Assembly: GCA_928724745.1 (NCBI GenBank)
Contig: CAKMXJ010000005.1
Location: 310,001 to 374,000, forward strand
Direction: 5' to 3'
DNA length: 64,000 nucleotides
Source of the DNA: Anthracocystis setariae
Lineage: Eukaryota > Basidiomycota > Ustilaginomycetes > Ustilaginales > Ustilaginaceae
How positions within the stretch are numbered: the stretch's first letter is position 1; each line of letters starts with the position of its first letter. The notes under the pieces are model-generated. The model ran no database searches and was not told the DNA's origin. It saw only the letters and a list, made by a program, of their open reading frames with translations. The position numbers and the translations under genes are program-made. Below, in pieces: positions 1 to 64,000 of the stretch.

Positions 1-969
1 ATCCGATGTAGGCGGCAGGCTCGACATGGTAGGCTTCGCCGCAGCAGCGTGATCCATGACAGGAAGGGCAGAGTTGGGTGCCATAGTAGTAGAGGACAGT
101 AGGGCGGATCGGAGCGAAGGTGACGTCTGACCAGCCATCGATCCGGTAGGATTGTGAGACGAGGCAGAAGCGCGTTGAATTTTGCCGGACGTGCCGCCCT
201 CTGTATCAGAGTGCTCGGAAGGCAATGTGAGCTCGGTCTGACCGCTACCATGTCTTGAGAGATTTCCTTTGCCGTCGGAAAAGGTCAACATGGAACTGTC
301 TCTTCGCTGCGAAACTGGCGACAGCGAGCTTCTTAGGCTGTCGTCCTCCGATGGTGGCATCGCAAAGTCCTCGATGATGCCAGTCTGCGGCATGGAGAGG
401 CCACCAGGCAAAGCAGATGTACCGTTCATGGGTGACGACGAAGGAAAGGAACGATGCGTGGCGCCGGGAACGATGGTGCTGCCAAACGGATGGGGCATGG
501 CCGACATGGGGTATTGGGATGTGGTCGCCCAGGGAGCAGGACCAAGGAAATGAGGCATGCTAGAGGCGGTGGCGCTCTGGGAACGATTTCGGTTGCGGTT
601 GAGGGGAGCCGTGTGAGCAAAGGGATCGATGCCAAGATCGATGGATGCGCGCTGTGGTAGAGGATGGGAAGCTTGAGTTGAAGGCACTGCCTGATGGATC
701 ATCACGATCTGTTCGGCAAGTGTCTGATTCTCAGCTCGCATCCTGGCTAGAGCCTCTCGGAGATAATGGCTCTCCTCCTCTTGACTCTGAGACCGACGGT
801 GCAATTCGGCAAGTTGAGCTTCGAGCTGCATCGTGTATTCCTCTTTACGCTCGCGAAGACGCCGTTGTGCATTGCGGTTTTGCTCTTTTCTCCGCGCAAT
901 CTGACGGAGGCGCTCGGCATCGGGCACCTCGTCGTTGGACTTGATGGATGGTCTCATACTGACTGGCAT
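1..969 (-). CDS. bZIP transcription factor, Yap/AP-1 type (C-terminus cut by left edge)
   Basis: An open frame of 323 codons runs from an ATG at 969 to the left edge without a stop, so the C-terminus is missing. Residues about 15-75 form a bZIP: the basic stretch RRKEQNRNAQRRLRERK has the fungal AP-1/Yap pattern NxxAQxxxR, and a heptad-like zipper follows (LEAQLAEL, LREALARM, AENQTL). The bZIP therefore sits almost at the N-terminus. The remainder is Ser/Pro/Met-rich and looks disordered. By family it should be a nuclear DNA-binding regulator, often of stress or metal responses, but the target pathway cannot be read here. A stop lies about 20 codons upstream in frame, so 969 is the first ATG of this exon; a second ATG is at 957. 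A further 5' exon cannot be excluded, given the 4 kb gene-free region upstream. Confidence 0.75.
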   Translation of the reverse strand, partial: MPVSMRPSIKSNDEVPDAERLRQIARRKEQNRNAQRRLRERKEEYTMQLEAQLAELHRRSQSQEEESHYLREALARMRAENQTLAEQIVMIHQAVPSTQASHPLPQRASIDLGIDPFAHTAPLNRNRNRSQSATASSMPHFLGPAPWATTSQYPMSAMPHPFGSTIVPGATHRSFPSSSPMNGTSALPGGLSMPQTGIIEDFAMPPSEDDSLRSSLSPVSQRRDSSMLTFSDGKGNLSRHGSGQTELTLPSEHSDTEGGTSGKIQRASASSHNPTGSMAGQTSPSLRSALLSSTTMAPNSALPVMDHAAAAKPTMSSLPPTSD

Positions 970-2437
970 GGAGTAGGTCGGACGCGAGACGGGGAAGTAA
1001 TGAGATGAACGGCGGTGTTCAAGTGGTCAAGGAATTTGATGGCGATGTCGATTGGAGCTGAATGGAATGTCGACCCGTGAGTGAATGCAGTTGGTTAGCC
1101 ACAGAGCAAAAAGAATGACTCGCCTACGTATGGATGCGGGTGCAGGTCGAATGAAAGGGAGCAGTAGTCGAAGCTATCGTGCGCGCGACTGGCGATCGCA
1201 ACAAGTCGGACGTTATTCTGCAGCTTAGACAACGACAAGCCCTTAGCAGGCTTGTGGCAATGGTAAGGGCGACAGAGTCGGAATGGATACTGGCAAGAAC
1301 TTGAGATGTTGTTGAGTGGATGGGATGGGGTCAAGTCGCAAGATAGTGGATCGAGTCGGGGCGGCCGAAGGCCAAGTGGAAACGGAGGACCCTGCGACTA
1401 TATGTGTCGCAGCAAAGCTCAAAGCTCAATCAATGGAAGGGTGGCGAACGACTGACCCGATACTGTTGATGTCCCTGAGAATGCAGGGGGGTTAGTAAGC
1501 GCGTTTCGGCGCTGCCGCCAGTGAGGGCTCCTGCAGAGCTGAGCCAAATAAGGGAGCTAGACGACTCGTCGTTGATCGGATGCAAGATAGCTGGAAAAGA
1601 AGGGGTGGCGGCGTGCAAGAGAGGATCGAGAGACGAGGCAAAAGTGGTCCGAGGTTGAGAATCGGAACTGCTTTGAACCGAAGCTTGCGTTGAAGGATAT
1701 GCAGGCAGAGGATGGACGGTTGAATGTTTGGAAAGGTCAAGATGCTGGCACCCGACAAGTCGAGTTTTGCTGGTGAAAGGATTCGGGTGGGCGATGGGAG
1801 AAGTAGGGAGGGAGGAATGGAACGGCCAAACTGGCAGTCCGTCCGAGGGAGGCAAAGGCGAGAAACTCTAGGTTAAACCAGCCTACCGAGCAAAACGTGA
1901 AGCTCTTGAACGCCGTACAGGTCTGGCATCCGACAGCGCGAGAAGGCAAGAGGCAGAGGCAGAGTCGGGATGAGCGCAGCTGCGTGTTTTGACAACAGGA
2001 TCGTGTTGCCGGAAACGTTGACGTGGATGGCCAAGCTACAGGCAACAAGACAAGACAAGATCAGATCCGAGCCGTGGCGCTCGGATAAGTCGGGCGCTAC
2101 GATGACGAGGGTCTGTCTCGGCCTGATCCGCTCTGGACAAATTCGGGCTGGTCAAGGAAGAGACCGCAGAGACGGAGAAGCTGGAGTTGACAGGAGGGCG
2201 AGAGGGCGGAAAGCGAGACTCAAAAGCAGAAGGATGGAAGGAGAGGAAAGACGGCACGCCTGAGCAACTCGATTTGTGGATGGCTAGGGACGGCAGCAAC
2301 GGCAAGAGCACCTCGAGCTGGGGACAAGCCAGAGCCAAGGCCAAGACCCACGTTTGAAACAAAGAAGACCGCAGTCACGATCCGAGCTCGCCGGGACTTG
2401 GCGAAGGTAAAATAAGAGTGAACAGATGCGACGCCCC

Positions 2438-2500
2438 GAGAGAGAGAGAGAGAGACAGAGAGACAGAGGGAGGGAGAGAGGGAGAGAGGGAGAGAGAGAG
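2438..2500. repeat. GA-rich purine tract
   Basis: An almost pure run of GAGA, GACA and GGGA units, about 63 bp, lies in the region upstream of the bZIP gene. Such polypurine tracts can affect nucleosome positioning, but no function is shown here. Confidence 0.85.
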
Positions 2501-2739
2501 CGCTGCGCTGTGGTCGAGCCGATGTGATGGGATCCGGAATGTGGTGCTGGTGCTGGTGCTGGGTGCGTTCAATTTTAGCCAGTAACTCAGCCAGCATGGT
2601 ATGGTACAAAGGGAGCAAGAGGACAGCGAGCGATCTGAGTTCAAAGTTGGGTAAGCTGTGGTGCATCCGGTACGCCTCGTGTTGCGGTACAGTACGTAAA
2701 AATGAAGACGAGCACCGACGGATTCGGTGCATCCGAACT

Positions 2740-2767
2740 TACCTACCTACCTACCTACCAACCTACC
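2740..2767. repeat. TACC tandem repeat
   Basis: A short array of the 4-bp unit TACC, six to seven copies with one interruption, lies in gene-free DNA. Confidence 0.85.
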
Positions 2768-4726
2768 GAACCCAGACGAACCGGATCGTGGGCGAAGGTG
2801 GATGTGGACTGTATCCGGGTGGCCTTGCGTTGACTAGGGGGCAAGGCTCGCGATCGTGGGTGCATGCAGAGGACTAGCGCGCTCGATGGTCAGGGCGGTT
2901 GGGGCTCACATCGCTTTGGGCTTGACATGCAGTGCGCGCCACATTTGGTGGTACGACACACAAACAAGCAACGAGCAGCCGTGTGTGCGCGCGTGCGTTT
3001 GTGCTTGCTTGCGGGACGTGCGATGTTGGGCATTGCATGTTGAAATCCGGTGCGGCGTGCAGGGTTGCCACCGCGCGATTCAATTTACGGCACTGCTACA
3101 CATACACACTCGCAGTATGCCTTGCGGGAAACTCGGCCAGTTGACAGGGTGGAGGCATTCAAGCTTATTAGGGCGAAACAGCAGGGTTCTTTCGATGGTG
3201 CGCATGTGCTTAGCCGAGAGCGACCATGTGCCGAGCATAGCATGAATAGAAAGAGTCCTCCACTATGCAGTACAGTACAGTGCTGCACTTTGCGTGGTTC
3301 AGGAGATCGAGGTTAGCCACAAGTGGCTCGACAGGGGCGTCATTGGCAAGCAAAGCTCGATCGTCAGCGCAAAAGCTTGCTTCCATGCATCGACGTATAA
3401 TAAACACAAACCATAAAAAAGGCACTCGAATCAATGCTCAGTGCCGACGTGCCTGTCAACGATCTTTACACTACTGTATGCCACCCGACCGGCTTTTACG
3501 ACACGATCGAGGCAAGACATCGACCATATGTTGTGTACATAGAAAATTGGATGCGGAGCTATGCGCGAGAAATGGTAAAACCGCGGTAAGCCGCCAGCGA
3601 GAAATTCGCGCTTACTGGCTATACGAGCGGCGAAATTTCGAGCGTGCCTCAAAAACGACCAGCTTGACCTATCCGGATCAAGGTCAGGGTTCTGTATTCG
3701 ATGAGAACCAAGGCTACCGAACTCAGCTTTCCGAACGGCACGATATGGTGCAGCGGCATGTTCCACCTTGTGACGACTTTTTGGGGAACAAGACACCACA
3801 GCCGCCGCCTTGGAAACCTTGTGTGAACCCCATTGAAGCGAGGGTTTAGCCGCATCGCGATGACGCTGATGCGCAGAAGACGATAAATGGCACGAAAACA
3901 ATCAGGAGAGGTGCGGCTATGAATTCGAGTCGGGTCTCATTGTGCAGCAGTGGGTCGATCGCCAAGGAGATAAAAGGACTTTTTTTTTCATTTCCGAAGC
4001 TGCAGGGGTCAAGCGAGGGTGAAAACAAACGACGCGTTTGTTCCCTTTCCCCCAGCTGTGCTCCAAGATCATACTGCGCGATCGATCCACGCACGAAAAA
4101 CCGGCACCAGCAGCTAGCATTGAAGCACTGACGGTGTTTCCACTGGACAGTCCATAAATTTTTTTTACCATCACTACTGTCTCGCGCCGACGGAGGGCGG
4201 AATGTGTCGTAGGTCACTGTGCAGTGCGTTCAGTACAGCCGTGTACAGGACTGCAGACGGAAAGCTCGCGCGCAACAGAGTAAGACGAAACTCGAAACTC
4301 TTTAGAGTAAGAAAGCCGCGCTTAAACGCAGCTCGCTTACGGCGTTGTCTGCTTGACATCGGTGCTCTTTCCGACAAGAAAGAAAGCAAGCATCGCAATA
4401 AGTTCCGACTCCGCTCAATCCCCCTCCATGTCGTCGGCACTTTCCGGTCGGTCACGATGAAATCATCTGTCGCCAAGGTGCTACTGTACTGGATTCGCCT
4501 CTGAATCCTAGATTTCCGGCTGCGCACCGCTTGAATTGCTGTACCGCTTTGCGACCTGTGACCTTGGGTTTGGTTCTGCCGTCAAGGACGAGATTACCGC
4601 AAATTTCAAACTCTGTACTGTATTCTAGCTCGGCTGATACTGCAGGGTCGTTTGCGTCTGCCGAATTTAACGTTGACTTTCGCAAGTCGCACGTCGCTAT
4701 TCCCTGGTTGAACCTTGATTTCGAAC

Positions 4727-4727
<1 letters not shown>

Positions 4728-4793
<66 letters not shown>
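4728..4793. repeat. TGCT microsatellite, about 16 copies
   Basis: About 16 perfect consecutive copies of the tetranucleotide TGCT. Its perfection suggests it is length-polymorphic. It lies about 320 bp downstream of the stop of the 962-residue protein gene, outside any gene I can support. Confidence 0.95.
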
Positions 4794-5108
4794 GTGCTCA
4801 TTTTCCCCGCAAGCAAGTCTTTTCAGCTCCGTGATCCATGTGCTTTAACCTAACTGCGAATGCACACACGACAGATGCCGCAAACACCGCTCAGACCGGA
4901 GGCACGATCCAGTACAGTACTAGTTGGAACCGGATAAATTGATACAGTGAACAGATGCGCTTGGGTTGCGATCATATGACGGGCTAGTAGGCTAGAAATA
5001 CAGTTGTTGGCTAACGAGAAAAGTACTCAACCCTCTCAATGAAGAAAGATCCAAGCCAAAGTTGAAGCGAGAACACCGATGATGTCCACATATATAGGCG
5101 GTTTGTGG

Positions 5109-7997
5109 CTACTTGCCAGCCGCAGTCGGTACCTGATTGCCCGCGCCGCGAGCTGTGAGCTTCCTCAGGTTGGCGGCCCATTCATCAGCGTGAGAGGGGG
5201 CTCGCTGATGGTTGACTTGGCAAGCGGCGACTGTGTTGGTCTTGGATGCCGGTTCGGCGGCTGGGCTATTGTCTGGGGTCCATTGCGAACGCAGCGCACC
5301 GAACGCTGCTGTGGGCGTCGTAGCATTGCGACCGGCGAGGTCAGCCCGGTATGAGTTGGTGGGCGTGATGTTGCTGCTGCATGTGCTAGCTCCATCACCG
5401 CCAAAGTGTCCATCGTTGCTGCTGCTGGCGGCTGCAATCCCTTGCTGGAGGAGCGGCGACGGCTTGGTGTAGGCGAGACTCGAATCGGAACAGTCCGAGT
5501 CCAGGCTCGCTCGAGCCGTCGATGCAGATAGCTCGCGCATCGGCTCGTCTGGTCTCTGCGACTGCACAGCCAGCAGATCCTTCAAACTCGATGATCGAGG
5601 TGTGATGGAAGCCGACGCCGATGCAGACTCGCCCGTCATACCTTCCGCATAGTCCGGTCGACGATGCACTTTGGATCTCGGTGGGCTGACCATGATCGCG
5701 TTCGAGGTATGCTCGCGACGCAACTCGGGTCGCAGCTTCTGTCGAGGGGTGGTTTGGGTACCATACACGTTGCGGTGCATCTTCTCCGGATCACGCTCGT
5801 CCCCTCCATCGTGCTCGCTGCTGATGCTTTCACTGCGCAGTCGAGACGCCATCTTCACCCTTCCCGCCTCCTGGCTTGGCATGCCGCCGGGGAAGTCCGA
5901 GTAGGCTCGCACCATTTTGCCTGGCATCAGACCCAGTGCTGATCCCATCACAGGCGCGGCACCCAGAGCCACGGTGGAAGAGTGCTGCATCTGGTGAAGC
6001 TCGCGTGGAATCCTGATATCTCGAGGCGAGCTAGGCGTCACCTTGACTCGACCAGCTGACTCTTCAACCGCCGAGAGCGGAAGACCGCGCAAGAAGGTTG
6101 CCGAATGGGGCGTTGCTGGCATCGACTCGGTGCCTACGGACGACCCAAAAGACTCGCGCGACGTGGCTGGCAACAATGGTGGTAGCGCGACAGACCCAGC
6201 GGCGGGCGAAGTTACAGGCGAAGTTACAGGCGAAGTCACAGGCATCTGGACAGGCTGACGTCGTTCGCTTCCCTGGCGGTAGTAGTCTTGCTTCGGTTCC
6301 CTCAGCGTGTCGGAAAAGCCGGTGGACGACGCTGGATCCACTCCTACTGCCATTCGTACATTGTCGAGCGTACGCAATGCCCCGCTAGAGGCTCTAGGTA
6401 CGAGTCCGGGCCTTTGCGGTGGAGACCGTGTGGCGTGACCAGCAGCGTTGGCAGTGTGGTGCTGAAGGGAGGTGCCAGCAGTGTCATGGCTCATGCCCCT
6501 CTGCATGGCTGACGGACGAGCCTGCATCTGCGCAACACGGCTATGAACAGGACCATGACTAGGCAGCTGAGTCGAGTGGGCGGGTGGCGATCCCAGCTGC
6601 GAGAGAGCGCCCAGACGGTCTTGACGGCGGTCTTCGAGGGAAGGTGGTGCAAATCGTGGACTCATTGCCTGCTGGGGCGAAAGGAGACCGCGCTGTGCAT
6701 GCTGAAACGACTGCTGCGCGTTTGGAACACCGATGGTCAGCGTTGTGTTTCCTCCGAATCCGGGAGGCTTTGGTCCGCCGACGCTCCATTCCTGCTTTTG
6801 ACGGCGTCGCAATTCGGCCGGATTGTCGAACGACTTTTGCTTGCGAAGTTGACGCATGGAGGCGGGAGCAGCCGTTGGTGGAGCGAGCGCCTGTTCGCGA
6901 GTCGAACCGCTCAAGCTGGGGGAAGGTTTGTGATGGATGTCGTCTAGGGTCACACCGCGCGCCATTGGCTGTGCAGTCGCGGTAAAACCGTAGCCGCCAG
7001 TGGTCGATGGGTGGGCGAACCCGGGTGTCGATGCGCTGGACGATGGTAGTGCAAAGTTGGGCATCAGCGGAGAGACGATGGGAGGCGATGGCAGTCGCAT
7101 TTCGGATGCGCTTGCCTTGGCGGCACTTTGGGCGGATGCGAAGCGCTGCATCTGGGATGGACGGGGGGTTGTGAAATCATATGCATTGGCCACCAGTTGA
7201 CGATCCTCCTCAGCTTGCGGTGTCCTCAAATCGAGGCTAGTATCGGCGGAGGAATAGTCCCAGCCTGACAAGGCCTCGAAGGAAGAATCAGGACCAGAGG
7301 TGAATGAAGACGACGAGGATGACGAGCGGTCTCCGGCCTCTCCTTCGTCTTCAGTCGACCCGCTTCGCTCTGTCGCCGCCGGTGTGGGGCAAATGATGGA
7401 GCTCAAGTCCAAGAAATGCGGTTTGGCAGGGCGAACGGAAGTTCCTTTCGAGTTGGTACCTTTCTTCGGTGCTCGATAGCGTGCACTCAACTTGTGGAAG
7501 GTGGTATCCAGCCAAGCCTGCTTGTTATCCCTCGACTGCGTCTGTGGCGCCGCGGAAGCCGGCAGGTCGGGTAAGGATGCATTCAGCGTAGTGACATCCG
7601 TTCTCTGACGATCAAACTCCTTACTGAGCGAACAGGTGAAAGACATGACTGAGGCCGTGTCGGATGCCGCAGCGGCGCCGGACTCGATGGCAGCCTTGCG
7701 AGCAGCCGCTGATGCTGCGAGAATGTGCATATAGCTGTCGTCGCTTGTGGTACGCATCATGTCTTGGGAAGGTCCGCCGATGGGACTAGGCAATGGGAAG
7801 TGGGAAGCGTTTGGTGAAGTGACAGTGCTGCTGCTGCGGCTGGCATCGCTGAATTGGGGTCGCTTGGTGGAGCTGGCAGCCGAAGGTCGACGCAGTCGCT
7901 CCCAACGACTCATGGTAGGTTGAGCATGGTTGCTTGAGCCATCGTCAGAGCTGGATGCCGAGCTCTGAGAGAGATTGATCTTGTGCTTGGAGCCCAT
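5109..7997 (-). CDS. Large disordered protein of unknown function (962 aa)
   Basis: A single uninterrupted 962-codon frame starting MGSKHKINLS. I do not recognise a domain. The sequence is rich in Ser, Ala, Pro and Gln, with polyserine near residue 230 and a TSPV unit repeated three to four times near residue 590, encoded by a short tandem DNA repeat. Short conserved-looking segments stand out from the disorder: SRWERLRRP near the start, DNKQAWLDTTFHKLSARYRAP near residue 160, and LRKQKSFDNPAELRRRQKQEW near residue 390. These may be binding motifs; many SP/TP sites suggest phosphorylation. No signal peptide or membrane helix is visible. The length and coherent composition of the frame argue that it is real, but the role is unknown. 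Confidence 0.85.
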   Translation of the reverse strand: MGSKHKINLSQSSASSSDDGSSNHAQPTMSRWERLRRPSAASSTKRPQFSDASRSSSTVTSPNASHFPLPSPIGGPSQDMMRTTSDDSYMHILAASAAARKAAIESGAAAASDTASVMSFTCSLSKEFDRQRTDVTTLNASLPDLPASAAPQTQSRDNKQAWLDTTFHKLSARYRAPKKGTNSKGTSVRPAKPHFLDLSSIICPTPAATERSGSTEDEGEAGDRSSSSSSSFTSGPDSSFEALSGWDYSSADTSLDLRTPQAEEDRQLVANAYDFTTPRPSQMQRFASAQSAAKASASEMRLPSPPIVSPLMPNFALPSSSASTPGFAHPSTTGGYGFTATAQPMARGVTLDDIHHKPSPSLSGSTREQALAPPTAAPASMRQLRKQKSFDNPAELRRRQKQEWSVGGPKPPGFGGNTTLTIGVPNAQQSFQHAQRGLLSPQQAMSPRFAPPSLEDRRQDRLGALSQLGSPPAHSTQLPSHGPVHSRVAQMQARPSAMQRGMSHDTAGTSLQHHTANAAGHATRSPPQRPGLVPRASSGALRTLDNVRMAVGVDPASSTGFSDTLREPKQDYYRQGSERRQPVQMPVTSPVTSPVTSPAAGSVALPPLLPATSRESFGSSVGTESMPATPHSATFLRGLPLSAVEESAGRVKVTPSSPRDIRIPRELHQMQHSSTVALGAAPVMGSALGLMPGKMVRAYSDFPGGMPSQEAGRVKMASRLRSESISSEHDGGDERDPEKMHRNVYGTQTTPRQKLRPELRREHTSNAIMVSPPRSKVHRRPDYAEGMTGESASASASITPRSSSLKDLLAVQSQRPDEPMRELSASTARASLDSDCSDSSLAYTKPSPLLQQGIAAASSSNDGHFGGDGASTCSSNITPTNSYRADLAGRNATTPTAAFGALRSQWTPDNSPAAEPASKTNTVAACQVNHQRAPSHADEWAANLRKLTARGAGNQVPTAAGK

Positions 7998-10678
7998 GTT
8001 GCTCGAACCTGTACAGTGTACTGGCGGCTAAGCACAGCACTGGTCGAGAAAGTGGATGTATGCGGTCCTTACAATAACATGCGAAGAGGCGTAGGTGCGA
8101 CACTGCCCGGATATGAACGAGATGCCGATATGGAATGGTATGCGGTGAAGTTGTCGTTTGAAAGCAGATGCGGTCCGAAGAAGAGAACTGGAACGAGAGG
8201 CGGCGATTGTAGCCGGCTGGTGTGCTGCCCGTGTTGGTTCTATGCTGAATGCTGGGCCGATGGGGGAGTATATGCGAAAGCAAGACCGCGTGCGAGACGT
8301 CTCCCGAAGCACCGCTGACCGGATAATTGATCAAGAATCGAAAGTCGAGATGGACTGTTTGCGTAGAACAAATGGTGCGGATGGTGATTAGGGAGGGAAG
8401 GAAAGGTATACTGATTCTTGATCGAAAGAGTGAAGTGGGAATCGTCGGGAGGGTCAGGGAGGGAGGTGAGCTTGGACGAGGGTCAGGATCCGGAACGAGT
8501 TGAAGCGAGACAGACACACAGCGGCCCCAGAGTCTGGATGAGCCGAGCAAGGAGTGTTATGTGTGAAATGATAGGGAGCGACAATAATGGACCAAGCGAA
8601 AGATGAGCTGCGACCTTTGCGCAGCAGCGGGTCCTGAAAAAGGCTGAAGCGACTTGTGCGAAAAGTGACAGACGTTGGTGGCGGCGGCAAACAGTCGCGA
8701 GGCTCACACTACTGTACGGGCGAGGGAGAGCTGGCAAAATTCGAGGGTGTTGCGGACTTTGCAGGCCAAGCTGAGGCAAAGCAGGCGGCATGAAAGACGA
8801 CAGGAGGCGCCAATGGTAATGGACTCATCATGCACGCAGAAGCTAGCACTTGCAGTCATCGCGAGCTCCAGCGCGGAGTACAGTGCAGTGCAGTGGGCCC
8901 AGCTTTGCACCATCGCTGATTGGTTACAGTGGCAGGAGCGGGAGAGTTGAGATTGTATGCCATGCCAGATGACAACACAGAAACAGGGGTCCTAAATGCG
9001 GGCATGCACCAGGCGGATGAATACAGCACAATACAGTACAGCATAGTTTGGGTACTTTGCCAGGATGAATGGCTGACGCTTTCTCTTGAAAGGGAGGATC
9101 GGATGAGGGTTTTGCGAAGCAGTTAGTCTATGGCACAAGAGCAAGCAGCATGTGCAAGATGAATGAATGCATGCAAAGGTAAGAGGACTGTACAGTACAG
9201 TACAGTATTGATTGATGCGCGTGGCCACGGAAATGTGAGGCGGTGACTGTAATTGTGAATGGCTCAAGAGACGTGCCAAGTTTGTAACATGCATGGTTTC
9301 AGACCGAGGGCACGAGAGCGTGGCGAACAATGCAAACCGCGCATGCACTTTTCTCTCCGGGCTGGGAGAAAACTGACACCTGTAATATATAATAAATATG
9401 AAAATTGTGAATCGAGATGCAGCTACTGTACTGTACTGTACAGATGATGGGATTACTGGACTGTACAGTACAGTACTGTATTGACAGGCTACACCACGAA
9501 TGCCGAGCCCAAAACAACCTTGCAGCTCCATGCATGCCTCAACTTGCGCTGTGTCCCGCCTCTTTCATTTCCAACCCGAAGCGAGGCGCACGCAAGGGAA
9601 TGAAGCAACTAGCCGACCTCATTTGCATCTCCATTTGGCAATTCGATCCGTCAGATTCTCCCGCTTTGTTTCGGTCCATGCTTAGCATTTCAGCTGGCGT
9701 TTTTTTTGGTTGTCGGTCAATGTGGACAGCTTTCACAGCATACAGTATACAGTAGCTAGCATGGGCTTGTGGATGAGCCATGCACGATTGGCTGCGAGGT
9801 GTGCGAACGACCCATAGTACAGTGTTGGTTTGCGGATCGCATACTGTACGCAAATCGTCGCAAGGATCGAAATAAAGCTGACCATCCTTGGAAGCATGAA
9901 ACTCCGAATCGGATTGCGAACTGTGTAGGATGGACTGCTTCTGGCCTGCAGTTCATCTCTGCGACTCGATCCAAGCTCTTGCCTTGATCGAGCTTACTCT
10001 TCACACCACCAGGCGAACAAGCCGAACCGTACGCGCTTGCAGTAGTGCAGTCACAATTCGGGCTCCCTTGTTGGATTGCGATTTGGCTCAACGCGTCTCA
10101 AACGCCATCGACGCGTCTAGTTTGGATTCCAACCGTGACCATCTGCAAAATCCAAATCCGTCACGCTACTCTGTTCGCTGCCCGCCCGTAAAGTCATGCC
10201 TGCCTCGCATTGCCCGTCGAGATCGAGCCACAGCCGTCTTGAACACCGTGCTACTGAATACAGTAACTGCAACTACAGTACTACCTTCCCTCATCGTATC
10301 AGGCTAGCGTCGCTGAAATGCGAGGCAGATGCATTCGTGCAGAGTCCGCACGTCTGACGACAAACGAGCCCAATTCTACCCTCACACAGTCCCCTCTTCT
10401 TGATCAGTGTGCGTACCACGGCTGTGCTTGCAACATGGCCAACTCAAGGTCCTACGTCCGTTCATCACAGCCGCTGCCCCAAGCTTAGACTGTATTGAAT
10501 TATTAATATAGGCTGAACTGTATCTTGCAAGACAGAGTCGAAACTACAATCAAGACGCTTATCGGGCTGAGACTTGATCACCGCACTTGGCCGGCGCTTA
10601 GACAAATCCAGTATAGCAGATGTCGTCACGCGTCCATCTACTGTACCGCTGTACAATGCAGGATAGAATCGTGACAAA
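7998..10678. other. Intergenic region with clustered TACTGTAC words
   Basis: I find no supported gene in these 2.7 kb between two minus-strand genes. The part next to 7998 is the promoter and leader of the 962-residue protein gene. Between 8699 and 10654 there are about a dozen TACTGTAC/TACAGTAC-type words. The densest are at 9188-9207, 9424-9441 and 9458-9481, where the word is tandemly overlapped. Confidence 0.6.
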
Positions 10679-11230
10679 TCAGGCCTCGACGAGCATGACG
10701 TATGCCAGAGGCAAACCATTGGCAGCGTCAGCGTTGACACCGACGTTTGGTTTGGGCTTGCTACCATCGCCACCGTCGCGTTTCTTGAACGAGTTGCCGC
10801 GGACCAAGCCGTCGTAGACAGAGCCTCGCTTTCGCAGCGGAGCGGGTTCCTGTTCCGGTGGATTGAGACCAGCCTCGGCTCCATTGCCCGAACCGTCGCT
10901 GCTGCTCTTGGTGACGAACGCGGTGCAGCTCTGAGCCTGTGCCAGCGACGCCCATTCCTCCTTGGTTGGCACATATGTTTTGGCGCAGTCGGCAGTGGTG
11001 GAAAATCCGATCTTGGTGCCATCGCTATACACGCCATCTTGAATGATACTGAATGCGCCCGAGTCCGAGATCTTCTGACATTTGGCATCCACCACAATCG
11101 CATGCGCGTTTGTGTCCGACGGCGACGAACATGGCTGTAGAATCGTAGGCACGTCCGCCAACACTGATGCGACCACCAGAACCACCACTCCGATCAGGGC
11201 TGCAAGTCCGGCTTGCGTGATCCTCATCAT
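10679..11230 (-). CDS. Small secreted protein with dibasic processing sites (183 aa)
   Basis: Intronless 183-codon frame. Residues 1-25 form a clear signal peptide (positively charged start, hydrophobic core LAALIGVVVLVVASVLA), with probable cleavage after the ALA-type site near residue 25. The mature part has four cysteines (about 34, 51, 82 and 102), which could form two disulfides. The C-terminal third is disordered and carries two Kex2-type sites, RKR ending at 135 and KKR ending at 151, bounding a 13-residue segment GSVYDGLVRGNSF. It resembles secreted smut proteins of unknown role, possibly effector-like or Kex2-processed. I recognise no family. Function is unknown; the secretion call is strong. 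Confidence 0.75.
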   Translation of the reverse strand: MMRITQAGLAALIGVVVLVVASVLADVPTILQPCSSPSDTNAHAIVVDAKCQKISDSGAFSIIQDGVYSDGTKIGFSTTADCAKTYVPTKEEWASLAQAQSCTAFVTKSSSDGSGNGAEAGLNPPEQEPAPLRKRGSVYDGLVRGNSFKKRDGGDGSKPKPNVGVNADAANGLPLAYVMLVEA

Positions 11231-12297
11231 TTTTTTTACAACAGCCGACCTTGGGGAAGGAAACAGATATTTGGTGAGTGAACAGTAGATTGGTACCCTA
11301 GACGAAGCCTAGAGTGAAAGTGGATGGCTATATGTACCTTTTCAAGAGCAGCACAGCATTTATCTCATGGGTGGGTTCGAACCAGCGGGATGAGGACCGG
11401 GCTTGGTGGGTACAAGACACCTTTTGTCAACATCGATTCTGGTACATTCAGCATCGCGGGCTTACCTCATTTGCCACGGCGTTGCATCGAAACAGTCACT
11501 GCAAGAGCTCTACACTCCTCTGCTGCCTCGACTAACGCCCCCGACCAGCGCAAAACTTATTATCGACCCACCCTCGCCAAGAAGCCAAATGAAACGGGGG
11601 CTCCAGCTGCTGTCCTACCCAACGCAACTCCTTCGGAAAGCCTTTTGTGATCTTGCTCTCCTTCCAAAAGTACCGTTGGAGCAAGATGAATGCGTAACGA
11701 TCCAGTTGGTGCTTGTCGACAGGCCTCCTCATTTCGCGTCCAAAAATTCTCCTAAAAACCGGTGCCACGAAATTCATCGCAAAAAGGGCCCCAAGCACAC
11801 TCCACCGACTGGATCGCTCCTTCCTCCACCGCACAACCCAGCCTCACCCCCACAGTAACATAGCATATCACACACCAAACAACCAGTGCCATCCACCGCT
11901 CTTCAAGTCGCCACCATTGACGCTGTCGTGCTGTAGTTGTGGCGAGGTTGGAGGGTCAACTTTCTCCCTCCCCAAATCAAGTCTCCCTTCCGTGAAGCGT
12001 TGCATCGTAACCCCCCCTGCGCCGGTCAATGTCAACGCTCGACCACAAGCATCCCACCTTAGCGTTGCCATTGCGCAAGACGAAGCCGTACATGCGAGCT
12101 GCACAACCCACAGGAACATGTAGAATCGATGCTATCCAATTACAGGAGAATAAGACACTGAACACAAATGAGAAGCGTTGAATTGTAGCGAGTCAAAAGC
12201 AAAAACGAAAAATACTGCATCACGAATAAGTATCATGGAGGTTCTTTCCATGGTGCCAATTATTATAACTAATCTACTGTAACAGAAATTGCACGTC
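11231..12297. other. Intergenic region, 1.07 kb
   Basis: Between the secreted protein gene and the 3' end of the flippase gene, both on the minus strand. Apart from one short minus-strand frame at 11532-11777 (listed separately with low confidence), I see nothing I can name. Confidence 0.5.
11532..11777 (-). CDS. Possible small protein (81 aa), doubtful
   Basis: From ATG 11777 a frame of 81 codons starts MNFVAPVFRRIFGREMRR and is rich in Arg, Lys, Trp and Phe, with an amphipathic basic N-terminus that could act as a mitochondrial signal. The frame stays open about 20 codons upstream without an ATG. The composition is more protein-like than that of neighbouring random frames, but there is no recognised motif. 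It may be chance or an exon of a gene whose other exons I could not place. Confidence 0.2.
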   Translation of the reverse strand: MNFVAPVFRRIFGREMRRPVDKHQLDRYAFILLQRYFWKESKITKGFPKELRWVGQQLEPPFHLASWRGWVDNKFCAGRGR

Positions 12298-15200
12298 TTA
12301 CGAAGACGCTGGTGCAGTTTCGTCGATCGCCTCATCATCTTCCTGGTTGATCATCGTCAGACGCTTTTTGTGTTCCCTCTTGCGGAGACTTCGCTTGAAG
12401 ACTTCGGGCATCAGCTTGTCCTTCATGCTCTTCCTCTTCGTCGAGCGGCTAGGCTCGTCCGACGAAAACGTATATCCACGGTTGGGTCTCGCCTCGCCTG
12501 TCAACATGTCGTAATGCGTACTGCTAGCGCGAGAGGCTGTCGGCTGCAGCTCATGCATCGGTAAACCCCCTTGCGCCGCCAAACCCTCGCCGCCATCCAA
12601 CCTCGAGGCCGACGTCGCGGCGCGCACAAGCGGGGCAAATGTATGGTGCGTCATGCTGGGTCGACCCGCAACCGAGGTGGAGTCGCCATGGCCAGAGGAA
12701 TGTGGGATCGCCGGATCGCGAGTAAAGTCGTGATCCGGATCGTTCTTGTCCACGCTCCGCAGGATGTCGATGTCGGTAGGGTAGTAAGACTGGCGGAGGC
12801 ACTTGGCCAACGTGCGTGGCAGCAGACACAGGAACAGTGTGATGAGGCCCAACACCCAAAACTGAATCGAGGGATAGAGGAAGGCGTTGTTGCCGTACGA
12901 GTAGGTAGAGCTGAACGAGGCGTAGATGGGCGCAAAGCAGAACATGACGACGGTTCCAGCCCAGACACCAACGAAAGTGAACCAGCTCCATGCCATCGAG
13001 TTCATACCGACGAACAAGTTGGCCACCAGCACCGATGCAATCGCCATGCCCGTTGACCATTCATACAGGTTGATGTCGTAGCCGTCGCTGCGCACTGTAG
13101 TCGTGTTGTAAGTGTAGGCGAAGAAGAAGAAAAGGATCACCGATTGGTAGACACCATCGAAGAAGAAGATGATGAAAGGCTTGAGACCAAAGTAGGCTCC
13201 TTTGCGTGACTGGTGGTAGAGCTCGGGCACCTGCATGAGCACCTTGTCGCTGATGTTGCGGTCAAAGATACCAACAAAGATGACGGCGAGCACCGTCCAG
13301 ATGGCGTTCCAGAGTAGAATATAGACGTAGTCGATCGCTTGCGTGGTGGACCAGGCGCAGTAGATCTGGAACCAGAAAAGCGTGCCGACCTGGATGAACT
13401 GCTTGTAGAAGAAGTTGGTGATCATGGTAGAGTTGCGATAGTAGGACCAGTGGCCGTGTACGAGCACCAATCGCTTTAGGAAGCGGAACTGAGCGATAGC
13501 GTAGTCGGAACAGTTGACGGCTTGCAGACCTTCCTCACCGGCGATACCCACGCCCACATGGGCGGCTTGAATCATGCTGACGTCGTTGGCACCGTCACCG
13601 ATAGCGAGCGTCATGACACCGAGACCATCCTTGATGAGCTTCACGATGAGGGCCTTTTGCAAGGGTGAAACACGGCAGCAGATGACAGCCTTGCACTGCG
13701 TCGAGATGCGCAGGAGAAGATCCTTGCTGAAGTCTTCGCTGAGCGCGTATCCGAGAGCGGTACCATCGATGACCAGTGCAAAGCCACCCGAGCGCTCTCC
13801 GTTATCCTCTCCAACGAGCGAAACCTGACTGACACTGCTACGGCGATGGGACATCGATCTGCGCGACATGAACGAGGAACGACGACTGTCGGACTCTTCG
13901 CCCGGCGGCTGATGTTCCATTTCCTTGAGAACTGCTGGCCCGCCAAAGAAGCGGATGACCGCCTTTCGCAGTTGCTCGTACGCGGAATTGGGTTGGCCGT
14001 ATTCACCACCCCGGACGACGACCAAGTTCATGTCCTCGGTCAGCAGCATTGTGCTGTAACCAATAGCAATGGCCGTCTCGAGCTTATCGCCCGTAGCGAC
14101 CCAGACGTTGATGCCTGCACGTTTGAGGTCGGCGATGGTCTCGGGAACACCGTCCTGAAGCTTGTCCTCGATGGCAGTGGCACCGTAGAGGTCAAAGTCC
14201 TTCTCCAGCTCGCTAGCGAGCTCTTCCATCTTCTCTTCACGCTCGTGGATCGCGACGGAAGCATTGTGGAATCGATGCGACCAATCGTCGTAGAACTCTT
14301 GGGTGAGCGACTTGCCGCCGAGACAAAGAGTTCGAAGACCTTTGTTGGCGAACTCCTCGAGCGCAGCGTCGGTAGCGTCCTTGATCTCGTCCTGACCTGC
14401 TCGGGCACGCTCGAACATGATACTATCCGCACCTTTTGCGAGCAGTAGCAAGTGACCATCGGATTCGCGGCGTACGACGACACTCATCCTCTTTCGTGCG
14501 GAGGAGAATTCGTTGACCGTTAGCAGCTCGTAGATTTCGGGTTCCTTGGAGAATGGAGTGAGGATCCGAAGAGTTTGACGTTCTTTGCCCAAAAAGATGA
14601 ACCCGGCATCAGCTGCCGCCTGCACAAGGGCCTGTTCGTCGGGGCTCTGCGCCTGGTATTCGATGCAGCCCTCTCCGACTTCCTCGACAAGGACGGTGTG
14701 ACAGAGCGCAAGGCAGCGGAAGAAATCGCCGATCTGTTTGCAGTGCTCGGACTCGGTGTCAGTCAGTGCATCGGTCAACCTATGGTCACGGAAGGCGGGA
14801 CTATCGAGGTTGGCAGGTTTGACGCGAACTTTGAAGGAATCGCCGTGATCCGACCCGTCATTGCTGGAATAAGCGTCCTTCTCCGAGTTGGCGGTGGGCA
14901 CATCTGTTGCAGTGGTGTCGGAAGCGCCAGCTTCGGTCGGATTGGTTTCGCCGTGGTAGATGACACCAGAGATGGCGCATTCTCGGAAGATCATGACATT
15001 CTGGGTCAGGGTGCCGGTCTTGTCACTGAAAATGTACTCGATCTGGCCGAGGTCATCGGAGAGGTTCCAAGACTTTGCGGTAGTGCGGCGGTTGGTCTTC
15101 TCGTACCAGATATCGTAGTCGTCATAGATAAAGTAGGCTTGAGCGAGACGAACAAACTCGAACGAAATGTAGAGCGAAATGGGTACGATGTTCTGGAATG

Positions 15201-16782
15201 TGATGAGCGAATTGGCGAAAGCAATGAGACCGTTGATGTGAGGGTTGTCGTCCGAGTGTGTTGCGCCAAACTCCCAGTAAGCGTCACGGTCGAAGTAGTA
15301 TTGCTCGAGCACCGAGTCAGCGATAGCGCAGGCTACAGAGACGCAGGCAAGCACGATCAGGTTGAAATAGACCATGGGGTTCATCTGCTTCTCGACTTTG
15401 GAGCGCTTGCTCGGGGTCATACCGGAGTTTGCGACGACCTTGGTGTCCCAGCCGGTCATGAGGACAATGCCGACGACCCACTTGGTGTTTCGAAGGTTGC
15501 ATCCACGCAGCAAGATCTGGTTGAGCGTGACAGGGCACTGGATAGGGTTGCCATCCTTGTCGAATCGATCGTTGAGCACTACACTGGCGTTGAGGCGGTA
15601 CATGTTGGTGTCCTGAGGTTCGGCGTCGATGCGGAGAGAGGCACGAGCGCAATCCTCGGGCTTTTGAAGCGAGGTGAGTTCTGGCACGGCATGGCGAGCT
15701 TTGAGGTTGGTCTCGCCGTCGAGGTTCTTTGTTTCAATGAAACAAGTGTCCTCCTCTTCGCTAGTGGCGCAGATGACAATGTCGGCAGGGATGGACTCGT
15801 TGTTGGAAAGAAGGACAAAGTCTCCAACAGCAAGGTCTTCCCAGTTCTTGTTCTTCCAGCGAGGAGCTTTCTTGGCGAAGAAGGCATGCTCTTCGTCGGC
15901 GTTGAGGATGCGACCGTTGTGCCTGATGCGACCGTCCTCGAGCTGCTCATATTCGGACTCGAACTGGCTGTGACGAGTGGTGCTTCGTCGCGGAAGTTGA
16001 TGTGAGGCTCGCACCGGAAGATCACCGCTCTGGGTGTGAGCTGCATGGGCTGCTCCGCCACCGGGCGCATCGGCTGGAGGCGAAATGGGTTCGTGTGGTG
16101 TGTGGGCATGACCTCCTTCAGCTGCAGCTTCCGCTTTGGCGGCCATCTCTTTCTGAAGTCGGGAGGATTTGCTCATCTTGCCGCCAAAGAGCTTTTCTTT
16201 GACCGAGGCAAGCAAGGCGGCGGCGCTTCTGCTTTTGGGTTCCATGACGTTGGGATTCTTCCAACCACCGCCTGTGAGGGTGTGGACTCTGAGGCGATTG
16301 ATTGCGCGGTCTGACTGGTGACGTTTGATGTCCTCGTACCCATCCTTGGCCATGGTGATGGCCAGAACAGCAAGCAGAGGAAGCATGGAGAGACCCGGGT
16401 TGATGGTGGTGAACTGGGGGAAGAACTGCAGAATCACGATCAGCAAGAAAAAGAGGTTGGCAACGCGACGAAACTGCTCGAGCAAGTTCTTGAGGACGAA
16501 GTTGTAGATGGTATATTTGGCTGTCAAGACCTGGTTGCTGGCAAAGACGTAAGGGTATTGCGGATGGCCTTTGGCGTCAAAGGCGTCTGGCGGAAGAGGC
16601 TCATTGAAATAGACAGAGCGAGGTGCAGGTGGTGGGCGTGTCTTTTTGAAAACTTGCTCAGGGTCAAAGCTGATATTGGAGAGTTTGGTGCGGAATGCTT
16701 GAAGCTTGGATACCGACGAAGCACCATTGGCAGAGCCAGCGTTGACCTGGCTCTTCTTGCGTGAACTAGCTTTGCCAAACAT
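12298..16782 (-). CDS. P4-type ATPase, Dnf1/Dnf2-like phospholipid flippase (1494 aa)
   Basis: Intronless 1494-codon frame. It has all P4-ATPase signatures: the actuator motif DGETNLK (355-361), the PISL segment in helix 4 (534-537), the phosphorylation motif DKTGTLT with catalytic Asp587, the nucleotide-domain motif WVATGDKLETAIAIGYS, and the hinge GDGANDVSMIQ. Two N-terminal helices lie at about 100-147, and a block of six C-terminal helices precedes a charged, disordered tail. The GDKLETA form and overall layout fit the Dnf1/Dnf2 group rather than Drs2 or Neo1. By family it moves phosphatidylcholine/ethanolamine to the cytosolic leaflet of plasma or endosomal membranes, with a Cdc50/Lem3-type beta subunit (not in this window). 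A low-complexity insertion of roughly 90 residues (about 195-285) precedes the rest of the actuator region. Confidence 0.95.
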   Translation of the reverse strand: MFGKASSRKKSQVNAGSANGASSVSKLQAFRTKLSNISFDPEQVFKKTRPPPAPRSVYFNEPLPPDAFDAKGHPQYPYVFASNQVLTAKYTIYNFVLKNLLEQFRRVANLFFLLIVILQFFPQFTTINPGLSMLPLLAVLAITMAKDGYEDIKRHQSDRAINRLRVHTLTGGGWKNPNVMEPKSRSAAALLASVKEKLFGGKMSKSSRLQKEMAAKAEAAAEGGHAHTPHEPISPPADAPGGGAAHAAHTQSGDLPVRASHQLPRRSTTRHSQFESEYEQLEDGRIRHNGRILNADEEHAFFAKKAPRWKNKNWEDLAVGDFVLLSNNESIPADIVICATSEEEDTCFIETKNLDGETNLKARHAVPELTSLQKPEDCARASLRIDAEPQDTNMYRLNASVVLNDRFDKDGNPIQCPVTLNQILLRGCNLRNTKWVVGIVLMTGWDTKVVANSGMTPSKRSKVEKQMNPMVYFNLIVLACVSVACAIADSVLEQYYFDRDAYWEFGATHSDDNPHINGLIAFANSLITFQNIVPISLYISFEFVRLAQAYFIYDDYDIWYEKTNRRTTAKSWNLSDDLGQIEYIFSDKTGTLTQNVMIFRECAISGVIYHGETNPTEAGASDTTATDVPTANSEKDAYSSNDGSDHGDSFKVRVKPANLDSPAFRDHRLTDALTDTESEHCKQIGDFFRCLALCHTVLVEEVGEGCIEYQAQSPDEQALVQAAADAGFIFLGKERQTLRILTPFSKEPEIYELLTVNEFSSARKRMSVVVRRESDGHLLLLAKGADSIMFERARAGQDEIKDATDAALEEFANKGLRTLCLGGKSLTQEFYDDWSHRFHNASVAIHEREEKMEELASELEKDFDLYGATAIEDKLQDGVPETIADLKRAGINVWVATGDKLETAIAIGYSTMLLTEDMNLVVVRGGEYGQPNSAYEQLRKAVIRFFGGPAVLKEMEHQPPGEESDSRRSSFMSRRSMSHRRSSVSQVSLVGEDNGERSGGFALVIDGTALGYALSEDFSKDLLLRISTQCKAVICCRVSPLQKALIVKLIKDGLGVMTLAIGDGANDVSMIQAAHVGVGIAGEEGLQAVNCSDYAIAQFRFLKRLVLVHGHWSYYRNSTMITNFFYKQFIQVGTLFWFQIYCAWSTTQAIDYVYILLWNAIWTVLAVIFVGIFDRNISDKVLMQVPELYHQSRKGAYFGLKPFIIFFFDGVYQSVILFFFFAYTYNTTTVRSDGYDINLYEWSTGMAIASVLVANLFVGMNSMAWSWFTFVGVWAGTVVMFCFAPIYASFSSTYSYGNNAFLYPSIQFWVLGLITLFLCLLPRTLAKCLRQSYYPTDIDILRSVDKNDPDHDFTRDPAIPHSSGHGDSTSVAGRPSMTHHTFAPLVRAATSASRLDGGEGLAAQGGLPMHELQPTASRASSTHYDMLTGEARPNRGYTFSSDEPSRSTKRKSMKDKLMPEVFKRSLRKREHKKRLTMINQEDDEAIDETAPASS

Positions 16783-17420
16783 CCTCGACTAGGGATCGGC
16801 TCAGCGAGCCAATGGCTACGGCGGGCAGCTATGTGTGTGGGGACGCGTCAATGCAGATCAACCGACTGTGATGCTGCGTGCCAAGAGGCACATCAAACTT
16901 GATGAAATGAAATGCGAGCGCGACGACGTACTCCGACAGTGTCAGACTTGAGGAGCGCTGACTTGATAATGAAATGCGGGAGCCAACGGGAATGAAAGTT
17001 GACGACGCAGGTACCGAAGCTGAACCTTGCTGCGAGACGACGTTGTCCAATGGGACGGAGGCGACCAGCGAGAAGAGACCGGAAAGGGGCAGACAGGTGT
17101 TTGGGGTTGGTTAATAGATGCAGGTCGAGTCGATACGATGTGGCATGTAGATGGTGGTAGAAAGGATGACGGTGAGAAAGCGGATTCGACCCAAACGTAC
17201 AGCAACGTGCGATGTCCAGATACGTAAATCCGGCTTGGCTCTATCGAGCAATATGACTGAGAGGTGCTTATGTCCACTCGGGAATTTTAAACGAGCGACA
17301 CTGCACGGCCACACAATTTTTCCTACTACTCTACTGGAGTTTGCAATAATCCCAAGGTGTTGGAGCCTCCATTTGCTAAGGAGTGCGGTATCGTGACTGG
17401 GCAGCTTCGTCAATTCCATG

Positions 17421-17446
<26 letters not shown>
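17421..17446. repeat. CT dinucleotide repeat, 13 copies
   Basis: Thirteen perfect consecutive CT units upstream of the flippase gene. Confidence 0.95.
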
Positions 17447-17451
<5 letters not shown>

Positions 17452-17879
17452 GTACACACGCACCCACCAGGCTAGCTTTCCGATATCCTCAGACCGGAGG
17501 TTCAAGGGGACCGGGTCGCAGTGAACTGTGAGCCAGCAAAGAGGCTGGTTCGCGGTGGATTGAAGCGGTAAGTGGCGATGCTGTGCTTGGATGAGGCAAA
17601 TTTCAAACAATAACAAAAATAATAACAATTATACGAGTGTCTCCGGGCTGTGGCATCCGCTGACGATTTGTCAGAAAGGCCCACTGTACCGATGCATCTC
17701 AGCCCAACCAACCAAGCTTAGCCTGCCTGCCTGCATTTTTATTTAATTGAAGGGCAGCAGACCGTGTCTAGAAAACATCGTAAGAGTAGTAGTGTAGTGC
17801 TAAGTACTGTATTTAACTCCTTCTACTGCATGCTCCGTCTGCGTTTCAAGTCAGTGAATTCAATACACTGAAGAATTTA

Positions 17880-18370
17880 TTCCTCCGTGCATCCCGTAGC
17901 GTGAATAGGAGTTTCATAGCGTGATGCTTCTATCCTCGTAACATGATGCCATAACATGATACTGTGTTCATAGCATGATAGACCATTGTCATTACATGAT
18001 GCCTGCCAATGTCGTGACGTGAAAGTCCGATCTTAGCGTGATGTTCGCCAATGCCATAACGTGATACTCCTCTCATAGCGTTACGAGGTGTAGCTGGCTG
18101 ACGAGGTGTAGCTGGCTGAACAAGTAGAGGAGGAGGATGTGTGGCGACCGGACCGTGCACAGACCAAACTCAGCTGCTGAGTCACGCTTGATCTTGACAA
18201 CAAGGGATCACGCTATGAGAGGAGTATCACGTTACGACATTGGCAGGCATCATGTAATGACAATGGTCTATCATGCTATGAACACAGTATCATGTTATGG
18301 TCAGCTTCCACGCTAACAACGTGTTCACGTTATGGGATCGAATTTTCACGCTACGGGATGCACGGAGGAA
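17880..18370. mobile_element. Foldback/MITE-like element, 491 bp, TA target duplication
   Basis: The ends are a perfect 26-bp inverted repeat (17880-17905 against 18345-18370) flanked by the dinucleotide TA on both sides (17878-17879 and 18371-18372). Inside, a perfect 67-bp inverted repeat pairs 17949-18015 with 18234-18300, and a 24-bp one pairs 18058-18081 with 18210-18233, so nearly the whole element can fold into one long hairpin. The left arm has about 42 bp (18016-18057) with no partner. The arms are built from degenerate copies of a word like ATAACRTGAT. The loop contains two adjacent 18-bp direct copies (18083-18100, 18101-18118). No coding capacity is seen. TA duplication is typical of Tc1/mariner-related MITEs; the foldback build is less typical. 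Confidence 0.7.
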
Positions 18371-19212
18371 TATTAATATTTGATTTACTGGCCGAATTAG
18401 AAGTGGGCTCACGTCAACGTACTCCACTTGACCTCCTCGGACTGCATTCGTGTACTTTTTAATTTTCAGACTATATTCAAGTGCATACAGTACGAGAGTG
18501 CCGTACAGAGCTGTGCTTGGAATACTCTATCGCGTACTGTACCCTTACTCCTAGAACTGGAAATATAGAATATTTGAATCCCCGACCCAGCTCACGCTCT
18601 ACTCAAAATGCATGGAAGATCGGCCCGACCGACCTGCATCGCGCCATCTGTTGTTATCCGCGGCTTTGCTCGTCGTTGGCTTGCATTCGTCGCTTCAAGC
18701 TGCAAAACCCTGCTCAAATTGAAAAAACATCGGTGCCAATCCTGCAATACCACAGTGGCGATGATGACAAGTACCGTAGATTGTCACCGAAAATCAGTCC
18801 TGACAGCGCTTGATACAGTAGGCGAACAAGTCTTTCGGCGTAAATCTGCTGACAGATGGCTTGCGTCCATTCAGTGCACTGTCAGAGCGCATGAACTCAT
18901 TACAGCCTAACCTCTGTCCAAAGATTTTTTTCTTTTGGCAGGTCCGCGGAGTCCTTGCAAAAACAGTCCGTGTCCACTACACTGTTTCCGACAGGTCCCC
19001 GCCGATGGATACAGTACGCTATGCAAATTTCACCTTACAGTACATCTACAGGAGCTGAAAAAACGTGTTCGCCCCCCTAGAGTGTTGGAATCGACTTATC
19101 GGCCGCATCTCTCCCGGGATCTGCAGGGTCCGTCTTCTCGCCAGAGTCCACCTTCAGTGTCATGTCTCCTTTAAATAAGGCTCATCAATGCAAAGAACAA
19201 CCAAAAAAGCAA

Positions 19213-19319
19213 GGGGCCAACCCGGAATCGAACCGGGGACCTCTGTCAACTTAGTGCAACCTCTTCGAAAGAGATCGTTTGCCCTAAGACAGCATAATAA
19301 GCCACTATACGATTGGCCC
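19213..19319 (-). tRNA. tRNA-Pro(AGG) with a 33-nt intron
   Basis: Read on the minus strand, the acceptor arm GGGCCAA pairs with TTGGCCC and is followed by discriminator C (19213). The T arm is CCCGGTTCGATTCCGGG, a standard B box. The anticodon stem CTGTC/GACAG encloses the loop TT-AGG-G-T once an intron at 19281-19249 is removed. The loop TTAGGGT is the usual eukaryotic tRNA-Pro(AGG) loop, and discriminator C also fits proline. The intron sits one base 3' of the anticodon, the standard place, and its 3' part (CTAAG) can pair with CTTAG spanning the anticodon, as expected for the splicing endonuclease substrate. Mature length is 74 nt before CCA addition. It stands alone with no neighbouring tRNA. 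Confidence 0.9.
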
Positions 19320-19506
19320 GTGCGAACGACCGTTGACCGGATGGATGTCATTCTGTAACACCGACATGAAACAACCTCTGATATCGGACAATACCGCTTC
19401 TCTTAGTAGGCAAACTATAACGTCAAAAGAAGATAGGAGGCTATGTGGTTGCATCATCTAGGAGTACAGAATCCGGTGCAGTGTTGCAGTTTGGGGTTGT
19501 CGAAGC

Positions 19507-21309
19507 TTACTTGTCTGTGCCGAGCTTCTTCTGAAAGAACGCACGAACATCTTCCTCGCGAACCATCTTTCCCGTGCCCGCGAATGGCTTGAGATGCTCC
19601 CACAGCGCATCTTTGAATTTGCTGTAGGCATGCAGTGAGTTGATCATCTTTTCCCTTGGCATCGAGCGCAGTGCTGCCATCCCGAGATCATAGGTCGAAG
19701 ATGTGATCGACGCCGCATCATCGTCACGCACAGATGCATGCGGGTCTGAAGGCGGCGCGTACGTTTCCTCGGCATCAAGAACGTGTGGAAGATCGGCCCA
19801 CTTTGCAAGACATCCTGAGCACCGGCAGATCCGGCTACGGAACTCTTCGCTCAGGAAGATATCGTATCGCTGCACAGAGCTGCCGGGTTCCCCATCTTGA
19901 TTCAGCGCTGGAGTCCATTCGTCGACCTTGGATCTGGGTAGGCTTGTTACGATAGAGAGGCCCTCTGGAAGCATGCATTGCTGCTCTTTGGACGCTGTCT
20001 CCGGCTTGACGCTCGAGCTTGAATTCGCGTCATCTCGTATTTTTTGTGCTACTCCGTCAACCTCTACTCTTGGTCGTTTACTGCTTTGTTCCTCCACCGC
20101 CTCCTCCGTGGGCTCTTCGCCAGCGCGTCGTTTCCCATCTCGTTTTACCGTGTCAGATGAACTTTGAGCGGCATTGGTCTCCGAAGTTGCCACTAGCTCA
20201 CTTGACTCTGTGTCGTTCTCGCTTGTCATATTTGTCAGCGTGGTAGAGGCTGCTGCCAGAGAGGATCGCGCAAGATCGGCAACGGAGGACAACAGAGCTC
20301 CATCAGCTGCGGCGGTCACCTCGGTTTCGGTCAATGCTCTCTCTGGATCCATCGGCAGTCCAAAGATTTGCCAGCTTCGTCCTCCAGGATATGGTCCGCC
20401 TTCCTGGCGCAGCTCTTCCTCTGTAGGAACCTGAATCTTTGCAATCCCATCATGCTGCTTCACGTCCACCACGTCCTGACTAGGGGCCAGCAACATCCAG
20501 CCTCTCGCACCGGCGTACCGTCGAAGGAGCACGTTGTTGGGCCTGCGCACGCAAGCATCGCAGATCATCAAATCGAAAAGATCGTGATCGATCAGAGGCG
20601 GTTCCGCTTCTGTAGTCGACGCAGATGTTGCCGCCCGCGCAGATGGACGCAGGGAGGTGCAGCTCTCGTGCAGCCATTCTTCGCAGACGATGCACTGAAA
20701 CATGGTTTCGTCTTCTTTCTCTGGGTCGTAGGTCTTGCCCCTCTCGCAGTAGCAGAAGCCGCCGTCGAAGTTGTGGTTGTATGCGTTGGCATCGTTTTGC
20801 GGGTCAAATCCAGGCTTCCTCAACGTGCAAGGCGCCGCGCCCGCGGGAAAGGTGAGTTCGTCTACCAGACGGGGGCAACGGCTGGCGTGGTTGGGCTCAC
20901 GCTGCCGGTACAAGTTGGGAGTTCCACAGTCGCATCGAAACTTGCGCTTGTTGAAGAGTTCGACGAGGTCGTGTTCGGCATGGCAAGAGACACTGCAACC
21001 AGCACAGACACCTCCGCCACCGCACGTCTTGCAGGCATAGACTGGTTGACGAATGTAGCCCTTTTCGTGCGTGCAGGTATCGAATTGGAATGGGATCGCT
21101 TCGTTGGCTTGAGCTTCCAATTTGGCTTGCTGAGCGATCAGATCAGCGGCTGTGAAGCCGACCTCGTCTTCGCCCAAGTTTGGCGCTGGAAGCGAGGGAT
21201 CCGGAAGCGCCGTCGATGTCGAGGACGGCGCAGCTGAGGCCGAAGCCGATGTCGATGCTGACGATGATAGCTTGGTTTTGTCACATTCGCTCATGTTGGC
21301 TGTGGTCAT
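19507..21309 (-). CDS. UBR7/Mlo2-like protein with UBR box and PHD-type finger (600 aa)
   Basis: Intronless 600-codon frame. Residues about 79-145 form a UBR-type zinc finger (CTHEKGYIRQPVYACKTC, then CAGCSVSCHAEHDLVELF, then FRCDCGTPN). Residues about 186-260 carry a Cys/His-rich PHD-like finger (CYCERGKTYDPE, then QCIVCEEWLHESC). This order is that of human UBR7 and fission yeast Mlo2, candidate E3 ubiquitin ligases of N-degron or chromatin type. The middle (about 350-430) is acidic, Ser/Thr-rich and disordered, with KRAGEEPTEEAVEEQSSKRPR resembling a nuclear localisation region. The C-terminal region has further conserved-looking segments. It is divergently transcribed from the CREG-like gene, sharing about 620 bp of promoter. 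Confidence 0.9.
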   Translation of the reverse strand: MTTANMSECDKTKLSSSASTSASASAAPSSTSTALPDPSLPAPNLGEDEVGFTAADLIAQQAKLEAQANEAIPFQFDTCTHEKGYIRQPVYACKTCGGGGVCAGCSVSCHAEHDLVELFNKRKFRCDCGTPNLYRQREPNHASRCPRLVDELTFPAGAAPCTLRKPGFDPQNDANAYNHNFDGGFCYCERGKTYDPEKEDETMFQCIVCEEWLHESCTSLRPSARAATSASTTEAEPPLIDHDLFDLMICDACVRRPNNVLLRRYAGARGWMLLAPSQDVVDVKQHDGIAKIQVPTEEELRQEGGPYPGGRSWQIFGLPMDPERALTETEVTAAADGALLSSVADLARSSLAAASTTLTNMTSENDTESSELVATSETNAAQSSSDTVKRDGKRRAGEEPTEEAVEEQSSKRPRVEVDGVAQKIRDDANSSSSVKPETASKEQQCMLPEGLSIVTSLPRSKVDEWTPALNQDGEPGSSVQRYDIFLSEEFRSRICRCSGCLAKWADLPHVLDAEETYAPPSDPHASVRDDDAASITSSTYDLGMAALRSMPREKMINSLHAYSKFKDALWEHLKPFAGTGKMVREEDVRAFFQKKLGTDK

Positions 21310-21930
21310 GGATGAGGGTGCAAGGCCAGGAGGTCCGCGTCGCTGGCAAGGCGATGATGGACCTGACGCAAGAAGTGTTAATTGGGTGGAATGTGCAGTA
21401 ATAGTGTAAGTGTGTGTTGATTTTCAGCTGCAACGCGCACGCGCGCTTCCTGACTTGTTCCCGCGTGTCCAAAAGGCAACTCACACGACGTTGCGCCCCT
21501 TCAAACAGACATCTTGGTACTCGGAGCAGCAACGCGATAGACGTTACATGATGTCAAGCGAATGTTCGAATGTTTATACAGTAGAGTGAAGGATCGGTCG
21601 TGCTGCAAGGTTACAGGAGGACCCTGAATGGTTCGCGCACACAGATCCAAGAAGCCGCTCGAGCCTCACGTTTACAGTCTCTGTACGCGATTATCTCTGA
21701 ACTGTGTCTTTGAGAAATTCCCCGGTGATTTCGCAGTTCCGTAGTTGCTATCTTTATGGTTTGGCGTGCAGCAAAAAAGGGTCGCGACACTGCATGCAAA
21801 CCTGAACCCCTTAATCAGTTTTGGATGGCATACCGTATCACAAGCGTGCAGGGCATCATCTCTCAGAATGACCATCCATCGCATTTCATAACGTCCTGGA
21901 AGTCAAGCTCTTTTGCAACTTTTCTCATCA
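21310..21930. promoter_or_regulatory. Shared divergent promoter region, UBR7-like and CREG-like genes
   Basis: About 620 bp separates the start codons of two divergent genes, so the promoters of both must lie here. I could not single out a TATA box or a known binding site with confidence. Confidence 0.5.
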
Positions 21931-22905
21931 ATGTTGCGCAGTGGTTCTCGAAGCTTGCTTGGCCTCTCCCTACAGTACATATTCGCTGCCGTGGTGCACG
22001 TTCTCTTCTGTTCGCCCGGAACCATCGCGTGGGAGATCAAAGCCCAAGGTGAGTTGAACCTGTCGCTACCGAACACCACAGGCAAGCAAGACTGCCACTA
22101 AATAGAGGCTTGCACGATTTGTGGAATCCGACTCACAGCGTTGAAGCAGGCCGTGCAGTTGCTTCATGATCCAAATGTGTTTGGCGTCTCCACACTGTCG
22201 ACTCAATATCCTGCGGACCATCCCGTCACGGATTTGGCCGGGCATGTTATAGCAGGTCCAGAATACTTTGCTCCGTGCGATCCGGAGAAAGGCTCGCTGC
22301 TGTACTTGGGACTCACCGTTTCTCAATCTTGGCGAAATGTGCTCAAGAGCGAAACCAAAAACGCGACCATCAGCATTGCTTCTAATGCAGATCCCGCCGT
22401 GTCAGATCCACGCCACCGCTCAGACATCGAACCGAGCCAATGGAAGCGGCATCGCCCCTCTTGGCGACGTGGAATGCCTTCCAAATCGCGCATCACCTTG
22501 TTTGGTCACTTCGAGATTCTCAATGTCACCGAGCATCCTCACCAAGCCCAGATGGCTTTGCACTGCTACCTGCGTCACCATGCAGATGCCAGCCATTGGG
22601 CACCGAACGCTACCGAATCGCCTCACGTTCCCTTTTGGGCTACATTCCATGTCCACAAGGCATACTGGGTGGGAGGATTCGGCGACGAGCACTACATCGG
22701 TTGGTTCAGCAGCGACGAATGGAACGCAGCATGGACGGAGGTTCACAGGTCGGGTCAAGCGTTACCAGCCTCATCCAGAACGAGACAAAGTACATCCGAC
22801 GATGGAAGAAGTTGGGAGACAGCGTATAACCCATCGCTCTTTTCAGAGGCATCTGCGTACGAGATAGGAAACGACGTGGATAGTACCGCACTCAGGTTCC
22901 AGTAG
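21931..22905 (+). CDS. CREG-like secreted glycoprotein, two exons (294 aa)
   Basis: Exon 1 is 21931-22048 and exon 2 is 22139-22905, joined across a 90-bp GTGAGT...CAG intron that splits an Ala codon. Exon 1 encodes a signal peptide (LLGLSLQYIFAAVVHVLFC). Exon 2 opens ALKQAVQLLHDPNVFGVSTLST and continues with the CREG/pyridoxamine-oxidase-like fold pattern: the segment DLAGHVIAGPEYFAPCD, then LLYLGLTVSQSWRNVL, and near the end AYWVGGFGDEHYIGWFSSDEW. Three N-glycosylation sequons are visible (NATI, NVTE, NATE). The family has the FMN-binding split-barrel fold but usually lacks oxidase activity; CREG proteins are secreted or lysosomal glycoproteins. ATG 21931 is chosen because it directly precedes the signal peptide. 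Confidence 0.85.
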
Positions 22906-23632
22906 CTCCATCTGCATTGCATTTCTATAGCCTTCAGATTCGTGGCAAGCTTCTGTTTCTCGTATGCTGCACACCTTTCATTCCTCTTGCCAATCCCCAT
23001 CCGAGACGCAGACGCTTGACATCACAACGGAGGGACGATGTGAGTTTGCGGAAGCATTGTTAGGATGTTTGTATCAACATCGTATCCGTATTTTCTCAGT
23101 CATAACTGAGCCTCAGCTGCGAGCCACCAAACAATTCGACGAGTGCTTTACGCACCACTCACGCGTCAAGGACGGAGAGACAAAAAAAGTCCAACACTTC
23201 GCAGGGCCTGACCCCTGCTCCCTATGCGTGGGTTCGTGCTGCAGCGTGCAGCAACTCTCGGATCCCTTCCGGAGCGTGAGAGAGGAAGAGACCTAGACGC
23301 TGAGTCGAAAAGGGCAACGCCACTTCGCCAAAGCATTCCGTATCTCGCCGCCTTGTTGCATCTCGCCACCATCTTCCTTTCGTTGCCCTAATTTTAATAC
23401 CTCACCAAGGCTCGGCTCTCGACCCCTACAACAGCTGCAAAAGTGGCAGCATTCTCAATCTGATCATCGTTGGCAGCTGGTATCGACCATCTCGACCGTT
23501 CATTCTCAGTGACCACAGACGTCTGCAAAGAGACCACCACTACATCGCTGTCTCTTTCCACCCACTTCAACTCGCTCCAGCTTTCTTCCTCTTCGACATT
23601 CCATTCGAGTTAGACACGAGCACCACACCGAC
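22906..23632. other. Region upstream of rad51
   Basis: 727 bp between the CREG-like stop and the rad51 start. The last 200 bp are CT-rich, as in a typical fungal leader. One MluI-type box at 23161 is listed separately. I see no gene. Confidence 0.6.
23161..23166. promoter_or_regulatory. ACGCGT (MCB-type) box upstream of rad51
   Basis: A perfect ACGCGT lies 467 bp before the rad51 ATG. MCB boxes bind MBF-type factors that switch on DNA-replication and repair genes at G1/S in fungi. The same hexamer also occurs elsewhere in the window (near 10090, 10110, 33449 and 33524), so a single copy is weak evidence. Confidence 0.3.
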
Positions 23633-24968
23633 ATGTCTCAGAGCGTTCAGGACCCTGCACAGATGGCTGAGGATGACATGGGCGAGGCTTTCGGCCCTCT
23701 GCCTGTCAGCAAGCTAGAAGTAAGTAGCAATCGCATGGACGTTGAAGTTGAACACCGGCTGACCTCATCGCCACTGCGGTCGTTGCACTCTTCCAGGATT
23801 TCGGCATCTCGAGCTCGGACTGCAAGAAGCTGGCCGAAGCCGGCTACAACACTGTCGAGAGTGTTGCTTTCACGCCCAAGAAGAACCTCTTGCTCGTCAA
23901 GGGAATCTCCGAGGCCAAGGCAGACAAAGTTCTAGCTGAGGGTACGTATGACGCCTCCTGTCGTGTCTCGTCCAATGGCTATGCGATGCATTGCTAATCC
24001 CTGTTCTTCCCTCGCATTGAACTCGGGACGCGCACAAACGCCGATCCTTAACGATGACGCTTGCTCGTCGTCTACAGCGGCCAAGCTGGTGCCTATGGGA
24101 TTCACCACAGCGACAGAATTCCACGCGCGAAGGAACGAACTCATTTCCATCACCACCGGATCCAAGAACCTCGACGCCATCTTGGGTGGCGGTATGGAGA
24201 CCGGAAGTATCACCGAACTCTACGGCGAGTTCAGGACGGGTAAGAGTCAGCTCTGCCATACCCTTGCGGTTACGTGCCAGCTGCCGGTCGATATGGGAGG
24301 CGGTGAGGGCAAGTGTCTCTTCATCGACACCGAAGGTACTTTCCGACCTGTGCGTTTGCTTGCGGTGGCTGAGCGATACGGGCTAGATGGACAGGAAGTA
24401 CTCGACAACGTTGCCTATGCGCGAGCATACAATGCGGACCATCAGCTTCAGCTCCTGATGCAAGCTTCCGCTATGATGGCCGAATCTCGCTTTTCGCTCC
24501 TGATTGTAGATTCGCTCACCTCGCTCTACCGTACCGACTTCTCGGGTCGTGGCGAACTGTCGGCACGACAGATGCATCTCGCCAAATTCCTGCGAGGTCT
24601 CATGCGATTGGCCGATGAGTTTGGTGTCGCGGTGGTGATCACCAACCAAGTCGTGGCCCAAGTTGATGGCGCGACTGCCTTTACGGCTGATGCCAAGAAG
24701 CCTATTGGAGGTAACATTGTCGCCCACGCCTCTACGACCCGACTGTCTCTCCGTAAAGGCCGTGGCAACCAGCGTATCTGCCGTATTGCGGACTCACCAT
24801 GCCTGCCCGAAGCCGATGCTGTGTTCTCGATTGGCCCCGAGGGTATCATTGACCCTGTAAGTGATCTTTCTTGCTGGCTTTGCTCCTCTTCCCCACTCTG
24901 GCTGACACTGTCACTTCGCTTTTCATCCGATTGCATCCTCTATCGTCTTTCGCTGACAGGTGGATTGA
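23633..24968 (+). CDS. rad51: Rad51 recombinase, four exons (339 aa)
   Basis: Exons are 23633-23719, 23797-23941, 24078-24856 and 24960-24968, with GT-AG introns of 77, 136 and 103 bp and phases that fit exactly. The product is 339 aa. An N-terminal helix-hairpin-helix domain lies at about 30-80 ([19 protein letters not shown]). The RecA core has Walker A GEFRTGKS (127-134) and Walker B LLIVDS (218-223), and the ssDNA-binding loops lie in [13 protein letters not shown] and the following segment. Rad51 polymerises on single-stranded DNA and drives strand exchange in homologous recombination; in smuts it works with the BRCA2-like Brh2. The last exon is tiny and encodes only Val-Asp-stop, giving the C-terminus IIDPVD. 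Reading on past the donor at 24857 would add an unrelated tail, so the intron is preferred. Confidence 0.97.
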
Positions 24969-25775
24969 TGGTCGATCAAACTTCGACTTCAAACGCGAGA
25001 GCGCCCCAAGGCCCAACAACAGCAGAGGGCCTACAGGGCCAGCCGCTGCTCGGTCGCATCTTTAGTCACTTTTTCCGCATCAAAGGCTCGCATCGATCTG
25101 TTGCGAGCCGTTTTATCTTGTACATTATCACCGATCTAGTTGTCCCGTCCATCGCATCGTCAAAGCAGCGTCTTTACTAAAAGTTACTCTGGTCTGTACA
25201 AGATGAATCACTGCCAGATTTGTATCATTCCGAGAATGCGCTAACGTCTTTGTGGCTACGTTCGGAAGCAAGAGATGTCCGCAGACAAAGGGACGAAATG
25301 AACTCGACGTTGAACTCTGTGTAACTGTACAGTACAGTACTGTGCAGTGGGAGGGTTCGAGATCTCCCGCTGAAGCTATGAAGTGGACGAGCTGTGCGAA
25401 ATGGGTTCATCTCGAATAAGGAAGGGCGCTGGACAAGAGGCAAGATGTCCTGGTACGGTACTGTACAGTCTGTGCCTTCATCATATTGAGGAGGTCGGAG
25501 GTAGCTAGCAACGCATCGAGCCGCCTCTCGTGCGAGTTACGCTTTTGTGCTTCTGCGCTGCATTCGGAAATGCTGTCGACCAGTTTCGTCACTCTGTAGG
25601 TAAATTAGCCGTGTCGTTGTAAAATCTCACAGAAAGGATCAAATCCACACCAACCGGAAAAAGAGTGTGGCGAAGTGCTGCAGAGCGAGCCACGTAGATT
25701 TAGACCGTATCAACGCAGCACGGTGCAGCAACGCACCTCGTCACTTGATTAAATGCTTTGTTCTCAGACGGCGGC

Positions 25776-25808
<33 letters not shown>

Positions 25809-26345
25809 GTACGCTCGGCTCACTACTCGCCTGAGCCTGAGTACAGTCAGTAGTGTGAGTCTGACGCCGAAGCTGTGCGCTGTGAAACAAGTATGACTGA
25901 ATTCCACCCGCGAACTGGCTCCACCCTCTCTACCACACCAACCACCTTTTCTACAACGGCCTCTTCCGTTCTTTGCATCGCTTTCCCCTATAGGCAATTC
26001 TCTTGGCACACAACCCCGTATCTTTCTTCTCCTTGGGCTCGCAGGTTACGTTGTTCGACATCACATTTCGTCATACGATCCATCGCATACCATCGTCACC
26101 GTCCGTTCGAGTATCGCAAACTTGCGCAGATAGCCACCCTAATCACGATTCCATCCAGCGCTCCAGCGTTTACTTCCTCTTCGATACCTGCATCCCTCGA
26201 CGGCATTTCAGGAATCCATCATCCACTTACGCTGTCTCGATCCTGTCAGCTGCCGTTGTTTTTGATAAAGCGATCGGTCGATAGATAGGGCATTCGATTA
26301 GCAACTTTTGCTCAGAAACATTTCAGCGCTTACTACATCATAAGC
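24969..26345. other. Intergenic region with CAG repeat
   Basis: 1.38 kb between rad51 and the decapping-activator gene, both on the plus strand. It holds TACTGTAC words at about 25323-25350 and 25455, a CAG microsatellite, and a pyrimidine-rich leader up to 26345. I see no supported gene. Confidence 0.6.
25777..25806. repeat. CAG trinucleotide repeat, 10 copies
   Basis: Ten perfect CAG units in non-coding DNA about 540 bp upstream of the Edc1-like gene. Confidence 0.95.
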
Positions 26346-27866
26346 ATGATCGCAGCAATGAGGCCATCACATGCCCATTCCTCTGCATCCTCCGTGCATT
26401 CGCGGCCCAGCTCCCGCAACTCTTCGCATGCCAACGTCAATGGCGTCGCTTCACCCTCGACACAGTCCAAAAACGACAAGCTCGCCGCCAAAGCCGCTTC
26501 CAACGTCGCTTCTGGCGTGTCCGGTAAGAAGGCATCTGCTGCCAAAAAAGCCGCCAAAGCTCAGCAGCAGAACGAAGCCTCTCTTGTAACCGACAAACCG
26601 TCTTCCACTCCCGGCCTCATCACTTTGACCAAGCCCATGTCCGAGGAGATGCATGCCAACAAGCAATCGAACGGCAGCTCCAAGCCCAAGAAAGGCAAAG
26701 AGACCAAGTTCGCTTCCGACGAGGCATCAGCCACCCCCATCAAGTCTTCCCGGTCCAGAAAGTCCAAGTCGTCGCCCAAGGCCGATGCATCCGAGATGCT
26801 CCTCTCCAAGTCAGCACCTTCCGCCCCCTCTGCTCATGCACAGCGCTCGAGTCGAAACAAACAGAACGAGCTCGAAGCCAGCGAATCATCATCCGGCCTC
26901 ACCTGGCAGCAGGAGCTGTTCAAACAGCAGGCCTCCAAGTCCAGTGTTGATCTACACCACAACAACAGTGCCAGACGCCAAAACAAAAAGGCTCACACTA
27001 CCACTAGCAAGCACGACGGCAATCTTGCCCATCCTCAAAAGATCCAAGACGGCCGCGGCTCTCCCGCTCTGACTTGGCAACAAGAGTTGCTCGGAGCCAA
27101 AAAGCGCACCGGCCCCCACTTCGACGTTTTTGCCGATGCGCGTGATGTCGAGACTTTTGGTGCTGATGACGCTGCTGCTCACAGCAACGGCCAAACGCAA
27201 TCAAAGTCGGGCAAGAGGCGGCCTCGGGCCGGCAGCTTTGGCTCAGGAGGTCAGAAAAATGGCAAAGGCAACAAGACTCGCAACGATGTCGCCCTTCGCA
27301 TCGACGACCTCTTCGAGGCTGCCAAGATTGACGGCATGAGCAAGTCACAATCTACCCAATCGCAACGCAGCCATGCTGCCAATCTACAGACTCAGTATCC
27401 CTCTCACGGCGCCCCCATTTACATTGACCATTCCACACCTGTCAAGAAAACACCCAATGGCAACCAGCAGCACCCTGCTGTCGCTGCTGCCATCGCTTAC
27501 GCCGGTCCCAACTTCCACAACTCACCCTCCCCCGCTAGCCTTCCTGCTCCCAAATTCCACAACCGTCTGAGCAAGAACGGGGCCGAGCTCGAACGGGGCT
27601 CAATGCCGCCATCTTCGCTGGCAGCCGGCAGCAGTGGAGACTCTGACGCTAGCGATGATGAGGTCGAACAACTCACTCGTGGTGTTCGCGGCAATACTGT
27701 CCCGGCCGAAATCGCCACGACTCCTTCCAAAGCTCCTGCACCCGCAGCTGTGCCTTCGACCGGCGTCGCTGCAGCTGAACCGCCCGTACTGAAGCCCAGC
27801 ACGCAGCCCGGTGCCACTGTCGAGAGCCTCCTTGCTCGAATGCTTGGAGGCGCCAGGCTTGGCTGA
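26346..27866 (+). CDS. Edc1/PNRC-like mRNA decapping activator (506 aa)
   Basis: Intronless 506-codon frame, almost entirely disordered and rich in Ser, Ala, Lys and Asn. The key feature is at residues 385-404: YAGPNF followed by HNSPSPASLPAPKF. This matches the Dcp1-binding block of the PNRC/Edc1 family: a YAG activation motif plus a SPxPxxLPxPxF proline-rich segment. In that family the block docks on the Dcp1 EVH1 domain and stimulates Dcp2, promoting removal of the mRNA cap in the cytoplasm. Two copies of LTWQQEL (185-191 and 242-248) are a second conserved-looking element. A basic RRP/KR patch near 290 may bind RNA. The C-terminus (VESLLARMLGGARLG) forms a short helix-like segment. Function is inferred from motifs only. 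Confidence 0.8.
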   Translation: MIAAMRPSHAHSSASSVHSRPSSRNSSHANVNGVASPSTQSKNDKLAAKAASNVASGVSGKKASAAKKAAKAQQQNEASLVTDKPSSTPGLITLTKPMSEEMHANKQSNGSSKPKKGKETKFASDEASATPIKSSRSRKSKSSPKADASEMLLSKSAPSAPSAHAQRSSRNKQNELEASESSSGLTWQQELFKQQASKSSVDLHHNNSARRQNKKAHTTTSKHDGNLAHPQKIQDGRGSPALTWQQELLGAKKRTGPHFDVFADARDVETFGADDAAAHSNGQTQSKSGKRRPRAGSFGSGGQKNGKGNKTRNDVALRIDDLFEAAKIDGMSKSQSTQSQRSHAANLQTQYPSHGAPIYIDHSTPVKKTPNGNQQHPAVAAAIAYAGPNFHNSPSPASLPAPKFHNRLSKNGAELERGSMPPSSLAAGSSGDSDASDDEVEQLTRGVRGNTVPAEIATTPSKAPAPAAVPSTGVAAAEPPVLKPSTQPGATVESLLARMLGGARLG

Positions 27867-29173
27867 GCATGCCCGTCCAAGGAAGCTTGGGTGCAACCGA
27901 GCCAACTTCACGATGCCCAGCATATCTTGGCTTCCTCTCGGCATGGCTCATACTCTTCATCAACATCATCGGTTCCGGACTCGTTTCGTTATAGGGTCAG
28001 CGCGTCAAATTTTGAAGCGCCCTGGCCGCAAGTCGCCGATCTAGCTATGCTTGTGCGGCACTTGTTTCCCATTCTCTTCCTCGTATCGGTTTTTTTTTTT
28101 CCCGTTGGTCTCATCTTCCTGATCATCTTCCGTACTCTGTTTGCACGACAGGCGTCTTGCTGCGGTCGCAAGAACACCCTGTCAGCATATCGCCACCGAG
28201 TGGCCGTCTCTCGTCATTCGCATCGCATGTTCTCTTGTACTAGTACTTGTGTCCTTTCTTGGACTCACCGTGCTTTGGCTCGTTCGCGAGTTTCTGCAAG
28301 CTCCGCTACGATCACTCAACTTCAGCAACTCACTGGCAGCCGATCATTTCGGTCAAGATCGCTAGCCATGCCTTAATTGCATTGTCATTCGACCACCACA
28401 CTCGAGCTGCATCTACGATATCGGCGGCAGTCACAACGACCACTCTTCCGGGAAGGCTTTTCGGCGCCTCACCCACAACGCTTCTCCAATCTCGCCCACG
28501 CGACGAATTTTTCTTTGCCGTGACAAGATCGTCTGCTCTATCAGCACGATCACTCTACAGTCTCGGCACCACCCAAGATCTCTTTCAGTTCATCATTTTC
28601 TCTCGGAGGACCGAAGAGACTTGCTTGGAGCCTGTCCAACCGGTACCAAGCTTGTCTGGTTGACCCTTTCTTTCACTCTTTCCCCCTCGACCCCTAAAGC
28701 ACTTTGACTTTCGAACCCCTCCCCGCTGTTTTCTTCCTGGTGCCCTAGCGCATCTGAGTAGTTCTGCAGCCAGTAGAATTCATTGGATGCCTTGTTCATG
28801 TCTCCTACAATCCATCCCTATTCCTCCTCAAACTCGAGTGTGCCATATGCTCCTTGACGGCTCGGTCTGGCAAAAGGCTTGCAACAGTTTCCTGAGCTTT
28901 AACAAATTTGTGACGCGCGGCAGGACCAGTCGCGCAGGCGCGTAAATCGCAGTTTGTCCTTTGTGAGCATCGGAAGTGTTGCATTTGATTTCGCAACTTG
29001 TCCGTAGTCGAGACGTGGTTGCTCACACCATCTTGACTTGATTGGCGGTTCAGCGTGTTGGGGATCGGATCGTCTACACATCTTGGATCCTGCACTTACG
29101 GCGATCTCGGTTGCTGATATCTGGACTTGGAACGGGGCGTTCTGATATCGGCTTGCAAGCACTCGTGATCGAC
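27867..29173. other. Intergenic region, 1.3 kb
   Basis: Between the Edc1-like gene and dpb4. An open frame continues in phase for about 170 codons after the Edc1-like stop but shows no family motif. A run of ten T lies near 28091. I see no gene I can support. Confidence 0.5.
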
Positions 29174-29956
29174 ATGCCAGCACGTAAATCGACGGGAGGA
29201 GTTTTGGGAGCATCGACGCCTTCGACGCCTGTTGGCAAGACTGGCTCGCGCAAGTCTCTCGGTGGCAACAACGTTGCCTCTCCAGCACCTGATGGGGATC
29301 CTTCCGTTTCGACTGGATCTGCTTCTGCTGGAAGTGGCTTGACGCTGCCGCCGGAAGCCAAATCGGTCCTGCTACAACAAAAGACTGCGCTGAAATCGCT
29401 CTCGCTCGGATTGGAAAACTTTGAACTGCCACGAACCAACATTATCAAAACAGCCAAGACCGAAATTCCAGACTCGGTTCAACTCCGTAAAGAGGTACAA
29501 CAGGCGCTAGTCAAATCAGCCAGTGTATTCATCAGCTATCTAACGGCGACGGCACACGAGCACGCCACTAAGAAAGGCGGCAAAACCATCAGCGCCCAGC
29601 ACGTATTGGATGCCGTCGCCGAACTCGACTTATCCCAGGATGCGCTCAAGGTGTTGAAGGAAGAGCTTAAGGCGTATAGGGAGAATGTACAGCAGAAGAA
29701 GGTGGCCAAGAAGAGCGACGCCAAGACAGCAGACGTTGACGGTGATGGTGACGGTGACGGTGACGGTGACGGTGGAAACGAGGCGGATGTGTCCAGGATC
29801 GATGCAGCGGAGGATGATGACGATGTGACAACAAGAACAGAGGGAGAGGATGGTGATGCGAGTTTGTTGAGGAATAACCTCAACGGCTCCAAAGCCGCAC
29901 ATGACGATGACGATGAGGACGAGGAAGACGAAGACCAACTCATGGACGAAGACTAG
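29174..29956 (+). CDS. dpb4: DNA polymerase epsilon / chromatin accessibility subunit Dpb4 (260 aa)
   Basis: From ATG 29174, 260 aa. Residues about 84-168 form an H2B/NF-YB-like histone fold of the Dpb4/POLE3 type: LPRTNIIKTAKTEIPD, then QQALVKSASVFISYLTATAHEHA, then GGKTISAQHVLDAVAELDL. The C-terminal third is acidic (DGD repeats around 187-200, then Asp/Glu runs to the end), as in POLE3 and its homologues. The frame is open upstream but holds no earlier ATG. The protein pairs with Dpb3/POLE4 in replicative polymerase epsilon and also serves in ISWI-type remodellers, so it is nuclear. The DGD repeat is encoded by a GACGGT-type hexanucleotide array, likely unstable in length. The gene converges on fan1, with 135 bp between the stops. 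Confidence 0.92.
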   Translation: MPARKSTGGVLGASTPSTPVGKTGSRKSLGGNNVASPAPDGDPSVSTGSASAGSGLTLPPEAKSVLLQQKTALKSLSLGLENFELPRTNIIKTAKTEIPDSVQLRKEVQQALVKSASVFISYLTATAHEHATKKGGKTISAQHVLDAVAELDLSQDALKVLKEELKAYRENVQQKKVAKKSDAKTADVDGDGDGDGDGDGGNEADVSRIDAAEDDDDVTTRTEGEDGDASLLRNNLNGSKAAHDDDDEDEEDEDQLMDED

Positions 29957-30091
29957 ATCACCAACCACATCAATCCATCCCAACCATCTCAGATCAATAC
30001 AGCTACACTTTCCCACACACCTCAACATCGATCTTGTAACGATCAAATCTTGACTGAACAGTGCTTGAATTGAAACCATGACATCAACCCA

Positions 30092-32884
30092 TCACGCTTC
30101 GCTCACCATGCCAACTTGAACCTCGACCCCAGCTCGCAACAAAACATCGATCCACACCTTCTGCGTCTCGCTCAACCGATCGCCTGGCCCCTTAACCTCT
30201 ACGAACCTGACCACCTTATCGTGCATCCTCCAAATCACCAAATCGGGCATGCCCGAACTGCAATGATCCCACTCCTCGACCAACATCTGACACACCACAC
30301 TGATCGACTCTCCACCCATACACTCGGCCACCTGCAACAGATCCTGCTTACTGAACAGATCCCATCGACAACCCACCGCCCACGTCTTGTTGGCCCTCTC
30401 CCTGTCATCCACCTCGCCGATGAGCTCGCAAGCACCATAGCGCTCAATGTAATCCAACCTCTGTCGAATCTCGTTGCTCCTGACGATCGAAAACGAATCC
30501 GACCCCATATCCAGCGGCGCACTCTGGTACGGCGTCTCAAACGATCCCGCCATCCCCTCGGCAAAGATCACATCCCACATAACCAGCACAAAGATCATCG
30601 TCAGCATCTTGCCCTCGTCATGATATCCTTTGAACCCCTGCGATGCGTAGTGCTGCAGACACAGCTGCTCGACATGACACGGTTGATGATCCAAACCGCG
30701 CCATACGGAACGCATCGAACGACGCGGACTCGACGTCACTAACGTCGCTCCCTCGCCACCCGCCATCATCGACAGCGTCGTCGCATCCGGTGCCGGCGCT
30801 GAGACATCGTCCCATGAAATATCGTCGAGCTCTTCCTTCTTCACCTGAATCGCCTCGGCTGAGCGATCCGAACTGTCTTCCTCCTGCTCAGCTTTTGGCC
30901 AGCCAGACTCACTTTTCACTGTAGACTCGGCCAAGGATTCGACCTTGACGCGCTTGAACAGCGGTTTGCGGATCTCGAACGTGCCCGTCTTGGGCGACGA
31001 TGCTTTGGTTGGACTGCCGGAAGTATGCGAGCTAGCTCGTTTCCAAGTCGGCTCGTCCGGCGAGGTGGGTGGCGAACCCCCGCCCTGCAAGAACCGCGAC
31101 ATCGCCGTGACCGGCCGACCCGTGCTGTCATCCGTCTCCACCATGGCATCGAGCCTGATCCCCTTAAACACCACCTCGGACGTCTTCTTAAGCTTTGTAT
31201 GTGAAAAATCGTGCTGCTCGGAGCGCGGTACCCTCAACTGCGATTCGAGCCTCGCTATCCTCCTCTGCAACGTATCATGATAAATCAGATGCGTATCCGG
31301 ATCCTGCATCCCCCTTACACTAATCGCGAGCGCCTCCTTCTTCCCCCTCCTCTGGTCATCCGAATACAAAGCCGTGATGAGCGCCAGTCGATCGTACCAA
31401 TCCCCCCTCCTCCCCCTCCGAAACACCTTCTGAGCCAACAACGCTTGCAACACCTCCTTTTCGCGCTCCCTCATCTTGAACCTCGCCAACACCGACGCAC
31501 CCTTATACACCACCCTCGTCAACACCCAGCCTGGATGGAATCGCATGCGATGATACACCATCTTGTCGATACCGTCCGGATGAGCCTCGACACACTCGTT
31601 GACGCACGACTTCCACTCCTCCCACACCGAATCGAACAACGCCAGTGCGGCTTGAAAGTGGGCCTCGCTCTTGCCGAATTGAAGAAGGTGCTCGATGTCG
31701 GCTTCGATGGCGAGGGCGCGTTCAAACGCGATCAGATGGTCGCGAGAGGGAAACAGGAAGCTCGTGCGGCTGTATGTGTAGTTGGGGTAGTTGCGTATGC
31801 GCGAGCGCGACAGGATAGCGGTTGTCAGTGCCGCACTACCAAGAAGGTTGCCACGGTAGTAGACGAGCGCAACCCGATCGACGAGCGAACGCAGAGCTGG
31901 CAGCACTTGCACACATCCTCCTCCGAGTGCGGCTGAGAGCTCATCTTTGAGGCGCGAAGCTTGCGCATGAGCCTTGGAGGGCGAGCCGAAATCGAGAGTG
32001 CGCTGCTTAGAGTTGGCATTGGAGCGGCTGTGTTTGGTGGGGCTTTGCAAGAGCGTGGCTTGCGACTTTGTAGCGGATAGAGCGGAGATGATCTGGGCGC
32101 GAGTGGTGCCGATCTTGTTTACGCCCATGTTCTTGGCAATTTGCTTGAGCTCGTCAATGTTGAGTAGAGAGAGCGACTCGGCAAGGCCACCTTTCATGTC
32201 GCGGTCTGTCAAGACAAATCTATCCAGTGTCGGTTGCTCTGTACTCGGTGGCTGCTTGTTCACGGCTGACGGCGAAGTATTGCTGGATAGCAAGGATTCT
32301 GCGAGCGGGATCTTATGCCGATATGTAGAGTGACGGGGTAGACCGGTGTGTTGGTCAAGCTTGAGCGCGCGCTGAATGCTGGGGAGGGTCAGAGTCGAGT
32401 TTTCTTTGTTTGAATCAAGAGCAGATGACCTCCTTTCTTGTTCGTCGACTCTAGCAACTTCGATTTTGGGTGCGTGAGATGGAGGAGCAGCGATGGATTT
32501 GGCGAGTTCGTCTGTTGCGGCCTTGAGGTCAGGGACGTCGGTTCGGTAAGATTGCAAACGATCTAGACGATACCACGTATGCTTTTTGCGCTGGAGTAGA
32601 CGTATGAAGAGGTAGCGTGCGGGATAGGATAACATGAAGAAGGCGGAGAGGATATCGAGCTCGGCGTTGGAGAAGAGGTAGGATTCGGACTCGAGAACGG
32701 CACAGACCATTTGTTGGAAGAGTTCCGGGTACATGGAAGAGCGTGAGCCTGGTCGATATGGCGTGCTGTACGGTGGGATGGAAGGCAATGGTGGCTGATC
32801 ATGTTGGGCGATGTCGATGTCGACGTTCTCTGTCGTGAGCTCTGGGACGGATGCAGTCAAGCTGCTCTCGGATGGGGTTGTCAT
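30092..32884 (-). CDS. fan1: FAN1-type structure-specific nuclease (930 aa)
   Basis: Intronless 930-codon frame. The N-terminal block at about 51-110 (MYPELFQQMVCAVLESE, LLQRKKHTWYRLDRL) is typical of FAN1. A SAP-like DNA-binding motif lies at about 236-270 (LNIDELKQIAKNMGVNKIG). A helical middle region follows (WVLTRVVYKGASVLARF). The C-terminal VRR-NUC domain carries the PD-(D/E)xK residues Asp881, Glu896 and Lys898 in GMPDLVIW and FVEVKGPGDRLSETQ. FAN1 cuts 5' flaps and processes DNA interstrand crosslinks in the nucleus. Human FAN1 has a UBZ finger at its N-terminus; none is visible here, as in other fungal members. No missing catalytic residue was noticed. Confidence 0.95.
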   Translation of the reverse strand: MTTPSESSLTASVPELTTENVDIDIAQHDQPPLPSIPPYSTPYRPGSRSSMYPELFQQMVCAVLESESYLFSNAELDILSAFFMLSYPARYLFIRLLQRKKHTWYRLDRLQSYRTDVPDLKAATDELAKSIAAPPSHAPKIEVARVDEQERRSSALDSNKENSTLTLPSIQRALKLDQHTGLPRHSTYRHKIPLAESLLSSNTSPSAVNKQPPSTEQPTLDRFVLTDRDMKGGLAESLSLLNIDELKQIAKNMGVNKIGTTRAQIISALSATKSQATLLQSPTKHSRSNANSKQRTLDFGSPSKAHAQASRLKDELSAALGGGCVQVLPALRSLVDRVALVYYRGNLLGSAALTTAILSRSRIRNYPNYTYSRTSFLFPSRDHLIAFERALAIEADIEHLLQFGKSEAHFQAALALFDSVWEEWKSCVNECVEAHPDGIDKMVYHRMRFHPGWVLTRVVYKGASVLARFKMREREKEVLQALLAQKVFRRGRRGDWYDRLALITALYSDDQRRGKKEALAISVRGMQDPDTHLIYHDTLQRRIARLESQLRVPRSEQHDFSHTKLKKTSEVVFKGIRLDAMVETDDSTGRPVTAMSRFLQGGGSPPTSPDEPTWKRASSHTSGSPTKASSPKTGTFEIRKPLFKRVKVESLAESTVKSESGWPKAEQEEDSSDRSAEAIQVKKEELDDISWDDVSAPAPDATTLSMMAGGEGATLVTSSPRRSMRSVWRGLDHQPCHVEQLCLQHYASQGFKGYHDEGKMLTMIFVLVMWDVIFAEGMAGSFETPYQSAPLDMGSDSFSIVRSNEIRQRLDYIERYGACELIGEVDDRERANKTWAVGCRWDLFSKQDLLQVAECMGGESISVVCQMLVEEWDHCSSGMPDLVIWRMHDKVVRFVEVKGPGDRLSETQKVWIDVLLRAGVEVQVGMVSEA

Positions 32885-35242
32885 GGTGCCCCAATGTGTT
32901 ATGGCACTGACGTGCAGAGCCAGTATGATATTTAATGGGAGATGGCTGAGGCGTTACTTTGCAGCTCGAACATATTGCGATTGGCAGAAGTGCGAGGGTT
33001 CTTGGAGATGCAGCCAGTTTGAAGACGAGCTAGGAAAGGGAGAAGTTTGTGCAATGGCGTATATACTTGAAGGCGTTGCGATTGACTAAGAAGCTGCGCA
33101 TGGCCGTAAGCCGTTCGGTTTGTCGCAGATCGCTCGACGCCGTTGCGGAGCTGTACGGTGGTTGGCAAACCAAGGTGTGAGCAATACACAGGTAGCAATA
33201 AAAGTAGTAGTGATGCTTTCCTGGTGCAAGCTGAGCATGTCGAAGAAGAAGAGGAAAAAAAGCAGACAGGAAGCGAAAGTGCCAAAAAGTGCCATCAATT
33301 AAATAATTATGCAACGGTGTCTTTTACTTGATTTGGCATGCAGGGTCTGCCAAAATCTCTCGCCGCTGCTGTACTCGTGCGGGAGCGCGTTTGGTGCTTT
33401 GCTAGAAAAAGTGTTGATGCCGTCAAGTCACACGCCGGCACTCAGGGACGCGTCTCATAGCGGTGTGCTGTACTGTACTACCAAACAAAAAAAAGAAAAA
33501 GAAAAAAAGAAAAAAAAAGGAAACACGCGTCAAGGGTTGAGAGTTGAGTGTTGGTCTCTGGCCCAAACGTTGACGTTGGCTCGCTTGTGTTTTCTGCAAA
33601 GCAACGGCATGCACATCGATCTGCGTGCTCCCACCAAGACATGTATGTCCTCTACTGTATCCGACCTCTTTTCTCCCTCTCGCTTTGCTACTTTTGGCTG
33701 TAAAAGCTCCTTCTGGGCTAGCACAGCATGGCAGGATTCAGAGTCTCGCTCAGGTGAGAATACACAGTAGCTTGTCGAAAGCTCTCAGGGGCAGCTAAAA
33801 TATAATATGCCGTTGCAATCGAGCGCGCAACAGGCAGGCCCCTGAAGCGTGGTTAGAAAGGCGGATCGGATCGCATTTGAATTTTTTGAATTGATTTAGG
33901 GGCGGTAGATTAGGTGTTTGATGGAAATTGAACCCTGGCTAATTCATTTCTACACAAATGCGTTTCATCATTGTTATTCAAAAAATGTTGTCACTTTGTC
34001 GGGCTGACCCGCAGCAGCACAGCTTGACACTACAGTAGAGTACTGCACTGTACAGCATGTGTCAAAAAGTATCCGCACGATTTTCAATTTTCAAATTTCT
34101 CTTCATGATTGTGAATAAATTTGATGGTGTCCAACATTATACAGCAATGTAAAGACCATACCAGCTAGCTAACTTGATGCTCAGCATGGGAATGTTTATT
34201 GCTCATGAAGCTCAGGTGGTAGTACATAGGTACAATACAGCTTGCTAGCAACAAAAAGGAAGCATGCTTGTTAAGAGATTTGACCAACACTGTCTGACTC
34301 TTCATGGCTTGCAACTCTGAATTGCTGTTGATCTTGACAACTGCTTTGGTGGTCAGCTTGATTCAAGCCTGCCCTCACCAGAGAGACCATCAAGACATCG
34401 GCAATGCTGTGGACACGGCTTTGAGAGACAGCTAACTTTTTTCCTTGATTTCAGCTCAGTTGACAGCTTGCAGCAAAACTGGTTAAGCTTAGCTTGATCA
34501 AGCACAGAAGTCCACTCAACCATTCAAACAATGTCAGCTCACAGCCACTGATACTGGTCCCAATACACTATCAATCCATGCAATCAAGCAAGAGTAACAA
34601 GCAGCTGAGAGTTGAGAATTGATGAGCAAAAGAGTGTGCATAATTTCATGTTACACAAAATTCCAAAAACGCGACCGTGCGGAAACTTATGAACAGGTAC
34701 TGTACAGTACTGCACTTGAAGCTAGCCAAGTGTTGTTCTACTACAGTAGGCTGCTCTTGAATTGCATTATTACAGTACTGCGACTGCAGCTGCTGCACGT
34801 AGACGTCTCTCACTGGCGCCAACATCAAAGCTGTCAAGGCTGTCTCGGACTGTGCGTTCCTAAAGTGGAGCATCCGACTTGAGTCAGCGCCATTCTCGTT
34901 GCTCAACATCTCAACCCCAGCTTTTTCCACATCCTTCGCCACCACCACCATCATCATCATTCTCGACTTCTTCTATCGTTTCACTCCTTTGCTTCATCTC
35001 GCACTGACCTCCTCGGCCCGCCGTATCCTCAGCACCATTGCCTGCGTCGAACCCTCTGTTCCCTTTCCTGCTCCGCACTACTCGTTATCATTTGGATCGT
35101 CCTTCTCTAGACAAACAAGTCCTCCAACCACGTCGCTCTCCGCCAGAGCAAGCCAATCCTCGCCAGCTGCGTGTGCCTAGCTTAATCACGCTTCTGCTCA
35201 CATCCTCACAGGCGCGCACCAGCTCCCCACTTGGTTGCCATC
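32885..35242. other. Intergenic region with a decayed MITE candidate
   Basis: 2.36 kb between the divergent fan1 and myosin genes, containing both promoters. A poly-A/GA-rich run lies at 33487-33522. The AT-richer part, 34053-34697, is listed as a candidate mobile element. The final 300 bp are pyrimidine-rich and fit the myosin leader. No gene is supported. Confidence 0.6.
34053..34697. mobile_element. Decayed Tc1/mariner-like MITE (candidate)
   Basis: The left side has TGTCAAAAAGTATCCGCACG (34059-34078). The complement of the right side, ending near 34695, reads TGTTCATAAGTTTCCGCACG. These match at 16 of 20 positions in inverted orientation, in the style of Tc1/Fot1/pogo termini. TA dinucleotides sit just outside (34051-34052 and 34698-34699). 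The roughly 645-bp interior is clearly more AT-rich than its surroundings, has no long frame, and repeats words such as AGCTTGATCAAGC. Both ends abut TACTGTACAG-type words, which would supply TA targets. The termini are imperfect, so this is a candidate, not a firm call. Confidence 0.45.
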
Positions 35243-38200
35243 ATGGTCGACGTAGTACGCACAAAGTCTCATCTCTTCCGTCCATCTCACCGTGCCTCGC
35301 CCTCGGTAGAAGCCAGCAACGCAGCTCAATTAGCAGCCGCAATGCCTCGTCCCACCAGAGGCGTGGGTCAGTCGGCTGCTGATGCTGCTTCCGCCGCCGA
35401 GTTTGCTTCCAAAAAGTATGTCTGGATCCCAGATCCAACCGTCGGATATGTCTCCGCTTGGGTTATCAAGGAAGAGGGCGAAAATTCCCTCTGTGCCCTC
35501 CACGACGGTTCCAATCGCACTGTACCCACCTTCGAACTCAGCAAGATGAACCCGCCCAAGTTCGACAAAGTAGAAGACATTGCAGATCTCACTTTCCTCA
35601 ACGAGGCCAGCGTCGTTCACAACTTGCGGCAAAGATACTTCAGCTCCCTCATCTATGTAAGCACCACTCTCTCTCCTCGCCAGTCCCATCGAGCTCATAC
35701 ACTGACCATCCCCCATCTCCACGTCGCCACCCCAACAGACATATTCCGGTCTCTTCTTGGTAGCTGTCAATCCGTACCATTCGCTCCCCATCTACACAGA
35801 CGCCATTGTTTCGGCATACAAGGGCCGCAGGAGAGAAGAGAATGCACCTCACGTTTTCGCCCTCGCCGATGAGGCCATGCGAAACATGATCGACAATCGA
35901 GAGAACCAGAGTCTGCTCATCACGGGAGAGTCGGGCGCCGGCAAGACCGAAAACACCAAAAAGGTCATCCAGTACCTCGCTGCCATCGCTGCCGATCCCG
36001 CCGCTAACGGGGCTCACTCTCCAGCCAACTCCATGACTCCCTCGTCGTCTCGCGAACTCCTCGACCGTATCAACGGCATCTCTCCAGTCTCAGCAAAGCG
36101 CCTCGGCCTCCTCGAACGCCAGATCCTACAGGCCAACCCCATCCTCGAAGCGTTTGGTAACGCTCAGACCATCCGCAACAACAACTCGAGTCGTTTCGGA
36201 AAGTTTGTCCGCATCGAATTCACCTCGGTCGGTGCCATCGCCGGCGCAAACATCGACTGGTACCTCCTCGAAAAGAGCAGAGTCGCCATCCGCAGCGAAA
36301 ACGAGCGCAGCTTCCACATCTTCTACCAACTTCTCCGAGGTGGTGAACCAGAACTCAAGCACAAGCTTTTGCTCACCAACTCTCCAGATGACTATGCCTA
36401 CCTCAAGGGTACCCGCAAAGATGTCGAAGGGGTCGATGACCGTGCCGAATGGAAGTTGCTGCGCGACGCGCTCGACACCGTCGGCTTCACTCCTGAAGAG
36501 CAGCTCAACCTCTTCCGAGTCGCCGCTGCCATCCTTCAGATCGGTAACATCCAGCTTGCCACCGACCGTTCCGAGCAAGCTAGGATCACCAACATGCCTC
36601 AAATCGAGAAAATCTGCCACGTTCTTGGCCTGCCCGAACAAGAGTTCTCCAAAGCGCTCCTTCGGCCGCGTGTCAAGGCTGGCCGTGAATGGGTCACTTC
36701 GGCAAGGACAATGCGCCAAGTCTCGGAGGAGATGGCTGCGCTTAGCAAAACTCTGTACGAGAAAGCCTTCGGCTGGCTCGTCGACCGCATCAATAAGGCG
36801 CTTGACCGTCCGACCAGCAAGAGCGGCTTCATCGGTGTGCTCGACATCGCCGGTTTCGAGATCTTCGAAGCCAACAGCTTCGAGCAACTCTGCATCAATT
36901 ACACCAACGAAAAGTTGCAGCAGTTCTTCAACCACCATATGTTCGTTCTAGAGCAGGAGGAGTACGCGCGTGAGAACATTGACTGGGACTTTGTCAACTT
37001 TGGCCTCGACCTGCAGCCTACCATCGATCTCATCGAGTCCACCACGCCCATCGGTATTCTGTCGTGCCTAGACGAGGAGTGCATCATGCCCAAAGCCACC
37101 GACCTCACTTTCACAGAGAAGCTCAACCGCATCTGGGGAACCAACAAGGATGGCTCAGCAATCGATGCTGCCGGCGCTGCCCAGGCCGCCGAGAAAGGTC
37201 TAGCCCATGGCTCGACCAAGTTTGCACCCACAAGATTCTCCCAGGGCTTCACCGTCAAGCACTACGCCGGCGATGTCACCTACCGCACTGACGGATGGCT
37301 CGACAAGAACAAGGATCCCCTTAACGACAACCTCACGCGCGTCATGTCGGAATCCACCGATCGTTTCATCGCTTCCCTCTTTGCCGAGTACGCCGAGGTG
37401 GACGAGGAGACGGCGGCTTCTGCGCCCAAGCGTCGGGTCAAGCGTGGCGCTTTCCGTACCGTCGGACAACGGCACAAAGAGCAGCTCAACTCGCTCATGG
37501 GTCAGCTGTCATCCACACAGCCACACTTTGTCCGTTGCATCGTGCCAAATCCGGACAAGAAGCCAGGCAAGATGGACGTACCTCTCGTACTAGAGCAGCT
37601 GCGATGCAACGGTGTACTCGAAGGCATCCGTATCGCCCGTCTCGGTTACCCCAACAGGCTGCTCTTTTCCGAGTTTAGGAACCGTTACGAGGTTCTAACA
37701 CCAGGCATCATCCCGCCAGGCTACATGGACGGTCGCAAGGCTTGCCAGAGGATGGTCGAAGCGCTCGAGCTGGACAAGTCCACTTTCAAGATCGGCACTT
37801 CTAAGGTCTTCTTCAGAGCTGGCGTGCTTGCCGAGATGGAAGAGCGCAGAGACCAGCATCTCTACGACATCTTTAGCCGATTCGGAGCAGCTTGCCGTAT
37901 GTTCACAGCTCGCCGTCAGATGAAGAAGATCCTCAATCGCGCTTCGGCAGTCAGGGTCATGCAGCGTAACGCACGACTCTACGTTCAGCTCCGCGAGTGG
38001 CCATGGTGGCAGCTCTACACTCGCGTTCGACCTCTGCTCACAGCCACCAGACACGACGAAGAGCTCAAACGCAAGCAACTCGAGCTCGCAATGGTCACCG
38101 AACGGGCTGAACGGGACCAGAAAGAGCGCGAGGCCCTTGAAGCGCTCAAGTTCCAGCTCGAAGCGGAAAAGCGAAAGATCGAAGAGCAGCTCGAGTCTGA

Positions 38201-40805
38201 GCGAACCCTGTTGCTCGACAAGGACCAGCTTCTGGCTCGCTCTAAAGAGCGCGAGTCGGCACTCGAGGATGAACTGGCTGCGCTTCAAGGTGATGTGGAT
38301 CTCCTTGAGGGACAGCTTGAAAAGGCGATCGCGTCTCAGAAAGCCACTGAACAGACCCATGCCGAGCTCCAACTCGCTTTTGACCAGGCCGCTGATCACC
38401 TGTCGCGACTCGAGGCGGAGCAAAAGGCATGGAAACTGAAAGAGGACACCTTCATGCGCGATCTGAGCAAGCACACCACCAGCGCAGAGCAGTTTCGTAC
38501 CGAACGTCAAGCTTTCGTCACGGAGAAGGAGGAGCTTCAACGCAAGCTGCAGGAGAAAGACCAAGACCTGGACCGGGCTCATAAGCGCATGCTAGCTGCC
38601 GTGCAAGAAGTCGAGGCCAAGCTCGAGGCTGAGGCAAAGAATCGTGAGGAGGAGCAGAAGCGCGCCCTGCAGCTTGAGGATCAGTCACGCCAATCATCGT
38701 ACCAGCTATCGGAACTTCAGCGTGTTGCTGCTGATCACGAGACCCAGGCCAAGAACAAGGAGCAAGAGATCACCCAATTGCAGAAGCAAGTATCCGACAT
38801 CTCACGGGAGCGTGAAGGGCTGGCCAAGCAAGTCGCAGACATCAACGTCAAGCTCAGCACTCTGGCCTTCGACCTCAAGTCCGCGAAGGATGAGCACGTC
38901 AAGACTCACGAAGCTAAGAACACCCTGCAGAAGGAGCTCGACGAGACGCGTCGCTTGATGGAGGCTAAGAGTTCCGAAGACGTCAAGACAAAGGAGATCC
39001 ATCGTATGAAGGAGCAAGAACTTCAAACCCTGCGAGAGCAGATGGCCAGCGTTCAGAAGGAGCTCAGCGAGTCCAAGCACACAAGTCTTGAGCAGATTTC
39101 TGCATTGCGTGCAGAGATCTCAGCAGCTCAGAAGGAGGCCCAGACTCACGGCGCTGCTCGGCAACAGGCGGAAGAACAGATGCGTGCAGCCGAGGCCCGC
39201 GTGCGGGAAGCCGATGCAAAGGTCGCTGCTGCTGAAAAGGCCAAGCGTGAAGCCGAGGCACAGCTTGAGGAGGCGCAAAGCAAGTCGGCTGTCATCAACC
39301 GTGGTCTGCAGGATGCTCTCAGGCACAGGGGCTCGCTTGAGAAGCAGCTTCAAGCTTCAGCCATCAAACACCAGGATCTTGAGGACGCATTGCTCGAGCT
39401 CGAGCGAAGCGAGGCAACCTGGAAGCACAAGGCTGACCAAGTCGCAGTTGAGCTCGGCGCCGAGTCAAAGCGACGCGAGCTTCTTGAGCAGGCGCATAAG
39501 CAGGCCGAGCGCAACGCCAACAGCCTTCAGCAGCTCGTTGCCGGCAAGGACAAGGAGATCAGCGGTCTCAAGCACGAGCTCACTCTGGCCCAGCAGGAAA
39601 TGCGCAAGCTTCAATCGATGCAGAACAAGACCATCGTCGAGCACGTCCATGTCCTCGAGGAGGCCAAAAAGTACACCGATCGACAATTGGCGGATGCACA
39701 GGCCAAGCTGCAAGAACTGGCACACTACACCAAGACCCTCGAGAAAAGCAAAACACGTCTCGTGACCGAGAACGAGGACTTGACTCGCGAGCTCACACGA
39801 CTACAGAGGACTGGCGGCGCCGTGACTTCTTCGCCTAGCGTCAGCAATGGCTTGCGCGGCGTTGCGACAACGTACGGTAACGTAGCACCGTCCGCGAATG
39901 GCGATTCCAAGTCGGTCAAGAAGCTGGAGGACAAGGTAGCCGAGCTGACCGCCTCGCTGCGCCAAGCTCAACAGCAGCGGGATGAGGCTGTTTCCAACGC
40001 ACGTCGCAAAGACCTGCAGGCTGATGAACTGGTAAGCCGCACTCGTCGCCAGTACGAACAGCAGGTGCAGATGCTTGAGCGTCAACTCAAGAACTCCCAG
40101 ATTGCACGCAGTACCACTATGACCAACCTCGAGGAGCTTGTGCTTGCGGGCAACAGCTCTCCACAAGCTTCTGGCGGCCCTGCAGACGGCTTGAGGCATC
40201 AGATCCTGGACGAGCTGCGTCGCGGCCACGAAGAGCTCGAACAGGACATTGCCGCTAAATCCGACTTCCTGCGATCGCAGAAGGTGCCCACCAACGGTAC
40301 AGCCGCTGGTCCCCCTGCGCGCGGCTCTAGCAGCTACTACGTTTACGACAATCCTCAGAAGATCAACGGCCACGGCTCCAACTCTTCCTCGTCTTCCTCG
40401 GCCTCCAACGCTGAGCTTGAGGCGAAGCTTGCCGAGATGACTCGGGCTTACAACGACTCGCTTTCGCAGCAACGTCAGTCTCAAGCGCACATGACCCAAC
40501 TGGTCACGCAGATCCGCGACCTTCAAGCTGGACTGGACGAATCTGAGCTCAAGTACGACCAGCTCGCCGTAGCTTACCAGAGTCTGATTCAGGAAGCTGG
40601 GGTGGATGAGTCGATGATCACCTCGCTACAGCAGACGCTGGAGAAGTACAAGAGCCAGGCGGACAAGCACATGGAAAATTGGAGAAAGAGCACGACCGAG
40701 TTGGAGAAACACACAGCCACCTTGAAGGGCAGCGTCAGGAGACCAGGTAGCATGGACAATGGTGTGTTGAGCAGTCCGACCAGGACTGGGCTCACCATGC
40801 GCTGA
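35243..40805 (+). CDS. Class II (conventional) myosin heavy chain, two exons (1826 aa)
   Basis: Exon 1 is 35243-35656 and exon 2 is 35739-40805, joined across an 82-bp intron between Tyr and Thr of LIYTYSG. An N-terminal SH3-like region (KYVWIPDPTVGYVSAWVI) precedes the motor. The motor has the P-loop GESGAGKTENTKKV, switch-II region DIAGFEIFEANSFEQLCINYTNEKLQQFFN, actin-binding region and converter. One IQ-like helix follows (AVRVMQRNARLYVQLREWPWW), then about 1000 residues of coiled coil with no globular DIL domain, which rules out class V. The C-terminal 300 residues include a Ser-rich break near 1670. By family it forms two-headed actin motors for the contractile ring at septation. ATG 35243 is the first in frame. 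It converges on the TBC gene with 209 bp between stops. Confidence 0.95.
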
Positions 40806-41014
40806 TTCCGATCGTCAACTTGATCCATTCGCTTGCCCTGACCCCCACCCATTTCCCATTGGACAACGTGTAACATACAATAATCAGTGCCCCCCACTCG
40901 AACCCGAATGACTCTTTATGTTTTTAAATCGCACGTTTCTATTTGCCTCGCTCATCACGGACCAAAACTTTGATTAACTTATTGAGATGTGTTTGCGAGG
41001 GGGGGTTTGGGACG

Positions 41015-44000
41015 TCACTCGCTGAGTTCGCGATCGAGCAATCGCTGTAAGGTGGCCTGTTTCCACCACGAGTTTTGGGCATCGAGGGAATCAAACATGC
41101 GTTGTTCCGTGATGGCGTACTGTTCGTAAATGAAGTCTCGCGGCAGTACGATGTTGGTGGTGGGTGTGAAGGGTTCGATTTGTGAATTGGAAGGGGATTG
41201 CTTGAGGAGCGAGCTTGTTCTAGGTGGAGGAATGTAGGTGTGATTTGAGTCAAAGGTCGAAGGGTTAGGTTTGGTACTGGGATGAACAAGATGAACTTGC
41301 AATTCTCCTCTAGCTTCTTTATCCCTCCTCCACACTGCCAATGCTGCTTTGTTGGTACCGCGCAGTACACTCTCGAGTTCGTGCTGATCGGGAACATACA
41401 GTCTAGCTTCGAGCATTTGGATCAAGGCAAGACAGACGCGGTAGATGATCGAGTCGGTTTCATCGAGCAGTATGACATCCCATACGCGCATGACGGTATC
41501 CACATCCAACCACTGACTCCACAAAGTGCGCACCCAATCGCGCAACACGATCCGCATGCGTACATTGTGCGCCAGCAGATTGGCATACACCTTGGGCATC
41601 TGATCCGCAAGCAGCGTTTCCAAAACACGTTCAAACCCCCGAATCCCCTTCTCCTTGGGTGCGAGCGGCACAGCGATCTTACGTGCAACCGAGGTCTTGA
41701 CCGCCCCAGTCGAAGGAGGAGGAGGAGGAATGTTGGAGAGGAGCGAGTACAGCGCTTTCAACCACGGTTTCGAGTTGATCAGATTGAGCAACGCGATCAA
41801 CGCCGTGTTGATGGGCATGTTGATCAGCAGAACCGCCGCGAGACCTGCCAGCCCAGGTTGGTACACGTCGATGCCGCGACGCAAGTAGTCGTCTTGTCCT
41901 TGGTCTTCAGCCGTCGTGGCGGCATCGATGGGGTCGACAGCGTCGCCAGCTTCCATTGCACCGGCAACGGGTGGCGATCCAACTTTGTCAGTGGCCGGAA
42001 CAACACTCTGGTGCCGACTGGCGCTCCGATCAGCGTCACCAGCGACGTCGAGCTCCGCGATCTGCTCCATGCGGACCAAGACGAACGCACGCAGCAGTCG
42101 CACCAGATCAGCGTGCAAAGGGCCATTTTTCTGGAACAGTTTGAGACTCGGAAGTGCATTTTGTGCATCGTCGTCGATCTGAGCCAGTATCCTCGATGGA
42201 ATGGCGTGTTCGATGGGCTTAGTACCGCTCCCTGCTGCCTTCTTTTCGGACTGCTCCAACAAAGTGCGCGACAGCATCAAAGGATTGCCAATCGCAAGAG
42301 CCCAGATTCGACCGCGGATGCTGGGCGGAGCACCTTTCCACCACAGCTCGGCGAGTTCAGGGTCCTTACGGGCGCGCGACCATGACGGCAGAATCTCCTT
42401 CTCCCAGCGTGCAAGCGCCTGCCTTTGCTCTTCGTGACGCTGACGCTTTTTCTCTTCCTCTTCCTCGCGCTTCTTGCGCTCAACGTCCTTGGCCGCCATC
42501 ATCATGCGCTCAAAGTCGGCGCGGTGCTTGATTTCCTCGGTCTTTGGCTTGGCGGGTAGGGTGGTCATGCGCGTGCGCGATTCTACGGGATCGTTCGTAG
42601 CCGAGGAAGACTTGCGTCGCGACTTTGGGTCGACTTGATCGGCTTTGTCACACAGACCGGGCGAAGTGCTTGCAGCGGAAAGATCACCATTGCTCTGCGA
42701 GACCGACAGAGACGTATCTGCGGGCTCGACTGTGGCTGATGCCGGCGCTTCAGATTGCTGCGCAGCGTCGGCGGCTTCCACTTCTTCAGACAGAGACGTG
42801 GCAGCTCGGCCTGTTTGAACGACAGTGGACTTGCTCGAGGATGCGGGTTTTCCGGCTGCCGTGGCGTCCTTAGCCGACGAGTTGGTCTCTTTTGCGTTCT
42901 CCATGTCGGCCTCTCTTGATGATGTTGACCGGCCCTCATTACGTGGTGATTCATCTTGGGCGAGAGAGTGCGGCATGGTCCGTGGACTGACAGGGATGTC
43001 TGACACGCTGATATTGCCATGTTCGTCCGATGCAAGCAGGACAGGCGCGGCATTTGGCGAATGCGTAGGTTGAGAGAAGCCCGAAGTGGGCACAGGGGAG
43101 GCAGGCGCGTTCGAGGGGGCCACGGTTGAGCGTCGCGGAGGGCTTCGGTCTGGCGAGCTAGCAGGACTGGAATGTTTGCTTGATGAAGCGCTCGTACGGC
43201 CCCGCTGTCGACTTTCAACGCTGTTCCGTCGCACTGAACGACTGAATATTGTCGTGACACCGTGATCTGGGCTCGACGACGGGTCGAGTTTCTGATTTGA
43301 TGAGTCTGCATGCAAGGCCGGGGTCGATTTCTCGTGAGATGGTGTTGTCTGCGGCGAACTGTTACTTGGCGGTTTGCTGCTGGAGACGCTGTCTTGGCGG
43401 ATCTGCTCTGCTGTTCTGGTGGAACCGGTCAAAGGATGATTAGGCCCTAAAAGGTAGCCGTTCGGCGGACCGTTGATGGGGGTGTCCAGGGTGATGTCGA
43501 CAAAGTTCAGGTCTGCCGTAGGTGTGTGCATAAAGTCGTCCGCATCCAGCTGAATCGGAGACCCGCCTCGGTCGTAGCTATCAAAGGCGTTTGAGGGATG
43601 CGCGCGGAGCGGAGGATCTGCGGTGTCGTCAGCATGAGACATGGAGATGTCGAGCTCTTCCTCGATAGGAGAATGTAGCGAAGTGGAAGCAGAGGACGAT
43701 GATAGCCCATGTGAAGCCTCGTGAGCGAGGTCATACTTTTGGGGCGGAACAGAGTCGATGCGGCGATGCGAAGACGATTCTGATGGCGCTTTCTTGGTCG
43801 GCGAGGCCACTAGTGAGATATCGCCGCCATCCATAGCATCGGCATCGCCGTCATCCGCCGTTGGCGCTGCTTCGTCATCGGCAGTCTGGGTAGGAGCCGA
43901 GGATGTTCCTTTTGATGACGGCATACTTTGCACATCGAGCTCCGTGTGAATTGCTTGGACCGGCTCCTCTGCATGCAGATCTGGCTTCGAAGAGGAGTTT

Positions 44001-44080
44001 TTGGCCGTGACTGGCGACTTTGGATCTTGATCAGTTTCGTGATCAGAAATGGAAGCTGGTTTCGGCTCATGCGACGCCAT
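41015..44080 (-). CDS. TBC-domain protein, TBC1D12/14-like, with atypical catalytic residues (1021 aa)
   Basis: Intronless 1021-codon frame. Residues 1-515 are disordered and Ser/Pro-rich, followed by a charged coiled segment (about 515-560). A TBC domain spans about 580-935, opening LWWKGAPPSIRGRIWALAIGNP, which resembles the TBC1D12/14 subgroup; the core continues with NAYL-like segments and VDTVMRVWDVILLDE. TBC domains normally stimulate Rab GTP hydrolysis with an Arg finger (IxxDxxR) and a Gln finger (YxQ). Here the first motif reads IDDDAQNALP, with Asn641 in the Arg place. The second reads VYQPGLAG, with Pro742 in the Gln place. About 80 disordered residues separate the two. It may bind a Rab without GAP activity; this is inference from a by-eye alignment. 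Confidence 0.88.
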   Translation of the reverse strand: MASHEPKPASISDHETDQDPKSPVTAKNSSSKPDLHAEEPVQAIHTELDVQSMPSSKGTSSAPTQTADDEAAPTADDGDADAMDGGDISLVASPTKKAPSESSSHRRIDSVPPQKYDLAHEASHGLSSSSASTSLHSPIEEELDISMSHADDTADPPLRAHPSNAFDSYDRGGSPIQLDADDFMHTPTADLNFVDITLDTPINGPPNGYLLGPNHPLTGSTRTAEQIRQDSVSSSKPPSNSSPQTTPSHEKSTPALHADSSNQKLDPSSSPDHGVTTIFSRSVRRNSVESRQRGRTSASSSKHSSPASSPDRSPPRRSTVAPSNAPASPVPTSGFSQPTHSPNAAPVLLASDEHGNISVSDIPVSPRTMPHSLAQDESPRNEGRSTSSREADMENAKETNSSAKDATAAGKPASSSKSTVVQTGRAATSLSEEVEAADAAQQSEAPASATVEPADTSLSVSQSNGDLSAASTSPGLCDKADQVDPKSRRKSSSATNDPVESRTRMTTLPAKPKTEEIKHRADFERMMMAAKDVERKKREEEEEKKRQRHEEQRQALARWEKEILPSWSRARKDPELAELWWKGAPPSIRGRIWALAIGNPLMLSRTLLEQSEKKAAGSGTKPIEHAIPSRILAQIDDDAQNALPSLKLFQKNGPLHADLVRLLRAFVLVRMEQIAELDVAGDADRSASRHQSVVPATDKVGSPPVAGAMEAGDAVDPIDAATTAEDQGQDDYLRRGIDVYQPGLAGLAAVLLINMPINTALIALLNLINSKPWLKALYSLLSNIPPPPPSTGAVKTSVARKIAVPLAPKEKGIRGFERVLETLLADQMPKVYANLLAHNVRMRIVLRDWVRTLWSQWLDVDTVMRVWDVILLDETDSIIYRVCLALIQMLEARLYVPDQHELESVLRGTNKAALAVWRRDKEARGELQVHLVHPSTKPNPSTFDSNHTYIPPPRTSSLLKQSPSNSQIEPFTPTTNIVLPRDFIYEQYAITEQRMFDSLDAQNSWWKQATLQRLLDRELSE

Positions 44081-45226
44081 CTTGAATGGGCTACCACCAA
44101 GGTATGCTTTAAGCGATGGCGGTGGGCGAGCTGATTTGAACCAGATTGGAGTCTGCAGCGCCTTTGCTTCGCCTCGGGTGTGTCGATCTGCCTGAATGGT
44201 GATATGTAGTCGATGGTCTGACCAGGGGATGTGAAAGAAAAGTGGGGAGGCTTGATCATATGAACGCGGATTTGTTCTGGCTGAGGCACGGTACTAGTGT
44301 ACTAGCAACGCGCCGGTCAAAGATTCTGCTGGACCCTGGATTTACAGCTGACGATGATGCCGCATCGGCAAGGTCTATCCGCCGCGAACAATCTCCGCCT
44401 TTCGATTCTGTCAGGCAGCAGTCGGAGGCGAGTTGAATTGAATACGTAGAACGGTCGCAACTATGTGCCGATGCTACGGGTGAGGCTGATGAGGTTCAAT
44501 CGCCATCACTCTGCAGGGTCTGGCCAGCTCTCGAAAGGATTCGGAAGGGCCGAATGGCGTGGCAAAGCTGACATTATTCCATCTTCCTGACCCGAATCCG
44601 ATCTGACGTTGCCTACTGCTCGACTACTGACACGCACAGCCTGAAAGCGTTACAGCCAGGGCTTGGGCGGTGGAGGGGCCAAAGTCTCATCGGCCGCTGT
44701 ATCCCTCGTTGCTCTTGAATCGGGTGAAAATGCGCGCTTTTTCTCACGAGTCGCGTCGTGGAAAGAAAAGAATTCATGGGGCGGATGCTCGAAGCTCCAA
44801 CGACTTAGCTTCCACGATCCAAGTAGTGGATGGATCACTCGACACCTTTTTTTTCGCTGCTACCTATCGTCTCTTTTACCTCCTCACTACGCAAACATCC
44901 TAGTCGACCTTGGTACATATTCTCATCTCGCTCACAGCTTCTGCAAGTGTAGCATCCGCACTCTTTCCGTAGTTTGAAGCTTTCCTGCGTTTCGCCGGCT
45001 CCTCTCTCCCAATCTTTCTCATCCGATCTCTCCCGGGACCCGATCAGCGGTCCAATTCATCCACGCTCTAGCCTTGTCCTAGATTGTCAAACTGTTTTCC
45101 ACAATCCTCGACGCTGTCTCGCCGTTCCGAAGGAGATCTGGCAAAACAGAGCCTTCTCAGCAATCCCAAACAGTCAGCGAATCTTCTTCACCGCCCAAAC
45201 CCTCTACCGAGTCCCCTCTGGAAGAT
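44081..45226. other. Divergent intergenic region, TBC and HP1 genes
   Basis: 1.15 kb containing the promoters of both divergent genes. The last 350 bp are pyrimidine-rich, as in a leader. From about 45084 to 45226 the HP1 frame is open with coding-like composition but lacks an ATG. Confidence 0.55.
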
Positions 45227-46352
45227 ATGGCGGTGACGCCTCGAAGTAGGACGGCTTCGGCCAATTCCTCGCCGACCAAGTCCAACGGTCGAAAGCCAGC
45301 CAAGATCGCCATCGACCTCTCAGACGAGGAAGATGTTGACGAGAAGAAACCCGCCAAAGCAAAGGGCCGTTCTTCCGCAGCCAAGGTGGAAATCGAAGTC
45401 AGCAGTGATGACAATGATGATGAGGAGGCAGACGAGGAGTACGAGGTCGAGGTCATCCGTGGTCATCGAAGGGCAAAGGGTCACGAATCTGTAAGTTCCG
45501 CTCTACCTTTCGGCTTAGACTCGGCTGTGAGCCTTGGCGGTTTGATACTAAACGCGATTCTTTGCTCAATTTTCACAGTGGAAGTATGAATATCTCATCA
45601 AGTGGAAGAACTGGCCCGAAAAGGACAACACCTGGGAGCCTGAGGACAACCTCAACAACGAGCTCGTTGACGAGTATTGGAAGTCGCAACCTTCCAAATC
45701 TCAACCAAAGAAGTTCCAGCAAAAGCGCAAAGCTCTGTCCGATGACGACGACGATGACGAAGACGAAGCAGAGGAGGTCGAGGACAGCGATGAAGACAAA
45801 CCTAAAGTCAAGTCCAAGCCCAATGGCGGTCGTGCGAGCACGTCATCATCCCGAAAGTCAAGTTTGACCAAGGCATCATCGAATCGCAGCCCGGCCGCCA
45901 AGAAGGCGCGCACTTCCACGTCAGGACGACGACGTGCTCGTTCCGATTCCGAGGGCGAGGAGGAGGATGAAGAGGAGGATGATGATGAGGAGGAGGAGGA
46001 GGCGGATGACAGTGATGACTCTGTCGACGCAAAGGAGATCGCCGCTGTCAATAAGATCCGCGAACACTTCCGCGAACACTACTTGAAAAGGGACGACTGG
46101 GAGGAGCTGGTCGAGACCATTATCAATATGGCCAGAGAGCCCAACGACAACCGGCTCAAGAGCTTTGTGCAGTTCAAGCAGGATCCACAGTGGATCAAGG
46201 CGATGAAGAAGGCCGGAGTGTCAGCCAATTATGCGCAGAAAGGCCCCCAGATCTGGGTGCCCAACGACATTGTCAACAAAAGATGCCCACAGCAGGTCAT
46301 CAAGTTCTACTCGCAGCACGTTCGCTTCTCCAACCCGACTTCCAACAACTAG
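45227..46352 (+). CDS. HP1/Swi6-type heterochromatin protein, two exons (345 aa)
   Basis: Exon 1 is 45227-45490 and exon 2 is 45579-46352, with an 88-bp GTAAGT...CAG intron inside the chromodomain. The chromodomain spans about 71-123 (EYEVEVIRGHRRAKGHES joined to WKYEYLIKWKNWPEKDNTWEPEDNL); cage residues Tyr72, Trp97 and Trp100 are present, so binding of methylated histone H3 Lys9 is expected. A hinge (about 125-250) mixes basic KSS/AAKKAR patches with a long Glu/Asp run. A chromoshadow domain at about 260-340 (DDWEELVETIINM, QIWVPNDIVNKRCPQQVIKFY) should mediate dimerisation. It is a nuclear structural protein of silent chromatin. The frame is open upstream for about 48 codons (PSQQSQTVSESSSPPKPSTE), so an extra 5' exon is possible. 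Confidence 0.92.
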
Positions 46353-46777
46353 TTCATACCAAAGTGGAAAACTCCAACATCACTGCTTCTCAAACGTCTG
46401 TCCAACGTCGTGGTCTCGGCGCATCGTTGTTGCTCAAGATTCGCGCCAAGCTGTATCCTCTGAAAACTTGTAGTCGAATGATAAAGTGGATTCTCCAAGT
46501 CCGAGTGTTTGTGGCGGTGTGCTATGGTGGATGGTCGAGGGTGTGGAGCTGCCGACATGGGCGAGCATAAGGTCAAGGTGCCATCACCGCAGGATATCAG
46601 ATGGTGTTGCAGGTCGTTACCGTTGAAACAACGGTGATCAATCAAATCTGTCAGACGACAAAACACAAAAGTCGCAAACGATACGAGACACACACGATCG
46701 AGACGTTGGGAATCACTTTATTGATAATAGCTTAACGAGCGGTATGCTTGATCCTCACCGTTTGAGCGATAAAGAGT
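46353..46777. other. Convergent intergenic region
   Basis: 425 bp between the 3' ends of the HP1 and CipC-family genes, so it carries both 3' UTRs. Nothing else stands out. Confidence 0.6.
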
Positions 46778-47205
46778 TTAGTTGCCGTACTGCTGGTCGT
46801 AGAGCTGCTCGGCCTGCTGGCGAGCGTGACGCTTGGCCTCCTCGCGGTCGAGGAAGTCAAGGCCCTTGGTCTCGAAGAGCTTGTCGACCTCAGCACCAGC
46901 GATACCAGCGAGCATCTCCTTGGCGAACTCGTGGCGAGGGTGCTCACCCTTGGACTCCTGGCGCTTCTCATACTCGCGCATGGCGACGAAACCGGCACCG
47001 AAACCAACGGCCTCGTGCGAGAACTTGGCCTGGTGCTCCTGGGGGTCCTGGTTGTCTGTGTTGCGAAGTGAGGGAAGGAGAAATAGCCAGAAACAGATCA
47101 ATAAGCTGCGCGATTGTCACAACGTTTGAGATGGACAACGCTGAAGTGGGATGAGTACTTACAGACGAAGTTGGCAGCTTCCTCGTGGTCACCGAATCCG
47201 AACAT
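46778..47205 (-). CDS. CipC-family protein (DUF3759), two exons (106 aa)
   Basis: Exon 1 is 47205-47163 and exon 2 is 47055-46778, with a 107-bp intron splitting a Tyr codon. The product starts MFGFGDHEEAANFVYNQDP and continues QEHQAKFSHEAVGFGAGF, then AMREYEKRQ, then HEFAKEMLAGIAGAEVDKLFETKGLDFLDREEAKRHARQQAEQLY. This matches the small CipC/DUF3759 family, first noticed in Aspergillus as induced by concanamycin; its molecular function is unknown. It is highly charged, with a Gly/Ala-rich helix that could insert in or lie on a membrane. Without the first exon the frame would start with an unrelated hydrophobic leader, so the spliced model is preferred. The retrotransposon lies about 0.9 kb upstream. 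Confidence 0.88.
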
Positions 47206-48096
47206 TTGGAATATATAAAACTGGGGTGGGGAGGAACGGGTAGTTGTGTTGGGTTGGAATGTATTGGTCGAACGAGGAGATGGAGCGAATCGCAAGCGGT
47301 ATATATGTCTTCCCCAGCTTTGGCGAGGACCTGATTCACAAGCCACCCTAAAACCGGGAAGAAGGACTGGTTTCAGGTTGCTGGACTGTGCACCTTGGGC
47401 AGCGACAGCTGGAGGAGGAGGCGGGCTGAGACAGCCGCCACTCAGAGAAGCCGGCACAACAGCAGCGAAGCAGTGGCTGTGCTCGTGCATTCGGGCCATC
47501 GGCCTACACTTCAATAGATCTCGGAATGTCACTGGCACAGCGGCCTCCAGCCTAATCTACATTGCATGTGTTAGCACGCTTGACACTTGGCTCCAGTAAG
47601 GGAAACGTGGAACCTGGCAAGAGGGCGGGCGGGCGCAATGCGTGCGGAAAAACACCACGCAAACATTGTTTTCAGGAAGGAAGGAAGGAAGAAAATAAGA
47701 AAGGCTTTCAATCGACGCAAGTGTTGGTCTGAGATTTGCAGGTTAGTGTGCAGGAGTGTGCTAAGCGTGGCGGAGTTGAGCACAGCGCGGGCTGTGCCGT
47801 GCAGACTACACAATGCTCAGACGGGAGCAATTGGTGCGTGCGCATACAGTCACGGTGAGAGGCAATTGTGTGAGGCTGTTTTTCCTTGCCATTCTGGGCT
47901 CAAACATGCAACCGAGCGGCGAACGGCGAACGGACCACATTTCACCGCAGGTTGGAACTTTCGCTCTAGACCCGAGACGGCTCATCCGCCGGTCTGAACA
48001 CATCAACAGCCTGCCCTGCCCTGCCCTTCGAGACTGCGACTGCGACTGCGACTGCGACTACTGCAGTGTGAATTGTACTCTGTCACTGACTCCCAA
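47206..48096. other. Region upstream of the CipC-family gene, up to the LINE insertion
   Basis: About 890 bp containing the CipC-family promoter. A GACTGC hexanucleotide array (four copies from 48032) and CTGCC pentamers sit just before the LINE target duplication. I see no gene. Confidence 0.55.
48032..48055. repeat. GACTGC hexanucleotide repeat, 4 copies
   Basis: Four perfect GACTGC units, followed by a decayed fifth, about 40 bp before the retrotransposon target site. Confidence 0.9.
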
Positions 48097-48108
48097 CCTC
48101 AGCTCGGC
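48097..48108. repeat. 5' target-site duplication of the LINE
   Basis: CCTCAGCTCGGC here is repeated exactly at 54300-54311, right after the poly(A) tail. The match could extend two A leftward, which is ambiguous with the tail. It marks the insertion point of the retrotransposon. Confidence 0.9.
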
Positions 48109-48321
48109 CAACCATCATCCGAAACAGGTAGCGACCCCTAAGGTCGGCTTGCTGGTTACCTTTTCCCCCCCCTCCCATTCCATTCCCCACCCTCGTCATC
48201 ACCTCCGATCACCATTACCGGCAGTACACCATCCAAGCAAAGCCACGGCTTTTCAAACCGAATTTTCCGCGCATTCAACGCGCATTTAAATTAAAAAGTA
48301 GAAAAAACTCCAACAAAAACA

Positions 48322-49632
48322 ATGGTAAACCCCGACCCCGCTGGACCTCTTCCCGAGGCTAGTATACCGCCAACGGGTAGCGTGCTACCCAATGCCGACC
48401 GCCCAGCCGAGACATCCGCCCAAGGCCCTCCGTCGGCCAGCACGGCTGGCCCAGCAGCTATAGTGGCCGAGCTGCGCAAGGTAGCTGAGGCGCTGCGAGC
48501 AATGCACGTCTCACCGGGCAAGTGCTCTCGCGCCCTGGCCGCCTCGATGGCTTCAACCGTCAACTCTCTGGCTCTTAGTCTGGAGAGAGAGCTCACGCTC
48601 GACAGGAAGCTCGATGACCTCATTCATGAGGTCCGCCAATCCAACGCAAAGTCCATGTCGGGGATCGGAGCCATCCTCAAAGGAACTACCCGGAGCTACG
48701 CCCAGATAGCCAAAACCGGCCTTGCCGAATCCCAGGGGGTCCCTCGGGTCCAAGCCCAAGCCCCAGCCCGCCCTACCAAGCAAAGGCAGCATCGCATCAT
48801 TCTCAGCTGCCGGGGCCTGGACAAGGAAAGCGCCGCCTCCACTCTATCCAACCCTCGTCTCAAAGAGGTCATCGCGCCCGCAATCCGTTCCGCGCTGGGC
48901 CTGGAGGTGCAAGAAACCCTCCGACTCGCAAGCAAAGACATTGCCGTCATCTTTGGTGCCGAGAAAGACGCCGACGCCGCCCTCTTAGGAGAAGACAAAT
49001 GGATTGCCGTCGCCTTTCCGGAGGGACAAAGCATCCCAACTATCAATCGACCAGGTTTGATGGCCAACCTTGCTGTAGTTGTACACGGCGTGCCCGCCCC
49101 GGCATCGCCCAAGGACACGACCACGCAGCTCAACAAGGTCCGCACTGAACTGGAGTCTGACAACGAGATCTCCATCAAGGCCGCCAGATGGCTGGTGGGA
49201 GAGCAACGCGCAGCGTCTCGCCGCTTCACCAGCATTGTCCTTCAAGTCGAATCTGGAGAGCAGCGGGACCGCATCCTGAAAGGGGGCACCTTCAGCCACC
49301 GCAACCGCATCCTTGACGTAGACGCCTATCGAGCCCCAGAAGCCGGCCCTCAACAGTGTGGACAGTGCCAGCGCCACGGCCATATTGAACGCAACTGCAG
49401 GGCCTCCCCGGTCTGCGGCCAGTGTTCCAAGAACCACCGCACCGCCGACCATCGACCCTGCGAGCCATGCAAGGACCAAGGCAAGCCAAATGGGCGGTCA
49501 TGTATCCATCAGCACCAGAAATGCAGCAACTGCGGCGACGCCCACGAGGCCTCCTCCGAATACTGCGACGAAAGAGCCGCCTACCTCTCGCGCTTTGACT
49601 ACCGTGACCACGCCCGCCTTCGTCGTCGTTAA
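48322..49632 (+). CDS. LINE ORF1, Gag-like protein with zinc knuckles (436 aa)
   Basis: A 436-aa frame. The N-terminal part is Pro/Ala-rich and followed by a helical region (about 48-110). The middle (about 155-335) resembles the RNA-binding fold found in LINE ORF1 proteins. The C-terminal part has CCHC-type zinc knuckles: CGQCQRHGHIERNC (Cx2Cx4Hx4C), then CGQCSKNHRTADHRPC and CSNCGDAHEASSEYC, which are variants. It should bind the element RNA and package it with ORF2. It ends with TAA directly followed by the ATG of ORF2 in the same frame. Confidence 0.92.
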   Translation: MVNPDPAGPLPEASIPPTGSVLPNADRPAETSAQGPPSASTAGPAAIVAELRKVAEALRAMHVSPGKCSRALAASMASTVNSLALSLERELTLDRKLDDLIHEVRQSNAKSMSGIGAILKGTTRSYAQIAKTGLAESQGVPRVQAQAPARPTKQRQHRIILSCRGLDKESAASTLSNPRLKEVIAPAIRSALGLEVQETLRLASKDIAVIFGAEKDADAALLGEDKWIAVAFPEGQSIPTINRPGLMANLAVVVHGVPAPASPKDTTTQLNKVRTELESDNEISIKAARWLVGEQRAASRRFTSIVLQVESGEQRDRILKGGTFSHRNRILDVDAYRAPEAGPQQCGQCQRHGHIERNCRASPVCGQCSKNHRTADHRPCEPCKDQGKPNGRSCIHQHQKCSNCGDAHEASSEYCDERAAYLSRFDYRDHARLRRR

Positions 49633-52600
49633 ATGAAAGTCCTCCATTACAACACGCACCGCTCTCCCGAAGTAATGCACAGCCTACTGAACGACCCTCA
49701 AACGCAGTTATACGACGTCCTTTGCATCCAAGAACCATTTGCCTCGCTTCCAAACACCGTCTCCCACCCCCGTTGGTTGCTACTAGGTGACCCTGCCAAC
49801 ACCTCATGGTCAAGGATCGACGAGAGCACCACAAGGCCGGATCCCCCCGCTCGGCGCCGCACGCTCATCTACATCAACAACCACATTCGAGCAACGGACA
49901 TCCAGCCTGATCCCTTCAACCACCCCGACGTACTCGCCGTTTGGATCGTCTTCCCCTCACCGAGTCCACCAATCAACATCATCTCCGTTTACAACCCTCC
50001 CAACTCAGCCGACACAGAGGAGCCCCTACGCTACGTTCTCCGCAACATGGCAAGCGAACCATGTCTAGTTGTAGGGGATCTCAACCTCCACCACCCCGCG
50101 TGGGAGAGTGACACCCACTCCCCATCCCGCCATGCTGACAACTTCCTCTCCGCGCTATCAAGTACGGGCTTACAACTCCTTACTCCCAAGGACACGGGCA
50201 CATTCCTCGGCCCGTCTGGCCGCTGCACGACCATCGACCTCGCTTTTGGTAATTCAGACGTTGCTGACCGCCTGATCACCATCCAAAGACTTGAGGCGGA
50301 CCATGGCTCCGACCATTTTGCTGTGGGACTGGACCTCGACTGGACTGCCCCCACGCCGCCCACGCCGACGCCCATACTTCGTGACGACGATGCCCAGGCC
50401 TTTGCCGAGGCAGTACAACGAGCATGGCACACGGCTGCCGTAGACCTCCCAAGAGGCAGCAACCCGGAGAGCCTGAACGCAAGAGCGCTGGCCCTTGTCC
50501 GGGCGATCCAACACGGGCTTGCCAGCACAGCAACTATTCCACGTCCCAGCCCGCAGGCCAAGGCTTGGTTCTCCCCGGCAATTCGAGCGTTGCGATCCTC
50601 GTCGGATCAGTCGCGGCGTGCCTTCCAGCGAGGCCTCTGCAGTCACGGTGACTGGAAAGATCACCAGAGAGCATACAAGAAGGCAATTCGCACGGCCAAA
50701 CGAACGCACTTCCGCCGCCTTTTTGCAAACGTAACCGACCCTCAGGCCCTTTGGAAGCTCGCCAAGTTGGGCACTAATCGCGCAGCGGGCAGCAAGATCG
50801 CACCCCTCGTCGACTCCAGGGGCCAGCCCGCTGCGACGATGGACGCCAAGGAGCAGACCCTTGCGCACGAGTTCATTCCGTGTTGCAATTCCGTTTCCCA
50901 GGACAGAGCATCTGAACAGGTCGCCTACATGACTCACTCAGCCACAACCTTCAGCTGGACACCCATTACCGCCGAGGAGCTCGCAACTAGAGTGTGGGCG
51001 GCTAGCCCGCGCTCGGCACCGGGACCTGATAAGATTTCTTGGCGCATGGTAAGGATACTGGCCGACGTCTGGCCGGAGTTCCTTCAGATTCTGGCAGGTA
51101 TTTACAACGACTGCACTGCGGGAATCGGACACCATCCTGACTGTTTCAAAACGGCCACCATTACCGTCATCCGAAAACCAGGAAAGTCCGATTACAGCTC
51201 GCCAGGCGCCTACCGCCCCATTAGCCTGCTCCCAGTCCTGGGTAAGCTGCTGGAAGGAGTCATCGCCGGGCGAGTTCTCTCAGCAGCGGAAACCGACCAG
51301 CGCATCATCTCGCAAAGCCACTATGGCGGCCGACCTGGCCGGAGCACCGAAGACGCTCTCCTACAGATCCATGAGTTTATCAGACATGCCCAGCGAAATA
51401 AACTACACTGCGCTCTTATCGCCATGGACGTTAAAGGGGCCTACAACGCCGTCCAGCCACGCTACCTGGCCACAGCAATGCGCCGCGCCGGCCTGCCACA
51501 GGTGCTAGTAGGTTGGGCCCTCTCGTTCATGTCAAACCGCAAAGCGCAACTCCGTCTGGAGGGCGCATTCATTGGACCTGTGCGAGATGTTGCCGTCGGG
51601 TTACCACAAGGCTCACCCATTTCGCAGCTACTGTGGCTGATCTACAGTCGAGGGATGGTTGAGACGCCCCAGTCTCCACGCACTCTTAGCATCGGCTGGG
51701 TCGACGATAAGACCTTGCTAGTCGCAGGACCTATTGTCGACCTAAACCAGCGGATGTCTGAGGCGCTGAGGCCAGCCTTTGAATGGGCCGCCGACAGCCA
51801 ATCCCATTACGACGCAGTCAAGTCAGGTTATATGGTCTTCTCTCCGGGCAGGGAAGGGGTCAGCTTGGGCGACGTCACCGCAGGCGGCATTACTCTGAAG
51901 CGCAAAGACCACCTCAAGATCCTAGGACTGACTTTCAGCTCTAACCTCTCCTGGTCACGGCACATCAACGACATCAGCGCCAAGGCCACCAGGGCGCTGG
52001 GCTCTCTTCTATCATGGGGAAACCGTATGTGGGGCTTCAATTTCTCGAGACAACGCAACCTTTACATCGCCGGAGTACTACCAATCCTAACATACGCCTG
52101 CGCCGTCTGGCACCGCCCTCTTGCAGCGCGCCAACCTATGCAACCTCTCATTCGACTCCAGCGCACGGCAGCCATCCGCGTCACAGGATGCTTCTCCTCC
52201 ACCTCCACGGCGGCGCTCAACTTCGAGGCCTCCCTCCTTCCGATCAACCTAGCTCTCGATTACGCCGCCGGCCGCAGCCTAGTCAGATGGTTGTCCCTGG
52301 CACCTTCGCACCCAACCTGCAAGATCATTGAGCGGGCTACCAGGATCATACCAACCCGCAAGAAGGGTGCACTCCACTTATGGCTCCCGCACTGGCCTGA
52401 ACTACTTCGGACCAAGATAACAAAGCGACTTCCGAAACAAGCTCCTGACCGGCCCTCTCCCCGCGTTCTCGTCGAAACCAGTAAGGACGAAGCCCAGCGA
52501 ATGCACGACGGACTGAGCCTCGGCCGTGGGGGTGACGCGGTGCATGTGTACACCGACGGCTCGCTTAAGGAAGGAGTGGCGGCCTTTGCCTTCCACGCTG

Positions 52601-53409
52601 AGAACGGGAGCCTCACACACGAGTTTGCCGCTGCAATTGGAACTCATTCATCCGTCTATAGAGCGGAACTCACAGCTATCAGGACGGCACTCGAGAGAGA
52701 CGTGGCGTCCAACGGCGCCTTCATCTTCTGCGACAACCGCGCCGCAGTCCTGGCCATTGGGGGACCGCCATCTACGGACGAGGACATTGCTTTCATTCAA
52801 TCCTTGGCCGTGAGGCGCGGAGTCACCATTGTTTGGATACCGGGGCATCTAGGAATCCCCGGCAATGAGAGAGCCGACGCACTCGCACAGGAAGCAGCAG
52901 ACAGCGCAATTTGCCAGCCGGCTGCCCGCGCCGAACCATCCGCCCTCCGGCTGAGCATCAAGCGCCGAGTCATTGCAGCCTGGGCCCAGTCATGGCAGGC
53001 CTCGCCCAATGGTGGGGCGCTTAAGGACATCAATACCACCCCTATTGGTAAAACTTCGCCTCTCTACCGTTCCCTGGATCGCGCCCAGGCGTCTCTAGTC
53101 GCACAGGCCAGAACTGGGCATCTTGGGACCGAAGCGTACCTGAAATCTCGCCGAGTGCCAGGCCGCGACGGTAAGTGTCAACACTGCAACGTGCGGGAAG
53201 ACCGAGCGCACCTCCTCCGCTGCCGTGGCTTAGCGCTGGCCAAGGAGAGTCTCACTGACAAGCTAAAGGGCGCCGGTAAGCTACACCGCACAGGCAACCT
53301 CACAAGCTTCAAGGTAGTGGCAAACGATCCCCAAGCCTCCGGGTGGCTGGCGGACTTCCTATCGGCCCGATTCACAACATATCGGGCGTATCAGCGTGAT
53401 CGAGCGTAA
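49633..53409 (+). CDS. LINE ORF2: endonuclease, reverse transcriptase and RNase H (1258 aa)
   Basis: A 1258-aa frame. Residues 1-230 are an exonuclease-endonuclease-phosphatase domain (Asn7 in YNTH, Glu34 in IQEP, SDH near 220) that nicks the target. The reverse transcriptase spans about 440-720, with Asp599 in motif A (AMDVKGAYNAV), the GLPQGSPISQLLW block, and Asp691-Asp692 in motif C, written WVDD rather than the common YADD/FADD. RNase H lies at about 970-1090 with Asp975, Glu1012 and Asp1034 and the GNERADALA block. A C-terminal CxxC...H...C finger (CQHCNVREDRAHLLRC) follows. It performs target-primed reverse transcription. No frame-breaking change is seen. Confidence 0.95.
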   Translation: MKVLHYNTHRSPEVMHSLLNDPQTQLYDVLCIQEPFASLPNTVSHPRWLLLGDPANTSWSRIDESTTRPDPPARRRTLIYINNHIRATDIQPDPFNHPDVLAVWIVFPSPSPPINIISVYNPPNSADTEEPLRYVLRNMASEPCLVVGDLNLHHPAWESDTHSPSRHADNFLSALSSTGLQLLTPKDTGTFLGPSGRCTTIDLAFGNSDVADRLITIQRLEADHGSDHFAVGLDLDWTAPTPPTPTPILRDDDAQAFAEAVQRAWHTAAVDLPRGSNPESLNARALALVRAIQHGLASTATIPRPSPQAKAWFSPAIRALRSSSDQSRRAFQRGLCSHGDWKDHQRAYKKAIRTAKRTHFRRLFANVTDPQALWKLAKLGTNRAAGSKIAPLVDSRGQPAATMDAKEQTLAHEFIPCCNSVSQDRASEQVAYMTHSATTFSWTPITAEELATRVWAASPRSAPGPDKISWRMVRILADVWPEFLQILAGIYNDCTAGIGHHPDCFKTATITVIRKPGKSDYSSPGAYRPISLLPVLGKLLEGVIAGRVLSAAETDQRIISQSHYGGRPGRSTEDALLQIHEFIRHAQRNKLHCALIAMDVKGAYNAVQPRYLATAMRRAGLPQVLVGWALSFMSNRKAQLRLEGAFIGPVRDVAVGLPQGSPISQLLWLIYSRGMVETPQSPRTLSIGWVDDKTLLVAGPIVDLNQRMSEALRPAFEWAADSQSHYDAVKSGYMVFSPGREGVSLGDVTAGGITLKRKDHLKILGLTFSSNLSWSRHINDISAKATRALGSLLSWGNRMWGFNFSRQRNLYIAGVLPILTYACAVWHRPLAARQPMQPLIRLQRTAAIRVTGCFSSTSTAALNFEASLLPINLALDYAAGRSLVRWLSLAPSHPTCKIIERATRIIPTRKKGALHLWLPHWPELLRTKITKRLPKQAPDRPSPRVLVETSKDEAQRMHDGLSLGRGGDAVHVYTDGSLKEGVAAFAFHAENGSLTHEFAAAIGTHSSVYRAELTAIRTALERDVASNGAFIFCDNRAAVLAIGGPPSTDEDIAFIQSLAVRRGVTIVWIPGHLGIPGNERADALAQEAADSAICQPAARAEPSALRLSIKRRVIAAWAQSWQASPNGGALKDINTTPIGKTSPLYRSLDRAQASLVAQARTGHLGTEAYLKSRRVPGRDGKCQHCNVREDRAHLLRCRGLALAKESLTDKLKGAGKLHRTGNLTSFKVVANDPQASGWLADFLSARFTTYRAYQRDRA

Positions 53410-53498
53410 TTACGCGTCTAATTCCGCAGAGTTACAAGGACAAGCCAGCGGGGCAGTCACTTCCTTCCCGACCACCACCATGCCTCGTTGTCTCAACC

Positions 53499-53957
53499 AT
53501 GTCACCCAAAGCACCGCACACAAGCTCTCTGCTCCTTCACACCTCTGTCTCTGTCTCGCGTAAGGATAAACACGCCTCGCGCCGCAGGACAACAGCCCAA
53601 CCCACCGTGTCAAACAGATACGGACTCGACACCCCCCCATCCAGTCCCCCGCTCGAAGCTCCACCCTCTCCCCCAACCCTTTCGCCTCCACCTGCCCCAC
53701 CCGCACGACCGCACGATGGTTCTATCTCCTCTTCCTCCAGCATCACCACCACTACCTGGATGGCGTGCCCCTCCAACCCCCTGGGGGGCTTCCGCCTCAC
53801 TCTTCGTCCCCAGCCTCCTACTTCCATCTTGGACCCAACTGCCTTCCAGCCGGACGCCGGAGGGCCCGCGTGGATGTTCAGGGAGCCGCCACGCCCCAGT
53901 CGGCGGCCCAGCACCGCCAAGCGCGCGGGTCCCCCGCGCAAAAGGCCGAAGGCATAA
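53499..53957 (+). CDS. Possible third ORF in the LINE 3' region (152 aa), doubtful
   Basis: Starting at ATG 53499, 90 bp after the ORF2 stop and in good ACCATG context, a 152-codon frame runs through the 3' UTR. The product is Pro/Ser-rich (TPPSSPPLEAPPSPPTLSPP) and ends with a strongly basic tail (RRPSTAKRAGPPRKRPKA) resembling a nuclear localisation signal. A second overlapping frame (to 54210) is also open, so the openness may come from GC-rich composition. No known domain. It could be a transduced exon, a real accessory ORF, or chance. Confidence 0.2.
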   Translation: MSPKAPHTSSLLLHTSVSVSRKDKHASRRRTTAQPTVSNRYGLDTPPSSPPLEAPPSPPTLSPPPAPPARPHDGSISSSSSITTTTWMACPSNPLGGFRLTLRPQPPTSILDPTAFQPDAGGPAWMFREPPRPSRRPSTAKRAGPPRKRPKA

Positions 53958-54266
53958 CCCTCACCACTTGTCAGCCGCCTTTAGTGCCCACCATTGGCAC
54001 GGCGGCCAGCGCCCGCCAACAGCTCGGCTCACCAACCATTTGAGCAAACGTCGCTCGTGCTCCGCGATTGGAGTGTTTCCACCGACGACTGACCACCAGC
54101 CACCGCCGCTCAACGACGACTCAATACCCGACGCATTGTCACTCTCTCGGCCGAAACGCCCTTTTCTCTGGTACCCCGAACAGCTTACAGATCCGCACGT
54201 GACCGTTTAGTTTTGTATCTAATTCGCCCCTCCCGCATGGGCCAACATGGCCTAGGTCGGTGTATG

Positions 54267-54270
<4 letters not shown>

Positions 54271-54299
<29 letters not shown>
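54271..54299 (+). other. Poly(A) tail of the LINE
   Basis: A run of 29 A immediately before the 3' target duplication, the copied tail of the element transcript. Its length and purity suggest a young insertion. Confidence 0.95.
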
Positions 54300-54302
<3 letters not shown>

Positions 54303-54311
54303 CAGCTCGGC
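54300..54311. repeat. 3' target-site duplication of the LINE
   Basis: An exact copy of 48097-48108. Removing the LINE and one copy restores a continuous pre-insertion site. Confidence 0.9.
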
Positions 54312-55398
54312 AATGCTGGAGCGAGTTGACTATGACGCTCCGGACGTCAAATGTTGTTGTTGTATCAAATGCTGAAATGAACCATTTGGGAGTCGCTCAT
54401 GCTTGTCTTGTCTGGGCGGGCTTAGTTGAGTTGCGCTCCACGGTACTGTATAGTGTTGGACAATTCTCGACCCGTCTCGGGCCCCGTCTTTGTAGGCAGA
54501 GGCGCCTGCTGCTTCAGACTCAGTCTCCTACCAACAACCCCGCGGCGAGGACGGGAGAGAAACTGTACAGGCGAAAATGCCTCAGTGACCAAGGACTAGC
54601 ACAGCGTTGAACTGTGGCCAGTACCTCAACATATCTTCTGGCAGTCATGCGCAAAGCCTTGTGTTGGACGCTGCTCGACCTCAAAGCATTCACTACTTGC
54701 TGTTTCGGAAAGCTGATTAGCTTGGCCGTACTGTGCTATACTGTACTGTGCTATGCTGTAACAGTACTGTGAACCGAATGTAAGATCTGACCAAAAATAG
54801 ACTCGCTCAGCAACAGTGCAGTGGAATTGCAAGGCAGTGGACCTTTCAAAAAGAAACCCAGAAAAGCGTCAGGACAGCACCGCCACCGATTCGCAGCCGT
54901 TTCTGTTTGATTGGCCAGCTCGACATACCACGACCGGCGGTCTGTGCCGCACTGAGCCCTGGACCCTAACTTGCTGTGGACTGTAGCTCGAATGCCTTTT
55001 GCCGATCAAGTTCCCGCCTACACCTGGAGTGTCACCTTCGACTTTGAACTTGTGACTGCCTTTGCACTGCATGGAGCATACGCAGAGAACCATCGTATTC
55101 TTCGTTCACCTTCCCTGCATCGATCTTCCGATCCGGGTCATGAAGACATGATCAGTGAGATCTTAACTTTTGATTCTGGGAGATCGCCCGATCTTCCACT
55201 TAGCCAGGTCGCACAACGATGAACGTGGCGTGTTTGATCCCTCAACATTGAAGTCAGTAGTAGTGACACACACAATCGACGGTACAGTGTATGCAGGATT
55301 GCATGGACGCCTCAGCCATTTGAGTGGCACTCCCAATCCACAACAATCATACGGCAGGCAGAACTATGGGTTGCATTGATTTTGGTTCCAAGAGCCAA
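54312..55398. other. Intergenic region, 1.09 kb
   Basis: Between the LINE and the 3' end of the membrane-protein gene. TACTGTAC-type words lie at about 54443 and in a tandem cluster at 54727-54776. No gene supported. Confidence 0.55.
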
Positions 55399-56001
55399 TC
55401 ACTGGCTTTTACCACCACTAACAGCGCCAGAGCTGCTTTGAGCCCGCACAGATCCGAGCGAAGCCTGCCACCAACTGACAGTCATAAGCGAGAGGAAACC
55501 GTGCGCAACACCAGCTACGGTCTCCACCCTCACTCCGTACTTAGCCAGGCTCTCCGGGAAGGTGAAGTCGATGAAGGGCTCAGCGTTGAGCAGGATTGAC
55601 GATGCGACACCGTGGTAGAGCAGCAACAGGATCGCAGCGGCTCGCTTGCCAGGCATGTAGTCTGGAAGGCTGTACAGCAGGATGCAGATAAGTGAGAGCG
55701 CAAGAGCTAGAGAAGCGTACAGCTATTATTGAGAATCGTTCAAAGTCGATGATGCAAGACGCATGGGTCAGCAATGGAGGATCAGATCAGATACTCGGAC
55801 AAGTGTTCAGACGAGACTTACCTTGATAATGACGATCATCGTGTTGGTGAGCTCATCCTTGAAGGAAAGACCCTTGGTGAAGAACAGGGCGACAAAAGAC
55901 ACCGGTCCTTCCAACGCGGCGTGCAAGAGCCAGATGATGTTGAGTACCGAAAATGCCATGACCGTTTGTTGGCCTGAGAAGGCTGTCTGTGGGTGAGCCA
56001 T
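55399..56001 (-). CDS. Small membrane protein, four predicted helices, two exons (167 aa)
   Basis: Exon 1 is 56001-55822 and exon 2 is 55722-55399, joined across a 99-bp intron (GTAAGT...TAG) in phase 0 after IIK. The product has four hydrophobic stretches: VMAFSVLNIIWLLHAALEG, then the segment at the exon junction (MIVIIK + LYASLALALSLICILLY), then AAAILLLLYHGVASSILL, then VAGVAHGFLSLMTVSWW. The C-terminus is short, polar and ends in KSQ. I do not recognise a family; size and topology resemble small fungal tetraspan proteins of unknown role. The second half alone would start at an internal Met inside a helix pair, so the spliced model is preferred. Confidence 0.75.
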
Positions 56002-56491
56002 CCTGATCCGATGTTGATGTGGCGAAGTGGGATGATGGTGAAAAGCGATGCTAGAAAGAGCAACCGGTCATACGAGATAGAGTTGAAGCTCGACCTCCAA
56101 TAAACGCTTTCTTCTGAAGTCGGGTCTTCGGCTCAGGTTGGTCCGAGCATTTTTAAGTTTCTTCTCTCTACTCCACCTATCCGACCAGAAGAAAAAACGG
56201 AACGCTTCTTTGACAGTGAGATATGTCGTTGTTCTTAGGCTCAACAACTCCCTCAACCACCGCAGGCATTGAGGATACAGTTCCAAGGCCATACGTACTT
56301 TGTAGTTGTTCTTGGACATACACTCTCATACTATCCGGAGCTGCCCATTGAAGCCATGCACGCCTGCCTCGAGCAACGATGTGCAGGCATGCAAAGAAGG
56401 TCAGGTACTGTATTTGATTGGATGCTGTGTGTGATACTCGCCAACGCCATGCTCTTGAGTGAGAACAACCGATGTGGAGATGAGATGTTGA
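56002..56491. other. Intergenic region, 490 bp
   Basis: Promoter of the membrane-protein gene and 3' end of the PfkB-like gene. Nothing specific recognised. Confidence 0.5.
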
Positions 56492-57739
56492 TCAGTTCAT
56501 ATCAGGAGAGGGCAGCCGCTGTCGCAATAGCTTCAAGCGATCAACCGCAGCGTCGTTGTTCCACAACTCTAGCCCATCGCGAATCTCGAAACTGGGCAAA
56601 CCGAGTTGCTCGATGATGTACGAGGCGGATACTGCTCCGTGCATCGCTGCTGTCTTCATTCTTTCGATCGGATCCATCGCGGTATCGTCTTCCGTCTGAA
56701 TAAGATATGCACTGAATCCGCCAAGGAAAGAGTTGCCCGCCCCGGTGACATCTTTGATCTTTTCTACGCTGCTGTCGAGCGGTGTGGCGCTGTTTGGCGG
56801 TTTTGCCTCCGACGTGTGCCATGCTGGAATGTGGTGGAAGCCCAAGCCACCTCTTCCCACCACGGATCCCCACGCACCACTCCGAAAGCAAACGATTGGG
56901 CCGAAGCCTTGTTTGCTTTCTGCTCCAACGATGTGTTTGCCAAGCTGATCCACAAATTCGCCAGCGAGCTTGCTTGTGATAAAACCAATGGCCGCGTCTG
57001 TCGATGCTTGCGTGCCGGACGAAGCCTGTGCAACAATCTGCTCGCACTCGCCCTGTACGCCTAGCAGCGAAGCTGCTTCTTCGTGATTTGGACTGAATAC
57101 AGCCAGTCTGGGAAGCACACGCAAGCAATCTTGAAGATTCTCAAAGACGCAAGAATCAGGGATAGGCTCCCAGACCAGCTTCGGGAAGCTTGTCGACCTC
57201 TCCAGGCTATCGGCCAGCACAGCATCGATCTGCGATATTGTCTCCAAGGCTCGTTCGGGTGAACAAATGAGATGGATCCATTCCGGCAACGCGGCCGGCG
57301 TGGAACGGCTACACTCTAAGAGATCTTTGGGTTCGAGACGGATCTTAGGAGAGAGGTAGTCGAACCCCCGGTGGTCGCCAGTGTAGATATTCACTGCCCG
57401 CGTCGTGCGATCAGGTCGTGATCTAAAGTGCCACATCGAAGCCGTGCTTCCTGATGGTGTTTCATTGAACTTGTCCAGTACGGCTTGGTCTTTGGCCCTC
57501 CAATCACATCCCCTGTCAATGATCATCAGCAGATCTGATGGAGCCATCCATAGTCTTGCGCCAATAGCAAAATAGCAGCCGCCACCACCAATCTGATCGT
57601 CTAACCCTTTGTTGCCGAGGTCCTGCCCCGACCTTGGATCGAAGTATTGGAACGTGTCGATGATGAACATGCCCATAGTTGACAGGCGGACCGGCGACGC
57701 AGCCGCAGCCAGTCCGGGCTGCAGTGAGTCAATTTTCAT
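56492..57739 (-). CDS. PfkB-family (Mak32-like) carbohydrate kinase homologue (415 aa)
   Basis: Intronless 415-codon frame. The N-terminal part has the ribokinase-fold glycine region IGGGGCYFAIGARLW. The C-terminal part has the second PfkB signature written DVTGAGNSFLGGFSAYL (330-346). Canonical kinases have GAGD there, the Asp acting as catalytic base; here it is Asn336. The same change is known from the yeast Mak32 branch, to which the middle region (FSPNHEEAASLLG) also fits. PfkB kinases phosphorylate sugars or nucleosides; this branch is of uncertain activity, and Mak32 was named for maintenance of the killer-virus RNA in yeast. I infer a Mak32-like protein, possibly without classical kinase activity. 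Confidence 0.88.
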   Translation of the reverse strand: MKIDSLQPGLAAAASPVRLSTMGMFIIDTFQYFDPRSGQDLGNKGLDDQIGGGGCYFAIGARLWMAPSDLLMIIDRGCDWRAKDQAVLDKFNETPSGSTASMWHFRSRPDRTTRAVNIYTGDHRGFDYLSPKIRLEPKDLLECSRSTPAALPEWIHLICSPERALETISQIDAVLADSLERSTSFPKLVWEPIPDSCVFENLQDCLRVLPRLAVFSPNHEEAASLLGVQGECEQIVAQASSGTQASTDAAIGFITSKLAGEFVDQLGKHIVGAESKQGFGPIVCFRSGAWGSVVGRGGLGFHHIPAWHTSEAKPPNSATPLDSSVEKIKDVTGAGNSFLGGFSAYLIQTEDDTAMDPIERMKTAAMHGAVSASYIIEQLGLPSFEIRDGLELWNNDAAVDRLKLLRQRLPSPDMN

Positions 57740-58872
57740 CCGACTTAGCCTCGCTGCAGTGATATGACTCGGGACGCTGAGTGATAGCGGCAGTTACAGT
57801 CTGGAATGTTGAAGATAAGATTTGTGCTCAACTTACCGTCGCTAAAAGTGGAGGATTTGTCGGACCTGTCGAACTTGAAAAATCACAGTGACTGTAGTTA
57901 CACCTACAGCAAGACGATATCGGCTCGGTTCTGCATCCGACGGGATCCTTTCGTCTTCGAACCTTTCCGATGGCTGGTTGGAGCCATCGACCCCTATAGA
58001 GACTGAGCCGATTTCGATCTTGATAGCCCCTTGCTCCTGTCCTCAAAACGCCTCTCGGCACATCCGTTGGACTGGTCTGCTACTTTGAAGTTCGGCTTGC
58101 ATCGAGGCAGACCTCACGCACAGTGTCAGTGACGCCACCGTATATCAGTCCAATCGAGCAGAAAAGCCAACTTGATGTACCCCTGAGCAGAAATAAGCGA
58201 GCAACACGTTCAGGTATCGAAGCCAGACAGAGCGTTCTTGGAGGCATGATCAACTTTGCTTTCTTGACTCGCGTCCAAAGTCGGGATAGAATTTGATGGC
58301 CCAGCCGCTTGATGCATGAAATTCGTTTAGGGGCTAGTCAACCAACACGACCCTGCATGACACCACGCATGCACGCGTCAACTACTACAGTGCTGTAGTA
58401 GAGTGAAGGAGCTTCTTGCACCCGAAAGGGGCTTGAGGTAGAGTTGGATGGCTGCCACTTGGCTTTCGTCTTTGCATCAGAGCTTCGCTTTGCTGCATCA
58501 AGCCTCCCCTATCTACTGTACTGTACTTTACCTCCTGAGCCTAAGTGTGTGGTCGCTCCAGTGCGTTCCCGTCTGCAGGCGCTTAGCCATCGGAAGCCTT
58601 CCGAGGGATCCGTACATGTCTTGTCCCTCATCCAAGCACACCGCAGCCATCTTCACTTTCTCTCTGCCATCGCTTGTTTGCTTCCCGCCATCATCACCGC
58701 CACCTCAACCTATCCGTTATAACGAACCTCTAACGATCTTCTTGACGACCCTAATTACGAACTCTTCTGTTGTCTCCCACTCTATCGCCGTAAGGCTCCT
58801 ACAAGCGCCAAACTCACAGGCATAACCATTCAAACGAGCTGGCTGGTTCTTGACACTCCGCCCATCGTCACC
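57740..58872. other. Divergent intergenic region, 1.13 kb
   Basis: Holds the promoters of the PfkB-like and SAM-domain genes. A TACTGTACTGTAC word lies near 58506. The final 300 bp are pyrimidine-rich, as in a leader. No gene supported. Confidence 0.55.
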
Positions 58873-61800
58873 ATGTCCAAGGCTGATTTACCTGCCATCT
58901 CGACCCCTTCGCGCCCCCGCTACTCGCTCGTCTCGAAGCGAAGCGGCAGCTTCGTATACGATCCCAAATCTCCAAATGTCGCTGGCTTTAGTCCCGGAGG
59001 TCAAGTCTTCGAGGGCTACTCGTATCTGTCGCGATCCACTTCCATGTCTACCTCTACAAGATCCCGACCCCAAGGCTTGCAAAGTCGAACCTCGGATATC
59101 ACCATGTCTCCGCCTGCAACCAACCGCGAGCTTCCTTCGTCGTCCTCTCTGCCTCGCTTCCCTCAGATCTCAAGCTCTCCGTCTTCTAGCCCCTTCACAG
59201 CTCCTGTAGATCTTCCGCAACGTAAAGCTTCTCTCAACCGCATGCCCAACTCCATCAGCACCCCAGAGCTCCACTCGATTCCTATCCATGTGCCGTCCTC
59301 GGAGTCCGACGCCGAACCACTCGCTCAAGCTGTCGCCGATCTTCCCCACAATCCCAAAACCTGGCTCCCAACTCAAGTGGCGTTGTACCTCACACATGTG
59401 CTCGGGCTGGTCCCTCGACCCGTAGTTGAGGACGTGACCGCCTACGTGAGGTCTTCCCGCATGGGTGGCCGTGCCTTCCTCCGCCTCAGCGAAAAGGATC
59501 TCGAGAGGCAGGGCCTCAACTTGAAATGGAGGAAGCTTATGATCGAGGCAGTCCGCAAACTTCGTCGCGATGCTTTGCGTGGCAGAATTTGGGGCTACGA
59601 GTCCGGCTCACTTCGATGGCCCAAGTCTTCGCAGGTCTTGGAACGAGAGGAAGCAGATGAAGAAGCTCAGCAAGACCAGGCGGATGAGCAAGACGACATC
59701 GTCCGCTGCTCTAAGACGACCAGCAAGATGACGCTGAAGCGTATGCGCGACAGTCGCAAGGTACGGGGCATTATTCAGGCTTTCCAGACTTCTCCTAGCA
59801 AAGAAGAAGCTTCGCCTACCCTTCATCTCGACGCTGTCTATGGCGAGGGGTATGTCCGTGACCAGGCCAAGCAGATCTTGTCCGAGCCGGAACAGAAGAA
59901 GCTCTCCCTTCGTCGACCGCTGCGTCCTCGTCGCTCGACTGCTGACTTCCCTTGGCTGGAGTCTTTGGATGCCAAGCCAGCAAACATCGAGGAGTTGCTC
60001 TCGTCACTGACCGAGCAAGAAGCCAACGACCTCGCCAATGAGCTCGGCCTGATTGACTTGCAGGATCGTGACGCCGTCAGCCGCGTTATCGGTGATGCCG
60101 AGCTCAAGCTGGATTCCGACCAGCGCCGACAGGCTTTCGGTCAGAGTGCAGATGACCTCGCCCTCATGCCCAATCTCTCTCGAGACAACTCCGCCGACAA
60201 CACCTCAGTGGATGGCGACAGTTCCATCTCTGAGTGTAGCGGCACGGAAAGCGAAATGGACTTTGAGGAAGACGACGACGACGACGATGATCAGCGTGGT
60301 CACAAGCCGAGGTACAGCGTGCTGGATGAAGACATCATTCGAGCCATTTTGGCTGAGGAAGATACACCTGTGACTTCTCAGGCTGGCGACCATGAGCTGC
60401 ATTCCCAAGTTCAGCTGACTCGCTCACATACAACGGCCTCTATTGTCCGGCCTAGCCGACCCTATCGCGCTTCGATGTATACGGATGACGAGCGTGCCGC
60501 GCTCAACTCTGATCAGCTCCACATCCGCACCGAAAGCTCGCGTGAGCTCCTCGAAGGTCTGACATCCTCTGGTATCAAAGAAGATGTTGCGATTGCTGTG
60601 CCGAAATTCGGTACCGCTCGCCTGCGATCTGCAGAAGAGAAGGCGGCGGACAGTGCCCCTCCCATCCCTTCCTTCGACGAGGCACATATGCTTGGTCAGG
60701 AAAGAAGCGAAAGCGGAGCTGGTCAGCATACAGTTGACGAGTACGTCTTCAACTCGCCTGAACCTGTGGCCCGTAAACCCATTCACGCCGGCTCCATTCG
60801 TAGCAGTGGCCGTAAGGCTACCTTTGGGAGCAAGCGGGGCAAGGCGGTCCTCTCGCTGCTGAGCAATCCCGATTCGGACAACGCCGAACTCTTCGCCTCG
60901 CTTCCCGGTGCTACTATGCTTCGTCAGAAGTCCAATGACGAAGAAGGATGGGGTGGTACTCTTGGCCGCAGTGGTAGCAGGAAGAGCTTGAACGGTATGT
61001 TTGATGCGGGTGTTAGGCCCAAGTCGATGTTTGGCAGTGTAGCCGGTTCTACGTTCAGGAAGAGGGGGTTGGAGAGAGTGGCTTCCGAGGCTGAAGGAGA
61101 AGCATTCCATGCGAAGCTAGACCAGCTTGAACACAGTGCAGCGCTGGTGGAAGCCGTGGAGGAGAAAGTTCAAGTTCCGCTGGAGCGATACGAGGAGACC
61201 ACGGAGAGCGAAGGAATGCACCGCAAACCGAGTGTCGAGCAGCGCTTGTCTTTGCTCTTCCAAGGGGCAGCCCAGGCGGAGGAACAGGTAGTGGGAGAAG
61301 AAGCGCTTGAAACAGCCCCTGCAGTCGATGTGGCGGTGGGTGAGGTCGTTGATGCAGAAAACCCAATGGTTGAACAAGGGCTGTCTGCTTCGGACAACAT
61401 TCTTGCAACCGCAATTGAACTGGCAGAAGTGGACGTCGCTACTCCGGAAACTCAGGTAGACGAATCTGCAGCTGAGTCTGCTAAACTCGAAGCCGACAGC
61501 GCTGAAGGAGGAGATGAGATTGTCGAGGCTTCTCCGGCTGTGCCGACAGTCGTCTCGGTGGTGGAGGAGGTGATCGGAGCTGATCTGGTAGCTTCTGCAT
61601 CGACAGACAATCACTCTCGCGAACCATCGTTCGAGATGGTGGAAGTGCCTGGTAGCGATGCCGGTGCCTGCACAAGTGACAACGTTGACAGCCTTGCTCA
61701 ACCCGGTGCTACGCCAGAGTCCGAAGCATCTGCGCAGCTGCTGGTACCGCTGACGCTGATCGAACCACACCCTTCCGGCACGGGCTCGATCAAGAAACGC

Positions 61801-62328
61801 TCGATGGTGCTCGTCGATCGCAAACGATTCGAATCGCTTGCACGCCGTATGACGGACCTCGAGACCGAACTGAGCCGCGTCGCGACGTCCACCTCTGTCA
61901 CTCCTTCTCGCACCTGTGGCTCGACTGTGGGTGCATCTACCAAGCTGCGCGACATGTTTGCTCAAACCGAGGCGGACGAGTGCATCGCAGCGATGGAGAA
62001 CCGCGAGGCTGATGAGATCCTCGACGCGATCCTCTCCAGCGAGCCCGTTGAGCGCAAGCAGGGCGCAAAGAAATGGTGGAGCCCCTCATCCTGGGCCAGC
62101 TACCTCTCTTCTCTCAACCCATACTTTGCTCCAACCGGTAAAGAGGACGATATTGAGGAGGACGAGGAGCTTTCGCTGTACGCCTTGCTCGGACGTTGCG
62201 AATCGGAACATGAGAAACATCTCCTCTCCATCGGTGCCATCCCAGCTTACATGCTAGGCCTAGGTGCAGGCGTAGGCTTTGTCCTCGTCCGTGAAGTCGT
62301 CGTCAAAAGTCTAAGTCGCAACTATTAA
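58873..62328 (+). CDS. SAM-domain protein with C-terminal membrane anchor (1151 aa)
   Basis: Intronless 1151-codon frame. The first 155 residues are Ser/Pro-rich and disordered. A SAM-like domain lies at about 161-238 (TWLPTQVALYLTHVLGL, GGRAFLRLSEKDLERQGL, WRKLMIEAVRKLRR), a fold used for protein-protein assembly. Long acidic disordered stretches follow (Asp-rich near 465). A predicted coiled segment at about 985-1005 (RKRFESLARRMTDLETELSRV) precedes the C-terminal region. The last 30 residues hold one hydrophobic helix (AYMLGLGAGVGFVLV) followed by a basic tail (REVVVKSLSRNY), the layout of a tail-anchored protein of mitochondria, ER or peroxisomes. I recognise no named family; scaffold at a membrane is inference. 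Confidence 0.85.
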   Translation: MSKADLPAISTPSRPRYSLVSKRSGSFVYDPKSPNVAGFSPGGQVFEGYSYLSRSTSMSTSTRSRPQGLQSRTSDITMSPPATNRELPSSSSLPRFPQISSSPSSSPFTAPVDLPQRKASLNRMPNSISTPELHSIPIHVPSSESDAEPLAQAVADLPHNPKTWLPTQVALYLTHVLGLVPRPVVEDVTAYVRSSRMGGRAFLRLSEKDLERQGLNLKWRKLMIEAVRKLRRDALRGRIWGYESGSLRWPKSSQVLEREEADEEAQQDQADEQDDIVRCSKTTSKMTLKRMRDSRKVRGIIQAFQTSPSKEEASPTLHLDAVYGEGYVRDQAKQILSEPEQKKLSLRRPLRPRRSTADFPWLESLDAKPANIEELLSSLTEQEANDLANELGLIDLQDRDAVSRVIGDAELKLDSDQRRQAFGQSADDLALMPNLSRDNSADNTSVDGDSSISECSGTESEMDFEEDDDDDDDQRGHKPRYSVLDEDIIRAILAEEDTPVTSQAGDHELHSQVQLTRSHTTASIVRPSRPYRASMYTDDERAALNSDQLHIRTESSRELLEGLTSSGIKEDVAIAVPKFGTARLRSAEEKAADSAPPIPSFDEAHMLGQERSESGAGQHTVDEYVFNSPEPVARKPIHAGSIRSSGRKATFGSKRGKAVLSLLSNPDSDNAELFASLPGATMLRQKSNDEEGWGGTLGRSGSRKSLNGMFDAGVRPKSMFGSVAGSTFRKRGLERVASEAEGEAFHAKLDQLEHSAALVEAVEEKVQVPLERYEETTESEGMHRKPSVEQRLSLLFQGAAQAEEQVVGEEALETAPAVDVAVGEVVDAENPMVEQGLSASDNILATAIELAEVDVATPETQVDESAAESAKLEADSAEGGDEIVEASPAVPTVVSVVEEVIGADLVASASTDNHSREPSFEMVEVPGSDAGACTSDNVDSLAQPGATPESEASAQLLVPLTLIEPHPSGTGSIKKRSMVLVDRKRFESLARRMTDLETELSRVATSTSVTPSRTCGSTVGASTKLRDMFAQTEADECIAAMENREADEILDAILSSEPVERKQGAKKWWSPSSWASYLSSLNPYFAPTGKEDDIEEDEELSLYALLGRCESEHEKHLLSIGAIPAYMLGLGAGVGFVLVREVVVKSLSRNY

Positions 62329-62638
62329 AAAAGTTGAACCGTTCCAATCATCATGCTCATGCTCAGGAATATTAAATCAAATGCGGAGAGTTCAGATCGT
62401 ATCAGATTACAGTGTGTGTGTGTGTGTGTGTGTGTGTGGTGACGGGGCCAAGTGAGACAAGCACAGGAGGGTAGACGGAACAGGGAGGTGGGATGAGAAG
62501 AGAGAGAGAGAGAGAGAAAAAGGGGGGGTTGGGGGGCATGCTACAGCGGTTGACGGGGTTGGGATGAGGTAGAAAAGTTTGTTTGTTGTTGTGGGAGGAA
62601 ATTAGGTTGGAAGCTTTTACAATTTTTTTTTTTTTTAG
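62329..62638. other. Convergent 3' region with simple repeats
   Basis: 310 bp between the stops of the SAM-domain gene and tup1. It contains a GT repeat (62412-62438), a GA repeat near 62500-62517, a G run and a T run near 62622-62636. No gene. Confidence 0.7.
62412..62438. repeat. GT dinucleotide repeat, about 13 copies
   Basis: About thirteen consecutive GT units in the 3' region between two convergent genes. Confidence 0.95.
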
Positions 62639-64000
62639 TTAGTTGGGGATACGATCGTAGCTCCAAATCCTAGCGTTGAAATCGCCGCTTCCTGTTGCTA
62701 GCAAACCGCCTGCTGGGCTCAAATTGATGGCGATGACGGAATTCTTATGACCCTGAAGAACGAATTGAGCCTGAGCGGTCTTTGGATCCCAAAACTGAAC
62801 GCCACGATCCTTGGAACCCGATGCAACCCACTGACCATCCGGACTGCACGAAACGCTCAGAACATAATCCTTGTGACCAACAAACGTGGTGGCACAGTTG
62901 GCATGACCGCCCTTTTCCTCGGCTCGGTTCTCCTGCACCGCCTTGGCCGTACCGCCAAGGTCCCAAAGCTTGAGCGTCTTATCGAGCGATCCGGAAACTA
63001 GCGACTTGCCATCCGGCGCAAAGCTCACCGAGTAGATCGAGTCCTTGTGGCTCTTCAATCGCTCGAGCTGCTTACCAGTCTGAGCATCCCAGACGCGCAC
63101 CAATGTGTCAAGCGCACCGGCAGCGACCAATCGATTGTCGGACGAAATGCTGACCGACGTAACCCCAGCCTCGCTTGGACCGTGCTCGAGACCTGGCGAC
63201 GTATAGAGCGTATGCAGCAACTGACCATTCTCGACATCCCAGATGCGAACCGTCTTGTCTCCGGAACCCGAAGCAATGATGCGACCGTCCTTGGAGTAGT
63301 CGAGCGAGTAAATCTCCTGCTTGTGACCGGAGAACAGATGCTTGACCTTCTTCTTGCTGATATCCCAGATTCGGATCTGCCTGTCCTCAGCACCGGTAGC
63401 GAGACACTTGCCATCCGGGCTGAAGCACACACTGCGGATGTACAGATCGCCCTTGGAGTTGGCCGATTGATCTGTCAGCACGCAAGTCTTGACACCAGTC
63501 TTGGTGTCGAAGATCTGTGCCGACTTGTTGCATCCAGTAGCGAGGTATTTGCCGTCGGCCGAGAAGCGAACGCAACACACGACACTCTCGTGGAGGAAGG
63601 TATGAACGAGGCTGACATCAAGGGTGCGCTTGACCTTTGGGTTGAAGATGGCGAGCCAATCGGGACCCTCCTTTTTGAGCTCCTTGGGGATCTCATCTGG
63701 GTCCATGTCGCTCAAGCTTGCAAGCGAGACATTGCCGGCAGCAGCTGCAGTGGCGCCGGGCGAGTCAGCATTGGAGGCAGCATCGCCTGGACGCTCGCCA
63801 GCGGCACGTTCCCGATCCCTTGCGTCGCGGTGAGGCATATCACGGTTGTAAGAGCTGGGAGGTGGGAGAGATTGGCCACCGTGGGGCGACTGCGCGGGTC
63901 CTGGGCCGAGAGGGGGACCACCGCCACGCTGATCTCTTTCCCACTTTTCATCGCGAGGCGCGCGGTCGCGCTCTTCCTTCTTGATCCAATCGCGTTCTCG
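62639..64000 (-). CDS. tup1: Tup1 transcriptional corepressor, WD40 part (5' end cut by right edge)
   Basis: The last 453 codons are visible; the frame is open to the right edge. A Gly/Pro-rich linker leads into DMDPDEIPKELKKEGPDWLAIFNPKVKRTLDVSLVH, a segment typical of Tup1 just before the propeller. Seven WD40 repeats follow (for example HESVVCCVRFSADGKYLATG, GHKQEIYSLDYSKDGRIIASGSGDKTVRIWD, SHKDSIYSVSFAPDGKSLVSGSLDKTLKLWD), ending SGDFNARIWSYDRIPN. The N-terminal tetramerisation region that binds Ssn6/Cyc8 lies beyond the window. Tup1-Ssn6 represses many fungal genes in the nucleus; in Ustilago maydis Tup1 is needed for the switch to the pathogenic filament. The ATG at 63838 is internal and is not the start. 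Confidence 0.95.
   Translation of the reverse strand, partial: RERDWIKKEERDRAPRDEKWERDQRGGGPPLGPGPAQSPHGGQSLPPPSSYNRDMPHRDARDRERAAGERPGDAASNADSPGATAAAAGNVSLASLSDMDPDEIPKELKKEGPDWLAIFNPKVKRTLDVSLVHTFLHESVVCCVRFSADGKYLATGCNKSAQIFDTKTGVKTCVLTDQSANSKGDLYIRSVCFSPDGKCLATGAEDRQIRIWDISKKKVKHLFSGHKQEIYSLDYSKDGRIIASGSGDKTVRIWDVENGQLLHTLYTSPGLEHGPSEAGVTSVSISSDNRLVAAGALDTLVRVWDAQTGKQLERLKSHKDSIYSVSFAPDGKSLVSGSLDKTLKLWDLGGTAKAVQENRAEEKGGHANCATTFVGHKDYVLSVSCSPDGQWVASGSKDRGVQFWDPKTAQAQFVLQGHKNSVIAINLSPAGGLLATGSGDFNARIWSYDRIPN

What the first reader, a model, noticed from the sequence alone, without database searches (positions are those of the whole stretch)
17880..18370. Foldback transposable element with nested perfect inverted repeats and a TA duplication
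A 491-bp unit has 26-bp perfect terminal repeats, a 67-bp perfect inner inverted repeat, a 24-bp third pair, and flanking TA. It is built from degenerate copies of an ATAACRTGAT-like word, so it looks as if it grew by internal duplication. Perfect arms imply recent birth, gene conversion or selection, and a transcript across it would form a very stable hairpin that could feed small-RNA pathways. I do not recognise it as a described family.
Basis: partly seen in the sequence, partly recalled or inferred. Interest (0 to 1): 0.75.

Follow-up and report, generated by a model that had tools for sequence, protein, structure and literature searches.

The report
Small jumping element of smut fungus
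The odd inverted repeat is a short, gene-less mobile element of a smut fungus, very probably moved by a Tc1/mariner-type enzyme encoded elsewhere in the same genome; what is unusual is that each of its ends carries about eight evenly spaced copies of one DNA word that look like docking sites for that enzyme.

Summary
In detail: the 495-bp unit (17878-18372 with its TAs) has perfect 28-bp ends, a 67-bp inner pair and a 25-bp third pair. It is mobile DNA: six copies with both ends lie at unrelated sites in this genome; two differ at 1 of 495 bases. It is not an orphan foldback family. Two of the six copies keep a whole open transposase frame (DD34E; homologue model matches Mos1 and Sleeping Beauty), so the window unit is a MITE-like deletion derivative of a Tc1/mariner-type element in a Ustilaginaceae smut. 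The 'degenerate words' are the notable part. Each ~165-bp arm carries eight TAACGTGA-like words about 20 bp apart. A sister subfamily (dS 1.3-1.6) keeps most of the positions, and word columns are conserved more than spacers. More distant families carry other words at similar spacing, with mixed statistics. Passages I read give two or three sites per Tc1/mariner end. All 12 two-ended copies found pair one X with one Y arm, and in two lineages the interior is flipped relative to the arms, as recombination between arms would do. I read the words as transposase-binding sites; binding is inferred, not shown. New variant of a known kind.

The parts
17878..18372 (.). Whole element, 495 bp, counting the TA at each end
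   Evidence: Same unit at C4:820766-821260 (1 of 495 bases different) and, with the same ends, at four further places
17878..17879 (.). Left TA (presumed copy of the target TA)
   Evidence: TA at both ends in 12 of 12 two-ended copies of subfamilies A and B
18371..18372 (.). Right TA (presumed copy of the target TA)
   Evidence: As above
17878..17905 (+). Left outer end, perfect 28-bp inverted repeat
18345..18372 (-). Right outer end, perfect 28-bp inverted repeat
17878..18042 (+). Left arm, type Y
   Evidence: Arm type by position of the third word; arms about 83% identical to each other
18208..18372 (-). Right arm, type X
17897..18083 (+). Word array of the left arm: TAACGTGA-like words starting at 17897, 17917, 17939, 17952, 17971, 17992, 18015, 18034 and two more at 18057 and 18076; proposed transposase-binding sites
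   Evidence: arm positions 20, 40, 62, 75, 94, 115, 138, 157, 180, 199
18208..18353 (-). Word array of the right arm: words at 18346-18353, 18325-18332, 18308-18315, 18290-18297, 18271-18278, 18250-18257, 18227-18234, 18208-18215; proposed transposase-binding sites
   Evidence: arm positions 20, 41, 58, 76, 95, 116, 139, 158
17949..18015 (+). 67-bp perfect inner inverted repeat, left copy
18234..18300 (-). 67-bp perfect inner inverted repeat, right copy
18057..18081 (+). 25-bp third pair, left copy; part of an extra block in the left arm that the 1,688-bp element lacks there
18210..18234 (-). 25-bp third pair, right copy
18083..18207 (-). Interior: remnant of the leader upstream of the transposase gene of the full-length element (with a perfect 18-bp tandem duplication at 18083-18118); its orientation relative to arms X and Y is flipped against the 1,688-bp and 501-bp copies

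Best explanation
The unit is a MITE-like deletion derivative of a Tc1/mariner-type DNA transposon of a Ustilaginaceae smut fungus. [quoted passage not shown] Each ~165-bp arm is a one-directional array of about eight TAACGTGA-like words at about 20 bp (two helical turns). The words are most likely transposase-binding sites: the paired-type helix-turn-helix N-terminus docks along one face of each arm and builds a multimer that brings the two unlike arms (X and Y) together. The long, similar arms also recombine or convert with each other, which flips the interior and helps keep the arms alike. Shown: copy number, shared arms, an intact transposase frame in relatives, conservation of words above spacers, flipped interiors. 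Inferred: binding, multimer assembly, mobilisation in trans, recombination as the cause of the flips.
Against: No binding or movement was observed. TA duplication rests on one site with only three bases of homology on the left. In subfamily B the word near 138 is missing by the two-mismatch rule in all eight arms of the four full-length copies scanned, and the one near 115 in B36 and B37. The array statistics are weak for L048-5', L049 and L050-3', and the strict lattice test fails for L048, L049 and L051-5'. The 249-bp C20 copy has only a truncated Y arm (75 bp), so a full array in both arms may not be needed. The structure model is of middling confidence (mean pLDDT 69.6).
Confidence: 0.8

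Rival explanations
1. An independent foldback family that grew by tandem duplication of a short word, with no transposase partner and no function in the words.
For: Long, internally repetitive, partly perfect arms; a 42-bp-spaced repeated unit in the left arm and an 18-bp tandem duplication in the middle.
Against: Arms and leader are shared with a transposase-coding element; word columns are conserved above spacers although synonymous sites are near saturation, which neutral duplicates would not show.
Confidence: 0.07
2. It is a Tc1/mariner-type MITE, but the words serve something other than transposase binding: sites for a host factor, or a promoter/enhancer function of the leader, with only the outermost one or two words used by the transposase as in other Tc1 elements.
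For: The passages read give two or three direct repeats per Tc1-mariner end; inner words have decayed in subfamily B; the C20 copy has a truncated Y arm.
Against: Words lie in both arms, pointing inward from both ends, also on the side away from the promoter; different families in the same host carry different words at similar spacing, which a host factor would not predict.
Confidence: 0.25
3. A hairpin locus kept by selection as a source of small RNAs.
For: Very stable predicted fold; one Piwi-domain gene with a 1,036-codon open frame in the genome.
Against: Four gene-less copies at unrelated sites, two nearly identical, look mobile rather than fixed; any long inverted repeat would fold; no transcript evidence either way.
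Confidence: 0.05

Closest known systems
Bari transposons and Bari-related MITEs (Tc1/mariner, Drosophila)
   Same: About 1.7 kb with ~250-bp ends that hold several spaced direct repeats bound by the transposase; gene-less derivatives made by internal deletion (passages of PMC4877112, and PMC4120734)
   Different: Three direct repeats per end, against about eight phased words per ~165-bp arm here; different host and transposase
Sleeping Beauty-type IR/DR ends (Tc1 family)
   Same: DDE transposase with paired-type HTH; the catalytic-domain fold matches the homologue model; repeats inside the ends
   Different: Two direct repeats per end (number recalled, consistent with 'two or three' in PMC4120734)
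DAHLIAE1 (fungal Tc1/mariner, Verticillium)
   Same: Fungal element of the superfamily with TA duplications and direct repeats inside the ends, read as transposase sites (passages of PMC3441728)
   Different: 41-62-bp ends with 15-17-bp direct repeats and a DDE_1 protein of 551 residues; here ~165-bp arms and a DDE_3 protein of 367
Galileo and Foldback elements (Drosophila)
   Same: Long, internally repetitive terminal repeats; for Galileo, several transposase-binding sites shown by footprinting and binding tests (PMC3688188 abstract and Discussion)
   Different: Galileo is of the P superfamily with ends over 1 kb and three sites named (about 70, 561-577 and 701-718 bp); here Tc1/mariner type, short arms, regular ~20-bp spacing
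Inverted insertion sequences of Wolbachia (recombination between terminal repeats)
   Same: Interior flipped relative to the ends by recombination between them (PMC3004938, abstract only)
   Different: Bacterial; those authors suggest that inversion may impede survival, whereas here the flipped window/C4 form is present at two sites

Membership tests
IS630-Tc1-mariner superfamily | DDE/D transposase with RNase-H-like catalytic core (Tc1 type: DD34E) | tested here: met
   In the full-length relatives, not in the window unit itself: DDE_3 E 4.2e-27, D163/D246/E281 with 34 residues between the last two, fold of the homologue P0003
IS630-Tc1-mariner superfamily | N-terminal bipartite helix-turn-helix (paired-like) domain | tested here: met
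   PAX profile 9.4e-6 above its cut-off; HTH_32 and HTH_SB below theirs; helices of the P0003 model align with Mos1 from residue 3-9 on
IS630-Tc1-mariner superfamily | Terminal inverted repeats bounded by TA | tested here: met
   12 of 12 two-ended copies
IS630-Tc1-mariner superfamily | The TA is a duplicated target site, not part of the element | tested here: inconclusive
   One useful site (C4): rejoined flanks carry one TA, as do 8 of 10 paralogous ends fetched, but only three bases of homology lie on the left
IS630-Tc1-mariner superfamily | Direct repeats inside the ends are bound by the transposase | not testable with these tools
   Repeats present and conserved; binding needs an experiment
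MITE | Short, no gene, ends shared with an autonomous element of the same genome | tested here: met
   495 bp, no ORF of 100 codons; arms and leader shared with the C32 element
MITE | Amplified to many copies | tested here: not met
   Four gene-less copies among six two-ended ones; hence 'MITE-like'
Foldback / Galileo-type elements | Long, internally repetitive inverted ends | tested here: met
   a structural resemblance only
Foldback / Galileo-type elements | P-superfamily (Galileo) transposase | tested here: not met
   The partner transposase is DDE_3 / Tc1-mariner type; no P/THAP profile among its Pfam matches up to E 1

The most novel reading that the evidence does not exclude
A clade of Tc1/mariner-type transposons in smut fungi whose ends are helically phased arrays of about eight transposase sites, organised as two unlike arms that always occur as a pair, so that transposition proceeds through a large ordered transposase filament. 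When the transposase changes specificity, the ~16 sites are rewritten in concert by recombination between the arms, visible as flipped interiors, while the spacing stays.
Probability: 0.3. Interest if true: 0.68.

Novelty: new variant of a known kind. Interest (0 to 1): 0.48.

Why it matters
The passages read here give two or three transposase sites per Tc1/mariner end. A natural end with about eight phased sites, with words conserved between subfamilies that are near saturation at synonymous sites, would let one test how site number, phase and arm asymmetry control transposon synapsis, and how a transposase and many scattered sites change together. The flipped copies are a natural record of recombination between transposon ends in a eukaryote. 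The MITE itself is ordinary.

Tried and rejected
Considered and rejected: an orphan foldback family (a transposase-coding relative has the same arms); segmental duplication instead of transposition (no long match between flanks in the all-against-all comparison); chance inverted repeat. A search with the rejoined flanks of 11 insertion sites (40 of 65 candidates scored, so not exhaustive) showed no full empty site. Two flanks proved repetitive: the C4 right flank, with 22 further matches of which 12 reach the junction (I fetched 10 of these 12, aligned), and, from about 22 bases beyond the junction, the right flank of the subfamily-B copy on C3 (4 matches).

Results against or of no help. Phased-chain test: 12 elements of this clade, 24 arms; 17 at 2 or fewer of 200 shuffles; the seven others were B36-5' (6), B37-3' (46), B34-5' (3), L048-5' (10), L049 (15 and 16), L050-3' (9). 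Copies C4, C20, the interrupted C1 copy, L033 and L035 were not scored in it. Of 500 random 170-base pieces of the window, 10 reach a chain of 5, one reaches 7, none 8. Controls were three Tc1-like elements of another clade (PF01498 type) in the same genome: 0 of 6 arms at 2 or fewer (6, 48, 84, 85, 197, 200 of 200); a fourth control locus (L055) gave no clear terminal repeats and was not scored. Strict test of subfamily A's own lattice (14 clade arms): 0 of 200 for both C32 arms (from which the lattice came), B36-5' (shifted by 4) and both arms of L029:1598-3191 (shifted by 11); L050 4 and 9, L051-3' 4, B36-3' 14; not passed by L048 (63, 56), L049 (40, 53), L051-5' (125); 6 control arms 51-198. 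Earlier unphased word count (16 arms): 14 at 5 or fewer of 200, but L048-3' 124 and L050-5' 81, and 22 of 500 random window pieces reach 7 words. PDB sequence search: nothing below E 0.15. One more subfamily-B end (C23:63855) has no partner within the 3-mismatch search and was left out of the arm count. dN/dS for B36 against B37 is 0.72 on very few changes.

Literature: ten completed searches listed no paper whose title or abstract start describes such arrays or this family; only part of each result was listed, most subscription papers are not held, and I opened seven papers (two as abstract, one of these also with its Discussion; five as passages), so absence in print is not shown.

Full report
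What is there. The window unit 17878-18372 has perfect inverted pairs of 28, 67 and 25 bp; the three inverted pairs of 24 bp or more with arms at most 3 kb apart in the 64-kb window all lie in it. It is intergenic: about 1.1 kb upstream of the start of a phospholipid-flippase-type ORF (12298-16782, minus strand) and about 1.1 kb beyond the end of an mlo2/UBR-box ORF (19507-21309, minus strand). The latter protein's best named relatives are smut fungi and kin: Ustilago trichophora 74%, Kalmanozyma 73%, Sporisorium reilianum 72%. The host is therefore taken to be in or near Ustilaginaceae; the species is not known.

It is a mobile family. The 28-bp end, with up to 3 mismatches, gave 12 matches in the 21.5-Mb genome, forming 6 inverted pairs, and 0 control matches. 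The pairs span 495 bp (window, C5), 495 bp (C4), 501 bp (C1:79411), 249 bp (C20), 1,688 bp (C32) and 9,884 bp (C1:481916). Their flanks show no long match to each other. The window and C4 copies differ at 1 of 495 bases. The 9,884-bp copy is a full-length element split by an LTR retrotransposon with 361-bp identical LTRs and a CATGG duplication that covers the transposase start codon. TA stands at both ends of all 12 two-ended copies of subfamilies A and B. The C4 copy sits in the end of another repeat family: its rejoined flanks carry one TA, as do 8 of the 10 paralogous ends that I fetched, but only three bases of homology lie on the left, so TA duplication is supported rather than proven.

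The words. Counting inward from the TA, X arms of subfamily A carry TAACGTGA-like words (up to two mismatches) starting at 20, 41, 58, 76, 95, 116, 139 and 158; Y arms at 20, 40, 62, 75, 94, 115, 138 and 157; some arms hold a few further matches. They point the same way within an arm. In the window's X arm eight chain at 17-24-bp spacing, which 0 of 200 shuffles reach. Subfamily B (six two-ended copies) has a 73-76% identical transposase, dS 1.3-1.6 and dN/dS 0.10-0.12 against A (two comparisons). It keeps the positions to within two bases, except that the site near 138 is missing in all eight arms of the four full-length copies scanned and the one near 115 in B36 and B37; the gene-less B copy (L052) keeps both in one arm. 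Comparing C32 with B36, word columns are identical at 61 of 80 (X) and 60 of 80 (Y), spacer columns at 35 of 75 and 38 of 75; without gaps, in the Y arm, 49 of 80 against 25 of 75 (and 48 of 80 against 27 of 75 with B34) (Fisher p 1.3e-4, 1.4e-3 and, for the first ungapped pair, 4.3e-4). Word positions were set from A alone. Five more distant families (45-51% protein identity) show other words, such as TCATCGTGAAT and TTCGGTA, at similar spacing. Their statistics vary: clear for L029:1598-3191, mixed for L048, L050 and L051, weak for L049; the strict lattice test is passed only by L029:1598-3191. Of three control Tc1-like elements of another clade, 0 of 6 arms pass the phased-chain threshold, although one of them (L057) has ends of over 100 bp with a few spaced repeats and one arm at 6 of 200.

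Two arm types and flipped interiors. All 12 two-ended copies of A and B found in the genome carry one X and one Y arm: 11 by score, and L033, whose Y arm has a one-base deletion, by inspection. Relative to the interior, the arms are exchanged in the window and C4 copies compared with C32 and C1:79411: the window's two outer segments match C32's opposite ones at 96% and 83%, against 49% and 60% for the same-side ones. The same holds for B37 against B36: 100% and 96% to the opposite segments, although the two are 99% identical over a 1,300-bp stretch covering most of the gene. Recombination between long inverted arms explains this simply and would also keep arms alike. As the flipped form occurs at two sites (window and C4), the flip apparently did not stop movement (inference).

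How it most likely works. The transposase from a full-length copy binds the words, multimerises along both arms, pairs X with Y, cuts at the TA-bounded ends and inserts at a new TA. Shown: arms, words, conservation, intact frame, copy number, flips. Inferred: binding, multimer, trans-mobilisation. The hairpin could also feed RNA silencing, as one Piwi-domain gene with an open frame is present and the strand folds very stably, but nothing here tests it.

Compared with what is known. [quoted passage not shown] Bari MITEs are thought to arise by internal deletion (PMC4877112 passages); the fungal DAHLIAE1 has short ends with internal direct repeats (PMC3441728 passages). Galileo has several binding sites in long repetitive ends but belongs to the P superfamily (PMC3688188 abstract and Discussion). 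Flipping by recombination between terminal repeats is reported for bacterial IS (PMC3004938 abstract). In two smut-genome papers a text search for Tc1 and mariner found neither word (PMC9603552, PMC4081816). So the unit is a Tc1/mariner-type, MITE-like element; the phased eight-site ends with two arm types are a variant that I did not find described in the ten searches named above under Tried and rejected.

Noticed in passing
L027:5276 to L028:4471 (G000:C1, about 483,275-491,471): An LTR retrotransposon of about 8.2 kb with two identical 361-bp LTRs and a CATGG target duplication sits inside a full-length copy of this transposon, exactly at the transposase start codon.
   Followed up: partly
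L033:4903-5261 (G000:C21): A single LTR (about 90% identical to the LTR above) lies inside the transposase gene of a subfamily-B copy: apparently a solo LTR.
   Followed up: no
L049:247-391 / 1756-1900 and L048:79-163 / 1898-1982: More distant elements of the clade have perfectly identical arms of 145 and 85 bp, which suggests gene conversion or very recent movement.
   Followed up: partly
G000:C11:421877-422797: One Piwi-domain match in a 1,036-codon open frame, so an Argonaute-type protein is probably present in this smut.
   Followed up: no
L032:3668-3957 and 4760-5047 (G000:C4): The C4 copy lies beside a 290-bp inverted repeat of 99% identity that belongs to another dispersed repeat family (22 further matches listed in a capped search); that family's end coincides with the insertion point.
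   Followed up: partly
window 4728-4793: Perfect TGCT tandem repeat of 16.5 copies.
   Followed up: no
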